A DNA stretch of 64,000 nucleotides from an uncultured Ruminococcus sp. (lineage in GTDB: Bacteria; Bacillota; Clostridia; Oscillospirales; Acutalibacteraceae), in the NCBI GenBank assembly GCA_902785355.1, contig CACZYF010000011.1, positions 1-64,000 of the forward strand. The letters are read 5' to 3'. Every line of letters starts with the position of its first letter. Position 1 is the stretch's first letter. The notes beneath the pieces were generated by a model. It saw nothing but the letters and a program-made list of their open reading frames with translations, made no database searches and had not been told where the DNA came from. The translations under genes were made by a program, and so were the position numbers. Positions 1 to 64,000 of this stretch are shown here, piece after piece.

Positions 1-143
1 GGTGTTTAGGGTAAAATAAAAGTGCAGAGAAAGTGCTCCGGTTACAAAAATGATACGCTTAATAATTATTCATAGATATTCTCAGATTTCTCCCGAGCCA
101 AAGCATATCACCCTCTGCTATAACAGTCGCCGCGTAGCGGGAA

Positions 144-270
144 CCCTTTACAGTAACTGGAAGCATGATATAATTTGAAATCAGACGGGAACAAGTTTTT
201 GTTTATTTCATATTCCCGAGTTTTCCGTCGCCGAGTATTTATCATCATGCTATTCAGTTACTGTCAAGGG
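144..270. repeat. MITE-like inverted-repeat element
   Basis: A 16-bp inverted repeat with one mismatch (arms 144-159 and 255-270, sequence CAGTTACTGTCAAGGG on the right) brackets about 95 bp of non-coding DNA; the arms continue weakly inward (AAGCATGATA against TATCATCATGC). No gene is evident in 1-385. It could be a small non-autonomous element or a dispersed intergenic repeat; copy number cannot be judged from one window. Confidence 0.45.
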
Positions 271-385
271 CGACGGAGTGATTAGAAGTGACCTGTATAA
301 TCATGCACTTATCTATGTACTTTATGCGACCCTATTCAGCACCCCTCGCGACCCAACATTGCACTTTATAAATGCCCTATACATT

Positions 386-418
386 ACAAAAAAGAGCAAC
401 ACCTTGCGATGTTGCTCT
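386..418 (-). terminator. Intrinsic terminator of ppdK
   Basis: Read on the minus strand, GAGCAAC (417-411) pairs with GTTGCTC (400-394) and is followed by six U residues. It lies about 135 bp downstream of the ppdK stop codon. Confidence 0.8.
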
Positions 419-553
419 CGTTTGTTTTATATCAGGACATTCACAGTAATGTCCTTCCACTTTCGGACTGAATGCTTATTATGCGTTTCGTTGTGAAAAG
501 CCTCAGCATCCGATTTCCGAAAAGTATAGGAAAAATGCGGAGTCAGCTCCTTA

Positions 554-3184
554 TTACCCCTTGCAGCTAATCGCAGCCTGAGCGGCAGCCAGACGAGCGA
601 TCGGAACACGGAAGGGGGAGCAGGATACATAGTTCAGACCGATCTTGTGGCAGAACTCGACAGAAGTCGGGTCGCCGCCGTGCTCGCCGCAGATACCGAT
701 GTGGAGGTTCGGATTGACGGGCTTGCCGAGCTTGATAGCCATATCCATCAGCTTGCCAACGCCGGTCTGGTCGAGCTTAGCGAACGGATCGTTCTCATAG
801 ATCTTAGCGTCATAGTAAGCGCCGAGGAACTTGCCCGCGTCGTCACGGCTGAAGCCGAACGTCATCTGGGTCAGGTCGTTGGTGCCGAAGCAGAAGAAGT
901 CAGCCTCGGTAGCAATCTCGTCAGCGGTCAGAGCAGCTCTCGGGATCTCGATCATGGTACCAACCTCGTACTTGAGGTCAGCGCCTGCAGCAGCGATCTC
1001 AGCGTCAGCGGTCTCAACGACGAACTTCTTGACGTACTTGAGCTCCTTGACGTCGCCGACGAGCGGGATCATGATCTCGGGAACGATGGTCCAGTCGGGA
1101 TGAGCCTTCTGAACATTGATCGCAGCGCGGATGACAGCCTTGGTCTGCATCTTAGCGATCTCGGGATAGGTGACAGCCAGACGGCAGCCGCGGTGACCCA
1201 TCATCGGGTTGAACTCATGCAGAGAGTTGATGATTGCCTTGATCTCGGCAACGGTCTTGCCCTGAGCCTTAGCCAGAGCCTCGATGTCAGCTTCCTCGGT
1301 GGGAACGAACTCATGCAGAGGCGGATCCAGGAAACGGATGGTTACGGGGTTGCCCTCGAGAGCCTCGTACAGCTTCTCGAAGTCGCCCTGCTGATAAGGC
1401 AGGATCTTCTCCAGAGCAGCCTCGCGCTCCTCGAGAGTGTCGGCACAGATCATCTCACGGAAGGCAGCGATTCTGTCGCCCTCGAAGAACATGTGCTCGG
1501 TACGGCACAGACCGATACCCTCAGCGCCCAGCTCGCGAGCCTTCTTAGCGTCAGCGGGAGTATCGGCGTTGGTGCGAACCTTCATGGTTCTGTACTTGTC
1601 AGCCCAAGCCATGACGCGGCCGAACTCGCCGGCGATCTGAGCGTCAACGGTGGGGATGATACCGTCATAGATGTTACCGGTAGAACCGTCGATGGAGATG
1701 TAATCGCCCTCCTTGAAGGTCTTGCCGGCTAAGGTGAACTGCTTGTTAGCCTCGTCCATGGTGATCTCGGAGCAGCCGGATACGCAGCAGGTACCCATGC
1801 CGCGGGCTACAACGGCAGCGTGAGAGGTCATACCGCCGCGAACGGTCAGGATGCCCTGCGCAGCCTTCATACCCTCGATGTCCTCGGGAGAGGTTTCCAG
1901 ACGAACGAGAACGACCTTCTCGCCCGCAGCGCCCTGAGCCTTAGCGTCCTCAGCAGTGAAGACGATCTTACCGCAGGCAGCGCCGGGAGAAGCGCCCAGA
2001 CCCTTACCCATGGGGGTAGCAGCCTTGAGAGCCTTCGCGTCGAACTGGGGATGGAGGAGGGTGTCGAGGTTACGAGGATCGATCATCAGGACAGCCTCTT
2101 CCTCGGTGCGCATACCCTCGTCAACGAGGTCGCAGGCGATCTTCAGAGCCGCCTGAGCGGTACGCTTACCGTTACGGGTCTGCAGCATGAAGAGCTTGCC
2201 GTGCTCAACGGTGAACTCCATATCCTGCATATCTCTGTAGTGGTTCTCCAGAGTCTTGCAAACCTCAGTGAACTGAGCGAATGCCTCGGGGAACTTCTGC
2301 TCCATCTCGGTGATGTGCATGGGGGTACGAACGCCGGCAACGACGTCCTCGCCCTGTGCGTTGGTCAGGAACTCACCGAACAGGCCCTTCTCGCCGGTAG
2401 CGGGGTCACGGGTGAACGCAACGCCGGTACCGCAATCGTCGCCCATGTTACCGAACGCCATAGACTGGACGTTAACGGCAGTACCCCAGCTGTAGGGGAT
2501 GTCGTTGTCGCGGCGATAAACGTTCGCACGGGGGTTGTCCCAGGAACGGAATACAGCCTTGACAGCGCCCATGAGCTGCTCCTTGGGATCGGAGGGGAAG
2601 TCCTCGCCGATCTTCTCCTTGTACTCAGCCTTGAACTTGCCGGCGAGTTCCTTGAGGTCCTCAGCGGTCAGCTCGACGTCCTGAGTAACGCCGCGGTCAG
2701 CCTTCATCTCGTCGATGAGCTCTTCGAAATACTTCTTACCGACCTCCATAACGACGTCGGAATACATCTGGATAAATCTTCTGTAGCAGTCGTAAGCCCA
2801 GCGGGGATTGCCGCTCTGCTCAGCGATCGTCTCGACAACTTCCTCGTTCAGACCGAGGTTTAAGATGGTGTCCATCATACCGGGCATGGAAGCACGGGCA
2901 CCGGAACGAACAGAAACGAGAAGCGGATTGGTCTTGTCACCGAACTTCTTGCCGGTGATCTCTTCCATCTTACCGATGTACTCGTTGATCTGTGCCTGGA
3001 TCTCTTCGTTGATCTGGCGGCCGTCCTCATAATACTGAGTACAAGCCTCTGTGGTGATTGTGAAGCCCTGAGGAACCGGCAGACCGATGTTGGTCATCTC
3101 AGCAAGGTTTGCACCCTTACCGCCGAGAAGTTCTCTCATGTCAGCGTTACCTTCGCTAAAAAGGTAAACCCATTTTTTGCTCAT
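554..3184 (-). CDS. ppdK: Pyruvate, phosphate dikinase
   Basis: Interconverts pyruvate, ATP and Pi with phosphoenolpyruvate, AMP and PPi; in anaerobic fermenters it commonly works in glycolysis as a PPi-saving alternative to pyruvate kinase. The 876 residues match the family length of about 870-880. Visible are the N-terminal nucleotide-binding domain (GGKGANLAEM near residue 21, SVRSGARASMPGMMDT), the swivelling phosphohistidine domain (GGMTSHAAVVARG, catalytic His at residue 455) and the PEP/pyruvate barrel (GICGEHGGDP, catalytic Cys 832). The ATG at 3184 is preceded by GGAGGAG. It is monocistronic, with its own promoter and terminator. Long open frames on the opposite strand are codon-bias shadows. 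Confidence 0.97.
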   Translation of the reverse strand: MSKKWVYLFSEGNADMRELLGGKGANLAEMTNIGLPVPQGFTITTEACTQYYEDGRQINEEIQAQINEYIGKMEEITGKKFGDKTNPLLVSVRSGARASMPGMMDTILNLGLNEEVVETIAEQSGNPRWAYDCYRRFIQMYSDVVMEVGKKYFEELIDEMKADRGVTQDVELTAEDLKELAGKFKAEYKEKIGEDFPSDPKEQLMGAVKAVFRSWDNPRANVYRRDNDIPYSWGTAVNVQSMAFGNMGDDCGTGVAFTRDPATGEKGLFGEFLTNAQGEDVVAGVRTPMHITEMEQKFPEAFAQFTEVCKTLENHYRDMQDMEFTVEHGKLFMLQTRNGKRTAQAALKIACDLVDEGMRTEEEAVLMIDPRNLDTLLHPQFDAKALKAATPMGKGLGASPGAACGKIVFTAEDAKAQGAAGEKVVLVRLETSPEDIEGMKAAQGILTVRGGMTSHAAVVARGMGTCCVSGCSEITMDEANKQFTLAGKTFKEGDYISIDGSTGNIYDGIIPTVDAQIAGEFGRVMAWADKYRTMKVRTNADTPADAKKARELGAEGIGLCRTEHMFFEGDRIAAFREMICADTLEEREAALEKILPYQQGDFEKLYEALEGNPVTIRFLDPPLHEFVPTEEADIEALAKAQGKTVAEIKAIINSLHEFNPMMGHRGCRLAVTYPEIAKMQTKAVIRAAINVQKAHPDWTIVPEIMIPLVGDVKELKYVKKFVVETADAEIAAAGADLKYEVGTMIEIPRAALTADEIATEADFFCFGTNDLTQMTFGFSRDDAGKFLGAYYDAKIYENDPFAKLDQTGVGKLMDMAIKLGKPVNPNLHIGICGEHGGDPTSVEFCHKIGLNYVSCSPFRVPIARLAAAQAAISCKG

Positions 3185-3270
3185 TGGAATCTCCTCCTAA
3201 AAGTTTGTTATAGACGCCGGAAAACAGAATAATTAGGATATTATACTTCCCGACATACATATACAGTTGT

Positions 3271-3279
3271 ATTATAACA
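3271..3279 (-). promoter_or_regulatory. Extended -10 promoter of ppdK
   Basis: On the minus strand TGTTATAAT forms an extended -10 element (TGn + TATAAT) about 90 bp upstream of the ppdK start. No convincing -35 is visible at 17 bp, which is tolerable for extended -10 promoters. Confidence 0.5.
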
Positions 3280-3402
3280 AAACCTGTTAAATCTTATTAT
3301 TCATAAGAGAAAAAAGAGAGAAAAAAGAGGCACAAAAGTTACTGCACGATTTTGTGGATATTGTGTAAATTGTTTAAATCGTCATAATTCTGTAATTTGT
3401 TC

Positions 3403-3430
3403 TTGCAAAATCCCAGAATTGTGCGATAAT
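3403..3430 (+). promoter_or_regulatory. Promoter of the glmU-like/prs/pth/mfd cluster
   Basis: TTGCAA (3403-3408), 16-bp spacer, GATAAT (3425-3430) preceded by TGC, so an extended -10. It lies about 45 bp upstream of the first start codon and diverges from the ppdK promoter. Confidence 0.55.
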
Positions 3431-3477
3431 AGTAGTATCTACGAGAGCGCCCATCAGGGTGCTTTGGAGGTAAACGT

Positions 3478-4227
3478 ATGAACAGGAAATGTGCTGTGAT
3501 CCTCGCCGGCGGCGAGGGTAAACGTATGAAGTCCGATATTCCCAAGCCCATGAACAAGGTACTCGATAAGCCGATGCTCCGCTGGGTCATCGATTCGGTC
3601 AAGGCGGCAGGTATTGACGATATCTGCGTCGTTACCGGCTACAAGACCGAGATCACAGAGGCGTATCTCAACGAGCTGCCGTTTGAGGTGAGCCATGTGC
3701 TGCAGAGCGAGCGTCTCGGTACCGGTCACGCTGTCATGATGGCGAAGGACTTTTTGAAGAAGAGCGGGGGAGATGTGGTCATCCTGTGCGGCGACGCGCC
3801 GTTCATGGATACCGCTACCATCGCCGACGCTTACAACGCGCATGACGAGAGCGGCGCTTCCGCGACAGTGATCTCTGCTATGCTTGATGATCCGACAGGT
3901 TACGGACGTATCGTCCGCAACGCTGACGGTACGCTCAAGAGCATCGTAGAGCAGAAGGAAGCCGATGAGGAGACCCTCGCGATCAAGGAGGTCAACTCCG
4001 GCGGCTACTGGTTCGATACCGTCGATCTGCTCTCGGTACTCGATGATATCAAGGCTAATAATTCTGCAAAAGAATATTACTTACCCGACGCACTGTATCT
4101 GCTTCTGCAAAACGGCAGAAAGGTCGGCGCGTTCACGGCAGCCTCTCCGGACACCGTCCTCGGCGCCAACGATCCCGCCCAGCTGGAGGAGCTGAACAAT
4201 ATCGCGAGAGCGAAAGGCTATCAATAA
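3478..4227 (+). CDS. GlmU-type N-acetylglucosamine-1-phosphate uridylyltransferase, N-terminal domain only
   Basis: Predicted sugar nucleotidyltransferase with the GlmU pyrophosphorylase signature LAGGEGKRMKSDIPKPM near the N-terminus, followed by GTGHAVM and CGDAPF. The family reaction makes UDP-GlcNAc from UTP and GlcNAc-1-phosphate for peptidoglycan. The protein has 249 residues, while bifunctional GlmU has about 450; the C-terminal left-handed beta-helix acetyltransferase is absent and the frame ends cleanly at TAA before prs. Either acetylation is done by a separate enzyme or the substrate differs. GGAGG precedes the ATG. The neighbour prs also serves nucleotide-sugar precursor supply, and glmU-prs-pth-mfd is a common Firmicutes order, which supports the GlmU assignment. 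Confidence 0.82.
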   Translation: MNRKCAVILAGGEGKRMKSDIPKPMNKVLDKPMLRWVIDSVKAAGIDDICVVTGYKTEITEAYLNELPFEVSHVLQSERLGTGHAVMMAKDFLKKSGGDVVILCGDAPFMDTATIADAYNAHDESGASATVISAMLDDPTGYGRIVRNADGTLKSIVEQKEADEETLAIKEVNSGGYWFDTVDLLSVLDDIKANNSAKEYYLPDALYLLLQNGRKVGAFTAASPDTVLGANDPAQLEELNNIARAKGYQ

Positions 4228-4279
4228 GCATCCAAACCGCTAAGGTTAATAACAAATAATTCATTTAGGGGGACACATA

Positions 4280-5239
4280 ATGAATTCACACGGTAAGGAC
4301 ATCAAGATTTTTACACTCAACTCCAACAAGGCTGTTGCTCACGGTATTGCGGACTGCTTAGGCATCCCGCTCGGAAAGAGCGACTGCGCAACCTTCTCGG
4401 ACGGTGAGATCGCGGTATCTCTGCATGAATCCGTCCGCGGCTCCGACTGCTTCATCGTTCAGTCGACCTGCTCGCCTGTCAACGACAACCTCATGGAGCT
4501 TTTGATTATGATCGACGCGATGAAGAGAGCTTCCGCTTCCTCCATCACCGCTGTCGTACCGTACTTCGGTTACGCGCGTCAGGATCGTAAGGCAAAGGCG
4601 AGAGATCCGATCTCCTCTAAGCTTGTTGCCGACCTGATCACTACCGCCGGCGCTGACCGTCTGCTGACCATGGACCTCCATGCTGCTCAGATCCAGGGCT
4701 TCTTCAACATCCCCGTCGATCACCTCGTAGGCGCTCCTATGCTTGCTAAGCACATGAAGAAGAAGGTTGAGGGTCACGAGGACGAGTTCGTTGTTGTATC
4801 TCCCGACCTCGGTTCCGTTACCAGAGCCCGTAACTTCGCCGCTAAGATCGGCTGCCCGATCGCGATCATCGACAAGCGCAGACAGCGCGCAAATGTATCC
4901 GAAGTCATGAACATCATCGGTGAGGTCAGAGGTAAGAAGTGCATCCTGGTCGATGACATGATCGATACCGCCGGTACTCTCTGCAACGCGGCTAACGCGA
5001 TCGTAGAGAAGGGCGGCGCTACCGAGGTGTTCGCTTGCGCGTCCCATGCGGTTCTCTCCGGTCCCGCGATCGACCGTATCCGCGACAGCGCGATCAAGGA
5101 GTGTATTCTGCTCGATACCGTGCCGGTTCCCGAAGAGAAGATGCTCGACAAGTTCACCATTCTTTCTACCGCTCCGCTCTTTGCAGAGGCGATCGAGAGA
5201 ATCTACGAGGACAAGCCGGTCTCTCCGATGTTTGTTTGA
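4280..5239 (+). CDS. prs: Ribose-phosphate pyrophosphokinase (PRPP synthetase)
   Basis: Makes phosphoribosyl pyrophosphate from ribose-5-phosphate and ATP, feeding purine, pyrimidine, His and Trp synthesis. The 319 residues are the normal length. Recognisable are the N-terminal FSDGEI segment, [10 protein letters not shown], the metal-binding [11 protein letters not shown] loop and the PRPP-binding [11 protein letters not shown] motif around residue 225. The ATG follows a GGGGG-type ribosome binding site. It lies 52 bp after the glmU-like gene and is probably co-transcribed with it. A hairpin follows the stop codon and may limit read-through into pth. Confidence 0.97.
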
Positions 5240-5268
5240 TTCCGATTCGAACAGAGAATATGATTTAT

Positions 5269-5294
5269 GAAAGGGAGCTTTACCGCTCCCTTTC
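5269..5294 (+). terminator. Hairpin between prs and pth
   Basis: A perfect 10-bp stem, GAAAGGGAGC (5269-5278) and GCTCCCTTTC (5285-5294), with a 6-nt loop. The following TTTGG is a poor U-tract, so this is a weak terminator or an mRNA-stabilising hairpin. Confidence 0.55.
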
Positions 5295-5306
5295 TTTGGA
5301 GTAAGA

Positions 5307-5906
5307 ATGATTTTTAAGAAGAAAGAATTTTCAAGCAACAGCATAGAATATATTGTAGTCGGTCTGGGAAATCCCGGTAAGCAGTATGAGGGTACCCGCC
5401 ATAATGCGGGCTTTATCTCGCTGGATTATATCGCTGACGAGCTCGGCGTAAAGGTCAACAAGATCAAGTTCAAGTCTACGGTCGGCAAGGCGAATATCAG
5501 CGGCAAGCGCTGCCTGCTGATGAAGCCGTCCACCTATATGAATCTCAGCGGTCAGGCGGTCACCGAGGCGATGCGCTTCTATAAGATTCCGCCGCAGCAG
5601 GTGATCGTGATCTCCGACGATATCTCGCTGGACGTCGGCAAGATCCGTATCCGCCGCAAGGGTTCCGACGGTGGTCAGAAGGGTCTGCAAAACATCATCT
5701 ACCTCAGCGGGTCGGACGAGTTCCCCCGCGTCAAGGTGGGCATCGGTAAAAAGCCGCATCCCGACTATGACCTAAAGGACTGGGTACTCAGCCGATTTAC
5801 CGATAAGGATAAGAAGCTGATCGCTGAACGCCTGCCCGATATCCGCGGCGCGGTCGAGCTGATCGTCAGCGGCGATATCGATAAGGCGATGAACCTGTAT
5901 AATTGA
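5307..5906 (+). CDS. pth: Peptidyl-tRNA hydrolase
   Basis: Releases tRNA from peptidyl-tRNA that drops off stalled ribosomes. The 199 residues include GLGNPGKQYEGTRHNAGF with the catalytic His near residue 37, KPSTYMNLSG, and the DDISLDVGKIRIRRKGSDGGQKGL segment broken across the tRNA-binding face. An N-terminal extension of about 14 residues precedes the usual start of the fold. It follows prs by 67 bp and precedes mfd by about 30 bp, an arrangement also familiar from bacilli. Confidence 0.95.
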   Translation: MIFKKKEFSSNSIEYIVVGLGNPGKQYEGTRHNAGFISLDYIADELGVKVNKIKFKSTVGKANISGKRCLLMKPSTYMNLSGQAVTEAMRFYKIPPQQVIVISDDISLDVGKIRIRRKGSDGGQKGLQNIIYLSGSDEFPRVKVGIGKKPHPDYDLKDWVLSRFTDKDKKLIAERLPDIRGAVELIVSGDIDKAMNLYN

Positions 5907-5936
5907 GTGATCTGATATGTGTATTTTGAGGCGAAA

Positions 5937-8900
5937 ATGCAGTTTTTAGACAGCGTTATCAGTCGGACGAAGGAATTTCGGACGATTGATAATGCGATAA
6001 AAGAAAAATCCCGCTCCGCCGTGATCGGCGTTTCGGGCGTTCACAAAGCTAATATCATCTCTTCGCTCTGCCGGGAAAATGCCGTCAGAGCCTTTTGTGT
6101 TGCACAAAATGAGCAGGAAGCGCAGATCCTCTGTAACGATCTGAGTTCTATGGGACTGCGTGCGCTCGTGTATCCGAAGAAGGATTTTATCTACATTCCG
6201 TCACAGATCAAGTCGCATGAGTATGAGCACCGCAGGCTGAATGTGCTCAGCCGTATGCTCAGCGGCGACTATGATGTTGTGATCGCTACGCTCGACGCGG
6301 CGGCTCAGTTTACCATTCCGAAGGATGTTTTGAGCTCCGTTACGCGAGTGCTGAAGCCGGACGTCGAGATCGACACGCGCGACTTTGAGCGCACGCTGAT
6401 GCTGCTGGGTTATGAGCGCTGTGATAACGTCGAGGGCAGCGGTCAGTACTCCATCCGCGGCGGCTTGATCGATCTCTTCATGCCCGACAGCGAGGCGCCG
6501 GTGCGTATCGAGCTGTGGGGCGATCAGATCGACACCATCAATTATTTTGACGTTGAAAGTCAGCGCCGTACCGATTATTGTGAGGAGATCGCGCTGACCC
6601 CCTCGGGTGAGATTTTGATCGAGAGCAAGGAGAAGCTTGCCGACAAGATCGAGAAGAAAGCGTCCTACCTACGCAGTGAGGGCAGTAAGAAGGCGAAGGA
6701 ACGCCTTTTAAAAGAAGCTGACGAGCTGCGTTCGGGATTGAGTTTCGCGACCTACGACAAGTATATATCGCTCGTCTATGATAAACCCGCGACGCTGTTC
6801 GATTATTTTGATAACGACGAGATCATCTTTATCTCTGAATATAAAAACGTCAAGGAACGTGACCGTTCGATGGCGTTCCATGAGAAGGAGGAGCTCAAGG
6901 AGCTCTTTGCCGACGGTATCCTGTGTCGAGGCTTCGAGACCTACGGGCTGGATTTTACGCAGAGCATGAATTTGCTGCTCGACAGACCTGTGGTGTTCCT
7001 CGATACCTTCTCCCATTCATCCTATCATACCGAGTTGTCCGCCGCTGTGACGATCAACGCGCGCCAGACCTCGCCCTGGTCGGGTCAGAGTGCCGCTTTG
7101 ATCGAGGATCTCAACGATATCGGTTACGGCAGCATGGCGGTCGTTATCCTAGCCGGCACCGAAAAGGGCGCGGAGAATCTCTGTTCTCTGCTGAATGACA
7201 AGGGCGTGAACGCCCGCTATGTCAAAACACTCGACAAGGCTGAACGCGGCTTTGTCTACGTGATGCCGGGAATGTTGTCGGCGGGTATCGAGTATCCGAC
7301 AGAGAACTTTGTCCTCTATACCCTGAGTGCTGTCCATACCGCGCCGAAGAAAAAGCGCCGCCGTACCCCGAAGGACGGTAAGGCGGTCTATCAGCTCAGC
7401 GAGCTGACGCCCGGCGAGTATGTAGTACACTCCATCCACGGTATCGGCATTTATCGCGGTATCCGTAAGATGGATGTACAGGGCTTTTTAAAGGATTATA
7501 TCATGATCGAGTACGCCAAGGGCGACAACCTGTATGTCCCCGTGACCCAGCTCGATCTTGTAGCGAAATATATAGGCCCCAAGGAGAACAGCCGCGTGAA
7601 GCTGAACCGCCTCGGCTCCAAGGAATGGCAGAACTCCAAGCGCAGAGTCAAGGCTGCCGCCCGTGAGATGGCGAAGGAACTGATCGAGCTGTATTCCAAA
7701 CGTATGCAGGCGCAGGGTCACGCCTTCTCGGACGACAACGAATGGCAGCATGATTTCGAGGCGGGCTTCCCGTACGACGAGACCGACGACCAGCTGCGCT
7801 GCTGTGATGAGATCAAGCGCGATATGCAGCGCCCCGTGCCGATGGATCGACTGCTCTGCGGCGACGTCGGCTTTGGTAAGACGGAGGTCGCGCTGCGCGC
7901 AGCCTTCAAGTGCGTTTCCGACAGTAAGCAGTGCGCGCTGCTGTGCCCGACGACCATCCTCGCGTGGCAGCATTACCAGACGGTGCTCAGTCGCTTTGAC
8001 GGTTACCCGATCCGTGTGGAGCTGTTGTCCCGCTTCCGCTCTCCGGCTCAGCAGAAGGAGATCCTCGAAAAGCTCAAGCGCGGCGAGATCGATATGATCA
8101 TCGGCACCCATCGACTGGTGCAGAAGGATGTGGAATTCCGCGATCTGGGGCTCGCGATCATCGACGAGGAACAGCGCTTCGGCGTGGCTCAGAAGGAACA
8201 TTTCAAAGAAATGCGCAAGAATATCGATATCCTTACCCTTTCCGCGACCCCGATCCCGCGCACGCTGAACATGGCGATGAGCGGGATCCGTGACATGAGC
8301 GTCATCGAGGAAGCGCCGCTCGACCGTCATCCGGTGCAGACCTATGTGCTGGAGCATGATTCCGCCGTGCTGAATGAGGCGATTCGCCGCGAGCTCAGAC
8401 GAGGCGGACAGGTGTTCTATCTCTATAACGACGTAGCTGGTATCAGCGCTAAGGCGATCCGTATCGCGGAGGCGATTCCCGAGGCGAACGTCGCCGTCGG
8501 TCACGGTAAGATGACCGAGCAGGAGCTCAGTGAGGTCTGGCGCAGGATGCTTAACCAGGAGGTCAACGTCCTAGTCTGTACCACCATCATCGAGACCGGC
8601 GTCGATCTGCCGAACGCGAACACGCTGATCATCGAGAACGCCGACCGCTTCGGACTCTCTCAGCTTCACCAGATCCGCGGCCGCGTCGGGCGATCCTCGC
8701 GGCGCGCCTACGCTTATTTCACCTACCACGGCGGTAAGGTGCTCTCCGACATTTCTCAGAAGCGGCTGACCGCGATCCGCGAGTTCACCGAGTTCGGCTC
8801 GGGTTTCAAGATCGCGATGCGCGACCTCGAGCTGCGCGGCGCCGGCAACATCCTCGGCGCGGAACAGCACGGTCACATGGAGGACGTCGGCTACGATATG

Positions 8901-9386
8901 TATATCAAGCTGCTCGGCGACGCCGTTAAGGAAGAAAAGGGCGAACAGACCCCGGATATCGAGGAGCGCGACTGCCTGATCGACGTACAGGTGCAGGCGC
9001 ATATTCCCGAGGACTATATCGAGAGCCTGTCGAACCGCCTCGACGCTTACCGAAGGATCGCCGATATACGCTCCAAGGAGGACGCGAGCGACGTCGTTGA
9101 CGAGCTGCTCGACCGCTACGGCGACGTGCCGCAGTCGGTGATGGGGCTTGTAGATATCGCGCTGGTACGTAACCGTGCGGCGGATATGGGCGTTTATGAG
9201 ATACGCCAGAACGACAGCTCCTTGATGCTGTATTTGAGCGACATCCGCCGTAAGGAAGTCCCCGAGCTGATCGGGCGGATGCCCGGGCGGGCGATGCTCT
9301 CGGCGGGCGGCAAGCCCTATATCGCGGTTCGTATGGGTAAGGGCGATAAGGTGCTGCCGACGCTAAAGACAATGTTCTCACAATGA
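5937..9386 (+). CDS. mfd: Transcription-repair coupling factor
   Basis: DNA translocase that removes RNA polymerase stalled at lesions and recruits UvrA. The N-terminal third is the UvrB-like module; a CarD-like RNA-polymerase-interaction domain ([18 protein letters not shown]) sits near residue 490; then helicase motifs [11 protein letters not shown] (Walker A), [17 protein letters not shown] and QIRGRVGRS; and a C-terminal TRCF domain. About 1149 residues, normal for Mfd. I take the ATG at 5937 as the start because GAGG lies 5 nt upstream; an in-frame GTG at 5919 has no good ribosome binding site. Last gene of the glmU-like/prs/pth cluster. Confidence 0.96.
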
Positions 9387-9414
9387 TCATTCATTGAAGG
9401 ACAGCCGCGTCAAG

Positions 9415-9444
9415 TACGATTGGTTAAATTACGATTGGTTAAAT
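9415..9444 (+). repeat. Perfect 15-bp tandem duplication
   Basis: TACGATTGGTTAAAT occurs twice head to tail (9415-9429, 9430-9444), 30 bp upstream of the -35 box of the aromatic operon. It could be a pair of binding sites for an activator or simply a recent duplication. Confidence 0.85.
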
Positions 9445-9474
9445 ATTTATGATGAAAATAAATCAATTTACCTG

Positions 9475-9503
9475 TTGACTTTTGCGCTTTAACGTGCTAT
9501 CAT
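9475..9503 (+). promoter_or_regulatory. Promoter of the aromatic amino-acid operon
   Basis: TTGACT (9475-9480), 17-bp spacer, TATCAT (9498-9503). The spacer holds CTTTAACGTGCTA, which recurs in the spacer of the amino-acid transporter promoter at 19405. Transcription from here would begin just before the leader peptide. Confidence 0.8.
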
Positions 9504-9535
9504 AGGCGCAGACTGATGTGAAAGGAGTTATTGTC

Positions 9536-9628
9536 ATGAAAAATACTGCGTTACAGTTCAATAACTGCTTTTACTTTACCTTCGCGCGCTTTTATGCGGG
9601 CTTTGCTTGCTATACGGAAAAAGTATGA
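9536..9628 (+). CDS. Phe/Tyr-rich leader peptide of the aromatic operon
   Basis: A 30-codon frame with ATG at 9536, ribosome binding site AAAGGAG 8 nt upstream, and TGA at 9626-9628. It encodes six Phe and three Tyr, most of them in the cluster FYFTFARFY (residues 12-20). It lies between a good promoter and an intrinsic terminator, directly before chorismate mutase-prephenate dehydratase. This is the layout of a ribosome-mediated attenuator: shortage of charged tRNA-Phe or tRNA-Tyr would stall the ribosome and favour read-through. The function is inferred from position and codon content; the frame, site and terminator are seen directly. Confidence 0.88.
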   Translation: MKNTALQFNNCFYFTFARFYAGFACYTEKV

Positions 9629-9659
9629 CGCTCGAACGGTAACAGGTGCTTTGAAACTT

Positions 9660-9692
9660 AGCGGTTCTGTTTTCGGGCAGAGCCGCTTTTTA
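9660..9692 (+). terminator. Attenuator terminator of the aromatic operon
   Basis: AGCGGTTCTG (9660-9669) pairs with CAGAGCCGCT (9678-9687, one G-U pair), followed by six T. An alternative pairing exists: CGAA (9633-9636) plus AACAG (9641-9645), just after the leader stop codon, can pair with CTGTTTTCG (9667-9675), which would break the terminator stem and serve as antiterminator. Confidence 0.85.
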
Positions 9693-9724
9693 TATGAGTC
9701 AAACGGAACAGGGAAGGTGATTCT

Positions 9725-10828
9725 ATGGATAACTTACAAGATGCGCGATCGGCGATCAATGAGATCGACAGGGAGATGGCGGCGCTGTTTGAGCGGCGTA
9801 TGCAGGCGGCGAAGGTGATCGCCGAGTACAAGAAGGAACACGGACTGCAGATCTATGACGCTCAACGTGAGCGTGCGGTCATCGAGAAAAACTCAGCCTA
9901 TATCAATGATTATGAGATCCGCTCCTACTATGTACGCTTTCTTAACGATGTAATGGCGGTGTCGAAGCAGTATCAGGAGCATCTCATCAGCGGTACGAAG
10001 ATCGCCTACAGCGGGATCGAGGGCGCTTTCGCCAATATCGCCGCGAAGAAGGCGTTCCCATACGGCAGGGCGATTGCTTATCCCGATTTTCATGCGGCTT
10101 ATAAGGCGGTGGAGAACGGCGAATGTGACTGCTGTGTGCTCCCGATCGAGAACAGCTACGCCGGCGAGGTAGGACAGGTCATGGATATGATGTTCCGCGG
10201 CTCGCTCTACGTCAACGGAATCTATACCCTCAGGATCACCCATAATCTGCTTGGATTGGAAGGCGCCTCCGTGAAGGATATCAAGACGGTTGTCAGCCAT
10301 CCCCAGGCGCTTGCGCAGTGTGCGGAATATATTCGTAAGAACGGTTATCATACGATGGAATATGCCAATACCGCGAAGGCGGCGAAGGCAGTGAAGGACG
10401 GCGGTGACAGGAGCGTCGCGGCGATCGCTTCGTCCGAGACCGCGCGGCTCTATGGGTTGAGCGTGCTCGATCATGATATCAACGAGAGCTCGACCAACTC
10501 CACACGTTTCGCGGTATTCTCCCGAGCGGAGAACAGACAGGTCAATACCTCAGGCGACAGCCGCTTTCTCCTGATGTTCACCGTTAAGAACGAGGCGGGC
10601 GCGCTGGCTCAGGCGCTGAACGTACTGAGCAGCTATGGCTTCAACATGCGCGCACTTCATTCGCGCCCGTTGAAGGAACTCGCGTGGCAGTATTACTTCT
10701 ACATCGAAGCCGAGGGTGACGAGACCGGACAGAACGGCTCCGATATGCTGCGGCATCTGGCGCTCCACTGCGATATGCTCAAGGTGGTCGGTCATTACAG
10801 CGACGAAGTGATTTTGAAAGAGGATTAA
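9725..10828 (+). CDS. pheA: Bifunctional chorismate mutase / prephenate dehydratase (P-protein)
   Basis: Converts chorismate to prephenate and then to phenylpyruvate, the Phe branch. The 367 residues hold an AroQ-type chorismate mutase (about 1-88, with R11-like and ERRMQAAKVIAEYK motif), a prephenate dehydratase domain (about 92-275; IAYSGIEGAFA, catalytic-loop ESSTNSTRF) and a C-terminal ACT domain (GALAQALNVLSSYGFNMRALHSRP) that in this family binds Phe for feedback inhibition. First structural gene after the attenuator; aroB starts 2 bp after its stop, so translation is probably coupled. Having the Phe-committed, Phe-sensing enzyme first fits a Phe-codon leader. Confidence 0.95.
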   Translation: MDNLQDARSAINEIDREMAALFERRMQAAKVIAEYKKEHGLQIYDAQRERAVIEKNSAYINDYEIRSYYVRFLNDVMAVSKQYQEHLISGTKIAYSGIEGAFANIAAKKAFPYGRAIAYPDFHAAYKAVENGECDCCVLPIENSYAGEVGQVMDMMFRGSLYVNGIYTLRITHNLLGLEGASVKDIKTVVSHPQALAQCAEYIRKNGYHTMEYANTAKAAKAVKDGGDRSVAAIASSETARLYGLSVLDHDINESSTNSTRFAVFSRAENRQVNTSGDSRFLLMFTVKNEAGALAQALNVLSSYGFNMRALHSRPLKELAWQYYFYIEAEGDETGQNGSDMLRHLALHCDMLKVVGHYSDEVILKED

Positions 10829-10830
10829 AC

Positions 10831-11847
10831 ATGAGTGTTTTGCGTATGAATCTGGGCGCGGACAGCTATGATATCGTTATCGAGCGCGGCGCTTTAAAAA
10901 GAGCGGGTGAACTGCTGAATCTCGACCGCAAGGTGCTGGTGCTGACCGATGACGGAGTGCCTGCAGAATATGCGGCGGCTGTCGCCGGTCAGGCGAAGGA
11001 TGGGACAGTATTCACCGTATTGCAGGGCGAGGACAGCAAGAGCCTTGAACGCTTCGGCGAGATTTTGTCCAAGATGCTGAGTCTCGGCTTTACCCGTAAG
11101 GACGCGGTCGTCGCAGTCGGCGGCGGCGTTGTGGGCGATCTCGCGGGCTTTGCCGCTTCGGCATATATGCGCGGGGTGGATTTCTACAACATCCCCACGA
11201 CGGTACTCAGCCAGGTGGATTCGTCCATCGGCGGTAAGACGGCAGTGAATCTCGACGGCATCAAGAACATCGTAGGCGCTTTTTATCAGCCGAAGAAGGT
11301 ACTGGTCGACCTCGATCTGCTTGCGACCTTGCCCGATCGTCAGATCAGTAACGGACTCGCGGAAGCGGTGAAGATGAGCCTGACGAGTGACGCGGATTTG
11401 TTCGAATTATTCGAAAAAGGAAATATAAAAGAAAATCTCGACGAGATCATCACCCGCTCGCTGATAATTAAGAAGAACGTCGTCGAACAGGACGAGAAAG
11501 AGCAGGGACTCAGAAAGATCCTGAACTTCGGTCACACGATCGGACACGGTATCGAGAGCTTTGAACACCTCAACGGTCTTTACCACGGCGAGTGCGTCGC
11601 GCTCGGTATGATCCCGATGGTCGGCGATGAAGTCAGACCCCGCCTGTTGAGAGTTCTGGAGAGGTTGAATCTTCCTACGTCGGTATCACTCGACGCAGAC
11701 GAGGTGTATCGCGCGATGACGCATGACAAGAAGGGCGAGGGTGATACCGTTACGATCACTACCGTACCCGCTCCCGGACAGTTTGAAATGAAAAAGGTTC
11801 AGTTTGAAGAACTGATTCCCATGATTGAAATGGTAGGGAAACTCTGA
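10831..11847 (+). CDS. aroB: 3-Dehydroquinate synthase
   Basis: Second step of the shikimate pathway: DAHP to 3-dehydroquinate, with NAD and a divalent metal. The 338 residues show the NAD-binding GGGVVGDLAGFAAS stretch around residue 97, the substrate-binding PTTVLSQVDSSIGGKT motif, and metal ligands in LAEAVKM and in FGHTIGHGIE. Slightly short against the usual 350-360 but all motifs are present. It starts 2 bp after pheA and its TGA overlaps the ATG of aroC. Confidence 0.96.
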   Translation: MSVLRMNLGADSYDIVIERGALKRAGELLNLDRKVLVLTDDGVPAEYAAAVAGQAKDGTVFTVLQGEDSKSLERFGEILSKMLSLGFTRKDAVVAVGGGVVGDLAGFAASAYMRGVDFYNIPTTVLSQVDSSIGGKTAVNLDGIKNIVGAFYQPKKVLVDLDLLATLPDRQISNGLAEAVKMSLTSDADLFELFEKGNIKENLDEIITRSLIIKKNVVEQDEKEQGLRKILNFGHTIGHGIESFEHLNGLYHGECVALGMIPMVGDEVRPRLLRVLERLNLPTSVSLDADEVYRAMTHDKKGEGDTVTITTVPAPGQFEMKKVQFEELIPMIEMVGKL

Positions 11848-12944
11848 TGAAAAATACCTTTGGAAATTCGATAGCGCTGACGCTGTTTGGCGAGAGCCAC
11901 GGCGAGATGATCGGCGCGGTGATCGACGGCTTGGCGCCCGGTCTGGATATTGACGAGGATTTTATCCGCGCTCAGCTCGATAAACGACGTCCCGCCGGGA
12001 AGATCTCTACCGCGCGCCATGAGGCGGATGAATTCAGCATCGTCAGCGGCGCGTTCAACGGAAAAACGACCGGAACGCCCCTGACCATCCTGATTCCGAA
12101 CACCTCTCAGCACAGTAAGGATTATGCGGCGACCCGCTCGCTGGCACGTCCCGGACACGCCGATTACACGGCGTATAAAAAGTATCACGGCTTCGAGGAT
12201 TATCGCGGCGGCGGTCATTTCTCGGGCAGAGTGACGGCGGCGCTCGTCGCGGCAGGCGCGATTTTGATTCAGGCTTTAGTGAAAAAGGGTATCGCTATCG
12301 GTACGCATATCCGCTCCTGCGCGGGGATCGAGGACGCCGGTTTCGGTGATCTCAGCGCGGATATCGCACGTTTAAACACGCTTGGTTTTGCGGTTCTCGA
12401 CACCGAGAAGGGAGAGCAGATGCGTAAGGCAATCGAAGCGGCTGCCGCAGAGGGCGACAGCGTCGGCGGCGTGTTGGAGACGGTTGTGACCGGGTTGCCC
12501 GCGGGCGTCGGAGAGCCTTGGTTCGATACCGTCGAAGGAGTGCTTTCACACGCGCTGTTCTCGGTGCCGGCTGTAAAGGGAGTTGAGTTCGGCGATGCGT
12601 TCGGTATGGTGAACGGCAGGGGCTCCGAATATAACGACAGTTTTTATATTTTTGAAAAAGAAATAAAAACCACTACCAATCATAACGGCGGTATCAACGG
12701 TGGTATCACCAACGGTATGCCGATCCTGTTCCGCTGTGCCGTCAAGCCGACCCCCTCGATCTTCAAGGAACAGGCGACGGTTGATTTTATCAAGGGTGAG
12801 AACGCCTCTTTGTCGCTCAAGGGCAGACACGATCCCGCAATCATTCACCGTGCGTGCGTTGTCGTGGACAGCGTGACGGCGCTGGTGCTTGCCGATCTGT
12901 TAGCACAGAGATACGGCACGGACTGTTTAGCTTCTCTTTCCTAA
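11847..12944 (+). CDS. aroC: Chorismate synthase
   Basis: Makes chorismate from EPSP using reduced FMN. The 365 residues carry GESHGEMIGAVIDG near the N-terminus, RPGHADYTAYKKY and the GGHFSGR flavin-site motif around residue 122, and RHDPAIIHRA near the C-terminus. The ATG overlaps the aroB stop codon (ATGA). The gene ends at 12944 inside the left end of a palindromic intergenic repeat that separates it from aroE-K. Confidence 0.96.
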   Translation: MKNTFGNSIALTLFGESHGEMIGAVIDGLAPGLDIDEDFIRAQLDKRRPAGKISTARHEADEFSIVSGAFNGKTTGTPLTILIPNTSQHSKDYAATRSLARPGHADYTAYKKYHGFEDYRGGGHFSGRVTAALVAAGAILIQALVKKGIAIGTHIRSCAGIEDAGFGDLSADIARLNTLGFAVLDTEKGEQMRKAIEAAAAEGDSVGGVLETVVTGLPAGVGEPWFDTVEGVLSHALFSVPAVKGVEFGDAFGMVNGRGSEYNDSFYIFEKEIKTTTNHNGGINGGITNGMPILFRCAVKPTPSIFKEQATVDFIKGENASLSLKGRHDPAIIHRACVVVDSVTALVLADLLAQRYGTDCLASLS

Positions 12945-13067
12945 GGGAGGCTCCCGATAGGGTAGAGGGTTGCCTATATGATTAGATGCAGTGTTGAAAG
13001 GCGATTATTTGAGCGACACGTAACTCTCAGCCGCTTCACGACAGCTCCCTAAGGTAAGGGAGCCTTC
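12943..13067. repeat. Palindromic intergenic repeat between aroC and aroE-K
   Basis: AAGGGAGGCTCCC at the left end faces GGGAGCCT at the right end. The right end also holds a hairpin, GCTCCCT (13044-13050) and AGGGAGC (13057-13063), preceded by CTCAGCCGCTTCACGACA. This resembles dispersed palindromic repeats I know from Oscillospiraceae and Lachnospiraceae intergenic DNA (from memory). No gene is present in 12945-13081. It probably does not stop the operon, as no U-tract follows. Confidence 0.55.
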
Positions 13068-13081
13068 AGAAAGGAAACATT

Positions 13082-14314
13082 ATGGACTACGGATTGATCG
13101 GAGAGAAGCTGCCCCACAGCTTTTCCAAGGAAATACATGAAAAGCTCGGGTATTATCAATATTCTATTAAAGAACTAAAAAGAGAAGAATTAACCGACTT
13201 TATTCTGCAAAAGAATTTTAAAGGAATCAATGTGACGATCCCCTATAAGCAGGAAGTGATCTCGCTTTTGGATGAGATCGCTCCCGAAGCGCGGTCGATC
13301 GGCGCGGTGAACACGGTCGTCAACCGTGACGGCGTGCTGTACGGCTACAACACCGATTTCGGCGGTATGCGGGCGCTGATCGAGCACGCGGGCGTCGTAA
13401 TCAAGTACAAGAAGGTGCTGATCCTCGGTACCGGCGGCACTTCGCTGACCGCGACGGCTGTTTGTCAGCGGTTGGATGCGAAGGAAGTCCTGCGCGTCAG
13501 CCGCTCGGGCAACGGCGGCGCGATCACATACGAGCAGGCGCATACGGAGCACAGTGACGCCGATGTGATCATCAACACGACTCCCTGCGGAATGTATCCG
13601 AATATCTTTGACTGTCCTATCGATCTTTCACGGTTCCCGAAGCTCAGCGGCGTGATCGACGCGGTGTATAATCCGCTGCAAACACGTTTGATATTGTCCG
13701 CGCGTGAACGCGGTATCGATGCCGAGGGCGGGTTGTATATGCTCGTTGCTCAGGCGGTGTTGGCGGCGCAGTTGTTTCTCGATGAAGAATGGGACGTCGT
13801 CAAGCTGACCAACAGGATATATAACGAAATATATTTCGATAAAAGAAATATAGTACTCAGCGGAATGCCTGCTTCCGGTAAGTCGACGGTCGGTAAGCTG
13901 ATCGCGAAAAAGCTCGGCAGAGAACTGCTCGATACCGACCGGCTGATCGTGGAGCGTGAGGGCGATATCCCGACGATCTTCAGGGAGAAGGGGGAGAAGT
14001 ACTTCCGCGATCTGGAGAGTTCCGTAATCCGTGACGTCGCGGTATTGAGCGGTAAGGTGATCTCTCTCGGCGGCGGCGCGATCCTACGGGACGAGAATGT
14101 AATGGCGCTGCGACAGAACGGCGCGATCTACTTTATTGATCGTTCGCCGGAATACCTGATCCCGACCTCCGATCGTCCGCTTGCGGATAAAAAAGAGAAG
14201 ATGATGCGCCTGTATGAGAAGCGCATCGATACCTATTTGAATACGGCTGATTACGTCATCGACGGCGATTGTGACCCCGGGGACGTTGCCGACAGCGTGA
14301 TAAACGGAGAGTGA
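13082..14314 (+). CDS. aroE-aroK: Shikimate dehydrogenase - shikimate kinase fusion
   Basis: One 410-residue protein for two consecutive steps: NADPH-dependent reduction of 3-dehydroshikimate and phosphorylation of shikimate. The N-terminal part (about 1-250) has HSFSKEIHEKLG, the catalytic NVTIPYK motif, GAVNTVV, YNTDFGG and a GTGGTS nucleotide loop. The C-terminal part (about 255-410) is a P-loop kinase with GMPASGKST, the shikimate-binding LDTDRLIVE and GGGAIL. The kinase half has near-normal length, so the fusion looks functional. AAAGGAAA lies upstream of the ATG. It resumes the operon after the palindromic repeat. Confidence 0.94.
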   Translation: MDYGLIGEKLPHSFSKEIHEKLGYYQYSIKELKREELTDFILQKNFKGINVTIPYKQEVISLLDEIAPEARSIGAVNTVVNRDGVLYGYNTDFGGMRALIEHAGVVIKYKKVLILGTGGTSLTATAVCQRLDAKEVLRVSRSGNGGAITYEQAHTEHSDADVIINTTPCGMYPNIFDCPIDLSRFPKLSGVIDAVYNPLQTRLILSARERGIDAEGGLYMLVAQAVLAAQLFLDEEWDVVKLTNRIYNEIYFDKRNIVLSGMPASGKSTVGKLIAKKLGRELLDTDRLIVEREGDIPTIFREKGEKYFRDLESSVIRDVAVLSGKVISLGGGAILRDENVMALRQNGAIYFIDRSPEYLIPTSDRPLADKKEKMMRLYEKRIDTYLNTADYVIDGDCDPGDVADSVINGE

Positions 14315-14349
14315 TCGGTTGAGATTCAATGTCATATTAAGGAGAAACT

Positions 14350-14784
14350 ATGAAAATACTGGTAATCAACGGACCGAATCTGAATATGCTTGGTATTCGT
14401 GAGCCGGACATCTATGGCAAAACCACTTATGCCGCGCTGGTTGCTTTGATCGAAGAATACGCTCAGAAAACCAATATTGAGGTCGAACAGTACCAGAGCA
14501 ACCACGAGGGCGATCTGGTTGATAAAATACAGGATGCATACGGAAAATTCGACGGAATCGTCATCAACCCCGGCGCTTATACCCATACGAGCGTTGCGAT
14601 CCTTGACGCGCTCAAGGCGGTAGCGATCCCTGCCGTAGAGGTGCATATCTCCGAGGTCGACAAGCGCGAGAAGTTCAGGCAGATCAGTTATGTACGGCTC
14701 GCGTGCGTTGCAACGATCACAGGTCACGGCGTAGACGGCTACACGGAAGCGATGGATCTGCTGAGGGAAAAGTATGAGGGTTGA
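14350..14784 (+). CDS. aroQ: 3-Dehydroquinate dehydratase, type II
   Basis: Dehydrates 3-dehydroquinate to 3-dehydroshikimate. The 144 residues are typical of the small dodecameric type II enzyme: NGPNLNMLGIREPDIYG with the catalytic Tyr of the lid, QSNHEGDLVD, INPGAYTHTSVAILDAL and EVHISEVDKREKFR. Its last 11 bp overlap the start of aroA, suggesting coupled translation. Confidence 0.97.
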   Translation: MKILVINGPNLNMLGIREPDIYGKTTYAALVALIEEYAQKTNIEVEQYQSNHEGDLVDKIQDAYGKFDGIVINPGAYTHTSVAILDALKAVAIPAVEVHISEVDKREKFRQISYVRLACVATITGHGVDGYTEAMDLLREKYEG

Positions 14785-15988
14785 GATTCGACCGTCAAAG
14801 GCTCATGGTACGGCCACTGCTCCGCCGAGCAAGAGTATGGCACACCGTCTGCTGATCTGCGCGGGGCTTGCCGAAGGTGAGAGCGTCGTGCGGCTGATCG
14901 CGTTTTCACAGGACGTCAAGGCAACGATTGCCTGCCTTCGGGCTCTCGGTGCGGAGATACGGACCGACGGCGATACCGTTTACGTAAAGGGTGTGGATGT
15001 GAGAAAGCCTCTCGGTTCATCGACGACCCTGCCCTGTAACGAGTGCGGAAGTACGCTGAGGTTTTTTACCCCGCTGTGTATGCTCAGCGGCGAGGAACGT
15101 GTGCTGACAGGCTCCGCGTACCTTATGAAGCGTCCGATGACCGTTTATGAGGAACTTGCACAGGAGCAGAACGTCCGCTTTGTAAAAGCCGATGAAAGCA
15201 TCACGGTACAAGGATGTTTGCACAGCGGCGTGTATGAAGTACCGGGAAATATCAGCTCGCAGTTTATCTCGGGATTGCTTTTTACCTTGCCGTTGCTTAG
15301 CGGCGACAGCGAGCTAAGAATCCTTCCTCCGATCGAGAGCAAGCCGTATATCGATATGACGATCTCGGCTCTGCGTGATTTCGGTGTTAATATTTCTAAT
15401 AAAGAAAATACTTATTATATCAAGGGTAGCCAACGGTATGCCGCCTGTAAAACGACCGTCGAGGGAGATTGCTCTAACGCAGCGTTCTTTGAAGCGCTGA
15501 ACTTTGCCGGTTCCGATGTGACTGTCGGAGGACTGAGAGAAGATACTTTACAAGGTGACAGGATTTATAAAATTCTTTTTAAGAAAATAAAGAACACGGA
15601 CGAAGTCATCGATATTGCCGATTGTCCCGATCTGGGACCGGTGCTGTTCGCGGTCGCGGCATTGTGCGGCGGTGCGCGCTTTACCGGTACACGGCGGCTT
15701 CGTATCAAGGAGAGCGACCGTGCCGAGGCGATGCGCCGGGAGCTTGATAAACTCGGCGTAACGGTCGAGGTGGGGGAGAATACCGTCGATGTATTGCCCT
15801 CGGTGCTTCATGCTCCGTCACAGCCCCTCAGCGGGCATAACGATCATCGTATCGTGATGGCGCTGAGCGTTATGCTGACCGTGACAGGCGGCGTGATTGA
15901 AGGAGCTCAGGCAGTGGATAAGAGCTTTCCCGACTTTTTTGACAGACTGAAAGATTTAGGAGTGGATTTGACCTATGGAATGGATTAG
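14774..15988 (+). CDS. aroA: 3-Phosphoshikimate 1-carboxyvinyltransferase (EPSP synthase)
   Basis: Joins PEP to shikimate-3-phosphate. The 404 residues include the substrate-binding PPSKSMAHRLLI near the N-terminus, the PEP-site NECGSTLRFF around residue 89, KESDRAEAM, and GHNDHRIVMAL. Slightly shorter than the usual 425-430, compatible with the compact class found in clostridia. The NxxGSTLR spelling has Ser where many enzymes have Thr or Ala near the PEP site. It overlaps aroQ by 11 bp and tyrA by 14 bp. Confidence 0.95.
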   Translation: MRVEIRPSKAHGTATAPPSKSMAHRLLICAGLAEGESVVRLIAFSQDVKATIACLRALGAEIRTDGDTVYVKGVDVRKPLGSSTTLPCNECGSTLRFFTPLCMLSGEERVLTGSAYLMKRPMTVYEELAQEQNVRFVKADESITVQGCLHSGVYEVPGNISSQFISGLLFTLPLLSGDSELRILPPIESKPYIDMTISALRDFGVNISNKENTYYIKGSQRYAACKTTVEGDCSNAAFFEALNFAGSDVTVGGLREDTLQGDRIYKILFKKIKNTDEVIDIADCPDLGPVLFAVAALCGGARFTGTRRLRIKESDRAEAMRRELDKLGVTVEVGENTVDVLPSVLHAPSQPLSGHNDHRIVMALSVMLTVTGGVIEGAQAVDKSFPDFFDRLKDLGVDLTYGMD

Positions 15989-16829
15989 TCATTCGAGAAT
16001 ACTGATCGTCGGCTTGGGATTGATCGGCGGCAGCTACGCCCGCGGATTGAAACGGCTTGGCTTTCATGTCAGCGCGATCGAGAAGCGGCAGTCCGCTGTC
16101 GACTACGCGCTGGAGAATCATATCATCGACGACGGCTATACGACGGTAGAGCCTGAGATCGTCAGCTCAGCCGACGCGGTGATCTTCGCGCTCTATCCCG
16201 AGGTGTTCCGTCAGTGGATCGCCGAGTATCAGCAGCTTTTTAAGCCCGGCGCCATGATCACCGACGTTACCGGCGTCAAGAGCTGTATCGTATATGATAT
16301 ACAGAACATGCTCCGTGATGATGTGGAGTTCATCGCCTCTCACCCGATGGCAGGTCGTGAGGTGTACGGCGTAGAGAACTCCGACGACGCGATCTTCCGC
16401 GGCGCGAACTTCATCGTCGTTCCGACTGAGAAGAATACCGCCGAAGGCATCCGCTGGATCGGCAGTCTCGGCAGAATACTCGGCTTCGGCAGGATCTCCG
16501 TACTGTCTCCCGAGGAACACGACGAGATGATCGGCTACCTCTCTCAGCTGACTCACTGTATCGCGGTGGCACTGATGACCTGCTCGGATAACGAGCACCT
16601 GGTCGATTATACGGGTGACAGCTTTCGCGATCTGACGAGGATCGCTAACATCAACGATCTGATGTGGAGCGAGCTGTTCATGCTCAACCGTGAATCGCTC
16701 CTGAAATATATGGATATCTTTCTCGACGAATTTGCCGCGCTCAGGGATATGATCCGCGACGGCAGGGTAGATGAGCTGAGAGAAAAGATGCGTCTGAGTA
16801 CCAAACGCAGAGCGTATTTCAATAAATAA
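15975..16829 (+). CDS. tyrA: Prephenate dehydrogenase
   Basis: NAD(P)-dependent oxidative decarboxylation of prephenate to 4-hydroxyphenylpyruvate, the Tyr branch. The 284 residues start with a Rossmann nucleotide loop (VGLGLIGGSYARGL), then SHPMAGRE with the catalytic His and LTHCIAVALM in the helical domain. It lacks a chorismate mutase or ACT extension; the mutase activity would come from pheA. The start overlaps the end of aroA. Confidence 0.94.
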   Translation: MEWISHSRILIVGLGLIGGSYARGLKRLGFHVSAIEKRQSAVDYALENHIIDDGYTTVEPEIVSSADAVIFALYPEVFRQWIAEYQQLFKPGAMITDVTGVKSCIVYDIQNMLRDDVEFIASHPMAGREVYGVENSDDAIFRGANFIVVPTEKNTAEGIRWIGSLGRILGFGRISVLSPEEHDEMIGYLSQLTHCIAVALMTCSDNEHLVDYTGDSFRDLTRIANINDLMWSELFMLNRESLLKYMDIFLDEFAALRDMIRDGRVDELREKMRLSTKRRAYFNK

Positions 16830-16850
16830 ACAGATCGGAGGGTATATGAA

Positions 16851-17885
16851 ATGAACATGAATATGGAATTTGAACGAAAGCTGACTATCCCGATGGAGGT
16901 CAAGAAGATGTATCCGCTCGACAATGATCTCAGAAAGCTTGTTGTCGACCGGGAAAGGCAGATACAGGATATTTTCAGCGGCAAGGATAATCGTCTGGTG
17001 CTGATCATCGGTCCCTGCTCCGCTGACCGTGAGGACAGTGTGATAGACTATATCAGCCGTCTGAGAACGGTGCAGGACAAGGTCGAGGACAAGATTTTTA
17101 TTATCCCGCGTATCTACACCAACAAGCCCCGCACCACCGGCTCGGGCTATAAAGGTATGCTGCATCAGCCTGATCCCGAGAAGAAGCCCGATATGTTCAA
17201 GGGCATTGTTGCGATCCGTTCGATGCATTTGCGCGCACTCAAAGAGACCGGCTTCTCATGCGCGGATGAGATGCTTTACCCCGAGAATCATCGCTATCTG
17301 GATGATCTCCTGGGCTATGTGGCGATCGGCGCCCGCTCGGTCGAGAACCAGCAGCATCGTCTGGTTGCTTCGGGACTGGATATACCCGTCGGCATGAAGA
17401 ACCCGACCGGCGGCGACCTCTCCGTTATGATGAATTCGATCACCGCCGCTCAGCACGGACATACCTTCCTGTACCGCGGATGGGAGGTACAGTCACACGG
17501 CAATCCCTATGCGCACGCGATCCTTCGCGGTTACATGAACAAGCACGGCGAGAGCCTGCCGAACTACCATTATGAGGATATGATGCATCTGCTCCGCCTT
17601 TATGCTTCGGGAAACTTCAAAAACCCCGCCTGCATCATCGACACCAATCATTCCAACTCCGATAAACATCCCTTTGAGCAGGCGCGTATTGCGAAAGAGG
17701 TGATGTTCGCCCGCCGTTACAATCCCGAGCTGGAGCGCCTGGTCAAGGGCTTCATGATCGAGAGCTACATCGAGGACGGGAATCAGGCGGTAGACGGCGG
17801 ATGCTACGGCAAGTCTATCACCGATCCGTGCCTTGGATGGGAAAAGACCGAGAGACTGATCCTCGAGCTTGCCGAGTTGGCTTGA
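16851..17885 (+). CDS. aroF: 3-Deoxy-7-phosphoheptulonate synthase, class I (AroF/G/H type)
   Basis: First committed step of the shikimate pathway: PEP plus erythrose-4-phosphate. The 344 residues carry LIIGPCSADREDSV with a metal-ligand Cys, PRTTGSGYKG, GARSVENQQHR, KNPTGGDLS and DTNHSNSDKHP, all of the E. coli AroG-like class I-alpha family. It lacks a separate N-terminal ACT or mutase domain. GGAGGG precedes the ATG by about 9 nt. Last gene of the operon, though it is the first reaction. Which of Phe, Tyr or Trp inhibits it cannot be told by eye. Confidence 0.94.
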   Translation: MNMNMEFERKLTIPMEVKKMYPLDNDLRKLVVDRERQIQDIFSGKDNRLVLIIGPCSADREDSVIDYISRLRTVQDKVEDKIFIIPRIYTNKPRTTGSGYKGMLHQPDPEKKPDMFKGIVAIRSMHLRALKETGFSCADEMLYPENHRYLDDLLGYVAIGARSVENQQHRLVASGLDIPVGMKNPTGGDLSVMMNSITAAQHGHTFLYRGWEVQSHGNPYAHAILRGYMNKHGESLPNYHYEDMMHLLRLYASGNFKNPACIIDTNHSNSDKHPFEQARIAKEVMFARRYNPELERLVKGFMIESYIEDGNQAVDGGCYGKSITDPCLGWEKTERLILELAELA

Positions 17886-17906
17886 TTTTAAAAAATGATT
17901 ATCGCG

Positions 17907-17926
17907 GTTGCATAGTTTTATGCAAC
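17907..17926. repeat. GTTGCAT..ATGCAAC palindrome, copy 1
   Basis: GTTGCATAGTTTTATGCAAC is a perfect 7-bp inverted repeat with a 6-nt loop, just after the DAHP synthase gene. A near-identical palindrome (one loop base different) lies in the prophage at 46016-46035. Confidence 0.7.
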
Positions 17927-17963
17927 AAATCGCTTCGTTTTGCCATAGGTAGGAGGTGTTATC

Positions 17964-18515
17964 ATGATAACCATTCTATCGGGCAAATTAACTATCCCCG
18001 AGGACGAACGCTTTATCGGTTTTTCCGGAGATGATCAAAGTCGGCAGATCGAGCTGCTGCTTATGCACTTTACTGCGCGAAACAGTGTTTATGAGCTTGG
18101 ATTGCGCTTTGATGACGGTACTGTCCGAACAGTGCCGCTCGGTGCGGAGCGCCATGACAGCGATGTACTGCTGACGTGGAAGGTTCAGCGCGATCAGCTG
18201 TACAGCCCGGGCGTCGTAACGGCACAGCTGAAGATTATCAGCGGCGACGGCAGAGTTATCCATTCTTCGCGCGATTATTTTCTGGTCGGCGGGAATACGG
18301 ACGGCGACGGCAGTGATGACGATTATGTTACGGTTAAGCTGCTGGAACAAAGGCTGGGCGACGTGAGAGCAAAATTGCCTTATGTCAATGAGAACGGTGC
18401 GTTCATCGTCGGCAGCGACGGCGACGTCAGGATCGCAAAATCCGACGAGGTATATTCCAAGGATGAGATTGACGAAATGATTCGCGATATCAAGACGCAG
18501 CTTAACCTGACCTAG
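17964..18515 (+). CDS. Orphan phage baseplate-like (BppU-N type) protein
   Basis: A 183-residue protein with a strong ribosome binding site (GGAGGTG) and its own downstream terminator. The N-terminal 110 residues (IPEDERFIGFSGDDQSRQIE, DVLLTWKVQRDQLYSPGVV, VIHSSRDYFLV) resemble the beta-rich N-terminal domain of siphophage baseplate upper proteins (DUF2479-like). The rest has an acidic linker and a tail-fibre-like end (FIVGSDGDVRIAK). No other tail gene is nearby and the prophage is 23 kb away, so it is either a leftover or a domesticated host gene. The family assignment rests on pattern only. Confidence 0.55.
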   Translation: MITILSGKLTIPEDERFIGFSGDDQSRQIELLLMHFTARNSVYELGLRFDDGTVRTVPLGAERHDSDVLLTWKVQRDQLYSPGVVTAQLKIISGDGRVIHSSRDYFLVGGNTDGDGSDDDYVTVKLLEQRLGDVRAKLPYVNENGAFIVGSDGDVRIAKSDEVYSKDEIDEMIRDIKTQLNLT

Positions 18516-18561
18516 CACGTTTCGACAGATACGGGCGAGTTTTATCTGCTTGTAACAAAAG

Positions 18562-18605
18562 ATCCCGATGTGCTGTAAAAACTACGGCACATCGGGATTG
18601 TTATT
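18562..18605 (+). terminator. Intrinsic terminator after the baseplate-like gene
   Basis: A perfect 12-bp stem, ATCCCGATGTGC (18562-18573) and GCACATCGGGAT (18587-18598), followed by TTGTTATTG. Confidence 0.75.
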
Positions 18606-18670
18606 GTGAGCTTTGCACAGATTGAAAAGTTGAAACTGTAAAAAATGATTGAATAATTCAGAATTTTCTA

Positions 18671-18700
18671 TTGACAAATTCGGGGAGTTGATGTTATTAT
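18671..18700 (+). promoter_or_regulatory. Promoter of the surface-protein gene
   Basis: TTGACA (18671-18676), 18-bp spacer, TATTAT (18695-18700), about 45 bp upstream of the start codon. Confidence 0.65.
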
Positions 18701-18743
18701 AATCATGACGTTTAATATTTGTTTATTCTGGAGATGATTACAA

Positions 18744-19253
18744 ATGAAAAGAATTCTTTCGGTCGCTTTGGCGATGGTTATGATTTTTGCTCTCTCTGCT
18801 GTAGCGTTTGCTGATGAGACTCCTACACAGTATGTGAGTCCTGTTCCCGAAGAGAATCTGAAAATTGAAGTTTTCTGGGTTCCCAGCGACGGCAGCTTGG
18901 GTGATGCAGAGGCTGATAAGTATCAGGTCAAGAAGAATAATGATGAGACCGTTACGATTACCGCTAATCCTAAGAACAAAGGCGAGTTTATCAAGTGGGA
19001 AATTGAAGGCGAGTATGATCTCGTAGAAGGCAGCCTGACTACTCCCGTAATGATTATTAAGCCCAAGACCGATATCAAAGCGACTGCGTACTTCAAGGCG
19101 CCCGGCGGTACTGAGCCTACTACCGTAAAGCCTACCGAGAAGCCCTCTAATCCCGTATCCCCCAAGACCGGTGATCCGCTGTTTCTGATCATCGCTCTGG
19201 CGGCTCTTGCTCTCGGTACCGGTATCTTCGCTGTTAAGAAGATCAAAGAGTAA
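18744..19253 (+). CDS. Secreted surface protein with SPKTGD sorting-like signal
   Basis: 169 residues. A typical signal peptide (about 1-23, ending AVAFA) precedes a small beta-rich domain (EVFWVPSDGSLGDA to KATAYFKAP), a Thr/Pro linker (TEPTTVKPTEKPSNPV) and a C-terminal SPKTGD motif followed by a hydrophobic helix and KKIKE. This is the order of sortase substrates, with SPKTG in place of LPXTG; similar xPKTGD endings are common in Ruminococcus-type genomes. It may instead simply be membrane-anchored. Monocistronic, with its own promoter and terminator. Function of the ectodomain unknown. Confidence 0.75.
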   Translation: MKRILSVALAMVMIFALSAVAFADETPTQYVSPVPEENLKIEVFWVPSDGSLGDAEADKYQVKKNNDETVTITANPKNKGEFIKWEIEGEYDLVEGSLTTPVMIIKPKTDIKATAYFKAPGGTEPTTVKPTEKPSNPVSPKTGDPLFLIIALAALALGTGIFAVKKIKE

Positions 19254-19270
19254 TTAATCCGTATGTTAAG

Positions 19271-19298
19271 GCGGCAACCTTTTGGTTGCCGCTTTTTT
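19271..19298 (+). terminator. Intrinsic terminator of the surface-protein gene
   Basis: GCGGCAACC (19271-19279), TTTT loop, GGTTGCCGC (19284-19292), then six T. Confidence 0.93.
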
Positions 19299-19404
19299 CT
19301 GTGTGAGAATCATCCGAATGAAACAAATCTTCGCTATCTGTTTTCCTCATGAATAGTACCATGACGGTAATTGGTAACGTATTTTTCTTTGTGCAAATTG
19401 GGTA

Positions 19405-19433
19405 TTGACTTTAACGTGCTAATACGGTAAAAT
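19405..19433 (+). promoter_or_regulatory. Promoter of the first amino-acid ABC transporter
   Basis: TTGACT (19405-19410), 17-bp spacer, TAAAAT (19428-19433). The spacer contains CTTTAACGTGCTA, identical to 13 bases in the spacer of the aromatic-operon promoter, so a shared regulator is possible. Confidence 0.75.
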
Positions 19434-19491
19434 GACAATTGCTGTACGTTTATAATAGTATAAGCGACAATCCAACTAACGGAGGAAAATT

Positions 19492-20361
19492 ATGAGAAAG
19501 ATTATTGCGTTAATGATGGCTCTGCTGATGGTTGTCGGCGTGCTGGCTGCCTGCGGCAACAGCAACACCGCTTCCAAGGCGAGCGACAAAGAGAAGGCTA
19601 CCGAGGCGGCGGTTGCTACCGCTGACAATGCAGCTACTGCCGACAGCGCTGATGTCGTTGACGATCTCGCCAAGGTTAAAGAGAACGGCTCCCTTCTTGT
19701 CGGTATCACCGACTTTGAGCCGATGGATTATCAGGACGAGGGCGGCAACTGGATCGGCTTCGACGCTGATATGGCTGCTAAGTTTGCTGAGAGCATCGGC
19801 GTGGGCGTTGAGTTTGTTGAGATCGACTGGGACAACAAGATTCTCGAGCTCAACGGCGGCACCATCGACTGTGTATGGAACGGTATGACCCTGACCGATG
19901 AGGTTACCTCTGCTATGTCCTGCTCCGAGCCTTACTGCAACAACGCTCAGGTTGTTGTTGTCAACAAGGACGTTGCCGATAAGTATCAGAAGGCTGAGGA
20001 CTGCAAGGAGCTCAACTTCGCTGTAGAGAGCGGTTCCGCCGGTCAGGAACAGGCTGAGGCGAACGGCTTCAAGTTCACCGAGGTCAAGGATCAGGCTACC
20101 GCGCTGATGGAGGTTGCTTCCGGCACCTGCGACGCTGCGATCATCGACTCTCTGATGGCTGCCGCGATGGTAGGCGAGGGTACCGGCTACGCTCAGCTGA
20201 CCTATACCGCCGCTCTGAATTCCGAGGAGTACGGCGTAGGCTTCCGCAAGGGTTCCAACCTGACCGAGAAGCTGAACGAGTTCTTCGCTGCCGCGAAGGC
20301 TGACGGCACAATGCAGCAGATCGCTGAGACCTACAAGGTTCAGGCTGCTCTGATCAAATAA
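19492..20361 (+). CDS. Polar amino-acid ABC transporter, substrate-binding lipoprotein
   Basis: 289 residues: a lipoprotein signal peptide with lipobox VLAAC (Cys near residue 21), an Ala/Thr/Asp-rich linker to about residue 60, then a family 3 solute-binding domain (SLLVGITDFEPMDYQDEGGNWIGFDADMAAKFAESIG onward, broken here only as a description of its start at LLVGITDFEPMDY). It would sit on the outer face of the membrane and deliver a polar amino acid such as Gln, cystine or an aromatic; specificity cannot be read. GGAGG lies before the ATG. A terminator-like hairpin after the stop should keep its level above that of permease and ATPase. Confidence 0.92.
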   Translation: MRKIIALMMALLMVVGVLAACGNSNTASKASDKEKATEAAVATADNAATADSADVVDDLAKVKENGSLLVGITDFEPMDYQDEGGNWIGFDADMAAKFAESIGVGVEFVEIDWDNKILELNGGTIDCVWNGMTLTDEVTSAMSCSEPYCNNAQVVVVNKDVADKYQKAEDCKELNFAVESGSAGQEQAEANGFKFTEVKDQATALMEVASGTCDAAIIDSLMAAAMVGEGTGYAQLTYTAALNSEEYGVGFRKGSNLTEKLNEFFAAAKADGTMQQIAETYKVQAALIK

Positions 20362-20382
20362 TCAATCATTACATTTACTGTC

Positions 20383-20413
20383 AAAGGCAGAGGGCATATA
20401 CCCTCTGTCTTTT
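20383..20413 (+). terminator. Partial terminator after the first substrate-binding gene
   Basis: AAAGGCAGAGGG (20383-20394), CATATA loop, CCCTCTGTCTTT (20401-20412), one G-U pair, short T run. Probably gives partial read-through to the permease gene. Confidence 0.75.
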
Positions 20414-20423
20414 GGCGGGTTAT

Positions 20424-20472
20424 GAGGTAACGGAATAAGCTCAAAGGCAGTTTGCGCTTATTCCGTTATCTC
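20424..20472. repeat. Long hairpin between binding protein and permease genes
   Basis: GAGGTAACGGAATAAGC (20424-20440) faces GCTTATTCCGTTATCTC (20456-20472): 17 bp with one mismatch and a 15-nt loop. It could be a small repeat insertion or an mRNA stability element; the stretch 20362-20577 holds no gene. Confidence 0.6.
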
Positions 20473-20577
20473 GTAAAGAAGTCCGCGAGGCTGAACGCTT
20501 GTGTTCGGTACGCGGCAACTATAAGCTCTGCTCGGCGTTTGTGCCGAAATAGATTATACGGTTCATTTGAGGGTACT

Positions 20578-21267
20578 ATGGATTCATTTTTTCAACAATT
20601 TCCGATTGTATTTCAATCGCTGAATGTCGGCTTTTTGCAGACCTTAAAGCTGTTTGCAGTCACACTGCTGGGCGCGATTCCGCTGGGTCTGATCATCTCC
20701 TTCGGCTCTATGAGTAAGTTCAAACCGCTGTCGGCGGTGGTGCGCGTGTTGGTGTGGATCATCCGCGGAACCCCTTTGATGCTGCAGCTCTTGATCATCT
20801 TCTACTTCCCGGGTCTGGTTTTCGGTAAGCAGCTCTGGGGCGGCGGTGAGACCGGACGCTTCATCGCGTCGGCTGTCGCTTTTATCATCAACTACGCCTG
20901 CTATTTCTCCGAGATCTACCGCGGCGGTATCCAGGGCGTTCCGCACGGTCAGCAGGAGGCGGGTCAGGTACTGGGTCTGTCCAAGAGCCAGATCTTCTTC
21001 CGCGTTACGCTGCTGCAGATGATCAAGCGTATCGTACCTCCGATGTCGAATGAGATCATTACCCTTGTCAAGGATACCTCGCTTGCGCGTATCATTGCCC
21101 TGCAGGAGGTTATCTGGGCGGGTCAGGCGTTCATGAAGGGCAGCCAGGGAATCTCCGGCGCTATCTGGCCGCTGTTCTTCACGGGCGTTTACTACCTTAT
21201 CTTCTCCGGCGTTCTCACGCTTCTGTTCGGATGGGTAGAGAAGAAGCTCAGCTACTTTAGGGTGTAA
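20578..21267 (+). CDS. Polar amino-acid ABC transporter, permease
   Basis: Integral membrane subunit of the HisMQ/GlnP type, 229 residues. The N-terminal helix follows FLQTLKLFAVTLLGAIPLGL; the family EAA-type loop is visible as QQEAGQVLGLSKSQIFFRVTLLQ. I place the start at ATG 20578 (GAGG about 6 nt upstream); the frame is open further back to 20452 but that extension falls in a hairpin region. It lies between the binding protein and the ATPase gene and completes a three-gene importer. Confidence 0.92.
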   Translation: MDSFFQQFPIVFQSLNVGFLQTLKLFAVTLLGAIPLGLIISFGSMSKFKPLSAVVRVLVWIIRGTPLMLQLLIIFYFPGLVFGKQLWGGGETGRFIASAVAFIINYACYFSEIYRGGIQGVPHGQQEAGQVLGLSKSQIFFRVTLLQMIKRIVPPMSNEIITLVKDTSLARIIALQEVIWAGQAFMKGSQGISGAIWPLFFTGVYYLIFSGVLTLLFGWVEKKLSYFRV

Positions 21268-21279
21268 GGAGATGGCACT

Positions 21280-22023
21280 ATGACGGTATTGGAAGTAAAG
21301 AATATCAATAAAAGCTTCGGCCGCAATCATGTGCTCCGAGGCATTGACTTCACGTTGGAAAAGGGTCAGGTTCTGTCGATCATCGGTTCCTCCGGCTCCG
21401 GTAAGACGACCTTGCTGAGATGCTTGAACTCTCTCGAATTTGCGGATGAGGGCAAGATCATCGTAAACGGAGAAGCGATCTTTGACGCGGCGGTCAACAA
21501 AAGACCCTCCGACGCGGAACTGCGTGCGAAACGTCTTCACTTCGGTTTGGTATTTCAGAACTTCAACCTGTTCCCGCAGTACAGCGTACTCGATAATTTG
21601 ACGCTTGCTCCGAAGCTCCTGAACAAGGGAACAAAGGAAGAGATCGAACAAGAAGCGCTGTCGCTCCTTGACAGCGTAGGACTTCTCGACAAGAAGAACA
21701 ACTATCCGTGTGAGCTTTCGGGCGGTCAGCAGCAGCGCGTTGCGATCGCGAGAGCGCTGGCGATGAAGCCCGAGATCCTCTGCTTTGATGAACCCACCTC
21801 CGCGCTCGATCCCGAGTTGACCGGCGAGGTATTGAAGGTCATCCGTTCTCTTGCAGATAAACACATGACCATGATCATTGTTACGCATGAGATGAACTTC
21901 GCCCATGACGTCTCCGACAAGATCATCTTTATGGACGGCGGCGTGATCGCCGAGCAGGGCGGCCCCGAGATCTTAGAGCGTCCGCAGTCAGAGAGATTAA
22001 GAGCCTTTCTGACGTCGTTCTGA
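21280..22023 (+). CDS. Polar amino-acid ABC transporter, ATPase
   Basis: Cytoplasmic ATPase, 247 residues, GlnQ/HisP family: Walker [10 protein letters not shown] near residue 38, Q-loop [10 protein letters not shown], signature [15 protein letters not shown], Walker [15 protein letters not shown] and switch His in VTHEM. It starts 12 bp after the permease. Last gene of the first importer. Confidence 0.95.
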
Positions 22024-22028
22024 TGAAT

Positions 22029-22133
22029 AAAATCCTGCATATTTGCATATCAAGCTGAAAAATATCCAGATTTGACTCGGGAGAAATCCCGCCGCTTGTA
22101 TATTTCGATAAATTTGGAAAAACACAGGATTTT
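22029..22133. repeat. Imperfect palindromic element before the second transporter
   Basis: AAAATCCTG (22029-22037) faces CAGGATTTT (22125-22133), and inner segments pair partly (TTTGCATATCAAG with CTTGATAAAATATGCAAA just beyond the right arm; CCAGATTT with AAATTTGG). The element abuts the -35 of the next promoter. No gene in 22024-22220. Confidence 0.5.
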
Positions 22134-22137
22134 TGCC

Positions 22138-22166
22138 TTGATAAAATATGCAAAATGTTGTATATT
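22138..22166 (+). promoter_or_regulatory. Promoter of the second amino-acid ABC transporter
   Basis: TTGATA (22138-22143), 17-bp spacer, TATATT (22161-22166). The -35 overlaps a dyad formed with TTTGCATATCAAG at about 22043, a possible operator. Confidence 0.65.
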
Positions 22167-22220
22167 GATTGAGGTTGAAAAAAATGAAAACCAAGAGAAT
22201 TTGAGAAAGAGGTAAAAGAA

Positions 22221-23063
22221 ATGAAAAAGATTCTTGCTATTGTACTGGCAGTCGCAATGATCGCTTCCGTTGCAGTTCTCGCAGGCTGCGGCAAGAGCGG
22301 TGACACCAAGGCGACCGAGGCTGCTTCCAAGACCGAGGATAAGGCTACTGCCGACCAGGCTACCGCTGACCAGAAAACCGGCGGCACACTGACCATGGCT
22401 ACCAACGCTTATTTCGCTCCCTATGAGTATTATGAGGGCGAGGACATCGTCGGTATCGACGTTGACGTCGCTAAGGCGATCGCTGATAAGCTCGGCATGG
22501 AGCTGAAGGTCGTCGACATCGAGTTCGATTCCATCATCACCGGCGTTCAGACCGGTAAGTACGACATGGGTATGGCGGGTATGACCGTTAACGAGGAGAG
22601 AAAGCAGTCTGTTGACTTCTCCGACAGCTACGCTACCGGTATCCAGTCCGTCATCGTTAAGGAAGACAGCCCCATCACCTCTGTTGACGATATCCTGGCT
22701 GAGGGCGCTACCTACAAGGTCGGCGTACAGCTCTCCACCACCGGCGATCTTTACATCACCGAGGACCTGGGCGACGCTGCCGCTGAGCGCGTCACCGAGT
22801 TCCAGACCGGTAACGACGCTGTTGCCGCGCTCGCTTCCGGTAAGATCGATGCTGTTGTTATCGATAACGAGCCCGCAAAGTCCTATGTTGCCGCTACCGC
22901 AGGTCTGAAGATCCTCGATACCAAGTACATCCAGGAGGACTATGCGATCTGCTTCGCGAAGGATAACACCGAGCTCAAGGATAAGGTCAACGGCGCGCTC
23001 AAGGAGCTCATCGCTGACGGTACCGTCCAGAGCATCATCGACAAGTACATCACCGCGAAATAA
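22221..23063 (+). CDS. Amino-acid ABC transporter, substrate-binding lipoprotein (second system)
   Basis: 280 residues with lipobox VLAGC near residue 22, an acidic/Thr-rich linker, then a family 3 solute-binding domain starting GGTLTMATNAYFAPYEYY and containing GIDVDVAKAIADKLG and GMAGMTVNEER. It is a paralogue of the protein at 19492 but the domain sequences differ enough to suggest another substrate. A hairpin terminator follows, as in the first system. Confidence 0.92.
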   Translation: MKKILAIVLAVAMIASVAVLAGCGKSGDTKATEAASKTEDKATADQATADQKTGGTLTMATNAYFAPYEYYEGEDIVGIDVDVAKAIADKLGMELKVVDIEFDSIITGVQTGKYDMGMAGMTVNEERKQSVDFSDSYATGIQSVIVKEDSPITSVDDILAEGATYKVGVQLSTTGDLYITEDLGDAAAERVTEFQTGNDAVAALASGKIDAVVIDNEPAKSYVAATAGLKILDTKYIQEDYAICFAKDNTELKDKVNGALKELIADGTVQSIIDKYITAK

Positions 23064-23080
23064 TCAAACCGTAACGCTTG

Positions 23081-23107
23081 ACAGGGCGGATCACTCCGCC
23101 CTGTTTT
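23081..23107 (+). terminator. Partial terminator after the second substrate-binding gene
   Basis: ACAGGGCGGA (23081-23090), TCAC loop, TCCGCCCTGT (23095-23104), then TTT. Likely leaky, as the permease gene follows in the same direction. Confidence 0.8.
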
Positions 23108-23146
23108 CGTGCATTTATAAAACTGTCCGGGAATAGGGGACTGAGG

Positions 23147-24001
23147 ATGAGAAAGAAAAGACTGATTTCACTGCTGATATGCGGCGTCGTGCTGCTGAGT
23201 ATCTCGATGCTGTTTTGCATGCCCGCGGCTGCCGAGTCTGTCGCCGCCGACGGCGCACAGATCAGCGAGCCGCACTGGTATGATGATCTGGTATCGCAGT
23301 TCAAGCTGAATTTTATCGAGAAAGACCGCTGGAGGTCGCTGTTAAACGGCTTGGGCAACACCCTGCGCATCACGCTGTTTGCCGCACTGTTAGGCATCGC
23401 GATCGGTATCGTGATCGCTGCTGTGCGTACTACCTACGACAATAATAAGGAGAACATGAAGCACAATAAGAGCATCGGCTACTATGTGCTTGGCTTTTTC
23501 AACGGACTGAGCAAGGTGTATTTGACCGTGATCCGCGGTACGCCGGTCGTCGTACAGCTGTTGATCATCTATTTTATCATCTTCGCTTCATCCACCAACG
23601 ATATCATGATTGCTACCCTCGCTTTCGGTATCAACTCCGGCGCTTATGTCGCCGAGATTCTGCGCGGCGGTATCATGTCGATCGACAAGGGACAGTTCGA
23701 GGCGGGCCGTTCCATCGGCTTCAATTATGTACAGACGATGGTTTATATCATCATTCCGCAGGTACTGAAGAACGTTCTGCCCACCCTGCTCAACGAGTTT
23801 ATCGCGCTGTTGAAGGAGACCTCTGTCGCGGGTTACGTAGGCGTTGTCGATCTGACTCGCGCCGGTAACGCTATCCGCGGCGCTACCTTCTCCGCTTTTA
23901 TGCCGCTGATCGCAGTGGCGCTGATCTATTTGGCGATCGTCATGCTGTTGACATGGATCGTCGGCATTATCGAGAGGAGGCTGCGTAAGAGTGAGCGTTA
24001 A
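23147..24001 (+). CDS. Amino-acid ABC transporter, permease with N-terminal extension (second system)
   Basis: 284 residues. The C-terminal 220 are a HisMQ/GlnP-type permease ([54 protein letters not shown]). Ahead of it sits a signal-like hydrophobic helix (residues 6-30, ending MPAAAES) and about 35 polar residues, so the protein has one more membrane segment than its paralogue at 20578. The ATG at 23147 is chosen because GGGGACTGAGG precedes it. Its end overlaps the ATPase start. Confidence 0.9.
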
Positions 24002-24734
24002 CACATTGATTAAGGTTAACAACCTGAAAAAGCACTACCGTGAGGGAACGATCCATGCGCTTGACGGCGTTGATATGGAAATCAGCCGCGGCGAGGTCAT
24101 CGTCATCATCGGTCCCTCCGGCTCCGGTAAGTCGACCTTTCTGCGTTCGCTGAACCTTTTGGAACTCCCGACATCCGGTGAGATACTTTTTGACGGCGTG
24201 GACATCAACGCGCCTCATGTCAATATCAATAAGCATCGCCAGAAGATGGGTATGGTGTTCCAGCACTTCAACCTCTTCCCGAACATGACTGTTCTGCGCA
24301 ATATGACCATCGGTCCCGAGAAGCTGCTGCATAAGAGTAAGCAGCAGGCCGAGGAAAAGGCGCGTGAGCTGCTTGAGCGCGTCGGTCTCTCCGATAGAGC
24401 GGACTCCTATCCCTCCCAACTCTCGGGCGGTCAGAAGCAGCGTATCGCTATCGTTCGTGCTCTGTGCATGGAACCCGAGGTGATGCTCTTCGACGAGCCT
24501 ACCTCTGCGCTCGACCCCGAGATGGTCGGCGAGGTGCTGGACGTAATGAAGGAGCTTGCGAAAGAGGGCATGACGATGGTGACTGTTACCCACGAGATGG
24601 GCTTTGCCCGCGAGGTAGGATCCCGCGTTGTCTTTATGGACGGGGGCAAGATCGTCGAGGAGGGTACGCCCGAGGATATCTTCGATCATCCGCAAAGCGA
24701 CCGCTTGAAAAGCTTTTTAGCTAAAGTTCTTTAA
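23991..24734 (+). CDS. Amino-acid ABC transporter, ATPase (second system)
   Basis: 247 residues, GlnQ family: Walker [11 protein letters not shown]-loop [10 protein letters not shown], signature [15 protein letters not shown], Walker [23 protein letters not shown]. The start is GTG at 23991, with GAGGAGG about 10 nt upstream, overlapping the permease gene by 11 bp. It closes the second importer and is followed by a strong terminator. Confidence 0.95.
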
Positions 24735-24746
24735 TAGAATAATAAC

Positions 24747-24782
24747 AGCGCTTTTGAATCGATCGGATCAAAAGCGCTTGTT
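24747..24782 (+). terminator. Intrinsic terminator of the second transporter
   Basis: AGCGCTTTTGA (24747-24757) and TCAAAAGCGCT (24768-24778), an 11-bp perfect stem, then TGTT. Confidence 0.8.
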
Positions 24783-24814
24783 CGTTTTGAAACCGTTCAC
24801 GACGGAATGGGGAC

Positions 24815-24843
24815 TTGATTTATCTACCTGCTTATGCTATACT
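24815..24843 (+). promoter_or_regulatory. Promoter of the XRE membrane regulator
   Basis: TTGATT (24815-24820), 17-bp spacer, TATACT (24838-24843), about 30 bp before the ATG. Confidence 0.7.
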
Positions 24844-24875
24844 TATGAAACTGATGATAATTAATTGGTGGTAAT

Positions 24876-25475
24876 ATGGAAGAGCGCAAGAAGATTGTTG
24901 CTGAAAATATAACAAAGCTCAGGACGTCGCTTGGTATGACTCAGGCGCAGCTGGGCGAGAAGCTCAACTACTCCGATAAAAGCGTATCGAAGTGGGAGCG
25001 CGGCGAATCGATTCCCGACGTCTTTGTCCTCAAGACGATCGCTGATCTGGCGGGCGTTACAGTTGATTGGTTGTTGAATCCGCATGATGAAGCAGAGGAG
25101 ACGCCAAAGCCCGTTGACGAGCCCCGTCGCTACAGTCGTCGCTTCATTACACTGACTGTTCTCGCCGGTATCTGGGCCTTGGCAGTGCTGGTGTTCGTGG
25201 TGCTGTGGCTTGCCGGTATTTTCAGTTGGCTGGTGTTTGTCTGTGCGATTCCCGTTTCACTGATCACCCTACTGGTGCTCAACTCGATCTGGGGCGATCG
25301 CGCTTTGAATCTGTACATCATCTCGGGGCTTGCTTGGAGCATCATTACACTGATTTATCTGAGCGCTTTGGATCAAAACTGGTGGCAGCTTTTTCTGCTC
25401 GCGATTCCGGCTCAGATTATCATCATCTTTGCTTTTTCAATCAAGCCGAATCCCAAAAAACAGGATAAAAACTGA
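24876..25475 (+). CDS. Membrane-anchored XRE-family regulator
   Basis: 199 residues. Residues 7-62 form an XRE helix-turn-helix (ITKLRTSLGMTQAQLGEKLN, SDKSVSKWERGESIPD); after a short linker come four hydrophobic segments (about residues 88-108, 113-132, 141-160, 166-183) and a basic tail. Such proteins bind DNA from the membrane; the signal and target are unknown. Monocistronic between two terminators, following the amino-acid transporter, but a functional link is not evident. Confidence 0.85.
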   Translation: MEERKKIVAENITKLRTSLGMTQAQLGEKLNYSDKSVSKWERGESIPDVFVLKTIADLAGVTVDWLLNPHDEAEETPKPVDEPRRYSRRFITLTVLAGIWALAVLVFVVLWLAGIFSWLVFVCAIPVSLITLLVLNSIWGDRALNLYIISGLAWSIITLIYLSALDQNWWQLFLLAIPAQIIIIFAFSIKPNPKKQDKN

Positions 25476-25486
25476 GTTTCTACTAT

Positions 25487-25527
25487 GGGTAGAGTACCTT
25501 TGAGGCGCTCTACTCATTCTTTTTTTG
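25487..25527 (+). terminator. Terminator of the XRE membrane regulator
   Basis: GGGTAGAG (25487-25494) pairs with CTCTACTC (25508-25515), followed by ATTC and a run of T. Confidence 0.7.
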
Positions 25528-25577
25528 CCGTAGAATGGCGAAGGGGCAACTGTAGATTGGATTTTGAGATGAATAGA

Positions 25578-25605
25578 TTGCGATTTGACACGATCTGTGT
25601 ACAAT
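25578..25605 (+). promoter_or_regulatory. Possible promoter of the DegV gene
   Basis: TTGCGA (25578-25583), 16-bp spacer, TACAAT (25600-25605). A competing TTGACA at 25585 lacks a good -10 at the right distance. Confidence 0.4.
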
Positions 25606-25711
25606 GATAGGTGTAAAAGACGGATGCAAAATTCCTGTCAGCAAATGTTTTCCGATTCCGTATCAGCACAAAGTATTGAACGGAAACGGTACGAAAGGGA
25701 GTTTTTTTACA

Positions 25712-26596
25712 ATGAGTTATTTGATCAGTACCTGTACGACTGCCGATATGACCCCTGAGATGTTCGAGAAGATCGACGTACGCTATATCGGCTTTCACTT
25801 TGTTGTTAACGGAAAATCCTATACGGATGATCTGTACCGTAATATGAGCGCAAAGGAGTTCTACGGCTACATCCGCAACGGAGCCGATACCTCTACCTCA
25901 CAGGTTTCCGTCGGCGAATACGTCGACTATTTCCGCGACCTTCTGAAGGAGGGGAAGGATATTCTGCATGTCTGCCTGAGCTCCGGTATCTCCAACACTG
26001 TCCAGAGCGCGAACGCTGCTGCAAAAATGTTGAAATCCGAGTACCCCGACCGTAAGATCTATGTCGTTGATTCGCTGTGTGCGTCTTCGGGCGTCGGTGT
26101 ATTCGTCACCCTTCTGTCACAGAAACGTGCCGAAGGCGTAGATATAGACACCCTTTATCAGTGGGCGAAGGATAATTGCCGTTCGGTACAGCACTGGTTC
26201 TGCTCGACCGATCTGACCTACTATATCAAGGGCGGCAGAGTTTCCAAGGTCAGCGGCGTTATAGGCGGTATTTTCGAGATCTGTCCGCTGCTGTGCGTCA
26301 GCCCCGAGGGTAAGCTCAAGCCGATCTCCAAAATCCGTACCAAGAAGAAGGTGCTCACCGCGCTTGTGGATAAGATGGAGCAACATGCCGACAACGGCAG
26401 AAACTATGCCGGTCTGTGTTATATCTCCAACTCCGATTGTCTGGAGGATGCTGAGTTCGTCAGGGATCTGGTGCTCTCTCGCTTCAAGCATGTCAAGGAC
26501 ATCCCGATCTTTGATATCGGTACGACTATCGGCTGCCATACCGGTACCGGCACCGTAGCGCTGTTTTTCACCGGTGATGAACGCGAGGATTCATGA
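25712..26596 (+). CDS. DegV family fatty-acid-binding protein
   Basis: 294 residues of the DegV/FakB family, cytosolic proteins that hold a fatty acid for phosphorylation by FakA. Features: TSTSQVSVGEYVDYF with the lipid head-group Thr/Ser, CLSSGISNTVQSA, VVDSLCASSGVGV, YYIKGGRVSKVSG. Start chosen at ATG 25712 after GGGAG; the frame is open upstream but that part lacks family similarity. No FakA is in the window. The stop codon overlaps the next ATG, so it is coupled to the hemolysin III homologue. Confidence 0.9.
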   Translation: MSYLISTCTTADMTPEMFEKIDVRYIGFHFVVNGKSYTDDLYRNMSAKEFYGYIRNGADTSTSQVSVGEYVDYFRDLLKEGKDILHVCLSSGISNTVQSANAAAKMLKSEYPDRKIYVVDSLCASSGVGVFVTLLSQKRAEGVDIDTLYQWAKDNCRSVQHWFCSTDLTYYIKGGRVSKVSGVIGGIFEICPLLCVSPEGKLKPISKIRTKKKVLTALVDKMEQHADNGRNYAGLCYISNSDCLEDAEFVRDLVLSRFKHVKDIPIFDIGTTIGCHTGTGTVALFFTGDEREDS

Positions 26597-27300
26597 TGAA
26601 TACCTCCCGAGCCCTCAGGGGCGATTTGAGAGAGGAGAGACTGCAGCGTAAGGTTCCGCTCAGGGATTATACCCGAGGGGAAGAGATCGCCAATATGACG
26701 ATCCATATAGTCGGAATCGCTTTTGCGATTGTAGCACTTGTGCTGCTGATCGTTACGGGCGCTTCTCATGATAACGGTTGGGCGATCGTCTCAGGCGCGA
26801 TCTACGGCGCGACCCTACTCATCATGTTCATGGTATCGAGCGTGTATCACGGCTTGAAGCCCGGTAAGGCGAAGCGCGTCATGCGCGTGATAGATCACTG
26901 CGATATCTATTTACTGATCGCGGGTACCTATACGCCGATCCTGCTGGTCGCGATCCTTCCGCTTAATCCCGACGTTGCATGGGCGATCTTCGGCGTGGAG
27001 TGGACGCTCGCCGCCGTAGCGGTCACCTTGAATGCAGTAGATCTCAAGCGTTTTGAGAAGATTTCGATGGTTTGTTACATCGGTATGGGCTGGTGCATCG
27101 TAGCTGTGCTGAAGCTTGCTGTCGAAGCGCTGGGTAAGACGGGCTTTCTGTTGATCCTTCTCGGCGGTATCGCTTATACTTTCGGAGCGGTCCTCTATGC
27201 CGTCGGTAAGCGTGTACGTTATGTTCACAGCGTATTCCATGTTTTTGTTCTGATCGGCGCGATGCTGCAGTTCTTTGCTATCCTGTTTTATGTGATGTGA
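26593..27300 (+). CDS. Hemolysin III / PAQR family membrane protein
   Basis: 235 residues with seven hydrophobic segments and the family markers MVSSVYHGLKPGK, DHCDIYLLIAGTYTP near residue 100 and HSVFHVFVLIGAMLQF near the C-terminus, whose His residues are the presumed zinc ligands of this superfamily. Despite the name, most bacterial members have no shown haemolytic role. The ATG overlaps the DegV stop codon. A terminator follows directly. Confidence 0.9.
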   Translation: MMNTSRALRGDLREERLQRKVPLRDYTRGEEIANMTIHIVGIAFAIVALVLLIVTGASHDNGWAIVSGAIYGATLLIMFMVSSVYHGLKPGKAKRVMRVIDHCDIYLLIAGTYTPILLVAILPLNPDVAWAIFGVEWTLAAVAVTLNAVDLKRFEKISMVCYIGMGWCIVAVLKLAVEALGKTGFLLILLGGIAYTFGAVLYAVGKRVRYVHSVFHVFVLIGAMLQFFAILFYVM

Positions 27301-27307
27301 TTAAAAG

Positions 27308-27331
27308 AAAGGCTCCTTCGGGAGCCTTTTT
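27308..27331 (+). terminator. Intrinsic terminator after the hemolysin III gene
   Basis: AAAGGCTCC, TTCG tetraloop, GGAGCCTTTTT. Confidence 0.93.
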
Positions 27332-27390
27332 CGCATGTACATATTTTGTCCCGCTTCTGCATATACTTTTGGTATATAGGGAGTGATCAA

Positions 27391-28026
27391 ATGGTAATCA
27401 AGATACGCTGGTCAGCGGTGCTGATGATTCTCCTCCTGACGGTATGTTCAGTCGCGGCGATCGCGGCGTCCGTCAGGCAGGAGCATGTACCGGAAACGGT
27501 ACAGACGTTGCAGACGGTAAAAGCGACGGAGCCTACCGAACAAGCTACGCCGGACGAGTTGCCGACCGAGGCGGTACAGAGCGCTTTTCAGCCGCGGCTG
27601 AGAGCTCCGGAGCTGACAGATAACTGTTACTATTCATCGGACAATATTTTTTACAACGCGGGTTACGGAATGCCGAACTGCACCTGCTACGCGTGGGGCA
27701 GAGCTTATGAGCTGACTGGGAAAAAGCCCGAGCTTTCGCCGTATGATGCGGGAACATGGTTTGATTATAACCGCGACAACGGGATCTATGATTACGGCGA
27801 CATTCCGCGGCGCGGAGCAATCGCATGCTGGAGCTATGCGGACGGCGGCCCGGGTCATGTAGCGGTTGTTGAGGAAATAGAAGGGGACAAGATGATCTGC
27901 TCCAACTCCGCCTACAGCGGCACGACGTTCTATCTTGATACTCTTCCGGTGGATAATCCGTCGCAGGGCAGAGATAACTGGATCTTTCAGGGATATATCT
28001 ACGTTGACGGAGCAACAAGGGTATAG
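27391..28026 (+). CDS. Exported CHAP-domain amidase/peptidase-like protein
   Basis: 211 residues: an N-terminal membrane segment or signal peptide (VLMILLLTVCSVAAIAAS), a Thr/Glu/Pro linker, then a CHAP domain from about residue 90 with the catalytic-type Cys in PNCTCYAWGRAYE, His in GPGHVAVVEEI and an Asn in CSNSAYSG. CHAP enzymes cleave peptidoglycan cross-links or stems at the cell surface. Start chosen at ATG 27391 after AGGGAG. Single gene between two terminators. Confidence 0.85.
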   Translation: MVIKIRWSAVLMILLLTVCSVAAIAASVRQEHVPETVQTLQTVKATEPTEQATPDELPTEAVQSAFQPRLRAPELTDNCYYSSDNIFYNAGYGMPNCTCYAWGRAYELTGKKPELSPYDAGTWFDYNRDNGIYDYGDIPRRGAIACWSYADGGPGHVAVVEEIEGDKMICSNSAYSGTTFYLDTLPVDNPSQGRDNWIFQGYIYVDGATRV

Positions 28027-28027
28027 C

Positions 28028-28053
28028 AAAGGGGCTGTCGGAACAGCCCCTTT
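28028..28053. terminator. Bidirectional terminator between convergent genes
   Basis: AAAGGGGCTGT (28028-28038), CGGA loop, ACAGCCCCTTT (28043-28053). It lies between the CHAP gene and the convergent dockerin protease gene and can serve both. Confidence 0.8.
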
Positions 28054-28062
28054 ATCATTGTG

Positions 28063-29694
28063 TTATACGATGGTGTTCAGCTTGCGCTGCATGAGCGTGC
28101 AGTCGATGATATTTGCTTCACCGTCGTTATCATAGTCCGCCTGTCGAATCTGTCTGTCGGTAAATTCGATCATCTCGGCATGCATACGCTGTATCAAAGT
28201 GATGTCGATGATCGTGAATTCGCCGTCACCGTCAATATCGCCGAGAACTTCGTCGCTTGTGCATATAGCCTTGATGATGAAGGTACCGCCGATATCATCG
28301 TTGAGAATGCTCTTGTAGAAGTCCATCACATCGGTAGGCTCGATGTCATAGCCGATCATGAAGCTCTGACCTTTTTCCGACTCGGGGCGGAAGAGGTAGT
28401 TTCCGCTGCTGGTGAGCCATTCATCAACGCCGATACCGATATTCCCGCTGCCCTTGAGCGTTACCCCGATCGCTCCCTTGCCGATCGGAACGGATATGTT
28501 GTCGATCTCAGCACAGATATATCCTTGATGCTCGACTCTGCCCTCCGCTAAGGTTGTCCAAAGCGAAGCGTTGTCGGTCGGAACGCCGTTTTCATCAACC
28601 GGAATATAGCTGACGGTGTAGTCGGCGCCCTCGGCGGTCGATTCAAAGATTACCTTGTCGACGTTATGATAACCGTCGCTGAAATCCAGCACATTCGCAT
28701 AAGTCATGCGGTTTGCGCGAGGATTAAGCTTCTTGATATAATTGAACTCATAGGTCGCTCCGTATATCTCGTTCTGCTTGATCTGTGTAACGGCGTTCAT
28801 ATCCGTGTATCCGGTGATCGCGTAGCTCGGACCGAAACGGGAATCAAAGAGATACTTATCCTCATAAGAAATCCAGAAGTAACCGTTATCGCCGAAGCTC
28901 GGACCCCAGCTGTTTTTGCACAGCCACGCACCGTTATTCTCCGGCTGATGGGAGGAATTGAAGTTAAGCCTGCTGTAGTTGTCATCCCAACCGACGATCT
29001 CAACCGCATGACCGTTGAGCTGATTTGTCGCCAAGCCTTCTTCATCAAAGTAGTAGGCGGTCGAGCTGTCGTTTAGGCTGCCGCCGTAGTAATGAAAGTT
29101 GCCGATCGCGCCGCCGTAGTTGTAGACGGCGGTCTTTACCGTATCTCTGTCAGAGGCGGCGAGGTAGACGATGGAGCTTACGCTGACATAGGGATAGAGG
29201 CTGCCCTTGAGCGTTTCAAAGTCACTCGTCGTCATGCTTTCCGGAAAGACGGAGTTGGTCAAAGCGCCGAAGGAGGTAAGATAACCCAGCGAGATGTAAG
29301 GATATCCCGCGTCGGAGATGCTTCTATGCCAGCCGTTCCCTCGCTCGTTGACGGTGCCCCAGTAGTTCATATGCATGGTGGACAGGTGCCCGGAACGTTT
29401 GTTGTTTTTGAGCATCAGCGTTTCCAGAGAAGCAGTGGAGCTGTATATCCAGCAGGTGTTATACTTCTGTTGGCGCACCGGCGTGACATATCCTATATCG
29501 CGGCTGCTGTATGCGCTCGGGAGAGCTGTGTCCGGTTCGAGCTCACTGCCGACAGCGGCATAATCCGCCGCTACAACGGCAACGTCGTCCGCATAGCCGG
29601 TTCCGGCGGCTTCGATCTCAGCGGCTCTTGCCGTAAAGCCTGCGCTTCCCAGTATAGTAAACGCGAGCAGCACGGAAAGAATTTTGTGTTTCAT
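28063..29694 (-). CDS. Secreted papain-family cysteine protease with C-terminal dockerin
   Basis: About 543 residues. Signal peptide (KHKILSVLLAFTILGSAGFTARA, here only located at the N-terminus), then a C1A peptidase domain: active-site Cys in VRQQKYNTCWIYSS, His in LNGHAVEIVGWDD, Asn in CKNSWGPSFGDNGYFW. A beta-rich domain follows, and the last 60 residues are a type I dockerin with two calcium loops, DIDGDGEFTIIDITLIQR and DYDNDGEANIIDCTLMQR. Dockerins plug enzymes into cohesin scaffolds, so this protease is probably part of a cellulosome- or amylosome-like complex. I use ATG 29694; a TTG nine codons upstream is less likely. A TATAAT lies at 29732-29727 on the minus strand. Confidence 0.9.
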   Translation of the reverse strand: MKHKILSVLLAFTILGSAGFTARAAEIEAAGTGYADDVAVVAADYAAVGSELEPDTALPSAYSSRDIGYVTPVRQQKYNTCWIYSSTASLETLMLKNNKRSGHLSTMHMNYWGTVNERGNGWHRSISDAGYPYISLGYLTSFGALTNSVFPESMTTSDFETLKGSLYPYVSVSSIVYLAASDRDTVKTAVYNYGGAIGNFHYYGGSLNDSSTAYYFDEEGLATNQLNGHAVEIVGWDDNYSRLNFNSSHQPENNGAWLCKNSWGPSFGDNGYFWISYEDKYLFDSRFGPSYAITGYTDMNAVTQIKQNEIYGATYEFNYIKKLNPRANRMTYANVLDFSDGYHNVDKVIFESTAEGADYTVSYIPVDENGVPTDNASLWTTLAEGRVEHQGYICAEIDNISVPIGKGAIGVTLKGSGNIGIGVDEWLTSSGNYLFRPESEKGQSFMIGYDIEPTDVMDFYKSILNDDIGGTFIIKAICTSDEVLGDIDGDGEFTIIDITLIQRMHAEMIEFTDRQIRQADYDNDGEANIIDCTLMQRKLNTIV

Positions 29695-29758
29695 TTTATC
29701 ACTCTTTACATTTTTATTCAATAAACATTATACACATTTATATTAACATACTGTTATC

Positions 29759-29788
29759 TGAATGTAAAGATTCTTTTCGTGCATAATA
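29759..29788 (+). promoter_or_regulatory. Sigma-G-like promoter of gpr
   Basis: TGAATG (29759-29764), 17-bp spacer, CATAATA (29782-29788), close to the forespore sigma-G/F consensus TGAATA-N17/18-CATACTA. Expression in the forespore is what gpr needs. Confidence 0.65.
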
Positions 29789-29820
29789 ATGGTGATCGAT
29801 AGATGAAATGGGGAATGACG

Positions 29821-30705
29821 ATGGAACGCAGAACCGACCTCGCGGTCGAAGAACGCGAACTGCTGGGCGAAGATATCAAAGGCGCCCGGTACAGCGAGGA
29901 AGAAAGGGGAGGGCTGATAATCGAGCGCCTGTGCATCACGACCGAGCGGGCAGCGCAGCTGCTCAAAAAGCCGATGGGCTCTTATGTGACGATCGAGCTG
30001 CCGCCGCTGACGGATAACATCCGCGATACCGATACCCGCATCCGAACGCTGTCGGAAGAGATCGGACGATTACTTCCCGTGAACGGACTGGTGCTGGTCG
30101 CGGGACTGGGCAATATCGAGATCACGCCCGACGCGCTGGGACCCAAGACCGCGTCAAAGGTGCTCGCGACCCGTCATATCACCGGCGAGATCGCGCGTTC
30201 AACGGGATTGGACAGGCTCAGGGCAGTCGCTGTAATGAACACCGGCGTTACCGGTCAGACAGGGATCGAGACGGGTGAGCTGCTTATGGGGATCATCCGC
30301 AGTGTACGCCCTTCGGCGCTTGTCGTGATCGACGCGCTCGCCTCGCGCAGGCTCGAGCGACTCGGCTGTACCGTTCAGATCTCCGACGCGGGAATCTCTC
30401 CCGGCGCGGGGGTGGGTAACCATCGGCTGAGGATCGATCGCTCGACGATGGGGATCCCGGTCGTAGCGATCGGTGTTCCGACGGTCGTAGACGCACTGAC
30501 GCTCGCGTTCGATCTGTTGGATATCGACGACGAGCGGATGGGCGTAGAACTCAGTAAGGCAGTCTCGCCCCAAGGTCGAAGTATGGTGGTCACGCCGAAG
30601 GAGGTCGACCTGCTGATCGACCGTGCGGCTCACCTGATCTCGCTCTCCGTCAATATGGCGCTCCAGCCCGACCTCGATACCGACGATCTGCTTGATCTCT
30701 TGTAA
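29821..30705 (+). CDS. gpr: Spore germination protease GPR
   Basis: Aspartate-type endopeptidase that degrades small acid-soluble proteins when spores germinate. About 294 residues beginning MERRTDLAVEERE; the family segment GLGNIEITPDALGPK, the ATRHITGEIA stretch and ALASRRLERLGCTVQISDAGISPG (described as starting at ALASRRL) are present. I choose ATG 29821 because GGGGA precedes it at the right distance and it matches family starts; ATG 29803 is an in-frame alternative. Its presence shows the organism is, or recently was, a spore former. Confidence 0.95.
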   Translation: MERRTDLAVEERELLGEDIKGARYSEEERGGLIIERLCITTERAAQLLKKPMGSYVTIELPPLTDNIRDTDTRIRTLSEEIGRLLPVNGLVLVAGLGNIEITPDALGPKTASKVLATRHITGEIARSTGLDRLRAVAVMNTGVTGQTGIETGELLMGIIRSVRPSALVVIDALASRRLERLGCTVQISDAGISPGAGVGNHRLRIDRSTMGIPVVAIGVPTVVDALTLAFDLLDIDDERMGVELSKAVSPQGRSMVVTPKEVDLLIDRAAHLISLSVNMALQPDLDTDDLLDLL

Positions 30706-30710
30706 GAAAA

Positions 30711-30737
30711 CCCCGCTGAGTACAGCGGGGCTTGTTT
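30711..30737. terminator. Terminator between gpr and the YdjC gene
   Basis: CCCCGCTG (30711-30718), AGTA loop, CAGCGGGG (30723-30730), then CTTGTTT. It stands between convergent genes. Confidence 0.8.
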
Positions 30738-31485
30738 ACATATCTTTGTACGAGAATAAAGTGAGTTTTGTGATCTGTCCGAGGTTCGGGAGCTTCATTC
30801 CCGTCGGGAAGCCATTCTCTGTTCCGCAGCGGTCGATCAGTACGCCGTCCCTGTCAAAATCGGGATGGACGAGTATCTCTGTGCTGTCAAAAATGCGGAG
30901 ATCCGTGTTTTGGCGCAGCGCGCCGAAGTATCGTGTCGTCCGAATCTTCTGACGTTGCAGCCACTGATTGAACTCTGCATTGTGCATTCGTTCATGCTCC
31001 GGGATATCGCCGAAGTTTTTGCCGAGCCTTATTTTGTAGATCCCGTGTTCCTTGCAGGCGTGTACCGCGAGCGGCGCAATCACACTGCGGGTATGGATAT
31101 AGTGGTGTGAGTCGGCGTGGGTAATATGGATTCCGGCGCTTTGCACCTTCTCGATCTGGGCGCAGAGCTCAAAATACACGGTCTCCTGCTCGCTTTCGGA
31201 CAGAAGTCTGATCCGGTTGCCGCGATGGAAGAACCTGCCGTTCTCGACAAAGGCGTCACAGCTCTTGATACCCTCGGTCAGCGGCACGCCCTGAGTCAGA
31301 TTCAGATGGATGCCGATCCTGTCGAAAAAGCCCTGCTCCTTCGCAAGCTTCACTGCCTCGTCGAAGTATTCACCGTTCGCCATGATGGTGGTATCGGTCA
31401 CTAAACCGTCCCTGAAGCATTGCGCGATCGCTTTTGTGCAGTGCTCATTCATCCCGAAATCGTCCGCGTTGATAATGATACCCAT
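30736..31485 (-). CDS. YdjC/ChbG-family carbohydrate deacetylase
   Basis: About 249 residues. The metal and catalytic signatures of the YdjC family are visible: NADDFGMN (two Asp), GIHLNLTQG and ITHADSHHYIH. Family members remove N-acetyl groups from chito-oligosaccharides or related sugars in the cytoplasm. ATG 31485 is preceded by AGGTG; a GTG three codons upstream is possible. Stand-alone gene; substrate unknown. Confidence 0.88.
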   Translation of the reverse strand: MGIIINADDFGMNEHCTKAIAQCFRDGLVTDTTIMANGEYFDEAVKLAKEQGFFDRIGIHLNLTQGVPLTEGIKSCDAFVENGRFFHRGNRIRLLSESEQETVYFELCAQIEKVQSAGIHITHADSHHYIHTRSVIAPLAVHACKEHGIYKIRLGKNFGDIPEHERMHNAEFNQWLQRQKIRTTRYFGALRQNTDLRIFDSTEILVHPDFDRDGVLIDRCGTENGFPTGMKLPNLGQITKLTLFSYKDM

Positions 31486-31548
31486 ACTAATCACCTGCTT
31501 TTATACATTCTATCATATGCGGTCGAGGATTGCAACCGAACAAACTAT

Positions 31549-31576
31549 GTATAAACAGAGTCTGATCGGCATATAA
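31549..31576 (+). promoter_or_regulatory. Possible sporulation promoter of spoIIP
   Basis: GTATA (31549-31553), 16-bp spacer, CATATAA (31570-31576), similar to forespore (sigma-F/G) promoters and partly to sigma-E. Weak evidence by itself; supported by the gene behind it. Confidence 0.4.
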
Positions 31577-31605
31577 ATCTATCAAAATGTGTAAAAGGTG
31601 AGAGA

Positions 31606-32679
31606 ATGAAGAAATCACGATGGAAGACGGTTTTGGCAATGATATCGCTGGCGCTCGTGGCGGGCGTATCTCTTTATGCAACGGCATACCGAGCGAGCGG
31701 ATGTCTCCCACTGTCTGAGGACGCGGCGCTTCTCGCCGGCAGACTGCGCTTTATCAACGGCTCGCTTTCAGCACCGACCGAATCGGATAAAAAAGCTCCG
31801 ACGGAGGTAAGCGAGAAACATAAGGTGAAAAAACCACTTGCAGATACACCGACGCAGTCTTCGGAGTCTGCCGAACGTCCGCAGAACTACAACCATACGG
31901 GAGCCTCATATCCCGTGGTGGAGACCTCGGTCACCAACGGCACAGAAACCTATGAGAATATTAATATCCGCAACACGACCGATTTTCCGCTCGATCCCGA
32001 AGCGCTTTTATCCGCAAAGCTGCCCTTTGATATCAAGGACAATCATTCGGTACAGGTGTTGATCTATCATACTCATACCTGCGAGAGCTATCTGCCGGAG
32101 GATACGGGCGAGTATTACGAGGATTTCTATCCTCGCTCCACCGATCCCGATCAAGGCGTGATGTCGGTGGGAGAGAAGCTGGTCGATACCCTGCGTGAGA
32201 AAGGGATCGGCGCGGTGCATGACAGTACCCTGCACGATTATCCGTCCTACGAGGGCTCGTATGCGCGTTCGTGGGATACGATCAGCAATTATGCCGAAAA
32301 ATACCCGGATATCAAGATCACGATCGACCTTCACCGCGATTCGATGACCGCACAGGACGGCACCAAATATAAGCCGACCTTCACCTATAACGGGCAGAAA
32401 GCGGCGCAGATCATGATTATGACCGGTTATGATACGTCCGGAGATTTTCCCTTCTGGGATGAGAACCTGATATTTGCGATGCAATTGCAGAAGAAGTGTG
32501 AGGATATGTACCCGGGTATGACCCGTCCGCTAAACTTCGGCGAGTATGTCTATAATATGAATTTTAACAACGGTTCGCTTCTGATCGAGGTCGGTACCGA
32601 CGCGAATACCCCCGAGGAAGCCTGTCGTACAGGAGAATATTTGGCAAATGCGCTGTCAAGTCTTTTACAAAACAAGTAA
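31606..32679 (+). CDS. spoIIP: Stage II sporulation protein P
   Basis: Membrane-anchored peptidoglycan amidase/endopeptidase of the SpoIIDMP engulfment machine. 357 residues: N-terminal membrane segment (VLAMISLALVAGVSLYATAY), polar linker to about 120, then the catalytic domain with LIYHTHTCESYLP, ITIDLHRDSM and FNNGSLLIEVGTDANTPEEA, in which His and Glu are the zinc ligands. Close to gpr, with which it forms a small sporulation neighbourhood, although in many genomes gpr and spoIIP are directly adjacent; here a YdjC gene lies between them on the other strand. Confidence 0.94.
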   Translation: MKKSRWKTVLAMISLALVAGVSLYATAYRASGCLPLSEDAALLAGRLRFINGSLSAPTESDKKAPTEVSEKHKVKKPLADTPTQSSESAERPQNYNHTGASYPVVETSVTNGTETYENINIRNTTDFPLDPEALLSAKLPFDIKDNHSVQVLIYHTHTCESYLPEDTGEYYEDFYPRSTDPDQGVMSVGEKLVDTLREKGIGAVHDSTLHDYPSYEGSYARSWDTISNYAEKYPDIKITIDLHRDSMTAQDGTKYKPTFTYNGQKAAQIMIMTGYDTSGDFPFWDENLIFAMQLQKKCEDMYPGMTRPLNFGEYVYNMNFNNGSLLIEVGTDANTPEEACRTGEYLANALSSLLQNK

Positions 32680-32703
32680 ATAACTGTGAATAACCTCAAA
32701 CTT

Positions 32704-32737
32704 AAAGTCCCGGTCTTGAAAAAAGTCCGGGGCTTTG
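32704..32737 (+). terminator. Terminator of spoIIP
   Basis: AAAGTCCCGG (32704-32713) pairs with CCGGGGCTTT (32727-32736) with one G-U pair and a 13-nt A-rich loop. The U-tract is poor. It overlaps the next promoter. Confidence 0.6.
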
Positions 32738-32744
32738 CTATAAT
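32716..32744 (+). promoter_or_regulatory. Promoter of the membrane-protein/dusB pair
   Basis: TTGAAA (32716-32721), 17-bp spacer, TATAAT (32739-32744) with upstream TGC. The -35 lies in the loop of the spoIIP terminator. Confidence 0.7.
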
Positions 32745-32796
32745 ATGACACGTTGAAATAGGTAGGACATCATTCTTCTGCGGACATGAGGTACAA

Positions 32797-33261
32797 ATGA
32801 AAAGACAAGCTATTCTTAACAAGTTCATATCGCTGTCCATCGTGCTGATCGCGGTACTCTCGCTGTGTACGCTTCACGCGTTTGCAGCGCCCGGAGATAC
32901 TCCCTATGACAACAGCGTCCCCTATGCTGAGGGTGATCGCGATACGCCTATTGCGGACGGCTCCGTCCCCGACGACGTACAGACCGCTCCCGTTCCGATC
33001 GAACAGGAGCCGATCTATGAGTACATCTACGGTTATGATGAGGATGTGACCACCGGCTATGAGGAGCCCGAACACCTGCAGGAGCTGCCGCAGGTGAATC
33101 AGGGCGAGGTCATCGAGGCGACCGCCGTGGTGATCCCCGACGTAGCGGTATCCGATACGTCGATGTTTTCCGGTATTGTGATGTGGCTTTGTGTTGCGCT
33201 CGGTATCGCTGTATTGGTCGGCGTGCTGGTCAGTAAGCGCACCATGCGCAGAGGTCTGTGA
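32797..33261 (+). CDS. Secreted, membrane-anchored protein of unknown function
   Basis: 154 residues: signal peptide (about 1-31, ending LHAFAA), an acidic Pro/Tyr-rich ectodomain (PYDNSVPYAEGDRD, EPIYEYIYGYDEDV), and one membrane segment near the C-terminus (SGIVMWLCVALGIAVLVGVLV) followed by KRTMRRGL. No family recognised. It ends 1 bp before dusB, so the two are probably co-transcribed. Confidence 0.75.
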   Translation: MKRQAILNKFISLSIVLIAVLSLCTLHAFAAPGDTPYDNSVPYAEGDRDTPIADGSVPDDVQTAPVPIEQEPIYEYIYGYDEDVTTGYEEPEHLQELPQVNQGEVIEATAVVIPDVAVSDTSMFSGIVMWLCVALGIAVLVGVLVSKRTMRRGL

Positions 33262-33262
33262 T

Positions 33263-34228
33263 ATGCAGATCGGTGATTTAACACTGCAGGGTCACGCGGC
33301 GCTGGCGCCGATGGCGGGCGTGGCTGACCGTGCCTTTCGAGAGCTGTGTATGGAGTTCGGCGCAGGCTACTGCGTGAGCGAGATGGTCAGCTCTAAGGGT
33401 ATCGCCTATCACTCGAAGAAGAGCGCCGAACTGATGGCGCTTTCCGATGCGGAGCGTCCCTGCGCGGTGCAGATCTTCGGCACCGAGCCCGAGACGATGG
33501 CGGACGCGGCGAGGTTCGCGATGCAGTACCGTCCCGAGGCCATCGATATCAATATGGGCTGTCCCGCTCCGAAGATCGCGGGCTCCGGGTCAGGCGCGGC
33601 GCTGATGCGCGATCCCGACCTGTGCGGAAGGATCGTTCATGCTGTCAGCCGTGCGGTGGAAATCCCTGTGACGGTAAAGATCCGCTCAGGCTTTGACGAA
33701 GACCACATCAACGCTGTCGAGGTCGCGAAAATTGTCGAAGAAAACGGCGCCCGGGCAGTGACCGTTCACGGAAGAACGCGCAAGCAGTTTTACGCGCCTC
33801 CCGTCAACTTCGATATCATCCGCGAGGTCAAGCGTGCGCTGACGATCCCCGTGATCGGCAACGGCGATATCTGTGACGTCGAGACCGCCGTGCATATGCT
33901 TGAGTACACCGGCTGTGATTATATCATGATCGGCAGAGGAGCGCTCGGCAATCCGTGGGTGTTCCGTGAGATCAATGAATATTTCGATAATGGAATTATA
34001 ATTCCGAAACCGACGCTTGACGAAAAGTGCTCGGTTCTCCTCGGACATATCGAGCGTTTAGTCGCCTATAAGGGCGAGCGCGTCGGCATGCGTGAAGCAC
34101 GTAAGCATACCGCTTATTATCTGAAAGGCTTCAAAAATGCCGCGAAGCTCCGTAACCTCGCCTTCTCGATGGAAACGCTCGCGGATCTGAGGACTTTGAT
34201 CGACGAGATCAGACAAAGCAATCGTTGA
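33263..34228 (+). CDS. dusB: tRNA-dihydrouridine synthase (DusB type)
   Basis: FMN-dependent reductase that makes dihydrouridine in tRNA. 321 residues: APMAGVADRAFRELC near the N-terminus, NMGCPAPKI with the catalytic Cys, VKIRSGF, TVHGRTRKQFY, GNGDI and IGRGALGNPWVF. The start is ATG 33263 with AGAGG just upstream; the longer open frame to 33191 overlaps the preceding gene in another frame. Confidence 0.94.
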   Translation: MQIGDLTLQGHAALAPMAGVADRAFRELCMEFGAGYCVSEMVSSKGIAYHSKKSAELMALSDAERPCAVQIFGTEPETMADAARFAMQYRPEAIDINMGCPAPKIAGSGSGAALMRDPDLCGRIVHAVSRAVEIPVTVKIRSGFDEDHINAVEVAKIVEENGARAVTVHGRTRKQFYAPPVNFDIIREVKRALTIPVIGNGDICDVETAVHMLEYTGCDYIMIGRGALGNPWVFREINEYFDNGIIIPKPTLDEKCSVLLGHIERLVAYKGERVGMREARKHTAYYLKGFKNAAKLRNLAFSMETLADLRTLIDEIRQSNR

Positions 34229-34298
34229 GATTGCGTTTATATAAATATTGCATAGACCCAACAGACATGTATTTGAAAAAACATTTGGAGGTATATGA

Positions 34299-35552
34299 AT
34301 GTACAAGGACTTAATGGATTCTATCGGTTTTGTCAGGAATTATGATGAGGAGATCGGCGGCGCGATGGCTCAGGAGCTGCAGCGCCAGCGTCAGAACCTC
34401 GAGCTGATCGCCAGCGAGAACATCGTTTCTCCCGCTGTTATGGCGGCGATGGGCTCTGTATTGACTAACAAGTATGCCGAGGGTTATCCCTCCAAGCGCT
34501 ACTACGGCGGCTGCTACGCTGTCGATATCGCCGAGGATATCGCCCGTCAGCGTGCATGTGAGCTGTTCGGCGCCGAGCACGCTAATGTTCAGCCCCACTC
34601 CGGTTCCCAGGCGAACCAGACCGTCTATTTCGCAATGCTCGAGCCCGGCGATACCGTTATGGGTATGAGCCTTTCCGAGGGCGGTCACCTGACCCACGGC
34701 TCACCCGTCAACCTCAGCGGCAAGTACTTCAACTTCGTCAGCTACGGCGTTGATCCCGTGACCCATCTGATCGATTATGATAAGGTGCTGGAGATCGCGA
34801 AGGAATGCAAGCCGAAGATGATCGTCTGCGGCGCTTCCGCTTATCCCCGTGCGATCGATTTCAAGAGATTCCGTGAGATCTGCGACGAGGTCGGCGCTCT
34901 GCTGATGGTCGATATGGCGCATATCGCGGGTCTTGTTGCCGGCGGTCAGCACGAGAATCCCGTACCGTACTCCGATTTTGTTACCACCACTACTCATAAG
35001 ACTCTCCGCGGTCCCCGCGGCGGTATGATCCTGTGCAAGGAGAAGTACGCCAAGGCGATCGACAAGGCGCTGTTCCCCGGTATGCAGGGCGGTCCGCTCA
35101 TGCACATCATCGCTGCGAAGGCGGTTTGCTTCAAGGAAGCGATGCAGCCCGAGTTCAAGGCATATGCCGAGCAGATCGTCAAGAACTGCAAGGCGTTGGC
35201 TGACGGTCTTGTAAAGCGCGGCCACAAGCTGGTTTCCGGCGGCACCGACAACCATGTCATGCTGATGGATCTGCGTGAGGACGGCGTGACCGGCAAGGAG
35301 CTCGAGCATAACCTTGACGAGGTGCATATCACCGTCAACAAGAACACCATCCCCGGCGAGCCGCTCTCTCCGTTCGTTACCTCCGGTATCCGTATCGGTA
35401 CCGCCGCCGTGACGACCCGCGGTCTTGTCGAAGAGGATATGGACGTGATCGCCGAGTGCATCAGCCTCGTGATCAAGGACTTCGAGGGCAACAAGGATGC
35501 GGTACTCGCGAAGGTAGCCGCCCTGTGCGAGAAGTACCCGCTTTATGAGTAA
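34299..35552 (+). CDS. glyA: Serine hydroxymethyltransferase
   Basis: PLP enzyme converting serine and tetrahydrofolate to glycine and methylene-THF. 417 residues with [50 protein letters not shown] and the cofactor Lys in [14 protein letters not shown] around residue 230. TTGGAGG lies 7 nt before the ATG. No terminator is obvious downstream; the following 170 bp are a repeat-containing intergenic region. Confidence 0.97.
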
Positions 35553-35661
35553 AGAGTGAATAGAGAATAGTGAATAGTGGCGGTGACTCGCTGTGCTCGA
35601 GCAATTATAATGATTCGGGTGCGGGTGTCCCGCCCTTCATTATTCAGTATGTATTATTCAA

Positions 35662-35701
35662 ATACTAATCCTTGATAAAGGTTTTTATCAAGGATTAGTA
35701 T
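35662..35701. repeat. Perfect 18-bp inverted repeat upstream of rarA
   Basis: ATACTAATCCTTGATAAA (35662-35679), 4-nt loop, TTTATCAAGGATTAGTAT (35684-35701). It ends 22 bp before the rarA start. The same gap (35553-35723) holds GTGAATAGAGAATAGTGAATAGTGG and a GCGGGTGTCCCGC hairpin, a composition I associate with dispersed intergenic repeats in ruminococci. Confidence 0.75.
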
Positions 35702-35723
35702 CAATAATTCCGGAGGAATTACT

Positions 35724-36989
35724 ATGAACACACCGCTTGCCGATCGACTGCGCCCGCAGTCGCTGGAGGATATCGTCGGACAGAAGGAGCTGCTGGCTCC
35801 CGGACGTCCCCTGCGCAGGATCATCGAGAGCGGGAATATCCCCAACCTGATCTTCTACGGTCCCTCCGGCGTGGGCAAAACGACGCTCGCCTCCTATATC
35901 GCGCGGATCACCAACCGAAGCTTCAAGAAGCTCAACGGCACCACCGCCTCTACCGCCGATATCAAGGAGATCGTCTCGAGCCTGAATACCTTTGAGGGGA
36001 TGAACGGCGTACTGCTGTATCTGGATGAGATCCAGTACCTGAACAAGAAGCAGCAGCAGACCCTGCTCGAGTATATCGAGAACGGCTCGATCACCCTGAT
36101 CGCCTCTACCACCGAGAACCCCTATTTCTATATCTACAACGCGATCCTTTCCCGTTCGACGGTGTTTGAATTCAAGCCCGTTGAGCCGTCCGAGATCCTT
36201 CGCGCCATCGAGCGCGCCATCCGTGTGCTCGGCGAAGAACTGGGTAAGGAGATTGCCTTCTCCGATGAGGCAAAGGCGCATATCTGCTCAGCATGCGGCG
36301 GCGATGTACGCAAGTCGCTGAATGCCGTCGAGCTCTGTGTGCTCGCGGCGGACGGGGAAGAGGTGCTGTCTGTCGATGAGGAGCTTGCGAAGTCCCTCAC
36401 CCAGCGCTCCGGTGCTCGTTATGACCGCGACGGTGATTCTCACTATGACGTGATCTCGGCGTATCAGAAGAGCATGCGCGGTTCCGACGTCGACGCGGCG
36501 CTGTTTTATCTTGCGCGGTTGGTCGAAGCGGGCGATCTGATCTCCGCCTGCCGCCGCCTGGTGGTGTGCGCGTGTGAGGATGTGGGATTGGCGTATCCGC
36601 AGATCATCCCCATCGTCAAGTCCTGCGTCGATATCGCGATGCAGGTCGGCTTCCCCGAGGCGCGTATCCCGCTCGCCGACGCGGTGATCATGGTCTGTCT
36701 TGCGCCGAAGTCAAATTCCGGTGAGAGCGCGATCTCCGCCGCGCAGGAGGATGTGCGCGCAGGACTGGGTCAAGTCGTGCCCCGTCAGCTGCAAAACGTG
36801 CATTACGACGGCGAGGAACGCGCCGAAAAGGGTCAGAACTATATCTATCCCCATCTGTATCCCAACCACTGGACGTATCAGCAGTACCTCCCCGACGACA
36901 TCAAGGATCATGTCTATTATCAGTACGGCGAGAACAAGACCGAGCAGGCTTATAAAGCGTATTGGGAAAGAATAAAGGGCAATCAATAA
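35724..36989 (+). CDS. rarA: Replication-associated recombination protein A (RarA/MgsA)
   Basis: AAA+ ATPase acting at stalled forks, homologous to clamp loader subunits. 421 residues: RPQSLEDIVGQKEL at the N-terminus, Walker A GPSGVGKTT near residue 47, Walker B LLYLDEIQYLNKKQQ, sensor STTENP and the C-terminal helical tetramerisation region (LAPKSNSGESAI, HYDGEERAEKGQNYIYPHLYPNHW described by its start HYDGEE). GGAGGAATT precedes the ATG. Confidence 0.95.
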   Translation: MNTPLADRLRPQSLEDIVGQKELLAPGRPLRRIIESGNIPNLIFYGPSGVGKTTLASYIARITNRSFKKLNGTTASTADIKEIVSSLNTFEGMNGVLLYLDEIQYLNKKQQQTLLEYIENGSITLIASTTENPYFYIYNAILSRSTVFEFKPVEPSEILRAIERAIRVLGEELGKEIAFSDEAKAHICSACGGDVRKSLNAVELCVLAADGEEVLSVDEELAKSLTQRSGARYDRDGDSHYDVISAYQKSMRGSDVDAALFYLARLVEAGDLISACRRLVVCACEDVGLAYPQIIPIVKSCVDIAMQVGFPEARIPLADAVIMVCLAPKSNSGESAISAAQEDVRAGLGQVVPRQLQNVHYDGEERAEKGQNYIYPHLYPNHWTYQQYLPDDIKDHVYYQYGENKTEQAYKAYWERIKGNQ

Positions 36990-37062
36990 AAGCAGATCAT
37001 TTTCGATATTCTACGGAATTATTCGGCGATATTTAAGCTGATAAAACGACAAAAATAAGTAC

Positions 37063-37091
37063 TTGCTTTTATCATAGCAGTATGTTATAAT
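37063..37091 (+). promoter_or_regulatory. Promoter of the SRP RNA gene
   Basis: TTGCTT (37063-37068), 17-bp spacer, TATAAT (37086-37091) preceded by TGT, an extended -10. Confidence 0.8.
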
Positions 37092-37097
37092 AGCTTT

Positions 37098-37276
37098 GTT
37101 CGCAAGCCGTCCATGGTGTGGATAAGCGAGCGGCAGGCCCTGTACGATTTCCGGCCATGAATCATGTCAGGCGCGGAAGCGAGCAGCATTAAGTGTTCTC
37201 GGAGATGCGATACAGTAAGTCTGTCGTTCACTTATCTACATCACTCAGCCGTAATGGCTGCGGCTTGCGCTTTTCT
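37098..37276 (+). ncRNA. ffs: Signal recognition particle RNA
   Basis: The conserved domain IV apex GTCAGGCGCGGAAGCGAGCAGC is split here as GTCAGG, CGC-GGAA-GCG and AGCAGC (37166-37187), the Ffh-binding loop with GGAA tetraloop. The ends close the molecule: CGCAAGCCG (37101-37109) pairs with CGGCTTGCG (37261-37269). A consensus promoter precedes it and dnaX follows, the usual Firmicutes location. About 175-180 nt, shorter than the 270-nt Bacillus form. Exact ends are estimated. Confidence 0.88.
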
Positions 37277-37305
37277 TATTCCGTGATTGAAGGGAGAGAT
37301 CAGCT

Positions 37306-39063
37306 GTGTATCAGGTATTATACCGCAAGTATCGTCCGCGTTCCTTTGAGGATGTGTACGGGCAGGATCATGTGACCGATACCCTGCGCAATGAGCTCAG
37401 GATGAACCGCGTCCACCACGCTTATCTCTTCACCGGCTCCCGCGGTACGGGTAAGACCACCTGTGCCAAGATTCTCGCCAAGGCTGTCAACTGCCTCGAT
37501 ATCCGCGACGGCGACCCCTGCGGCGAGTGCGCGAACTGCCGCGGCATCGACAGCGGCGAGATCCTCGACGTTGTCGAGATGGACGCCGCATCCAACCGCG
37601 GTATCGACGATATCCGCGCGATCATCGACGAGGTAGCTTTCGCTCCCGCACGCGCCAAGTACCGCGTATATATCGTCGACGAGGTGCACATGCTCTCGCG
37701 CGACGCGTGGAACGCCCTCTTGAAAACGCTGGAGGAGCCGCCCGCTCATGTTGTGTTTATCCTCGCGACTACCGAGGTGAATAAGATTCCCGAGACGATC
37801 CTGTCCCGTTGTCAGCGCTTCGACTTCCACCGCATCAGTCCCGCCGATATCTCCGCTCGACTGCATGAGATCGCCGGAAAGGAAGGCGTGACCCTCAGCG
37901 ATGAGGCGGCGCTCCTGATCGCTGTGATCGCCGACGGAGCGATGCGCGACGCGATCTCTCTGCTCGACCGCTGTATCGGTATTTCGACGGATGTTTCCGC
38001 CGAGGTCGTCCGTTCCGCCGCCGGCTTAGCCGCTCAGGGTCATATCTTTGAGCTTGCGAACTGCGTGATCAACAAGAACGCGCAGAAGGCGCTTGAGATC
38101 ATTGACAGCCTGTATAAGGACAGCAAGGATATGGCGTCGTTGTGTGAGGAATTACAGGGGCATTTTCGTTCCTTGATGCTGATCAAGACCGTCAGCCGTC
38201 CGCGTGAGCTGGTCGTCATGAGCGACCGCGAATTTGACGCGGCAGTGGCTCAGGCGGCGTATCTCAGCCTTGCCGACGTGATCTATGACATGGATGTGCT
38301 CGCCCGTGCGCGTTCGGGTATGCGCGACAGTGCGTTGCCGCGTATCGAGTTGGAGATGGCGCTCGTGAAGCTGTGCTCTCCCGAGCTTGATCAGACGGAT
38401 AACGCGCTTTTTGCCCGAGTGACGGCGCTCGAAAAGACCGTGAAACTTCTGCAAAGCGGCGCGGTCACGGCTGCGTCGGCGGTACTGCCGGCAGCGCCCG
38501 TTCCCGAACCGGTCAGACAGCCTGAGCCTGTTCCTGTAAAAGAGGATAAGCCTGAGCCTGTTACGGAAGAGCCGAAGCCGGTACAGCCCGATTCGCAGCC
38601 CGTTATCGATGAATCTGAACCGCCTGCCGAGACGATTCCCGAGTTTTCCGCTCCGGCCGAGCCCGCGCAGCCTGTTCAACCGGCATCTCCCGCTCCCGCA
38701 TCCCGCCGAAAGGGTGTGGATATGGAGGCACTGTATAACAATGCGACCCCCTTCTCGATGTGGCAGGACGTCGTATCGAATCTGCGCCATTATTCGCGCG
38801 CGATCTCGGCAGCGTTCGAAAACACCAATGCCTATGTCAGCGGCGACTATCTGTTGATCGAGACCGATCACGAGATCGCTTTCGAACTGCTTAAAAAATC
38901 CGCCCAGCGCGAAGAGATCCGCAAGGCGGTACAGGAGGTCACCGGCAAGGTCTATAAGCTCGGTCCTTACAAACTCCCCGAGAAGCAGGTGAGTAAGGAC
39001 GAGGTCCTCGACAACTTTATCAATAAACTCAAATCCTCCGGCGTCAACGTCACGGAGGAATAA
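37306..39063 (+). CDS. dnaX: DNA polymerase III subunits gamma and tau
   Basis: Clamp-loader ATPase subunit of the replicase. 585 residues: RKYRPRSFEDVYGQ, Walker A GSRGTGKTT near residue 45, zinc cysteines in CGECANC, Walker B VYIVDEVHMLS, SRCQRFDF; after about 370 a Pro/Glu-rich linker (EPVRQPEPVPVKEDKPEP) and a C-terminal domain to the polymerase. The start is GTG 37306, with AGGGAGA 8 nt upstream. First gene of dnaX-ybaB-recR-smpB. No A-rich frameshift signal was noticed. Confidence 0.95.
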   Translation: MYQVLYRKYRPRSFEDVYGQDHVTDTLRNELRMNRVHHAYLFTGSRGTGKTTCAKILAKAVNCLDIRDGDPCGECANCRGIDSGEILDVVEMDAASNRGIDDIRAIIDEVAFAPARAKYRVYIVDEVHMLSRDAWNALLKTLEEPPAHVVFILATTEVNKIPETILSRCQRFDFHRISPADISARLHEIAGKEGVTLSDEAALLIAVIADGAMRDAISLLDRCIGISTDVSAEVVRSAAGLAAQGHIFELANCVINKNAQKALEIIDSLYKDSKDMASLCEELQGHFRSLMLIKTVSRPRELVVMSDREFDAAVAQAAYLSLADVIYDMDVLARARSGMRDSALPRIELEMALVKLCSPELDQTDNALFARVTALEKTVKLLQSGAVTAASAVLPAAPVPEPVRQPEPVPVKEDKPEPVTEEPKPVQPDSQPVIDESEPPAETIPEFSAPAEPAQPVQPASPAPASRRKGVDMEALYNNATPFSMWQDVVSNLRHYSRAISAAFENTNAYVSGDYLLIETDHEIAFELLKKSAQREEIRKAVQEVTGKVYKLGPYKLPEKQVSKDEVLDNFINKLKSSGVNVTEE

Positions 39064-39080
39064 CCGAAAGGATGATATAA

Positions 39081-39440
39081 ATGAAAGCAAGATTACCCCA
39101 GGGTTACGGTGGCGGCGGCGCTCAGAACATCCAGCAGCTCGCTCGCCAGGCGCAGAAGATGCAGGAGCAGATGGAGTCTGCTACCGAGGAACTGAACGCT
39201 AAGGAATACAGCGCTTCCGCAGGCGGCGGTATGGTCAACGTGACCGTGTCCGGCGAGCTGGAGGTCAAGAAGCTCGAGATCTCTCCCGATGTTGTTGATC
39301 CCGAGGATATCGAGATGCTGCAGGATCTTGTCACCGCCGCAGTGAACGAGGCGATCCGCAAGGCGAATACCGATAAGGAAGAGACGATGGATAAGATCTC
39401 CGGCGGCATGAACCTCGGCGGACTGGGCGGCTTATTCTGA
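39081..39440 (+). CDS. YbaB/EbfC nucleoid-associated protein
   Basis: 119 residues: the family core NIQQLARQAQKMQEQMESATEEL, located at about residues 14-36, then GGGMVNVTVSGELEVKKLEI and a Gly/Leu-rich tail (GGMNLGGLGGLF). Small dimeric DNA-binding protein, conserved between dnaX and recR, as here. Its stop codon overlaps the recR start. Confidence 0.95.
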   Translation: MKARLPQGYGGGGAQNIQQLARQAQKMQEQMESATEELNAKEYSASAGGGMVNVTVSGELEVKKLEISPDVVDPEDIEMLQDLVTAAVNEAIRKANTDKEETMDKISGGMNLGGLGGLF

Positions 39441-40042
39441 TGGCTTCCTACAACGTAGCCCCTCTGCAGCGGCTGATCGAGCAGTTCGAGCGTCTGCCGG
39501 GTATCGGCAGCAAGTCGGCTCAGCGGCTGGCTTACCATGTGCTCAACATGTCTGAGGATCGCGCAAAGGAATTTTCCGAAGCCATCATCGACGCTCATCA
39601 TAAGATACGCCGCTGTGAGGTCTGTTGTAACTTTTCCGATCAGGATCGCTGTCCGATCTGCCGCAACGAAAGCCGTGACAAGAGTGTGATCTGTGTGGTA
39701 GAGACACCCCGCGACGCGATCGCGATCGAGGGCACCGGCGAGTATAAGGGCGTGTATCACGTTCTGCACGGCGTAATCTCGCCCCTTAACGGAATTGGTC
39801 CCGACCAACTGACGATCAAGCAGCTGCTGTCCCGCCTGAACAACGGCGAGGTCACCGAGGTAATCATGGCGACCAATCCCACCGTCGAGGGTGAGGCGAC
39901 CGCGATGTATCTCTCGCGACTGCTAAAGCCGCTGGATATCCGCGTGACGCGCCTTGCCTACGGTATCCCCGTGGGCGGCGATCTGGAATATGCCGACGAC
40001 GTAACGCTCGCGCGAGCGCTTGAGGGCAGGAGTGAGCTGTGA
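39440..40042 (+). CDS. recR: Recombination protein RecR
   Basis: Partner of RecO/RecF in gap repair. 200 residues: helix-hairpin-helix [18 protein letters not shown], zinc finger [16 protein letters not shown] around residues 57-72, Toprim domain ([30 protein letters not shown]) and the C-terminal LARALEGR. The ATG overlaps the ybaB stop; its own stop overlaps the smpB ATG. Confidence 0.97.
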
Positions 40043-40500
40043 TGGATAATATCAAGATCATCGCCAATAATAAGAAGGCGTACCACGATTACTTTATCGA
40101 GGAGAAGTATGAGGCGGGTATCGAGCTCGCCGGTACCGAGGTGAAGTCTCTCAGACAGGGGAGAGTGAACCTAAAGGACAGCTGGTGCAGTATCGTCAAG
40201 GGTGAGCTGTTCGTCAACGGTATGCATATCAGTCCGTATGACCACGGCAATATCTGGGGCAAGGACCCCATGCGCGTCAGAAAGCTTTTGATGCATAAGC
40301 GAGAGATCAATAAGCTCTTCGGCACCCTGCAGCAGCAGGGTCTGTCGCTGATCCCGCTCTCGGTCTACTTCAAGGGCAGTTTCGTGAAGCTGGAGCTCGG
40401 TCTCTGTAAGGGCAAGAAGCTCTATGATAAGCGTGAGGACGCCGCCCGCAAGAGCGCCAAGCGCGATATCGAACGAGCCATGAAGGAGCAAAACCGATAA
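40042..40500 (+). CDS. smpB: SsrA-binding protein SmpB
   Basis: Binds tmRNA and brings it to stalled ribosomes. 152 residues with [20 protein letters not shown] (located near residues 9-28), [33 protein letters not shown] and a basic tail ([20 protein letters not shown]). The ATG overlaps the recR TGA. The tmRNA gene follows about 140 bp downstream, the frequent smpB-ssrA pairing. Confidence 0.96.
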
Positions 40501-40587
40501 ACCGTTAACGGTGATTGTTTCTCGCTTTGCTCGGTCAATTGTATCAGTATTCGTGCAAGCAAACTTCGTGTGTGATATACACAATTC

Positions 40588-40609
40588 ATTTGCGGATACT
40601 ACCGCAAAT
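40588..40609. repeat. Hairpin in the smpB-ssrA gap
   Basis: ATTTGCGG, ATACTA, CCGCAAAT: a perfect 8-bp inverted repeat about 30 bp before the tmRNA 5' end. The 138-bp gap (40501-40638) holds no gene, and no clear tmRNA promoter could be assigned. Confidence 0.55.
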
Positions 40610-40638
40610 CTCACGCAGCGCGCAAGCGTTGCCTATAT

Positions 40639-40979
40639 GGGGATGTAAAGGTTTCGACGGGGACGGCGAAGCTTGGTAAGCGAGTAGCGGTGAGGCGCCG
40701 CTCTAAAAGCCTCAACTTAAAAACAAACGACAACAATAAAGTTGCTTTAGCTGCTTAATGCAGCTCGTCTGCCCGGGAGTACCGCGCCCCGGGACAAGGC
40801 GTCGACAGCGGTTTCTGTGAACAGCCTACGCCTTTAAGCTGTCACACATGAAAGGCTACCGAAGCGACGAGCCTGTTATTGGGCGCGTCGTCGGGGGAAT
40901 CCTAAAACAATAACTGCACTCGGAGAAAACCTTGTGGAACTGTTTTCGGACGCGGGTTCGATTCCCGCCATCTCCACCA
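40639..40979 (+). ncRNA. ssrA: Transfer-messenger RNA
   Basis: Begins GGGGATGTAAAGGTTTCGACGG and ends with a tRNA-like part: T-arm GCGGGTTCGATTCCCGC and CATCTCCACCA. The ends pair as an alanine acceptor stem with the G3-U70 pair. The tag-coding part (about 40720-40758) reads ..NDNNKVALAA followed by TAA, upstream codons ACA/AAA; the resume codon is uncertain. SmpB is encoded just upstream. The 3' end is next to a phage integrase and is the likely attachment site. Confidence 0.97.
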
Positions 40980-40985
40980 AAAACG

Positions 40986-41022
40986 AAAGAACCTCGCATT
41001 TTGCGGGGTTCTTTTTCTTTTT
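40986..41022 (+). terminator. Intrinsic terminator after tmRNA
   Basis: AAAGAACCTCGC (40986-40997), ATTTT loop, GCGGGGTTCTTT (41003-41014) and a T-rich tail. It probably also faces the end of int. Confidence 0.9.
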
Positions 41023-41060
41023 GACATGAAATTAGCACGAATTTCATGGTCGTTTCTTTG

Positions 41061-42176
41061 TTACAAATTTTCGAGCATTTTTAAGGTTGCTTCTTCAGTG
41101 GACGGGTAGAGATGTGCGTAGGTTCTCATGGTGGTTTTGATATCTGAATGGCCAAGACGTCTTTGCACTTCAAGCAAACTGACACCGTTGTTGATTAACA
41201 GGGTCGCGTGACTGTGCCTGAATTCATGAATCGTGATGTGATGTAAGCCTGCCAACTCAGCGTAGGCGGTATTATGGTTTTCCAAATTAGTGTCGGTGAT
41301 CGGCTTGATACCTCCGCAGAGCCGCCAGTCCTCGGTGAATTGACCGGTCTGCTCAAGGAGTGCCCGGTGATCCTCGATCACCTTCATCGCGTTCTTCGGC
41401 ATTTTAACGTCCCGGTAGGATGACGGATTTTTCGGCGGCGTTTCCTCGTAGCCTTTGATCTTCTGATTGATGCTTCTACGCACATGGAATATATTGCCTT
41501 CGAGATCGGACCATTTCAGGGCGTTCATCTCACCCTTACGCAGTCCTGAATAGAAGAGCAGATAGAAGAACACACAGCATGCATAATCGGTTAGGTTGCG
41601 GCGACAGCTCAAAGCCGCCTGATAGTAGCGGTCAAACTGTTCCAGAGTATAGTATTGGTACTGCTCCGGCTTCGCTGTGAAGTAGGCGTCTTTGAATTTA
41701 CCGACGTTCCGTAAGGGATTCTTCGGCAGGTATTCCATTCTCACAGCATAGTTGAGCAGGGCGTTCAGCTCGCGAATCGCATTATTCTTTGTTGATATCA
41801 TGATATCTTTCTGACCGAGTCTGTTCTTCCATTCTTGAAGGACCGGGACAGTGAGGCGATCAATTCGCTGATTGGAAAGATCAGTGTTGAGCACATGGTT
41901 TTTGAGAATGGATTTTGTCTTGTTCAATGACGATGTGCGTACCTCGTGAACCTTAGTCGCGATATACTCCTCATACAGTTGACGGAGGGTGATTCGCTTT
42001 GAGAACTCCTTCTCCTGTACCTTCCGCTCCAGCGCAGCTTCGGCATTCTTTGCTTCGGTTCTACCATATACTCGCTGTGAAAGCTGTTTATATTCGCCGT
42101 TGGTATCGGTATAGTTGACGACGACGCGGTACTGGGTTTTTCCGTCCTTCGTCCTTCCGGTTTTGTAAATAGGCAT
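41061..42176 (-). CDS. int: Phage tyrosine integrase
   Basis: 371 residues. The N-terminal about 60 form an arm-type DNA-binding domain, residues 60-160 the core-binding domain (YEEYIATKVHEVRTSSLNKT), then the catalytic domain with Arg in SGLRKGEM, HEFRHSHATLL (His 317, Arg 320), LGHSDIKTTMRTYAHL with the nucleophile Tyr 353. It points toward tmRNA, ending about 80 bp from it, the usual layout for integration into ssrA. AGGGGGA precedes the ATG. Its upstream region contains a dyad and a divergent promoter. Confidence 0.95.
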   Translation of the reverse strand: MPIYKTGRTKDGKTQYRVVVNYTDTNGEYKQLSQRVYGRTEAKNAEAALERKVQEKEFSKRITLRQLYEEYIATKVHEVRTSSLNKTKSILKNHVLNTDLSNQRIDRLTVPVLQEWKNRLGQKDIMISTKNNAIRELNALLNYAVRMEYLPKNPLRNVGKFKDAYFTAKPEQYQYYTLEQFDRYYQAALSCRRNLTDYACCVFFYLLFYSGLRKGEMNALKWSDLEGNIFHVRRSINQKIKGYEETPPKNPSSYRDVKMPKNAMKVIEDHRALLEQTGQFTEDWRLCGGIKPITDTNLENHNTAYAELAGLHHITIHEFRHSHATLLINNGVSLLEVQRRLGHSDIKTTMRTYAHLYPSTEEATLKMLENL

Positions 42177-42183
42177 AAAAATC

Positions 42184-42217
42184 CCCCTTGTTCAAAAATA
42201 TAGTTTGACACAAGGGG
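42184..42217. promoter_or_regulatory. Dyad operator candidate upstream of int
   Basis: CCCCTTGT (42184-42191) faces ACAAGGGG (42210-42217), continued inward by TCAAA/TTTGA. It lies just before the int ATG and overlaps the -35 box of the divergent promoter, so a protein here could control both directions. Confidence 0.5.
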
Positions 42218-42233
42218 CACAAATAAGTATAAT
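42205..42233 (+). promoter_or_regulatory. Perfect-consensus promoter divergent from int
   Basis: TTGACA (42205-42210), exactly 17 bp, TATAAT (42228-42233). It points away from int toward a terminator 80 bp downstream with no reading frame between. Confidence 0.85.
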
Positions 42234-42238
42234 CTACT

Positions 42239-42322
42239 ATAGACGTTGACGCGTCTTATGTGTGACCCCTGTGGTTACGCGAGCCGCTCTATCCTGCTGC
42301 AACAGGGTAGGGCGGTTTTTTT
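42239..42322 (+). ncRNA. Putative ~80-nt phage small RNA
   Basis: Bounded by a perfect-consensus promoter and an intrinsic terminator: CCGCTCTATCCTG (42284-42296) pairs with CAGGGTAGGGCGG (42303-42315, two G-U pairs), followed by seven T. Two further hairpins fit in the transcript: AGACG/CGTCT (42241-42256) and GTGACC/GGTTAC (about 42262-42278). No start codon with ribosome binding site is visible. Target and role unknown; the position beside int suggests lysogeny control. Confidence 0.65.
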
Positions 42323-42359
42323 ATTTAATTAAAATAAAAGTGATAAAGTTTTAATTACA

Positions 42360-42388
42360 GAGTTAAAAACAGCGTGTATTTTTAACTC
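42360..42388. terminator. Hairpin downstream of the minus-strand lysogeny genes
   Basis: GAGTTAAAAA (42360-42369) and TTTTTAACTC (42379-42388), perfect, 9-nt loop. It lies 30 bp beyond the end of the 79-residue minus-strand frame and may end that transcript; no clean U-tract. Confidence 0.45.
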
Positions 42389-42417
42389 ACTTTAATTAAG
42401 AAGTAAAATTTGAGTTG

Positions 42418-42657
42418 TTATTTCACTTCTTTTGTGTTCAACTTTGAATGATTGGTGTTCAAGTTTTCCCGATCGGCGGCGAGCTGCTTCATGAGCTCCA
42501 GCGTCTGCCGTTTCTCCTCGTCCGTCATGAGCCGGTAGCTGATCAACAGCTCGATCTCCTTGCCGGTCAGATCGCGGAGGGTTAGATCTTCTGTACTTGT
42601 CTGAGTATTATTTTCAATATCAATTCGTCTTTGCTTCGGTAACAATTGTTGTTTCAT
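42418..42657 (-). CDS. Small phage protein of unknown function
   Basis: 79 residues, charged and helical (TGKEIELLISYRLMTDEEKR, LELMKQLAADRE). Its start overlaps the end of the zinc-ribbon gene by 38 bp in another frame and the ribosome binding site (AGGTGA) is 15 nt away, so the start is uncertain. The location next to int would suit an excisionase or regulator, but no such motif is seen. Confidence 0.5.
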   Translation of the reverse strand: MKQQLLPKQRRIDIENNTQTSTEDLTLRDLTGKEIELLISYRLMTDEEKRQTLELMKQLAADRENLNTNHSKLNTKEVK

Positions 42658-43174
42658 TACTGCTTACACTACTCACCTGATTAGTGTTATTCTTCTCTGA
42701 TAATCCACCGAGGAATCCGAACACGAGATATAACACCCATGCTGCTATGATAATACCGTACTTCACACCCTTTTTCATGTTGTCTTTTTTCAGAAGGATC
42801 AGCGTAAGGGGAAGAGGGAAGATGAAGATCCAGCCGAGCACCCACAGCCATGTCTTTCGCTTAGGCTTTACAGGCTGAGGGGCAACATATACAGGAGTAG
42901 GGGCGACCGGAGCTGCCGGAGCGGTCCTTACCGTGTTTTGTTTGCTCGGAATGTAGCCGCAGGTGGGACATGCCGCCGTATAATATTTGGTATTGCATAC
43001 AGGACAGGTGCGTTCGGCTTGACCGGCTTTTACGCCGCAATGAGGACAGTGGACGCCTTCGGAAAATTCAGTGCCGCAGTTGTTACACTTATACTTGAAA
43101 GAGTTAGCTCCGCAGGATACACACTGCAAAGCGTCGTCTTTATTTGCTGCACCGCAAAACTCACATATTTTCAT
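42620..43174 (-). CDS. Zinc-ribbon membrane protein
   Basis: 184 residues. Four CxxC-type zinc ribbons in the first 75 (CEFCGAANKDDALQCVSC, KCNNCGTEF, HCPHCGVKA, CPVCNTKYYTAACPTCGY), a Pro/Ala/Val linker, two membrane segments (WLWVLGWIFIFPLPLTLILL and GIIIAAWVLYLVFGFLGG) and a polar Ser/Asn/Thr tail. AAGGAG precedes the ATG. Proteins of this layout are frequent in Firmicutes chromosomes and prophages; function unknown. In the lysogeny segment it would be made by the prophage and could alter the host. Confidence 0.8.
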   Translation of the reverse strand: MKICEFCGAANKDDALQCVSCGANSFKYKCNNCGTEFSEGVHCPHCGVKAGQAERTCPVCNTKYYTAACPTCGYIPSKQNTVRTAPAAPVAPTPVYVAPQPVKPKRKTWLWVLGWIFIFPLPLTLILLKKDNMKKGVKYGIIIAAWVLYLVFGFLGGLSEKNNTNQVSSVSSNETTIVTEAKTN

Positions 43175-43185
43175 TATCTGTCTCC

Positions 43186-43407
43186 TTATAGATTTTCTTT
43201 GATTTTTATCGTCTCGCGATATTGCTCTGCAGGAGCAAAACGAGAAAACTCTACTGTCTTGTCATAATTCTGCTTAACGACGGATTCTATTTCGTCTAAG
43301 GTAACATGAAAGAACTCCCTACGGGGATTCACCATATTAACTTTACGGTTTTCAAACGCTCTATGTAAAGCGGCTTATAATGCGGGGGCATTGTCGGAGA
43401 AAATCAT
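43186..43407 (-). pseudogene. C-terminal remnant of a GIY-YIG (T5orf172/DUF4041-type) protein
   Basis: Translating the minus strand gives MIFSDNAPAL, an in-frame TAA (43377-43375), then AALHRAFENRKVNMVNPRRE, FFHVTLDEIESVV and a tail to TAA at 43188. This is the end of the T5orf172 GIY-YIG domain as found in DUF4041 phage proteins (pattern recognition). The stop falls where family members have Glu, so a GAA to TAA change is likely, and the catalytic N-terminal part is missing. It fills the otherwise empty gap between the zinc-ribbon gene and the HExxH gene. Confidence 0.7.
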
Positions 43408-43613
43408 CATCCCGCATCTCGTTCATTGTCTGCGACAGGGCTGCTGTCATAGAAGTGACCGAGGTTGATGTGTTTCATTTCGTGATTATATACTTGTTGC
43501 TGCTGCTCATAAGATAATCGGGCGTTTATATAGATGTTGTAGTTTCCGTCCTCGTCCAGTACCGTAACGCCCGGCACGGTTAAGTCAATGATCCTGACAA
43601 TAATATCTTCCAT
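43407..43613 (-). CDS. Minimal ImmA/IrrE-like metallopeptidase
   Basis: 68 residues with a HExxH zinc motif (YNHEMKHINLGHF) after a short beta-rich part (TVLDEDGNYNIYINARLSYE). Small proteins of this type sit beside phage repressors; by analogy with ImmA of ICEBs1 they may cleave the repressor. Immediately downstream of the CI-like repressor gene in the same direction. AAGGAAGG precedes the ATG. The short length is normal for this subgroup as I remember it. Confidence 0.75.
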   Translation of the reverse strand: MEDIIVRIIDLTVPGVTVLDEDGNYNIYINARLSYEQQQQVYNHEMKHINLGHFYDSSPVADNERDAG

Positions 43614-43645
43614 TCGCTTTTCCTTCCTTGTGATCTATAAATAGC

Positions 43646-44023
43646 TTATTCGTTATTACCTTTCAATGCCTCGATGATCTTGACGGTCTTTTCGACATCC
43701 TCCTTGGATGTGCCCTTTAATGTCTTGAACAGCATCTTCATTTCAGGGCGGGTTTTGAGTTCTTCCAGATACTCTTGGAGCTCGTCATCTTCGGGAGCAG
43801 GGGGAGTATCATCCCATCCGAGAATATATTCCGCTTTTACATTCAATGCTTCTGCAATAGTTTGGATAGCATCAACAGGTATCTTTGCTGTTACTCCGTT
43901 AGCGTAACGTTGAAGGGAAGAACGCGAAATTCCGGTTTTCTTTTCAAGCTGTTCATAAGTATATCCGGAACCCTCTATACATTCTTTCAACCTTTTTATG
44001 ACTTCTTGTACACTATATGGCAT
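43646..44023 (-). CDS. CI-like XRE repressor
   Basis: 125 residues. N-terminal helix-turn-helix (TYEQLEKKTGISRSSLQRYA, NVKAEYILGWDDTP) and a C-terminal acidic/helical part (EDDELQEYLEELKTRPEMKM) without a LexA-type autoprotease domain, so induction likely depends on the adjacent metallopeptidase. GAGGTG precedes the ATG. Its promoter contains one of the ATCTCAAAAA sites, consistent with autoregulation. Confidence 0.88.
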   Translation of the reverse strand: MPYSVQEVIKRLKECIEGSGYTYEQLEKKTGISRSSLQRYANGVTAKIPVDAIQTIAEALNVKAEYILGWDDTPPAPEDDELQEYLEELKTRPEMKMLFKTLKGTSKEDVEKTVKIIEALKGNNE

Positions 44024-44053
44024 TTTGACACCTCTTTTTCATCGGTTTACTAA

Positions 44054-44082
44054 AATATATCACATGAATCTCAAAAATGCAA
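44054..44082 (-). promoter_or_regulatory. Repressor (lysogeny) promoter
   Basis: On the minus strand TTGCAT (44082-44077), 17-bp spacer, TATATT (44059-44054). The spacer contains TTTTTGAGAT, an operator half-site. Confidence 0.65.
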
Positions 44083-44123
44083 TAGGAAATCAAAAATATT
44101 TTTGATTTTATCTCAAAAAAGGG

Positions 44124-44152
44124 TTGACAGTTTGAAACGGATGATATATAAT
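44124..44152 (+). promoter_or_regulatory. Early rightward promoter
   Basis: TTGACA (44124-44129), 17 bp, TATAAT (44147-44152): full consensus. An operator half-site (TATCTCAAAAAA, 44109-44120) lies just upstream and a full operator just downstream. Confidence 0.88.
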
Positions 44153-44157
44153 CAATT

Positions 44158-44175
44158 TATCTCAAAAATGAGATA
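44158..44175. promoter_or_regulatory. Phage operator 1 (full dyad)
   Basis: TATCTCAAAAATGAGATA, a palindrome at the expected transcription start of the early promoter. Identical to the site at 44401. Likely bound by the CI-like repressor and/or the Cro-like protein. Confidence 0.8.
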
Positions 44176-44192
44176 GAAAAGAGGTGAATAGC

Positions 44193-44399
44193 ATGGTTAA
44201 CACAAAGGAATTAAAAGCTGAGATGGTGAGAGCAGGCTATACCAATGATAGCTTGGCGAAGGAAATAGGTATGACTCCGACCACTTTCGGGCGTAAAGCA
44301 AATAACGAAGGAAAATTTGATATTATCGAGGCTAATTCGATATGTCTTGTCCTTGGTATTACTGATAATGCCCGCAAGAGTCTTATTTTTTTGGCTTAG
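44193..44399 (+). CDS. Cro-like small HTH protein
   Basis: 68 residues with a helix-turn-helix (SLAKEIGMTPTTFGRKANNE). First gene of the early operon, with AGAGGTG before ATG 44193. Flanked on both sides by identical full operators, so it is the natural antagonist of the CI-like repressor. Confidence 0.82.
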   Translation: MVNTKELKAEMVRAGYTNDSLAKEIGMTPTTFGRKANNEGKFDIIEANSICLVLGITDNARKSLIFLA

Positions 44400-44400
44400 C

Positions 44401-44418
44401 TATCTCAAAAATGAGATA
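44401..44418. promoter_or_regulatory. Phage operator 2 (full dyad)
   Basis: A second exact copy of TATCTCAAAAATGAGATA, directly after the Cro-like stop codon. No promoter is evident next to it; it may act as a distal site for looping or as a roadblock. Confidence 0.75.
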
Positions 44419-44452
44419 AACAAACCCAAATCAGCATAGGAAGGAGGAGCGT

Positions 44453-44653
44453 ATGGAAATCAAATCAATTCATATTGATTTTGAGAAGAATCTATTAGAG
44501 ATCAACGGCAAAGCTGTTAATAAACCAACGGTCGTACACCTTCCGTCTGACACTCCCGGGTGGTACAATTCAAAGCTGCTCGCTTCACCGGAAGGGTTGA
44601 AACCAAGGGCATACGACCGAATCAAGGTGGTATTCAAGAGTGATCAACAATAA
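44453..44653 (+). CDS. Small phage early protein, unknown (A)
   Basis: 66 residues, beta-strand pattern IHIDFEKNLLEINGKAV at the start and RIKVVFKSDQ at the end. AGGAGG before the ATG. The layout resembles the 63-residue protein at 44936 (LEINGKAV/IEVDGSKV; KVVFKSDQ/EVEIESDQ), so the two may be distant paralogues. Confidence 0.7.
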   Translation: MEIKSIHIDFEKNLLEINGKAVNKPTVVHLPSDTPGWYNSKLLASPEGLKPRAYDRIKVVFKSDQQ

Positions 44654-44859
44654 TAAGCCTTGATGAATCTGACACCATCCTGAGATATATAACCTACTTC
44701 TGTGATGAAATGTCCGTCGATTGTTTGAGTAACAATGTCGGAGATATCCGGATTGGCGTTTGAGGGAATGCCGATCAATAAATAATCTCCGTGACCGTCC
44801 GAACATTCCACATAATAGGTGTCATATCCGTTAATTGTAACAGGTTTACAGTCAGGCAC
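44644..44859 (-). CDS. Small phage protein on the opposite strand
   Basis: About 71 residues, starting at GTG 44859 with GGGAGG 8 nt upstream (a GTG three codons earlier overlaps that site). Contains GYDTYYVECSDGHGDYLLIG and DIVTQTIDGHFITEVGYI; no family known. It runs against the early operon, overlaps the end of protein A by 10 bp, and has its own promoter, so it may be expressed in the lysogen. Confidence 0.65.
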   Translation of the reverse strand: MPDCKPVTINGYDTYYVECSDGHGDYLLIGIPSNANPDISDIVTQTIDGHFITEVGYISQDGVRFIKAYYC

Positions 44860-44882
44860 GTTTTTCACCTCCCTTCGGCGCT

Positions 44883-44911
44883 ATTGTAGCACCTCAAAGG
44901 GAGAAAGGCAA
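44883..44911 (-). promoter_or_regulatory. Promoter of the minus-strand phage gene
   Basis: On the minus strand TTGCCT (44911-44906), 17-bp spacer, TACAAT (44888-44883), about 25 bp before the GTG start. It would fire against the early operon. Confidence 0.6.
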
Positions 44912-44935
44912 TACACACATTAGGAGGAAGAACAC

Positions 44936-45127
44936 ATGGCTACACTGAAAATTATTGACCGTAAGGACAAGTTTCTGATCGAGGTCGACGGCTCCAAGGT
45001 GCCGTATGTGACGACCTACGAGCTGACCCGCAAGCCCTGCGGGAGCGTACTGCTCCACATGGCTCTCGCTATGAGCGAGGTCGAGGTCGAAATAGAGAGC
45101 GATCAGATCGCGACAACATCACGATAA
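44936..45127 (+). CDS. Small phage early protein, unknown (B)
   Basis: 63 residues, KIIDRKDKFLIEVDGSKVPY then MSEVEVEIESDQIA. AGGAGG precedes the ATG. Possible distant paralogue of the protein at 44453. Function unknown. Confidence 0.7.
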   Translation: MATLKIIDRKDKFLIEVDGSKVPYVTTYELTRKPCGSVLLHMALAMSEVEVEIESDQIATTSR

Positions 45128-45162
45128 TTCAATTTAATTCATCATGAGAAGGAGGACAACCC

Positions 45163-45585
45163 ATGACCGGAGAACAACTGGATTCGATTCTTGAACAGCA
45201 TAAAAAATGGCTGAATGACGAAGAAGGCGGCATACGTGCCAACCTGAGCGGCGCCGACCTGACTGGTGCCAATCTGAGAGATGCCTGCCTGAGCCGTGCC
45301 GACCTGAGCGGCGCCGACATGAGATTTGCTGACCTGTTCCGTGCCGACCTGAGCGGCGCCAACCTCGACTATTCTTGTCTGCCCTTATGGTGCGGATTGC
45401 TGAGAGCTCAGTTTGATGACAAGCAGATCATTCAATTTGTTTATCATACCGTTAAAGCCGGGCTCAACAGCCCGAATGTTTCGGAAAATGTTAAGAAAGA
45501 GCTGCGGAAGCTCATCGGACTTGCAAACCGTTTTCACAGAGTCGACGAGTGCGGGAGGATTAAAATTCAGGAGGTGAGAGGATGA
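45163..45585 (+). CDS. Pentapeptide-repeat protein
   Basis: 140 residues. About eight pentapeptide repeats of the A(D/N)LSG type ([20 protein letters not shown], located at residues 26-45, continuing to about 67) form a short right-handed helix; the remainder is helical. Longer members (Qnr, MfpA) mimic DNA and bind gyrase; this one has too few repeats to claim that. AAGGAGG before the ATG. Its stop overlaps the next start. Confidence 0.85.
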
Positions 45586-45854
45586 AGAAGCTGATCGCGC
45601 TGATCGCGGCGGTTCTGATGATTGTAAGCATGCTGACAGCGTGCGGCGAGAACCCTACCGAGAACCCTGCCGCCGATGATGAGGCATCAAAGGAGCGTAT
45701 CTTTGAGATGATTGAAGGCAAGGCTGGATGGTCTTTATATGCCATATGTTATTGCAAAGACACCAAAGTTATGTATTCCATATCTCATTCCGGCGTCCTG
45801 ACCCTGCTCGTCAATCCCGACGGCTCGCCGATGATCTATCACGGCGACGAATAA
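45582..45854 (+). CDS. Phage-encoded lipoprotein with DUF6440-like domain
   Basis: 90 residues: signal peptide with lipobox MLTAC (Cys 21), a short polar linker, then [19 protein letters not shown] and [17 protein letters not shown], a pattern I associate with the DUF6440 family of small phage proteins. A lipid-anchored surface product in an early operon would fit superinfection exclusion or lysogenic conversion, but that is a guess. Translationally coupled (ATGA) to the pentapeptide gene. Confidence 0.75.
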
Positions 45855-46015
45855 CAATCAAATATCTCCGGCGTCAGGCGAGCGCGTCGCTCGTCCTCGG
45901 CCGCCTGCCATGCGGCTGACCCCCAATATCCTTGAACATTCGAAAATACTCCTGTTATTTTATTGTGCGCTGATTCTAAGCGGGCGGCGCGTTCACCTGA
46001 CGTCGGAGGCTAAAG

Positions 46016-46035
46016 GTTGCATAGTTCTATGCAAC
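46016..46035. repeat. GTTGCAT..ATGCAAC palindrome, copy 2
   Basis: GTTGCATAGTTCTATGCAAC, the partner of 17907-17926. It lies in a gene-free stretch (45855-46074) that also holds CGAGCGCGTCGCTCG. Confidence 0.7.
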
Positions 46036-46074
46036 TATTCATAAATTCATATCCATTAGTGGAAGGAGGACAAC

Positions 46075-46377
46075 ATGAGAACCGAAACCGTGACCCGACC
46101 GAAGGTCGTGTCAATGATGACTGCGTTCAACATCTACTATGAACATTATGAGCTTGATTCAGCTCAGATCAAGGAACTGTTCGGATGCAGTGCTAGCACA
46201 GCGACAAAGCTGAAAAAAGCCGCTCGCCGCTACCAGGAGACGCAAGGTGTTATGACCTTCTCCGATACGACCGTCAATACCAAATGTGCCTATGAGGCAT
46301 GGGGTATCGACATCGCCGACATCGAGAGGCGAGTTCGACGATATCAGAAAATCAAAAAGGAGATGACAACAGAATGA
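46075..46377 (+). CDS. Phage early protein with HTH-like region
   Basis: 100 residues. SAQIKELFGCSASTATKLKK resembles a helix-turn-helix of the kind in small phage DNA-binding proteins; the rest (AYEAWGIDIADIERRVRRYQ) is helical. AGGAGG before the ATG. Unknown function; overlaps the next gene by 4 bp. Confidence 0.7.
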   Translation: MRTETVTRPKVVSMMTAFNIYYEHYELDSAQIKELFGCSASTATKLKKAARRYQETQGVMTFSDTTVNTKCAYEAWGIDIADIERRVRRYQKIKKEMTTE

Positions 46378-46763
46378 AACACAGTACAATCCAGTTTCTC
46401 GCGGCGCTAATTTGTTTTGAGGCGGGCGTGACCGCCCAGCTGACCAAGATCTGGGTGCTCGCGATCCTGATGTATCTGGCGACGGTGATCTTTGCCGTCA
46501 AGCTGATGTTCGAAAACAATACCCGGGAGGATAAGATCATTCGGAATCAGGATAAGATCCAGAGAGATCTGAGCGCCCTCTACGACTATCTCGAACACAA
46601 TCATATCATGACCGCCGACGAGATCAAGGCCGTCACCGAGCAGAAGGACAAGCCCCGCGGCAACATCCGCCCCGGCAGCCGTCCATCCATTGAATACATG
46701 AATCTGAGAGTAGAACAGGAGGTAAACCATGACTCTGGGTCAGAAAATAAAGAGTCTGCGTGA
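46374..46763 (+). CDS. Phage membrane protein, unknown
   Basis: 129 residues with two adjacent hydrophobic segments (FLAALICFEAGVTAQL and VLAILMYLATVIFAVKLMF) and a charged C-terminal coiled-coil-like part (EDKIIRNQDKIQRDLSALYD). ATG 46374 overlaps the previous stop. Possibly a membrane-associated early protein. Confidence 0.65.
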   Translation: MKHSTIQFLAALICFEAGVTAQLTKIWVLAILMYLATVIFAVKLMFENNTREDKIIRNQDKIQRDLSALYDYLEHNHIMTADEIKAVTEQKDKPRGNIRPGSRPSIEYMNLRVEQEVNHDSGSENKESA

Positions 46764-46932
46764 GAGCAGAGGGCTGTCGATGGACAATCTATCAAAAATA
46801 GCTGATTTCGAGAAATCAAGGCTATGTTATTGGGAAAATGACAAGTGTCAACCGAATATCTATCACACCAAAAAGCTTGCCGAAGCGTTTAATATCACCA
46901 TCGACGATCTGCTGGAAGGAGTTGATCTGTGA
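46729..46932 (+). CDS. Small XRE-family regulator
   Basis: 67 residues, an almost pure helix-turn-helix domain (GQKIKSLRESRGLSMDNLSK, IADFEKSRLCYWENDKCQPN). CAGGAGG before the ATG, which overlaps the preceding gene by 35 bp. A second regulator of the early operon. Confidence 0.8.
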   Translation: MTLGQKIKSLRESRGLSMDNLSKIADFEKSRLCYWENDKCQPNIYHTKKLAEAFNITIDDLLEGVDL

Positions 46933-47072
46933 TGCCGACATGGGTCAGGGTGCTGCTTACCGTAGCGGCAGGCGCATGGATGATCGGCTGGATTATCGTC
47001 ATCGGCCGCCTCGCCGTGAAGTTCACCGCCGAGCAGATGGGCGATGATGAAGGCAAAGAAAAAGCCGACTGA
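46932..47072 (+). CDS. Very small phage membrane protein
   Basis: 46 residues with one membrane helix (VLLTVAAGAWMIGWIIVIG) and an acidic tail. The ATG overlaps the XRE stop codon (TGATG). Confidence 0.6.
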   Translation: MPTWVRVLLTVAAGAWMIGWIIVIGRLAVKFTAEQMGDDEGKEKAD

Positions 47073-47159
47073 GGTGCTGGCACACCACAATCGGCAGATG
47101 AAAACATCTTACTTTAAGTATAGACAGACCCCGACGGTTTGTCAAGGAGGAAATACAAT

Positions 47160-47582
47160 ATGAAATTGTTCGTTGATATTACTATGGACGTCATAAAGCC
47201 GTTCCAAATAAAAGCCAGCCGAAAAAGAATCAAAGAAACTCACAATACAAAATCCAGTGATGTTTCTATTTACGAAACTACCCAAGGAAGCGCTAAAAAT
47301 ATCGGAATCAATATTGATATCCGCAAATCTGAGTTCCTTGATTATGCAAACATAAATATATACGAGGCTTTCGGTAAACTCTTTTTTGAGTTGCCTACCA
47401 CGTTTTCTGATGATTCATACAGATTGTCAATTAACAGATCCAATTCAAAAATCTGTACCGTAAAAGTAGCAGAAAAAAACAACGTCCAGCGCCTTTTTAA
47501 TTATAGAGGAGAGTGGCGACTCAGCGAAGTTTATGACAACCTTGGAACACAATCAAGAGTCTATATTTTGGAGGAAGTATGA
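47160..47582 (+). CDS. Phage protein of unknown function, AT-richer than neighbours
   Basis: 140 residues (KLFVDITMDVIKPFQIKA, IGINIDIRKSEFLDYANINI, EVYDNLGTQSRVYILEEV), mixed alpha/beta, no family recognised. AAGGAGG before the ATG. By eye it uses more A/T-ending codons than the genes around it, which suggests a separate origin. The last 4 bp overlap the ATPase gene. Confidence 0.75.
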   Translation: MKLFVDITMDVIKPFQIKASRKRIKETHNTKSSDVSIYETTQGSAKNIGINIDIRKSEFLDYANINIYEAFGKLFFELPTTFSDDSYRLSINRSNSKICTVKVAEKNNVQRLFNYRGEWRLSEVYDNLGTQSRVYILEEV

Positions 47583-48862
47583 GTATCAAAATTAACGGAT
47601 TTGAAATTGAAAACGTCAAGCGTGTCAAGACGGTGGCTTATGAGCCGTCGCAGTCGGGCTTGACGATCATCGGAGGGAAGAACGGCCAGGGAAAAACCTC
47701 TGTGCTGGATTCCATCGCATGGGCGCTCGGAGGCGGCAAATTCGCCCCGTCTCAGCCGCAGCGAGTCGGCTCGACGATCCCTCCGCATCTCTGCGTGAAA
47801 CTCAGCAACGGTATTATCGTCGAGCGCAAGGGCAAGAACAGCGATTTGAAGGTCATCGACCCGAGCGGCAATAAGGGCGGTCAGGCGCTGCTTGACAGCT
47901 TCATCGATCAGCTCGCGCTGAACCTTCCGCGGTTCATGAACGCCAACAATAAAGAAAAGGCCGACACGCTCTTGAAGATCATTGGCGTCGGCGACGAGCT
48001 GTACAAGCTCGAAGACGAGGAGCAGCGGCTCTATAACGAGCGCCGCTATATCGGTCAGATCGCCGATCGTAAAAAGAAGTATGCCGCTGAGATGGCGGAG
48101 TACCCTGATGTACCTGACGAGCCTGTTTCCGCCGCGAAGCTGATCAGACAGCAGCAGGAGATCCTTGCCCGTAACGGCGAGAACGAGCGCATCCGACGTC
48201 AGCGCGCGCAGATCGAGAGCGAGTACATTCATGCGCGCGAGGAGTTGCAGAGAGCCCAACTCGCTTTTGAGGAAGCTGAGCGGCGGTACAACACCTCTGT
48301 CAAATCGGCGGAGGAGCTGATCGACGAGAGCACCGAGGAGCTCGAGCGCAATATCCGCGATATCGAAGCGCTGAATGTGAAAATCCGTGCCAACCTCGAC
48401 AAGAGCAAGGCGGAAGATGAAGCAAAAATGTATTCTGACCAGTACATCGATCTAACTATCAAGATCGAGAAAGTGCGCGACAAACGCATGGCGCTCCTTG
48501 ACAACGCCAATCTTCCGCTGGAGGGGCTGTCCGTTGAGGATAAGGAGCTTACCTATAAGGGCTACAAGTGGGATAACATGAGCGGCTCAGAGCAGCTCAA
48601 GGTAGCTACCGCGATTGTCCGCAAGCTCAATCCCAACTGCGGTTTTGTCCTGATGGACAAGCTCGAGCAGATGGATCTGGATACGCTGAACGAGTTCAAC
48701 GACTGGCTGAAAGAAGAGGGGCTGCAGGTTATCGCGACGCGCGTATCGACCGGCGACGAGTGCAGCCTGATCATCACTGACGGATATGCCGCCGCGTCGG
48801 GTGATCCCGTAACAGCAGACCCCGAGGCGGCGCCCAAAACATGGGAGAAAGGAAAATTCTGA
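47579..48862 (+). CDS. SMC/RecF-like phage ATPase
   Basis: 427 residues: N-terminal ABC-type P-loop (IIGGKNGQGKTSVLDSIAWALGG, located near residues 30-52), a long coiled coil (about 150-300; QRAQIESEYIHAREELQRAQ), and a C-terminal NMSGSEQLKVATAIV signature with Walker B-like FVLMDKLEQMD. Similar proteins stand in the recombination cassette of Firmicutes phages beside Sak4/DUF669 genes. Probable role in DNA end processing or annealing control. Confidence 0.88.
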   Translation: MSIKINGFEIENVKRVKTVAYEPSQSGLTIIGGKNGQGKTSVLDSIAWALGGGKFAPSQPQRVGSTIPPHLCVKLSNGIIVERKGKNSDLKVIDPSGNKGGQALLDSFIDQLALNLPRFMNANNKEKADTLLKIIGVGDELYKLEDEEQRLYNERRYIGQIADRKKKYAAEMAEYPDVPDEPVSAAKLIRQQQEILARNGENERIRRQRAQIESEYIHAREELQRAQLAFEEAERRYNTSVKSAEELIDESTEELERNIRDIEALNVKIRANLDKSKAEDEAKMYSDQYIDLTIKIEKVRDKRMALLDNANLPLEGLSVEDKELTYKGYKWDNMSGSEQLKVATAIVRKLNPNCGFVLMDKLEQMDLDTLNEFNDWLKEEGLQVIATRVSTGDECSLIITDGYAAASGDPVTADPEAAPKTWEKGKF

Positions 48863-49911
48863 TGAATATATCGAAAGGAAGAATCAACAGGGCTAAGAAG
48901 GTCGTGATCTACGGACCCGAGGGCATCGGTAAGAGTACCTTTGCCTCGCGGTTCCCCGATCCGCTGTTCTGCGACACCGAGGGCAGCACCTATGATCTTG
49001 ATGTAGATCGACTGGATCGCCCCGACAGCGCTCAGATGATATACGAGTGCATCGATCTTGTGAAGAACCACCCCGATTTATGCGCGACCTTCGTGCTCGA
49101 TACCGCCGACTGGGCGGAGAAGCTGCTCAGCAAGGCAGTATGTGCCCGTTCCAAAAAGCAGGGCATTGAAGATTTCGGATACGGTAAGGGCTATACCTAT
49201 CTGATGGAGGAGTTCGGCAAGCTGTTGAACATGCTGGAAGATATCGTTGAGATCGGTATCAACGTCGTAGTCACGGCTCATGCGGAACTCAAAAAGTTTG
49301 AACAGCCCGATGAAGCCGGCGCATACGATCGTTGGAGCTTAAAGCTGACAAAGCAGAATTCGCCGCTTCTCAAAGAGTGGGCGGATGCGGTGCTGTTCAT
49401 CAATTACAAAACCTATGTCGAAAAGACCGACAACAATAAGCACAAAGCCTCGGGCGGTAAGCGCGTCATGTACACTGCTCACCATCCGTGCTGGGACGCG
49501 AAAAACCGTTGGGGATTGCCTGACGAGTGCGATTTCGACTATAGCGTGATCGCGCCTTTCATCCCTGCTAAGAGTCCCTCGGCCGCTCCTTCGGCACCTA
49601 CAACAAGCACCGCGCCTGTTGACGCGATCCTTGACACAGAACAGCCTCCGACCGCGCCGATGAATCATGAGCACACCGATGATCTGACCGGCGTTCCGAA
49701 GTCACTCGCTTCTCTGATGCGTGAGAACAATGTCACGGTCGAGGACATCCAGGTCGTCGTATCCCAACAGGGGTATTACCCGAGGAACACACCGATCAAA
49801 GCTTATGACCCCGACTTCATTGAAGGCTGCCTCATCGGAGCGTGGCCGCAGGTGTTTAGCAAGATCATGAGTAATAAAGATTTACCGTTTGATATGAAAG
49901 GAGACAAATAA
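48862..49911 (+). CDS. Sak4-like phage recombination ATPase (AAA_24 type)
   Basis: 349 residues. P-loop YGPEGIGKSTFASRFP near residue 20, Walker B-like TFVLDTADW, VVVTAHAELKKF; a Pro/Thr-rich linker and a small C-terminal domain (LASLMRENNVTVEDIQVVVSQQGYYP, located by its start). Sak4 proteins are RecA-fold single-strand annealing factors acting with a partner SSB; the DUF669 gene just downstream fits that. The start overlaps the previous stop. Confidence 0.85.
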   Translation: MNISKGRINRAKKVVIYGPEGIGKSTFASRFPDPLFCDTEGSTYDLDVDRLDRPDSAQMIYECIDLVKNHPDLCATFVLDTADWAEKLLSKAVCARSKKQGIEDFGYGKGYTYLMEEFGKLLNMLEDIVEIGINVVVTAHAELKKFEQPDEAGAYDRWSLKLTKQNSPLLKEWADAVLFINYKTYVEKTDNNKHKASGGKRVMYTAHHPCWDAKNRWGLPDECDFDYSVIAPFIPAKSPSAAPSAPTTSTAPVDAILDTEQPPTAPMNHEHTDDLTGVPKSLASLMRENNVTVEDIQVVVSQQGYYPRNTPIKAYDPDFIEGCLIGAWPQVFSKIMSNKDLPFDMKGDK

Positions 49912-49913
49912 GA

Positions 49914-50471
49914 ATGGCAAACAACAATGTAAATGATGTCGCAATGACATGGGACGACGAGATACAGAACGACGGAGAGGGCTTCCGCGTTCTCCCCGAG
50001 GGTGAGTACGACTTCACCGTAACCGACTTTACGCGCGGCCGATTTGAGGGCAGCGCGAAGATGGCGGCGTGTCCGAAGGCTGAGTTGACGATCGCGATCC
50101 ATGATCCTGACGGCGATGTGACCGTCAACGAGAATCTCTTCTTGAACAGAAAAGCCGAATGGAAGCTCTGTCAGTTCTTTATCGCGATCGGTCACCGCAA
50201 ACACGGCGAGACCCTGCGTATGAACTGGAACGCCGTCAAAGGTGCAAAGGGTCGCTGTAAGGTTGGTATTCGTAAATGGACGGGCAACGACGGCAAGGAG
50301 CACGAGAACAACGAAATTACTGCCTTCCTCGAGCCGTCTGAATCACCTATGAACTACGCTACAGACCGAATCTCTGATTATACGTCCCAACCTCAGGGCG
50401 ACGCCGCCTACACACAGGAGCCGCTGACGTCCGCTGCACAGACTCGTAAGTGGACAGGCGGTCAATTCTGA
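49914..50471 (+). CDS. DUF669 protein, SSB-like partner
   Basis: 185 residues: GEGFRVLPEGEYDFTVTDFT, a long beta-rich middle, KGRCKVGIRKWTGNDGKEHEN and a flexible tail ending TRKWTGGQF. DUF669 proteins accompany Sak4/Erf recombinases and helicases in phage replication modules and are thought to bind single-stranded DNA. GGAG before ATG. Its stop overlaps the helicase ATG. Confidence 0.85.
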   Translation: MANNNVNDVAMTWDDEIQNDGEGFRVLPEGEYDFTVTDFTRGRFEGSAKMAACPKAELTIAIHDPDGDVTVNENLFLNRKAEWKLCQFFIAIGHRKHGETLRMNWNAVKGAKGRCKVGIRKWTGNDGKEHENNEITAFLEPSESPMNYATDRISDYTSQPQGDAAYTQEPLTSAAQTRKWTGGQF

Positions 50472-52084
50472 TGGAGCTCAGACCGTACCAGGTCGAGGCG
50501 CGCGATAAGGTGAAACAGGAATGGCAGGACGGGAAGAAAAAGACACTTCTCGTCCTGCCGACAGGCACCGGAAAGACCATCGTTTTCGCGTCCGTCACCC
50601 AGGATTGTGTAGCGTCCGGCGCACGAGTGCTGATCCTTGCTCACCGCGGCGAGCTGCTCGACCAGGCATCCGATAAGATTTTTAAAACGACAGGACTGCG
50701 CTGCGCGGTCGAGAAGGCGGAACAGAGCTGTCTTTCATCCTGGTACCGCGTCATCGTCGGATCTGTCCAGACTCTCATGCGCGACAAGCGCCTCTCGAAG
50801 TTCCCGCCCGATTACTTTGAGTACATCATCATCGACGAGGCGCATCACGCCTTGTCCGACAGTTATTTAAAGATCCTCGATCACTTCAAAGACGCGAAGG
50901 TGCTCGGCGTCACCGCAACGCCCGATCGCGGCGATATGAAAAATCTGGGTACCGTTTTTGAATCCCTTGCCTACGAATATACGCTCCCGCAGGCGATCAA
51001 GGACGGGTACCTGTCGCCGATCAAGGCGGTCACGATTCCGCTAAATCTCGATCTGAGCGGCGTGTCTACGCAGGCGGGCGACTTCAAAGCCTCCGACATC
51101 GACACCGCGCTTGACCCGTATCTGTATCAGATCGCCGATGAAATGCAGAGCTACTGTAAGGATCGCAAGACGGTAGTATTCCTGCCACTGATCAAAACAT
51201 CAAAGAAATTCACTGAGATTCTCAACGGCAAGGGATTTCACGCCGCCGAGATCAACGGCAACAGCTCCGACAGAGAAGAAGTGCTTGCTGATTTTGCCGC
51301 GGACAAGTACAACGTGCTTTGTAACTCCATGCTTTTGACTGAAGGGTGGGATTGTCCGTCGGTCGACTGCGTCATCGTACTCCGACCAACTAAGGTGCGA
51401 TCGTTGTATTGTCAGATGGTCGGTCGCGGTACCCGATTAAGCGAGGGGAAAGACCACCTTCTCTTGCTCGATTTTCTCTGGCATACCGAGCGTCACGAGC
51501 TATGCCGCCCGGCAAGCCTGATCTGCACCTCGGACGAGGTCGCGAAGAAGATGACCGAGAAGCTTGCCGAGAATGCCGGCAGCGCTATGGATATTGAAGA
51601 AGCAGCCGAATCCGCAGAGAAGGACGTCGTCGCCGAGCGTGAAGCAGCGCTCGCCAAGCAGCTCGCCGAGATGAAGCACCGCAAGCGCAAGCTCGTCGAT
51701 CCGCTGCAGTTCGAGATGTCGATCTGTGCAGAGGATCTTTCCGGTTACGTTCCCGCCTTCGGGTGGGAGATGGGACCGCCGTCTGATCAGCAACGTGAGG
51801 CCCTCGAGCATTACGGCATCTTTCCCGACGAAATCGATAATGCAGGCAAAGCAAAGCTTCTGCTCGACCGACTGAGCAAGCGCTGCGATAACGGCTTGAC
51901 GACGCCGAAACAAATCCGTTTTCTCGAGAACAAAGGATTTCAGCACGTCGGTACCTGGCTGTTTGATCAGGCAAGCAATCTGATCAACCGCATCGCCGCC
52001 AACCAGTGGCGCGTACCGCGCAGTATCGACCCTTCAACGTATATTCCAGCTCCGCCGGAGGTGAGCTTATTTGACAGACAATAA
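50471..52084 (+). CDS. DEAD/DEAH-box helicase of the phage replication module
   Basis: 537 residues, superfamily 2: MELRPYQVEARDKVK (Q-like motif), Walker A LPTGTGKTIVFAS near residue 32, IIIDEAHHALSD, TATPDRGD, and motif VI MVGRGTRLSEGKDHLLLLDF. The C-terminal part (about 350-537) is charged and helical. Start ATG 50471 overlaps the DUF669 stop. It probably unwinds DNA at the phage origin or during recombination. Confidence 0.92.
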   Translation: MELRPYQVEARDKVKQEWQDGKKKTLLVLPTGTGKTIVFASVTQDCVASGARVLILAHRGELLDQASDKIFKTTGLRCAVEKAEQSCLSSWYRVIVGSVQTLMRDKRLSKFPPDYFEYIIIDEAHHALSDSYLKILDHFKDAKVLGVTATPDRGDMKNLGTVFESLAYEYTLPQAIKDGYLSPIKAVTIPLNLDLSGVSTQAGDFKASDIDTALDPYLYQIADEMQSYCKDRKTVVFLPLIKTSKKFTEILNGKGFHAAEINGNSSDREEVLADFAADKYNVLCNSMLLTEGWDCPSVDCVIVLRPTKVRSLYCQMVGRGTRLSEGKDHLLLLDFLWHTERHELCRPASLICTSDEVAKKMTEKLAENAGSAMDIEEAAESAEKDVVAEREAALAKQLAEMKHRKRKLVDPLQFEMSICAEDLSGYVPAFGWEMGPPSDQQREALEHYGIFPDEIDNAGKAKLLLDRLSKRCDNGLTTPKQIRFLENKGFQHVGTWLFDQASNLINRIAANQWRVPRSIDPSTYIPAPPEVSLFDRQ

Positions 52085-54317
52085 ATATATCCTTGAGCAG
52101 CTGAAATACATTGATCCTGCTCTGCTCGATTATCAGGATTGGCTATCAATCGGTATGGCGCTCAAGCACGAGGGACTCCCTTGCTCCGTATGGGATGACT
52201 GGTCACGATCGGATGCAAAGCGTTATCATCCCGGCGACTGTGAAAAGAAGTGGGCGACCTTCAACGGCAGCGGTACTCCTGTCACGGGCGGTACCATTTA
52301 TCAGCTCGCGGTCGAAGGCGGCTATTCACCGTCGAAGATCCGCGACGAGGCTATGGACTGGGACGACGAGATCGCCCGTGATCCGTTGAAAGTACTTGAT
52401 GGCATAGAGGTAGAACAGTTTAAAATGCCGCGGCAGTGGTCGCCGAAGGAGCAGATCATCGACTATCTCAAAGCGCTGTTTAACTCCGATGAATACGTCG
52501 GCTATGTCACCGAATCCTGGAAGAACGAGGACGGCAAGCCTTTGCCTAAAAAAGGAAGCGTTGACCGCACGGCAGGCGAACTGCTCAGTGAGCTGTACAA
52601 GCTACCTGATAACGATATCGGCGCGGTATTCGGCGACTACGATCCCGACGCAGGCGCGTGGATCCGCTTCAATCCACTTGACGGTAAGGGCGTCAAGAAC
52701 GATAACGTCACCGATTACCGATACGCGCTGGTAGAATCTGACAGCGCCGATCTGAGTACGCAGAATACGATCATTCGAGAGCTGGAGCTTCCTGTCGCGG
52801 CGTTGGTCTACAGCGGCGGCAAGAGTATCCATGCGATCATTAAGGTCGAGGCTTCCAATGCCGAAGAATACCGCAAGCGCGTGCAGTATCTCTATAACGT
52901 CTGTAAGAAGAATGGGCTTGAGGTCGACAAGCAGAACAAGAACCCGTCTCGGCTGTCCCGTATGCCCGGCGTGACCCGCCGGGGCAAAAAGCAATATTTG
53001 CTGGATACCAATATCGGCAAGGAGAGCTGGGCAGAGTGGGAGGAATGGATCGAGAGCATCAATGACGATCTCCCCGATCCCGAGAGTCTCGCCGATACCT
53101 TCGATAATCTGCCTGATTTGGCGCCGCCGCTGATCGACGGGATCCTCCGTCAGGGGCACAAGATGCTGATTGCGGGACCGTCAAAAGCAGGAAAGTCATT
53201 CTCGTTGATCGAACTGACGATCGCGATTGCCGAAGGGCGCGACTGGTACGGCTATCCCTGCACGATGGGCAGGGTGTTGTATGTCAATCTCGAACTCGAT
53301 AAGCCGTCCTGTCTGCACCGCTTTGCCGACGTCTACAAGGCGCATCACTGGGATCCCAATCATCTGAAACACATTGATATCTGGAACCTGCGCGGTAAGG
53401 CGACGCCGATGGACAAGCTCGCGCCGAAGCTGATACGCCGCGCGATGAAGAAGGGCTATATTGCCGTCATTATCGACCCGATCTATAAGGTGCTCACGGG
53501 TGACGAGAACAGTGCCGAGCATATGTCAAAATTCTGCAACGAGTTTGATAAGATCTGCGCGGAGCTCGGGTGCGCCGTCATCTACTGTCACCATCATTCT
53601 AAAGGCTCTCAGGGCAGTAAGAAGTCGATGGACCGCGCGTCGGGCTCCGGCGTATTTGCCCGTGATCCCGACGCCATGCTTGACCTGATCGAACTCGAGA
53701 TCACCGACAGTATCCGTCAGACGTATGAAAATAAGCGCGAATGTGCCGTTTATATCGACTATATGCACCGCTTCTATGACCGTGATGATTATAGAGAGTT
53801 GGTAAGCCTTGATGATGAACAGAGCGCTTCAAGAATGCGCGATATCGCCGCAAAACAATTGCCGCCTAAATCCGTAAAGCTCGCGCGACAGGCGATCGAT
53901 CAGAGCGGTCGTGAGCTCGACAAGCTCTCAGCATGGCGCATCGATATGACGCTGCGCGAGTTCCCGAAGCCGAACCCGCTGAATCTCTGGTTCGATTATC
54001 CGATCCATCGGCCGGACCGTGAAGGGATCCTCACTGACGCGCAGAGCGACGACACGCGCCCAGGGCAGAATTACCGTAAGAACTTTGGCAAGAAGCAATC
54101 CCCCGAGCAAAAAGCCGAGAGCCGCCGACAGGATTTTGAGACGCATTATTACAGTTTGAAGTCCTTCAACGAAAACGGCGTTGTTTCTTTGAAAGAATTA
54201 TCTGAGCAACTCGGGAAGGCAGAAAGTACTATTCGAAAATGGGTCGAAAACGATCTCAGCGACAGATTTCGTATTGTCAAAGGCAATGTCGAAGAATTCT
54301 CAAAATCGATAGAATAA
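52071..54317 (+). CDS. Phage primase-helicase (PriCT-2, primase-like and RepA-type AAA domains)
   Basis: 748 residues. Residues 14-85: PriCT-2-like (DYQDWLSIGMALKHEGLPCS, WATFNGSGTPVTGGTIYQLA). About 190-300: archaeo-eukaryotic-primase-like strand set (AALVYSGGKSIHAIIKV, NPSRLSRMPGVTRRGK). About 365-560: RecA-fold helicase (KMLIAGPSKAGKSFSLIEL, VIIDPIYKVLTGDENS, VIYCHHHSKG). The last 60 residues are a winged-helix-like part (SLKELSEQLGKAESTIRKWV). The start is TTG 52071, after GGAGGTGA. The 3' end of the gene lies inside the repeat array that may be the origin. Confidence 0.87.
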   Translation: MTDNKYILEQLKYIDPALLDYQDWLSIGMALKHEGLPCSVWDDWSRSDAKRYHPGDCEKKWATFNGSGTPVTGGTIYQLAVEGGYSPSKIRDEAMDWDDEIARDPLKVLDGIEVEQFKMPRQWSPKEQIIDYLKALFNSDEYVGYVTESWKNEDGKPLPKKGSVDRTAGELLSELYKLPDNDIGAVFGDYDPDAGAWIRFNPLDGKGVKNDNVTDYRYALVESDSADLSTQNTIIRELELPVAALVYSGGKSIHAIIKVEASNAEEYRKRVQYLYNVCKKNGLEVDKQNKNPSRLSRMPGVTRRGKKQYLLDTNIGKESWAEWEEWIESINDDLPDPESLADTFDNLPDLAPPLIDGILRQGHKMLIAGPSKAGKSFSLIELTIAIAEGRDWYGYPCTMGRVLYVNLELDKPSCLHRFADVYKAHHWDPNHLKHIDIWNLRGKATPMDKLAPKLIRRAMKKGYIAVIIDPIYKVLTGDENSAEHMSKFCNEFDKICAELGCAVIYCHHHSKGSQGSKKSMDRASGSGVFARDPDAMLDLIELEITDSIRQTYENKRECAVYIDYMHRFYDRDDYRELVSLDDEQSASRMRDIAAKQLPPKSVKLARQAIDQSGRELDKLSAWRIDMTLREFPKPNPLNLWFDYPIHRPDREGILTDAQSDDTRPGQNYRKNFGKKQSPEQKAESRRQDFETHYYSLKSFNENGVVSLKELSEQLGKAESTIRKWVENDLSDRFRIVKGNVEEFSKSIE

Positions 54318-54482
54318 CCGAAAATGAGAAAAACGAGAAAAATTATCATAATCGGTAAAATTCTCGAAAACGAGAAAATTTCTCAAAATCGATAGTTCTC
54401 GAAAACGAGAAAATTTCTCAAAATCGATAGAATAACCGAAAATGAGAAAAATTCTCAAACCCTATATATATTTTATATATAT
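54297..54482. other. Candidate phage replication origin: iteron-like repeats plus AT-rich tract
   Basis: Two perfect tandem copies of a 35-bp unit (54361-54395 and 54396-54430) starting TTCTCGAAAACGAGAA, which is itself palindromic, and ending AAAATCGATAG. They are flanked by two perfect copies of a 37-bp unit (54297-54333 and 54415-54451) starting TTCTCAAAATCGATAG. A run of alternating TA (about 54463-54482) follows, resembling a DNA-unwinding element. The array starts within the last codons of the primase-helicase. Origin function is inferred. Confidence 0.6.
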
Positions 54483-54514
54483 AAAACGGGGTATGACACT
54501 CCCCGTTTTTATAG
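54483..54514 (+). terminator. Terminator after the replication operon
   Basis: AAAACGGGG (54483-54491), 9-nt loop, CCCCGTTTT (54501-54509), then T and ATAG. Confidence 0.85.
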
Positions 54515-54553
54515 TCAAAAATATTCTCGCGCACACGCGCGGAAGGAGCACAC

Positions 54554-54967
54554 ATGAAAATCGAATTCTTTTTACCGATGATACCGCCGTCGCATACCTA
54601 TCAGCAGGGCAGCCGAACCGCCGTCCGTAAAGGTAAGGTGATCCGATATCAGGATGAACAGCTCAGAGACGTCAAGGCGAAATTTACCGCTTACCTGGGC
54701 AAGCATATTCCCGAACGTCAGATGGTCGGTGCAATTCGATTGGTCACCAAATGGTGCTACCCGATCATAGGAAACCATCGCAACGGCGAGTATAAGACGT
54801 CGAAGCCCGATACCGAGAACAGCCTCAAGCTGTTCAAGGACGTGATGACTGAACTGAACTACTGGATCGATGACGCACAGGTCGCCTCTGAGATCACCGA
54901 GAAGTTCTGGGCGGACATTCCGGGCATCTTCGTCAGTGTTGAGGAGCTGCCATCGAATGGATATTAA
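54554..54967 (+). CDS. rusA: RusA-type Holliday junction resolvase
   Basis: 137 residues: PMIPPSHTYQQGSRTAVRKG at the N-terminus and the family motif KPDTENSLKLFKDVMTELNY with the metal-binding Asp, then DDAQV. Cleaves four-way junctions made in recombination-driven phage replication. AAGGAG before the ATG. It follows the terminator of the replication operon. Confidence 0.92.
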   Translation: MKIEFFLPMIPPSHTYQQGSRTAVRKGKVIRYQDEQLRDVKAKFTAYLGKHIPERQMVGAIRLVTKWCYPIIGNHRNGEYKTSKPDTENSLKLFKDVMTELNYWIDDAQVASEITEKFWADIPGIFVSVEELPSNGY

Positions 54968-55142
54968 CCGCGTCAAATACAACCTCAATCAGACAGTCAT
55001 TCACAACGGCGCGAAGTACATCTTCATTGGCTGCACCTTACGCCTGAGCGACGACGGCTTCTACTATGAAGCAATTCTCAGAGACACCCGAGCACTAAAC
55101 AGTGAGCTTGTTTGCTTACTGAAAGATATTCACGAGATTTAA
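54957..55142 (+). CDS. Small phage protein, unknown
   Basis: 61 residues, beta-rich (NQTVIHNGAKYIFIGCTLRL, GFYYEAILRDT). Starts at ATG 54957 inside the end of rusA (11-bp overlap), with GAGGAG upstream. It may be a small DNA- or protein-binding module; no family recognised. Confidence 0.6.
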   Translation: MDINRVKYNLNQTVIHNGAKYIFIGCTLRLSDDGFYYEAILRDTRALNSELVCLLKDIHEI

Positions 55143-55156
55143 AGGAGGAAGATATC

Positions 55157-55306
55157 ATGATATCAATTGATCTGAAAGTTCTGATTATCGGCGCAATCTC
55201 CATCTTCATCATCGGAGGCTGCATCGGACTCATCACCATGGCACTGATGAACATGGCGAAGGAAGCTGATAAGCATTACGGGAAGGATAAGGAGGACAGG
55301 AAGTGA
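55157..55306 (+). CDS. Single-span phage membrane protein
   Basis: 49 residues with one hydrophobic helix (VLIIGAISIFIIGGCIGLI) and a charged tail (KHYGKDKEDRK). AAGGAGG before ATG. Overlaps the next gene by 4 bp. Confidence 0.6.
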   Translation: MISIDLKVLIIGAISIFIIGGCIGLITMALMNMAKEADKHYGKDKEDRK

Positions 55307-55458
55307 CACAATATGACAGAATCAGAAATATGACGGTTGAGGAGATAGCAGAGACTTTAAGATATAGTAATATATGTCCTCCGAATGGAAATTGCAACGA
55401 CCATACCTCTTGCAAGTCATGCTGGCTCGACTATTTTAATCAGGAGGTGGAAGAATGA
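55303..55458 (+). CDS. Cys-rich small phage protein
   Basis: 51 residues from GTG 55303 (GGAGG 8 nt upstream) to TGA. MTVEEIAETLRYSN then five Cys in CPPNGNCNDHTSCKSCW, probably a zinc site. Overlaps the following Lar-like gene by 4 bp. Confidence 0.65.
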   Translation: MTQYDRIRNMTVEEIAETLRYSNICPPNGNCNDHTSCKSCWLDYFNQEVEE

Positions 55459-55697
55459 CCAAACTGAAACCGTGTCCCTTTTGCGGAGGGGAAGCAAGAT
55501 TTGTTATCAGTTCGCATGAAAACAGCGATACAACACGGTGGCATAAAGTAATGTGTGAAGAATGGGAGTGTGGTGCTTCTTTAGGCACTGCTTTAAGCGG
55601 GTGGTCGCCCGATTATAATGAACAAGTTGAAGAATTAAAGCAGCGATGGAACAGGAGGACAAACAATGAGCAACAAAAACAAGAACATAACGCTTGA
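55455..55697 (+). CDS. Lar-like restriction-alleviation family protein
   Basis: 80 residues, beginning LKPCPFCGGEARF with a second Cys pair (MCEEWECGAS), the zinc-ribbon pattern of the Lar family; RWNRRT near the end is also typical. Rac prophage Lar softens type I restriction, but most phage proteins with this ribbon are untested. AGGAGG before ATG. Confidence 0.8.
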   Translation: MTKLKPCPFCGGEARFVISSHENSDTTRWHKVMCEEWECGASLGTALSGWSPDYNEQVEELKQRWNRRTNNEQQKQEHNA

Positions 55698-56115
55698 AAG
55701 CCTTTGCGGCATTCATCTGTTACAAGGATTTGAATTAACGGAGCAAAATATCAAAAGATATGGTTCTTTATGCAAGTGTAATGTAGTCAAATTCATGCTT
55801 GATGGAATTACATACATTGCGATAGAAGACCCAGATGATGGCTATCGCAGTTATTGTGAAGAAATCAAAGTATCCTCTGAAAAGCCAAAATACTCTATCC
55901 CAGATTGCGAAGTTTTGTGCGCAATGAAGCCAAGTAGCGATGGCGAAGATGAACATGATGTTTTGATTGGTATTGATACGCACACAGGACTTATTGTTTT
56001 TGAGATAGGGACTATGTATGTAAATGATTTTTATCCGTATTGCCATTTTGAATATCATCCCGAAAATATGTTTTGCAACGAGCAAAGGAGGACAAACAAT
56101 GAGCATACTGATTAA
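55666..56115 (+). CDS. Phage protein, unknown
   Basis: 149 residues (LESLCGIHLLQGFELTEQNI, YIAIEDPDDGYRSYCEEIKV, NDFYPYCHFEYHPENMF), mixed alpha/beta, Cys-containing. Its start overlaps the Lar-like gene by 32 bp, with AGGAGG upstream inside that gene. AT-richer than replication genes. Confidence 0.7.
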   Translation: MSNKNKNITLESLCGIHLLQGFELTEQNIKRYGSLCKCNVVKFMLDGITYIAIEDPDDGYRSYCEEIKVSSEKPKYSIPDCEVLCAMKPSSDGEDEHDVLIGIDTHTGLIVFEIGTMYVNDFYPYCHFEYHPENMFCNEQRRTNNEHTD

Positions 56116-56467
56116 GGGCATGGAAATGCCGAAACACGCGATAAAAAACGGCACAGATGATACTTTATATCGGAGCTGCGTTATTGTTCACCCTGACGGT
56201 ACGGCTGAACTGATCTTAGACAGTACATTTGCCGATATGTTTGGTTTTGAGCATAACTTGAATCGTTTTCCTCTTGTCGAAATCCCTTCGCCTCACGGCG
56301 ATCTGATTGATAAAGATGTACTCCTTAAAGAGTACGAATCTAATCCGGAAGACGATCAGAAAATGAAAAACATAAACCTCGAATGTTATAATTTGATGAC
56401 AGATATAGTAGGCATGGTCACAGAAAACATTAATGAAATGCCTATCATCATAGGAGCGGAGGAGTGA
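56099..56467 (+). CDS. Phage protein, unknown
   Basis: 122 residues (MSILIKGMEMPKHAIKNGTD, PLVEIPSPHGDLIDKDVLLK). The middle phrase PSPHGDLIDKD with a preceding lone strand is common in small phage proteins located near Lar genes; function unknown. AAAGGAGG before the ATG, overlapping the previous gene by 17 bp. Confidence 0.72.
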   Translation: MSILIKGMEMPKHAIKNGTDDTLYRSCVIVHPDGTAELILDSTFADMFGFEHNLNRFPLVEIPSPHGDLIDKDVLLKEYESNPEDDQKMKNINLECYNLMTDIVGMVTENINEMPIIIGAEE

Positions 56468-56469
56468 AT

Positions 56470-56679
56470 ATGATAAACATCACAAAAGATTCTGTTCACA
56501 AAGCGATTTGTAATTTGCCTGATGAGCAGAAACAAACACTTGCAATGAACTGCGCTCATTATGGTGTAACGCCAGAGAGTATTGAAAATCTGGTTACAGG
56601 GATGTTGAAATGCGTTGAGCCGCTTATAAACAGAACTGTGGAAAACCTAAAGTATTGGAGTGATGATAATGCCGATTGA
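56470..56679 (+). CDS. Small phage protein, unknown
   Basis: 69 residues, helical (VHKAICNLPDEQKQTLAMNC, ENLVTGMLKCVEPLINRTVE). GGAGGAG lies 5 nt before ATG 56470. Overlaps the next gene by 11 bp. Confidence 0.6.
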   Translation: MINITKDSVHKAICNLPDEQKQTLAMNCAHYGVTPESIENLVTGMLKCVEPLINRTVENLKYWSDDNAD

Positions 56680-57001
56680 GAAAAAATCTTTATCTAATTT
56701 TTTTGTTGGCGGTATTGATCAGCCGATCGAACTTGTCGACGAAATTCCTACTATTGAGGCCTTTTTTGAGGACGACGAAGATTTTGACGGATTCATCGAT
56801 CGCCTTCAATCGTGCCAATCTGTCACGATTTCTTCTATCGTTCTGCCGAAATCCGCATACAAGAAGATTTTTGGTGTGGAATACAAATACTTCAATAAGC
56901 GGTTTTCTCGTCTGGTTGCTCATTTAGCGCGGTTCGGTAAGAACCGCAGAATAAAGAAAAAAAACATAAAGAGAGCCTTTGGCAGATTTACAGGGAGGTG
57001 A
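56669..57001 (+). CDS. Phage protein with acidic centre and basic tail
   Basis: 110 residues: acidic middle (EAFFEDDEDFDGFIDRL) and strongly basic C-terminus (RFGKNRRIKKKNIKRAFGRF). Possibly nucleic-acid binding. Start ATG 56669 after GGAG; two closer upstream ATGs are alternatives. Confidence 0.6.
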   Translation: MPIEKKSLSNFFVGGIDQPIELVDEIPTIEAFFEDDEDFDGFIDRLQSCQSVTISSIVLPKSAYKKIFGVEYKYFNKRFSRLVAHLARFGKNRRIKKKNIKRAFGRFTGR

Positions 57002-57005
57002 CTGA

Positions 57006-57137
57006 ATGACCTTTACCATACCGCCGTTCTGGTGCGGCGTGATTGCGACGGTGCTGGGCGAGTTTATCGCTCTTGTCACCTACGCCGTCGTTAAAATCGT
57101 CAAAAATAAGCGGAATTCAACCTTTCGCAGAAAGTGA
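57006..57137 (+). CDS. Very small phage membrane protein
   Basis: 43 residues with one membrane helix (FWCGVIATVLGEFIALVTYA) and a basic tail. GGGAGGTGACTGA lies directly before the ATG. Confidence 0.6.
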   Translation: MTFTIPPFWCGVIATVLGEFIALVTYAVVKIVKNKRNSTFRRK

Positions 57138-57144
57138 GATAAGC

Positions 57145-57348
57145 ATGGCTGACTATTTGGTGTTCTTAACAGACTGTCGATTCTCAAAAATCGAAGCTGA
57201 TGATTTTGAATACTCAGCGGAAAATAATTGCCTTTGGTTTGAGAAAAACAAACATAATATCGCTTTTTTTAATACACAACAAATATTAGGATTTAAAAAA
57301 GTTGAAGAACCGGATGAAGTTCCGATCTTCAAAAACATGGGTATTTAA
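57145..57348 (+). CDS. Small phage protein, unknown
   Basis: 67 residues (MADYLVFLTDCRFSKIEADD, NIAFFNTQQILGFKKVEEPD). Weak ribosome binding site (GTGAGAT). The DNA near its end (CCGGATGAAGTTCCGATC) partly recurs at about 58315 before the small terminase gene. Confidence 0.55.
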   Translation: MADYLVFLTDCRFSKIEADDFEYSAENNCLWFEKNKHNIAFFNTQQILGFKKVEEPDEVPIFKNMGI

Positions 57349-57349
57349 A

Positions 57350-57715
57350 ATGACTCTCAGTGAATTGAAATCACTTCGAAAGAGAATAGACCGTTTGAGA
57401 AGTAAGAGAGTGTGGCTGCGCTCCAATGCTCAGAATACTACACCGTCATTGTCGGGAATGCCGTCGGGCGGCGGCGATTCGGACAAGCTCGGGACGGCTG
57501 TCGCTCAAATCGCGGATATTGACGCCGAGATCAGTGCATTGGCCGCAGAGTATAACGCGCACGTCAAGCGCCTGTCAAGCGATGTGTTTGAGGAATATTG
57601 TATCCTCTTACATATCATCAGAGGGATGACATGGAGAAGAATTGCGTTCGAAGTGACAGAAAGAGCCGATACTGCGGATAGTATAAGAATGAGATGCTAT
57701 CGGTATAAGTGGTAA
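57350..57715 (+). CDS. Phage late transcription regulator-like protein (DUF1492 type)
   Basis: 121 residues: an N-terminal helical part with a Ser/Gly-rich spacer (SLSGMPSGGGDSDKLGTAVA) and a C-terminal sigma-region-4-like part (EEYCILLHIIRGMTWRRIAF). DUF1492/RinA-like proteins sit just before the packaging genes and switch on late transcription. A candidate late promoter lies directly downstream. Confidence 0.75.
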   Translation: MTLSELKSLRKRIDRLRSKRVWLRSNAQNTTPSLSGMPSGGGDSDKLGTAVAQIADIDAEISALAAEYNAHVKRLSSDVFEEYCILLHIIRGMTWRRIAFEVTERADTADSIRMRCYRYKW

Positions 57716-57720
57716 AATAT

Positions 57721-57751
57721 GTTCGTTTGTTCACTTTTAGTATGTTATTAT
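57721..57751 (+). promoter_or_regulatory. Candidate late promoter
   Basis: GTTCGTTTGTTCAC (57721-57734), a near-repeated GTTC motif, is followed by an extended -10, TGTTATTAT (57743-57751). No standard -35 at 17 bp, as expected for an activator-dependent promoter. A hairpin (GCAGAGCAGTCGC with GGCGGCTGCTTTGC, about 57818-57852) follows. Confidence 0.5.
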
Positions 57752-57867
57752 TAGAATTGACATAGCAAGGAGCTATGAATTATCCTTATATTCTGTCTTC
57801 CTTTTGAGAATGATGTCGCAGAGCAGTCGCTGATGAGGCGGCTGCTTTGCGTTATACGGAGATTTCT

Positions 57868-58248
57868 ATGCTGATGAAGAACTGCCCGAAGTGCAGACAG
57901 TTGATGCCTTACGGGAAGAAGTACTGCCCGAAGTGTACAGAACTCGTTGAACAGGAGCGGGAACAGCGCAAGACTATGGCCGCGCGGCAATACGACCGTC
58001 GGCGCGATCAGAAATATATTCGATTCTACCATTCAAAGCCGTGGAAGCTGCTCAGTGCAAAGCGCCTGTCAGTCGACAAGTTCTGTGCCTTTTGCGGTAA
58101 GCCTGCCGTAGAGGTCGACCATATCATTGAGATCCAGACACCCGAAGGCTGGGCGCTGCGGCTCGACTGGAACAATACGCGATCACTCTGCCATAAATGC
58201 CACGATAAGCGGCACAATCGTTTTCAGCCGAAAGACAGAAAGGGGTAG
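57868..58248 (+). CDS. Phage HNH endonuclease
   Basis: 126 residues: zinc Cys pairs (NCPKCRQLM, YCPKC), then CAFCGKPAVEVDHIIEIQTP and NNTRSLCHKCHDKRHNR, the HNH fold. HNH proteins next to terminase genes assist genome cutting in cos phages. Start at ATG 57868 after GGAG. The 110 bp to the next gene contain AAGGCG/CGCCTT and could hold the packaging site. Confidence 0.92.
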   Translation: MLMKNCPKCRQLMPYGKKYCPKCTELVEQEREQRKTMAARQYDRRRDQKYIRFYHSKPWKLLSAKRLSVDKFCAFCGKPAVEVDHIIEIQTPEGWALRLDWNNTRSLCHKCHDKRHNRFQPKDRKG

Positions 58249-58358
58249 GGTGGTCTGAAAAGTTTTGAAGATTAAGGCGTGCAACGTCGCCTTGGTCTGT
58301 TTTGTGCAAAAAACTCCCCGATGAAGTTCCTATTTTAGAATAAAGGAGGCGTGATAGT

Positions 58359-58880
58359 ATGCCGAATCCGAAACAACCCATTCAGCTGATCCAGGCGAAG
58401 GGCAAAAAGCACCTGACAAAGGGCGAGATTGAGGAGCGCACACGCTCCGAAGTTCAACCGAATACGGATAATATCAAGCCTCCGAAGTATTTGACGCCGC
58501 CTCAGAAGAAGCGGTTCCGCGCTATCGTAAAGGATTTGATCGAGCTCGGAATCATGGGGAACACCGACTGCGACGCGCTGGCTCGGTATATCATCGCCGA
58601 GGATATGTACATCAAGATCACCGATAAGCTCACGGAAGCGATGGAAAGCTCCGATCTGTACCTTGATATGGACGATTTTGATGTTGATGAATACATGGGA
58701 GCTTTGAAAGCTGTCGGAAAATATGCCGGTTTGCAGGATAAGTATTTCAAGCAGTGCCGCGCGGCGGCGAACGATCTCGGGCTGTCGATCTCTGCCCGGT
58801 GCCGTCTTGTGGTACCGAAAGCGCCGGCTGAAAAGCCGAAGAATAAATTCGATAAATTCCAAACATCGCAGGTCGGGTGA
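58359..58880 (+). CDS. Terminase small subunit (P27 family)
   Basis: 173 residues: KGKKHLTKGEIEERTRSE near the N-terminus, PPKYLTPPQKKRFRAIVKDL, and a C-terminal ARCRLVVPKAP tail, characteristic of P27 small terminases. Recognises the packaging site. AAGGAGG before the ATG; the large subunit starts 4 bp after its stop. Confidence 0.9.
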   Translation: MPNPKQPIQLIQAKGKKHLTKGEIEERTRSEVQPNTDNIKPPKYLTPPQKKRFRAIVKDLIELGIMGNTDCDALARYIIAEDMYIKITDKLTEAMESSDLYLDMDDFDVDEYMGALKAVGKYAGLQDKYFKQCRAAANDLGLSISARCRLVVPKAPAEKPKNKFDKFQTSQVG

Positions 58881-58884
58881 TTGA

Positions 58885-60603
58885 ATGACCGATCGCGTGA
58901 CCGAATACGCCAGGGCGGTCGTCGCGGGCAAGGTTCCCTACGTCGGTAGGCTTCATTTTCTCGCCTGTCGGCGCCACCTGCGGGATCTCGAGCGTCAGGG
59001 TGCGGAGGATTTTCCGTATCGCTGGAGTGTTGAAGCAGCTGACAATATCCTGAATTTTGCCGAGACGCTGACCATCGGCGAGGGCTTTGAGAAGAAGCCC
59101 GTTAAGCTGATCGGCTCTCAGGTGTTCGATCTCGGCTGTACCTTCGGCTGGCTGCGAACCGACAACGGCTTCCGCCGATTCCGACGCCGTTACAAAAGCG
59201 TCGCCCGTCAGAACGGCAAGAGCTTTGAGAATGGCATCATGGGTCCGTATATCGCGGCGTTCGGCGGCTACAAGGAAGGCAAGCTGTTCACCGTCGCGAC
59301 CAAGCGAAGGCAGGCGAAGATCGTGTGGGATGAGATGCGGAAGTTTATCCAATCCGACGCCGACCTTGCCGCTTTCTTCTCGATCAAGGACTATAAGACG
59401 ACCATCACCGCCGAAAATACCGGCTGTACGATTGAGGCGTTGAGCAAAGAGAGCGGACTGGATGATGGTTTCCGCGCCATTTTCGCGAGTATTGATGAGC
59501 TGCACCAGCACAAGGACGGCAGCGTATACCAAGCCCTGTGGAAGGGCACCCGCAGCCTGCCTGAGACCTTGCTCTCCGTCATCACGACCCGCGGCAAGAA
59601 TCAACATAGCTACTGCAAGGAGTTTGACCGCTTCTGCATCTCTATCCTCGAGGGCACTGTGTCCGCCGAGGATTTTTTTGTCGATATTTTCTGTCCGGAT
59701 GAGGGCGACGATATCTACGATATCAATAACGCGCTCAAGGCGAATCCGCTGTTTGTCGGAGATCCCGACAAGATCGAGCAGCTCCGCATCGAAGCCGAAA
59801 CCGCGAAGAATATGGGCGGTATGGAGCGCGTCGAATACACAGCGAAGTCAGTCAATCTCTGGACGACCGCGGACGACGCGAACTACGTCAATGCGGATGA
59901 CCTGCACGCCTGTTTGACCGAGAAGACACTCGAAAACTTCCGCGGCGCGGATTGCTGGGTCGGTCTCGACCTCTCAGGAGGCGGCGATCTGACCAGCTGG
60001 GCGGCGGAGTTCCGGGACGGTGATCAGCAGTTCTTCCACTCCCACAGCTATATGCCGCTCGGCCGCCTGCAGGAGCATATTCAAAGTGACTTCGCTCCCT
60101 ATGACCTGTGGCAGCAGCAGGAGTTGATTACCGCTACCGGCGGGGCGGAGAGCTTCAAAAACGATTATAAATTCATCATCCGAGATCTCAAACGGATGAA
60201 AGAAGAATACAACCTTAACATTCGTGCGATCGGCGTCGATCCGCATAACGCGGACGGAATCCTCGAGGATCTCGACGAGCTGACGCCGAAGGTCATCATC
60301 GTCACCCAGAGCGCCCGCAACCTCAGCGATACGACGGTCGACCTCAAGCTCAGCGTCCGCGAGCACAAGGCACAGTTCAATCGTAACAATGAGCTGCTGG
60401 TCTACAGCTTCGAGAACGCAGTTGAGACGAAGAATTCCTTCAATGAACTGAAAATCGACAAGCGCGACTCGCTGCGCGGCAACCGCATCGACCCTGTGGA
60501 CGCCTGCATCGACGCACACTTCTGCTATATGCAGGACAAGGGCGAGGAGCCTGTTAACCATGACGATGCGATGACTGATTATCTAACAGAGATGGGATGG
60601 TAA
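58885..60603 (+). CDS. Terminase large subunit
   Basis: Packaging motor, 572 residues. ATPase part: SVARQNGKSFENG (Walker A-like, near residue 110), FTVATKRRQAK, ASIDELHQHKDGSVYQAL (Walker B) and the coupling TTRGKNQ. Nuclease part: CWVGLDLSGGGDLTSWAAEF with metal-binding Asp, and GNRIDPVDACIDAHF near the end. Belongs to the Terminase_1 type of HK97-like siphophages. Confidence 0.95.
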   Translation: MTDRVTEYARAVVAGKVPYVGRLHFLACRRHLRDLERQGAEDFPYRWSVEAADNILNFAETLTIGEGFEKKPVKLIGSQVFDLGCTFGWLRTDNGFRRFRRRYKSVARQNGKSFENGIMGPYIAAFGGYKEGKLFTVATKRRQAKIVWDEMRKFIQSDADLAAFFSIKDYKTTITAENTGCTIEALSKESGLDDGFRAIFASIDELHQHKDGSVYQALWKGTRSLPETLLSVITTRGKNQHSYCKEFDRFCISILEGTVSAEDFFVDIFCPDEGDDIYDINNALKANPLFVGDPDKIEQLRIEAETAKNMGGMERVEYTAKSVNLWTTADDANYVNADDLHACLTEKTLENFRGADCWVGLDLSGGGDLTSWAAEFRDGDQQFFHSHSYMPLGRLQEHIQSDFAPYDLWQQQELITATGGAESFKNDYKFIIRDLKRMKEEYNLNIRAIGVDPHNADGILEDLDELTPKVIIVTQSARNLSDTTVDLKLSVREHKAQFNRNNELLVYSFENAVETKNSFNELKIDKRDSLRGNRIDPVDACIDAHFCYMQDKGEEPVNHDDAMTDYLTEMGW

Positions 60604-60606
60604 AAA

Positions 60607-61881
60607 TTGTCAAACAACAAATTCATTACCAGATTTAAAACAGCTGCCCGGGTACTGTTCAAGGGCTCGGTCATACAGAATGATCTTGAAAACTGGCAGC
60701 AGCTTGCAACCTTCCTCGGGATCGATACCGATCGAACGCCGCGCAAAGCGCTGTCGAACGCAACATATTTCGCGTGCCTCAAAATGCTGAGTGAGGCGAT
60801 CGGAAAGATGCCGCTCAAGGTTCTCAGGCGCGAGGGCAAGAATGGCGTGCGCGAGGATCGCGAGCATTCGTACTGGTTTATGCTGCATGATCGTCCGAAT
60901 CGCTACATGACGGCTGCAGGTTTCTGGAGCCTGATCGAGTACAACCGTAACCACTACGGCAATGGTTATGCGTGGATCCGTTACGATCCGAGGCTCAAAC
61001 GGAGCGAGCTGTTTCCGCTGGAGCCTTGGCTGGTCGATATCTGGTTCGACGACGCGGCGATCCTCGCCGATACGCCGCAGTTGTGGTATCAGTACGCAGC
61101 GCCGAACGGTCGGCTGATCATGATCCCGTATGACTCGATTCTTCATGTGAGAAACTTCGCTACCTCCGACGGGTTGGAGGGTAAGCCGGTGCGGCAGGTG
61201 CTTTCCGAGACCGTCGACGGCAATATCAAGTCGCAGAATCTGCTCAATAAGCTCTACGATAACGGCTTTGCGGGTAAGGCGGCGATCCAGTACACCGGCG
61301 AGCTGAATCCCGAGAACGAAAAGCGCTTTGTACAGGGGCTTGAGAAGTACATCAAGGGCGAATACAAGAAGGACGGCGTCGAGATGCTGATCCCGCTGCC
61401 GTATATGGCGAAGATCGAGAGCCTCTCCAACATCAAGCTTGCCGACTCCCAGTTCCTGGAGCTCAAGCAGTATTCCGCCATCCAGATCGCCGCGGCGTTC
61501 GGTATCAAGCCGGTACAGATCGGCGACTATACCAAATCCTCCTATGCTTCCTCTGAGAGTCAGCAGCTGGCATTCCTTGTCGATACCCTGCTGTTCATCA
61601 TCAAGCAGTACGAGGATGAGATCAATTACAAGCTGTTCGATAATTCGGACGACTTTGTAAAATTCAATGTCGACGTCATCCTTCGCGCAGACTTCCACAC
61701 GAAGATCGAGACGCTGAGATCGGCGATTTATTCCGGTCAGATGACGATTAATGAAGCAAGGGCGATCGATGACCGCGAGGCGTTGCCGGGCGGCGATGAT
61801 CTGATCGTCAACGGCGCGACGATCTATTTGAAGGACGTCGGCAAGCAGTACCGGGCAGAGGAGGTGAGTACGAATGAGTAA
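60607..61881 (+). CDS. Portal protein (HK97 family)
   Basis: 424 residues, the ring through which DNA enters the capsid: ATYFACLKMLSEAIGKMPLK, YRNHYGNGYAWI-like region (NRNHYGNGYAWIRYDP), AAFGIKPVQIGDYTKSSYAS, and the C-terminal GGDDLIVNGATIYLKD. The start is TTG 60607; the ribosome binding site is weak and translation may be coupled to the terminase stop 4 bp upstream. The end overlaps the protease gene by 8 bp. Confidence 0.93.
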   Translation: MSNNKFITRFKTAARVLFKGSVIQNDLENWQQLATFLGIDTDRTPRKALSNATYFACLKMLSEAIGKMPLKVLRREGKNGVREDREHSYWFMLHDRPNRYMTAAGFWSLIEYNRNHYGNGYAWIRYDPRLKRSELFPLEPWLVDIWFDDAAILADTPQLWYQYAAPNGRLIMIPYDSILHVRNFATSDGLEGKPVRQVLSETVDGNIKSQNLLNKLYDNGFAGKAAIQYTGELNPENEKRFVQGLEKYIKGEYKKDGVEMLIPLPYMAKIESLSNIKLADSQFLELKQYSAIQIAAAFGIKPVQIGDYTKSSYASSESQQLAFLVDTLLFIIKQYEDEINYKLFDNSDDFVKFNVDVILRADFHTKIETLRSAIYSGQMTINEARAIDDREALPGGDDLIVNGATIYLKDVGKQYRAEEVSTNE

Positions 61882-62572
61882 CGCGAAGATCCAAAAGAGC
61901 GCGTCGATCGGTGCTTTGACTCTCAGTGACGAGGAGCTCGAAAAGATCAACCTCTTTTCGCTGGTACCTTTAAAGGCTGATGAGATCTTCCCTTTCAAAA
62001 TTGCTGTTTGTTCCAATGCACAGGACACTGACAGAGATAACGAACCTTTTCTTTTGCAGGCTGTGAAGGATCTTGCGAAGCATATCGAGGGCAAGACGAT
62101 GATTCTTGATCATAATCCCAGTGCAAAGAACCAGATCGCCCGTATCTATGATACCGAGCTGATTACTTCGGATAAAAAGACCGAGATTGGCGAGCCGCTG
62201 ACGACTCTCGAGGTTCGCTGCTATATGGTCAGGACTGAGAAAAATTCCGATCTGATAGCGGAGATAAAAGCGGGTATCAAGAAGGAAGTATCCGTGGGTT
62301 TCTCCACCAGCGAGATGCAGTGCAGCATTTGCGGTAAGAACTTCTTTACCTGTGCCCACCACAAGGGGGACATCTACGACGGCAAGGTGTGCCGCGCTCA
62401 GATCAAGGACTGCGTCGACGCATACGAAGTGAGCTTCGTAGCGGTACCGTGTCAGGTCGACGCCGGTACCCGAAAGTCGGCTTCTGCTGACACCGAGAAT
62501 CCCGACGAGGACGAGCTCCTCGCCGAAGCAAAAGCAAGAATCAGAATCCATGAATATTTTAAGGAGGTATAA
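61874..62572 (+). CDS. Prohead maturation protease
   Basis: 232 residues of the HK97/herpes-type serine protease group: MILDHNPSAKNQ with catalytic His, KKEVSVGFSTSEM with catalytic Ser, and AYEVSFVAVPCQ. A Cys/His cluster (CSICGKNFFTCAHHKGDIYD and a further Cys) between Ser and the last strand is an inserted zinc-knuckle-like loop. It processes the scaffold and capsid. Confidence 0.9.
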   Translation: MSNAKIQKSASIGALTLSDEELEKINLFSLVPLKADEIFPFKIAVCSNAQDTDRDNEPFLLQAVKDLAKHIEGKTMILDHNPSAKNQIARIYDTELITSDKKTEIGEPLTTLEVRCYMVRTEKNSDLIAEIKAGIKKEVSVGFSTSEMQCSICGKNFFTCAHHKGDIYDGKVCRAQIKDCVDAYEVSFVAVPCQVDAGTRKSASADTENPDEDELLAEAKARIRIHEYFKEV

Positions 62573-62575
62573 CCT

Positions 62576-63757
62576 ATGGAAATGAACAAGAGAATGAGAG
62601 AACTCAAGGAGATGATGGACGCCAAAGTAACCGAGGCGAAGAAGTATCTCTCCGGTGAGAACAAGGATGTCGCTAAGGCGACCACACTGCTCAACGAGAA
62701 GGACGAGCTGCAGGCGGAGTTTGACGCCGAGTCGCGTATCTTTGCCGATGAGCAGGCGAAGGCGGCAGCTGCCGCGGGCGATCAGCACAAGAAGAAAGCT
62801 GAATCCGACAGCACCAAGAAGTTCGCCAAGACCGTCCGCGCCATGGTTCGTAAGGACGTTACCCCGATGAGCGAAGGCGTCGACGCTGACGGCGGCTATA
62901 CCGTGCCTGTAGACATCAGCACCAAGATCAACGAGTACCCCTCCGCGGAATTTTCCGTCGAACCGTACATCACTACTGAGCGCGTCACCACCAACAAGGG
63001 CGCCCGCACCTACGAGAAGAAGAGTACCGTCACTCCCTTCGCTTCTGTTGACGAGGGCGGTGCGATCCCTCCGGTCGCGACTCCTAAGTTTGAGCGCAAA
63101 ACCTACACCATCGGCGACAAGGGCGGCTATGTTCCGATCACCAACGATCTGCTGAACGATTCCGACACCAACCTTGAAGCATATCTGGTTGATAAGCTCC
63201 GCGACAAGAGAACTGCTACCATCAACAACGAGTTCTTCTCCGCGATGACTGCGACCGGCGGCGAGGGTCAGCAGACGGCGCCTGAGGACATCGCATCGAT
63301 CAACGACATCAAGAAGATCATCAACGTGACCATCGGCTCCGCTTACGCTGGCCAGATCATGGTCAACGATGATGGTTGGAACTGGCTCGATTGCCTCGAG
63401 GACAGGAACGGCAGACCGCTGCTCACTCCCTACGGTGACAGCGACAACCGTGTCGGCGAGCTGTCCGTCGGCGGTTCTATCGTCAAGGTAATCCGTGTAC
63501 CTAACAAGGTGTGGGCTTCTACCGCGACCCACATGCCGATCATTATCGGCGATACCAAGGCGGCGTTCAAGCGTTTTGACCGCCAGCAGTTCGAATTGAA
63601 GATCAGCGACGTCGCGTCTGTTACCGGCTTCAACGCCTTTGAGCAGAATGGCGCGCTTATCCGCGCGATCATGCGCGACGACGCGAAGGTCTGGGATGCT
63701 GACGCGTTCGTCTACGGTCAGATCGCTTTCCCCACCGAGGAAGATCCCGAGCCCTGA
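62576..63757 (+). CDS. Major capsid protein (HK97 fold)
   Basis: 393 residues. The first about 95 are a charged helical delta domain (scaffold; MRELKEMMDAKVTEAKKYLS), probably cut off by the protease; the shell domain starts near DGGYTVPVDISTKI and contains GYVPITNDLLNDSDTN and WDADAFVYGQIAF. AAGGAGG before the ATG. Placed directly after the protease, the standard HK97 order. Confidence 0.93.
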   Translation: MEMNKRMRELKEMMDAKVTEAKKYLSGENKDVAKATTLLNEKDELQAEFDAESRIFADEQAKAAAAAGDQHKKKAESDSTKKFAKTVRAMVRKDVTPMSEGVDADGGYTVPVDISTKINEYPSAEFSVEPYITTERVTTNKGARTYEKKSTVTPFASVDEGGAIPPVATPKFERKTYTIGDKGGYVPITNDLLNDSDTNLEAYLVDKLRDKRTATINNEFFSAMTATGGEGQQTAPEDIASINDIKKIINVTIGSAYAGQIMVNDDGWNWLDCLEDRNGRPLLTPYGDSDNRVGELSVGGSIVKVIRVPNKVWASTATHMPIIIGDTKAAFKRFDRQQFELKISDVASVTGFNAFEQNGALIRAIMRDDAKVWDADAFVYGQIAFPTEEDPEP

Positions 63758-63781
63758 TAGCAGCGAAAGGCGGCGAAGTAT

Positions 63782-64000
63782 ATGAAAACAAAGGTTAGTG
63801 TTCAGGATGTCGCGGCGTACCTCGGCATCACATCCGATGAGATCGATTCAATCATCGAAAGCACGATCACTCGACAGCTCTCCGCCGCCGACCGGTTTCT
63901 GGAGTCCACGATCGGCGTCGATTACGACGCCGATGATCCGCGGGCACAGGAGCTTACGATCATGATCGCGGCTGAAATGTACAGCACCCGCGGGGCGTTG
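63782..64000 (+). CDS. Head-tail connector protein, partial
   Basis: 73 codons of an open frame cut by the window edge: VSVQDVAAYLGITSDEIDSI, ADRFLESTIGVDYDADDPRA, LTIMIAAEMYSTRGAL. This is the pattern of gp6-like (DUF3199-type) head-tail connectors that follow the capsid gene. No further phage gene can be read. Confidence 0.82.
   Translation, partial: MKTKVSVQDVAAYLGITSDEIDSIIESTITRQLSAADRFLESTIGVDYDADDPRAQELTIMIAAEMYSTRGAL

Follow-up and report, generated by a model that had tools for sequence, protein, structure and literature searches.

A conserved leader element before the shikimate/Phe/Tyr operon of an uncultured Ruminococcus sp., a probable ribosome-mediated transcription attenuator

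The locus described here raises the question of how the charging of two aromatic tRNAs could be coupled to the expression of an entire biosynthetic pathway. In enterobacteria, the pheL-pheA and trpL-trp attenuators consist of a leader ORF with cognate codons, the stems 1:2, 2:3, and 3:4, and a terminator; T-box riboswitches bind tRNA directly and have no leader ORF, and TRAP-controlled leaders carry a series of GAG/UAG repeats that are bound by TRAP. The DNA analyzed comprises positions 1 to 64,000 of the forward strand of contig CACZYF010000011.1 from an uncultured Ruminococcus sp. (GCA_902785355.1), and this whole stretch of 64,000 nt is referred to as the window. Downstream of mfd and directly before pheA, positions 9475-9691 hold a promoter, a 30-codon leader, three alternative stems, and a terminator. 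This conserved leader element with its predicted alternative stems very probably acts as a ribosome-mediated transcription attenuator that couples tRNA-Phe/tRNA-Tyr charging to the whole shikimate/Phe/Tyr operon, a reading drawn from sequence comparison and folding models.

The aromatic operon behind the leader comprises the following genes:

9725 to 10828, + strand: pheA, fused chorismate mutase-prephenate dehydratase; best family, below the curated cut-off
10831 to 11847, + strand: aroB, 3-dehydroquinate synthase; passes the curated NCBIfam cut-off
11847 to 12944, + strand: aroC, chorismate synthase; passes the curated NCBIfam cut-off
13082 to 14314, + strand: aroE-aroK fusion, shikimate dehydrogenase plus shikimate kinase; best family, below the curated cut-off
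14350 to 14784, + strand: aroQ, type II 3-dehydroquinate dehydratase; passes the curated NCBIfam cut-off
14774 to 15988, + strand: aroA, EPSP synthase; best family, below the curated cut-off
15975 to 16829, + strand: tyrA, prephenate dehydrogenase; best family, below the curated cut-off
16851 to 17885, + strand: aroF-type DAHP synthase; passes the curated NCBIfam cut-off

A preliminary description of the region had spoken of eight shikimate/Phe/Tyr genes, and all eight were recovered by family matches. Together these ORFs account for every one of the seven shikimate steps and for both branches, to Phe and to Tyr, and thereby make the very amino acids whose codons mark the leader. The names pheA, aroE-aroK, aroA, and tyrA rest on best family, gene order, and pathway completeness, since the scores lie below the curated cut-offs. 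The longest intergenic gap (12945-13081) is free of promoter-like and terminator-like sites, and behind aroF the next strong terminator-like site of this strand lies at 18561-18599; the eight genes presumably form one transcript. An ORF of 183 aa (17964-18515), with no NCBIfam or Pfam match, lies behind aroF and before that terminator, and possibly belongs to the transcript as a ninth gene.

The regulatory region itself is made up of the following elements:

9475 to 9503, + strand: promoter TTGACT-17-TATCAT with extended -10 (TG); motif match, conserved in the genus, spacer included
9521 to 9533, + strand: Shine-Dalgarno (SD) region of the leader, 5' arm of a predicted SD-closing stem; duplex with 9559-9571
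9536 to 9628, + strand: leader peptide frame MKNTALQFNNCFYFTFARFYAGFACYTEKV, stop TGA at 9626-9628; ORF reading, core kept in relatives
9559 to 9571, + strand: codons N-N-C-F plus the last base of F8, 3' arm of the predicted SD-closing stem; folding, swap test
9576 to 9588, + strand: segment 1 (codons F-T-F-A-R), partner of segment 2; alignment pairing, 12 pairs
9584 to 9601, + strand: coding hairpin GCGCGC-TTTTAT-GCGGGC (codons A-R-[F-Y]-A-G), then U-rich codons; synonymous-shuffle folding, frozen third bases
9629 to 9645, + strand: segment 2 (CGCTCGAACGGTAACAG), directly after the stop codon, partner of segment 1 or 3; alignment pairing, swap test
9667 to 9678, + strand: segment 3 (CTGTTTTCGGGC), top of the terminator 5' arm plus loop, antiterminator with segment 2; alignment pairing, 12 pairs
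9660 to 9691, + strand: predicted intrinsic terminator (3:4), stem 9660-9669 / 9678-9687, five T to 9691; sequence, alignment

The leader starts with AAAGGAG at 9521-9527 and an ATG at 9536, and nine of the 30 codons of MKNTALQFNNCFYFTFARFYAGFACYTEKV are aromatic (six Phe and three Tyr), in agreement with what had been described; a short ORF with a ribosome-binding site and codons enriched for the product amino acids, as found in ribosomal attenuators, is thus in place. Between this frame and the first structural gene lies the predicted intrinsic terminator, which had been credited with six T; the hairpin is present, at 9660-9687, and the T run after GCCGC amounts to five (9687-9691), with the first T paired and the U tract short. 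The possible competing pairing mentioned earlier can now be placed as stems 1:2 (9576-9588 with 9629-9642), 2:3 (9630-9636 and 9641-9645 with 9667-9678), and 3:4. Stem 2:3 is conserved and overlaps the terminator, and on geometric grounds 2:3 and 3:4 should exclude each other, since 2:3 takes up the top of the terminator 5' arm and its loop, and few nucleotides would be left to span the 12-pair helix if both were present. Compared with 200 dinucleotide shuffles, the fold of the leader RNA is 3.5 sd better, and no shuffle equals it. With pheL-pheA and trpL-trp the element shares the cognate-codon leader, the three stems, the stop beside segment 2, and the terminator before the structural genes; unlike them, it uses both Phe and Tyr codons before an operon that encodes the entire common pathway, codons of its leader are predicted to pair with the SD, it holds a separate coding-region hairpin, and it has no Rfam counterpart.

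A PheA search of genome contigs, from which 80 loci were kept, identified a leader of the same type before pheA in 25 of them, including the window's own copy (L001) and that of G023 (L006). Leaders were aligned with MAFFT (A1, 25 rows; A2, 24 distinct rows with the window first, on which all stem statistics were calculated; L002, L003, L005, L007, L009, and L011 are not in the alignments), and in both alignments a conserved core follows a drifting N-terminus. Insertions of repeat-like DNA were seen by eye between terminator and pheA in L036, L038, and L040, and between promoter and SD in L044 and L045, whose promoters are found 116-117 nt ahead of the leader start; none was seen by eye between SD and terminator in the 25 loci. 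Some of these insertions carry inverted arms, e.g., CCTTCCCCTTGAGGGGAAGG.

The promoter had been called consensus-type, and does match the consensus at 10 of 12 positions, with TG preceding the -10 element. The motif alone proves nothing, since two promoter-like matches occur in the leader stretch against 1.0 ± 1.0 in shuffles; promoter and spacer, however, are kept in 19 of the 25 loci by a strict regular expression. Four of the loci missed (L001, L031, L038, L054) fail, by eye, only by a TG in place of TA before TTGAC, and the promoter differs in the remaining two (L049, L060). The spacer (9481-9497, TTTTGCGCTTTAACGTG) shows near base-by-base conservation in the genus, beyond the needs of a promoter, and, being part-palindromic by eye, is perhaps an operator. 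A role of the promoter motif as operator of a regulon was rejected, the 29-mer pattern occurring once in its own genome at up to 3 mismatches.

The pairing of the three stems was followed across A2. Stem 1:2 is paired in 90.6% of 288 cells, stem 2:3 in 97.2% of 286, and the nearly invariant stem 3:4 in 97.9%; sliding the partner by 1-3 columns lowers pairing to 29-42% for 1:2 and 29-61% for 2:3. Double-change cells number 12 in 1:2 against 6.2 ± 1.5 in shuffles, and five in 2:3 against 0.9 ± 0.8, with covariation scores of 0.172 against 0.120 and 0.130 against 0.099, respectively (0/500 for each of the four comparisons). Columns 20 and 80 of stem 1:2, for instance, read CG9/AU7/GU2/GC1 with 5 unpaired, and two column pairs of 2:3 read CG21/UA3 and AU15/GU5/GC2. 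Counts of double-changed pairs and of pair types, the covariation measures least inflated by relatedness, do not exceed chance, either for 1:2 (2 vs 1.8 in shuffles, 338/500; 10 vs 10.2, 394/500) or for 2:3 (2 vs 0.8, 87/500; 7 vs 6.8, 316/500). Exchange of segments between species provides an alignment-free test, although relatedness is still part of its signal: native 1:2 partners give -13.92 vs -12.06 when swapped (0/20000; 20 distinct pairs), and those of 2:3 give -13.27 vs -12.27 (9/20000; 19 distinct). No covariation was found in stem 3:4 on A2, and its swap test was null as well (13141/20000).

Pairing between leader codons and segment 2 is thus present in the window and most rows, the exceptions being the divergent L047, L048, L052, and L053, whose 1:2 is weak in the tested segment (-7.8, -2.1, -3.5, and -9.6 kcal/mol, respectively). 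When these four are left out of the swap test, the 1:2 signal stays (0/20000) and that of 2:3 is gone (2448/20000). With respect to segment 2, the Thr codon ACC occurs mostly with GGT, ACA with TGT, and ACG with CGT in L054, while L051 (ACC with CGT) and L049 (ACG with TGT) are mismatched. Judged from these sequences, 1:2 and 2:3 covary on most, not all, measures. The preliminary description had looked to relatives for conservation and for covariation of the stems. The first expectation was largely borne out, in that relatives share the leader core, the position of the stop, segment 2, and the terminator but diverge in the first codons; the second was borne out for 1:2 and 2:3 on several measures, but four divergent relatives have no clear 1:2.

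The stop TGA abuts segment 2, which begins at 9629, as the stop of an attenuator should. The consequences of ribosome position were modeled by folding 25 loci with a ribosome at each codon, a 3' footprint of 9, 12, or 15 nt, and a transcript ending at segment 3, the formation of 2:3 being expressed as an index (expected pairs / 11, so that values above 1 are possible). At aromatic codons the mean index is 1.06, with 97, 96, and 96% of 224 above 0.5 for the three footprints; at other codons it is 0.78-0.80 (72, 74, and 76% above 0.5), and at the stop 0.59, 0.49, and 0.35. In these models the aromatic codons lie in an antitermination zone, a ribosome at the stop weakens the antiterminator, neither basal state is fully closed, and antitermination would also occur at non-aromatic codons lying between aromatic ones. 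The models do not predict complete termination, since the index is 0.72 without a ribosome and only comes down to 0.35-0.59 at the stop.

The following sequence of events can be proposed. With Phe and Tyr plentiful, the ribosome would get to the stop at 9626 and cover segment 2, upon which 3:4 would form and RNA polymerase would stop near 9691, leaving an RNA of ~180 nt. Under a shortage of charged tRNA-Phe or tRNA-Tyr, the ribosome would stall at one of the nine codons between 9557 and 9613 and cover segment 1; 2:3 would then pair before segment 4 is made, and transcription would continue into pheA. The earlier reading of the region as a ribosome-stalling attenuator on an aromatic operon is supported, at the level of sequence, by the leader, its cognate codons, the overlapping segments, and the stop placement.

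A different proposal would be that a ligand-binding riboswitch or an RNA-binding protein of the TRAP type regulates the operon and that the leader ORF is incidental, with which the strong base-level conservation of the terminator and segment 2 would agree. No Rfam family was detected at the leader, however, whether at the gathering score or with E values up to 1; the proteobacterial Phe leader is not matched there, nor is the T-box covariance model (RF00230), which does match elsewhere in the same genome. In addition, the placement of the segments fits the codons and the stop, and the aromatic codons fall almost wholly in the antitermination zone, making this proposal extremely improbable beside attenuation by a translating ribosome.

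Attenuation of this kind could be assisted by two further structures. The first is the duplex between the SD region and codons of the leader itself (9521-9533 with 9559-9571), for which native partners give -9.17 vs -7.65 kcal/mol when swapped (3/20000 permutations; 23 distinct pairs); the stem is strong but of quite different sequence in L049, and weak in L048 (-4.1) and a few others. Such a closure of the SD would favor a ribosome that loads early. The second is the hairpin around ARFYAG, in which the third bases of the A, R, A, and G codons equal those of the window in 80 of 83 comparisons (21 loci; L031, L040, and L006 left out), the reference in pheA being 1125 of 2183 for A, G, P, T, V, and CGN-Arg codons with the same residue. 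In 13 of 14 leaders, which are not independent of each other, the hairpin beats the mean of synonymous shuffles (mean z -1.84; exception L124), and that of the window taken alone is non-significant (130 of 1000 shuffles as good). We infer from these foldings that 9584-9601 is a candidate RNA polymerase pause hairpin, which would keep ribosome and polymerase in step; its 5' arm is partly shared with stem 1:2, an overlap that may explain some of the frozen bases.

The same conservation evokes two readings at the level of the peptide. The short ORF could encode a functional conserved small protein, the terminator being merely that of a small gene, and the core [AV]R[FYWLC][FY][AG]G does recur across families. 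Protein constraint alone, however, leaves the near-frozen third bases of A-R-A-G unexplained, the N-terminus drifts, sequence 3' of the stop covaries with codons within the frame, and different aromatic leaders occupy the same place in other lineages, so that a small protein is highly improbable. Alternatively, the nascent ARFYAGF chain could arrest the ribosome, with sensing occurring via the exit tunnel and not via tRNA charging. R-F-[FY]-A-G is indeed kept beyond what codon counting needs, including in an element before a transporter (see below), but the same residues follow from an RNA hairpin read in that frame, the loop residues vary (WY, CF, YF, LF), and other lineages use different aromatic peptides; we consider arrest very unlikely, and ribosome-mediated attenuation through tRNA charging remains the preferred reading.

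The distribution of the element was explored with a covariance model built on stems 1:2 and 3:4. At an E cut-off of 0.01 it matches 40 of the 161 genus genomes; in 30 of the 161 the element is found at E 4.2e-23 or better, the next best value being 1.5e-4. In the order, 24 of 295 genomes match at E 0.01. The seven best matches outside the genus (G239, G240, G052, G310, G074, G136, and G149; E 8.4e-18 to 5.1e-6) come from three families and all have a leader frame, with the peptide core recurring across families. In G239, G240, and G310 the element precedes a chorismate mutase-prephenate dehydratase gene, with a DUF554 gene between in G239, while the other four copies, from one genus, precede another kind of gene. 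In the one of these four that was tested (L189, G074:C14:27600-33600), the peptide VYFSFVRFFAGAFYFAYYYFTSY lies before an ABC substrate-binding protein (PF04392), a permease (PF02653), and an ABC ATPase; going by the leader sequence, this transporter is probably an aromatic (Phe/Tyr) amino acid importer. Two weaker matches were inspected, L128 (E 1.2e-5) and L144 (G000:C1:40473, in the window's own genome, E 3.8e-4); neither has a leader by eye, and both were discarded as noise.

An IUPAC pattern of the coding hairpin matches in 29 of 394 and 8 of 291 genomes. All fetched loci were read (G240:C183 had no locus), and those with an aromatic-run leader and terminator are the window, G052, G074, G136, G149, G239, and G240, all of which are also covariance-model matches. 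The others were rejected as lying in long frames or having no SD; L155, L156, and L178 have an SD-like start, with no terminator or aromatic operon seen. As for PheA itself, 35 other sampled genomes of the genus comprise five with at least 81% identity, one with 56%, 27 with 32-39%, and two without PheA. None of 19 loci of the distant type (L012-L030, 15 of them from the genus) has a leader that reaches 7 F/Y/W in 20 residues, the best having 4, the test being weaker in six, where the match begins inside the gene and the stretch is partly coding. No Rfam RNA was found at gathering score in these 19 loci, and 16 further loci yielded only a tRNA.

Aromatic leaders are not restricted to this family. 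In a survey for an SD followed by at least 7 F/Y/W in 20 residues, 43 of 79 loci qualified by having at least 120 nt free before pheA; leader-like ORFs precede pheA in 28 of the 43, vs 5 of 254 among the other genes in those loci, and the 28 comprise 19 of the window's own leader family and nine of other kinds. Among 11 control places with at least 6 F/Y/W, five were read (L091, L096, L099, L101, L109), and since four lie before DAHP synthase and one before DUF554, with pheA 0.9-1.9 kb later, they look like the same kind and not like background. Other aromatic leader peptides differ from that of the window, as seen in KFFYYFYYFAKGCPS, CFYFYMTRAMDCD, AKFFAGFFAAF, and YRFYYYYAAVRH; L009 also carries a leader (MFFESCYFYFYFTRRCPYSF). 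Another leader kind, with an F/Y run and then a CP[SL] motif, precedes DAHP synthase genes in L091, L099, and L101 and pheA in L106. Directly behind an aromatic leader and upstream of pheA, a DUF554 gene is found in two lineages (L190:371-1186 and L096:8244-8945), an arrangement that hints at some involvement of DUF554 in the physiology of aromatic amino acids.

T-boxes resemble the element in the window by sensing tRNA charging and controlling a terminator, and differ from it by direct tRNA binding with no leader ORF. Nine T-box matches occur in the same genome, three above the curated score; those before pheS and trpE reach 90.3 and 84.8 bits, both below the curated 93. Phe-tRNA charging is thus probably sensed in two ways, through a T-box in the case of pheS and through a leader peptide in that of biosynthesis. 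Two other sub-curated matches (L117 and L118, contig C22) are close to long frames whose products look, by eye, like AMP-binding enzymes that carry a helix-turn-helix at the N-terminus. The view of the preliminary description that aromatic genes of Firmicutes are usually under T-box or TRAP control agrees with the matches before pheS and trpE, and the part of PMC2494555 drawn upon reports that, in the B. cereus group, the tyrosine operon is controlled by a T-box. The contrast that it made with Firmicutes practice holds less well, since leader-peptide attenuators have already been described there for His and Leu, according to the portions of PMC2965389, PMC9413887, and PMC5794164 used here.

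Those portions allow a closer comparison. PMC2965389 describes His leaders before hisS/hisZ in bacilli, its authors stating in the section concerned that none was known to them outside Proteobacteria and Actinobacteria, and passages of PMC9413887 deal with his-operon attenuators in several Firmicutes. These likewise employ leader-peptide attenuation in place of a T-box or repressor, but, as far as these passages go, concern hisS/hisZ and the his operon in bacilli, Peptostreptococcaceae and Lutispora, and Erysipelotrichales. The Leu-rich attenuator of S. aureus ilv-leu, as presented in part of PMC5794164, where earlier predictions in Lactococcus and Streptococcus are cited, has a leader peptide, terminator, and antiterminator like those of the window; it responds to Leu and is backed by selected mutants, whereas the present element is known by its sequence. 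Closest in target is the uORFC-13-1 motif, which in the excerpt of PMC8632094 consulted is a Phe-coding upstream ORF and terminator before aroF in Acholeplasma; it differs in being described there for Acholeplasma and environmental sequences only, with a U-run coding at least one Phe before a DAHP synthase gene. Among the open-access papers listed by literature searches, none was seen to describe clostridial Phe/Tyr leaders upstream of pheA or of shikimate operons, and the element in the window, a well-supported case of classical ribosome-mediated attenuation, can be taken as a new family of this kind.

A wider picture, whose chance of being right in all its parts we judge to be about even, would be that Ruminococcus-like Clostridia possess an attenuator family not listed before, in which translation of the leader is itself gated, the SD is closed by the leader's own codons, a coding hairpin with a Phe/Tyr loop paces RNA polymerase, and one early ribosome decides on ten enzymatic activities; the element would have spread between families and targets (the pheA operon, DUF554-pheA, and an ABC transporter), and Phe/Tyr attenuation would have arisen many times in Clostridia beside T-boxes. 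Given the variety of leaders that precede aroF and pheA in other Clostridia, this mode of regulation may have been largely overlooked, and the signature of peptide plus stems offers a means to find more such elements, including those before the probable aromatic amino acid importer and DUF554. If the reading is true, one charging-sensitive switch would act on the entire shikimate pathway and on both the Phe and Tyr branches in Clostridia whose named relatives are largely rumen and gut assemblies, and both sensor types would stand side by side in one genome, within a group where T-boxes are the expected sensor.
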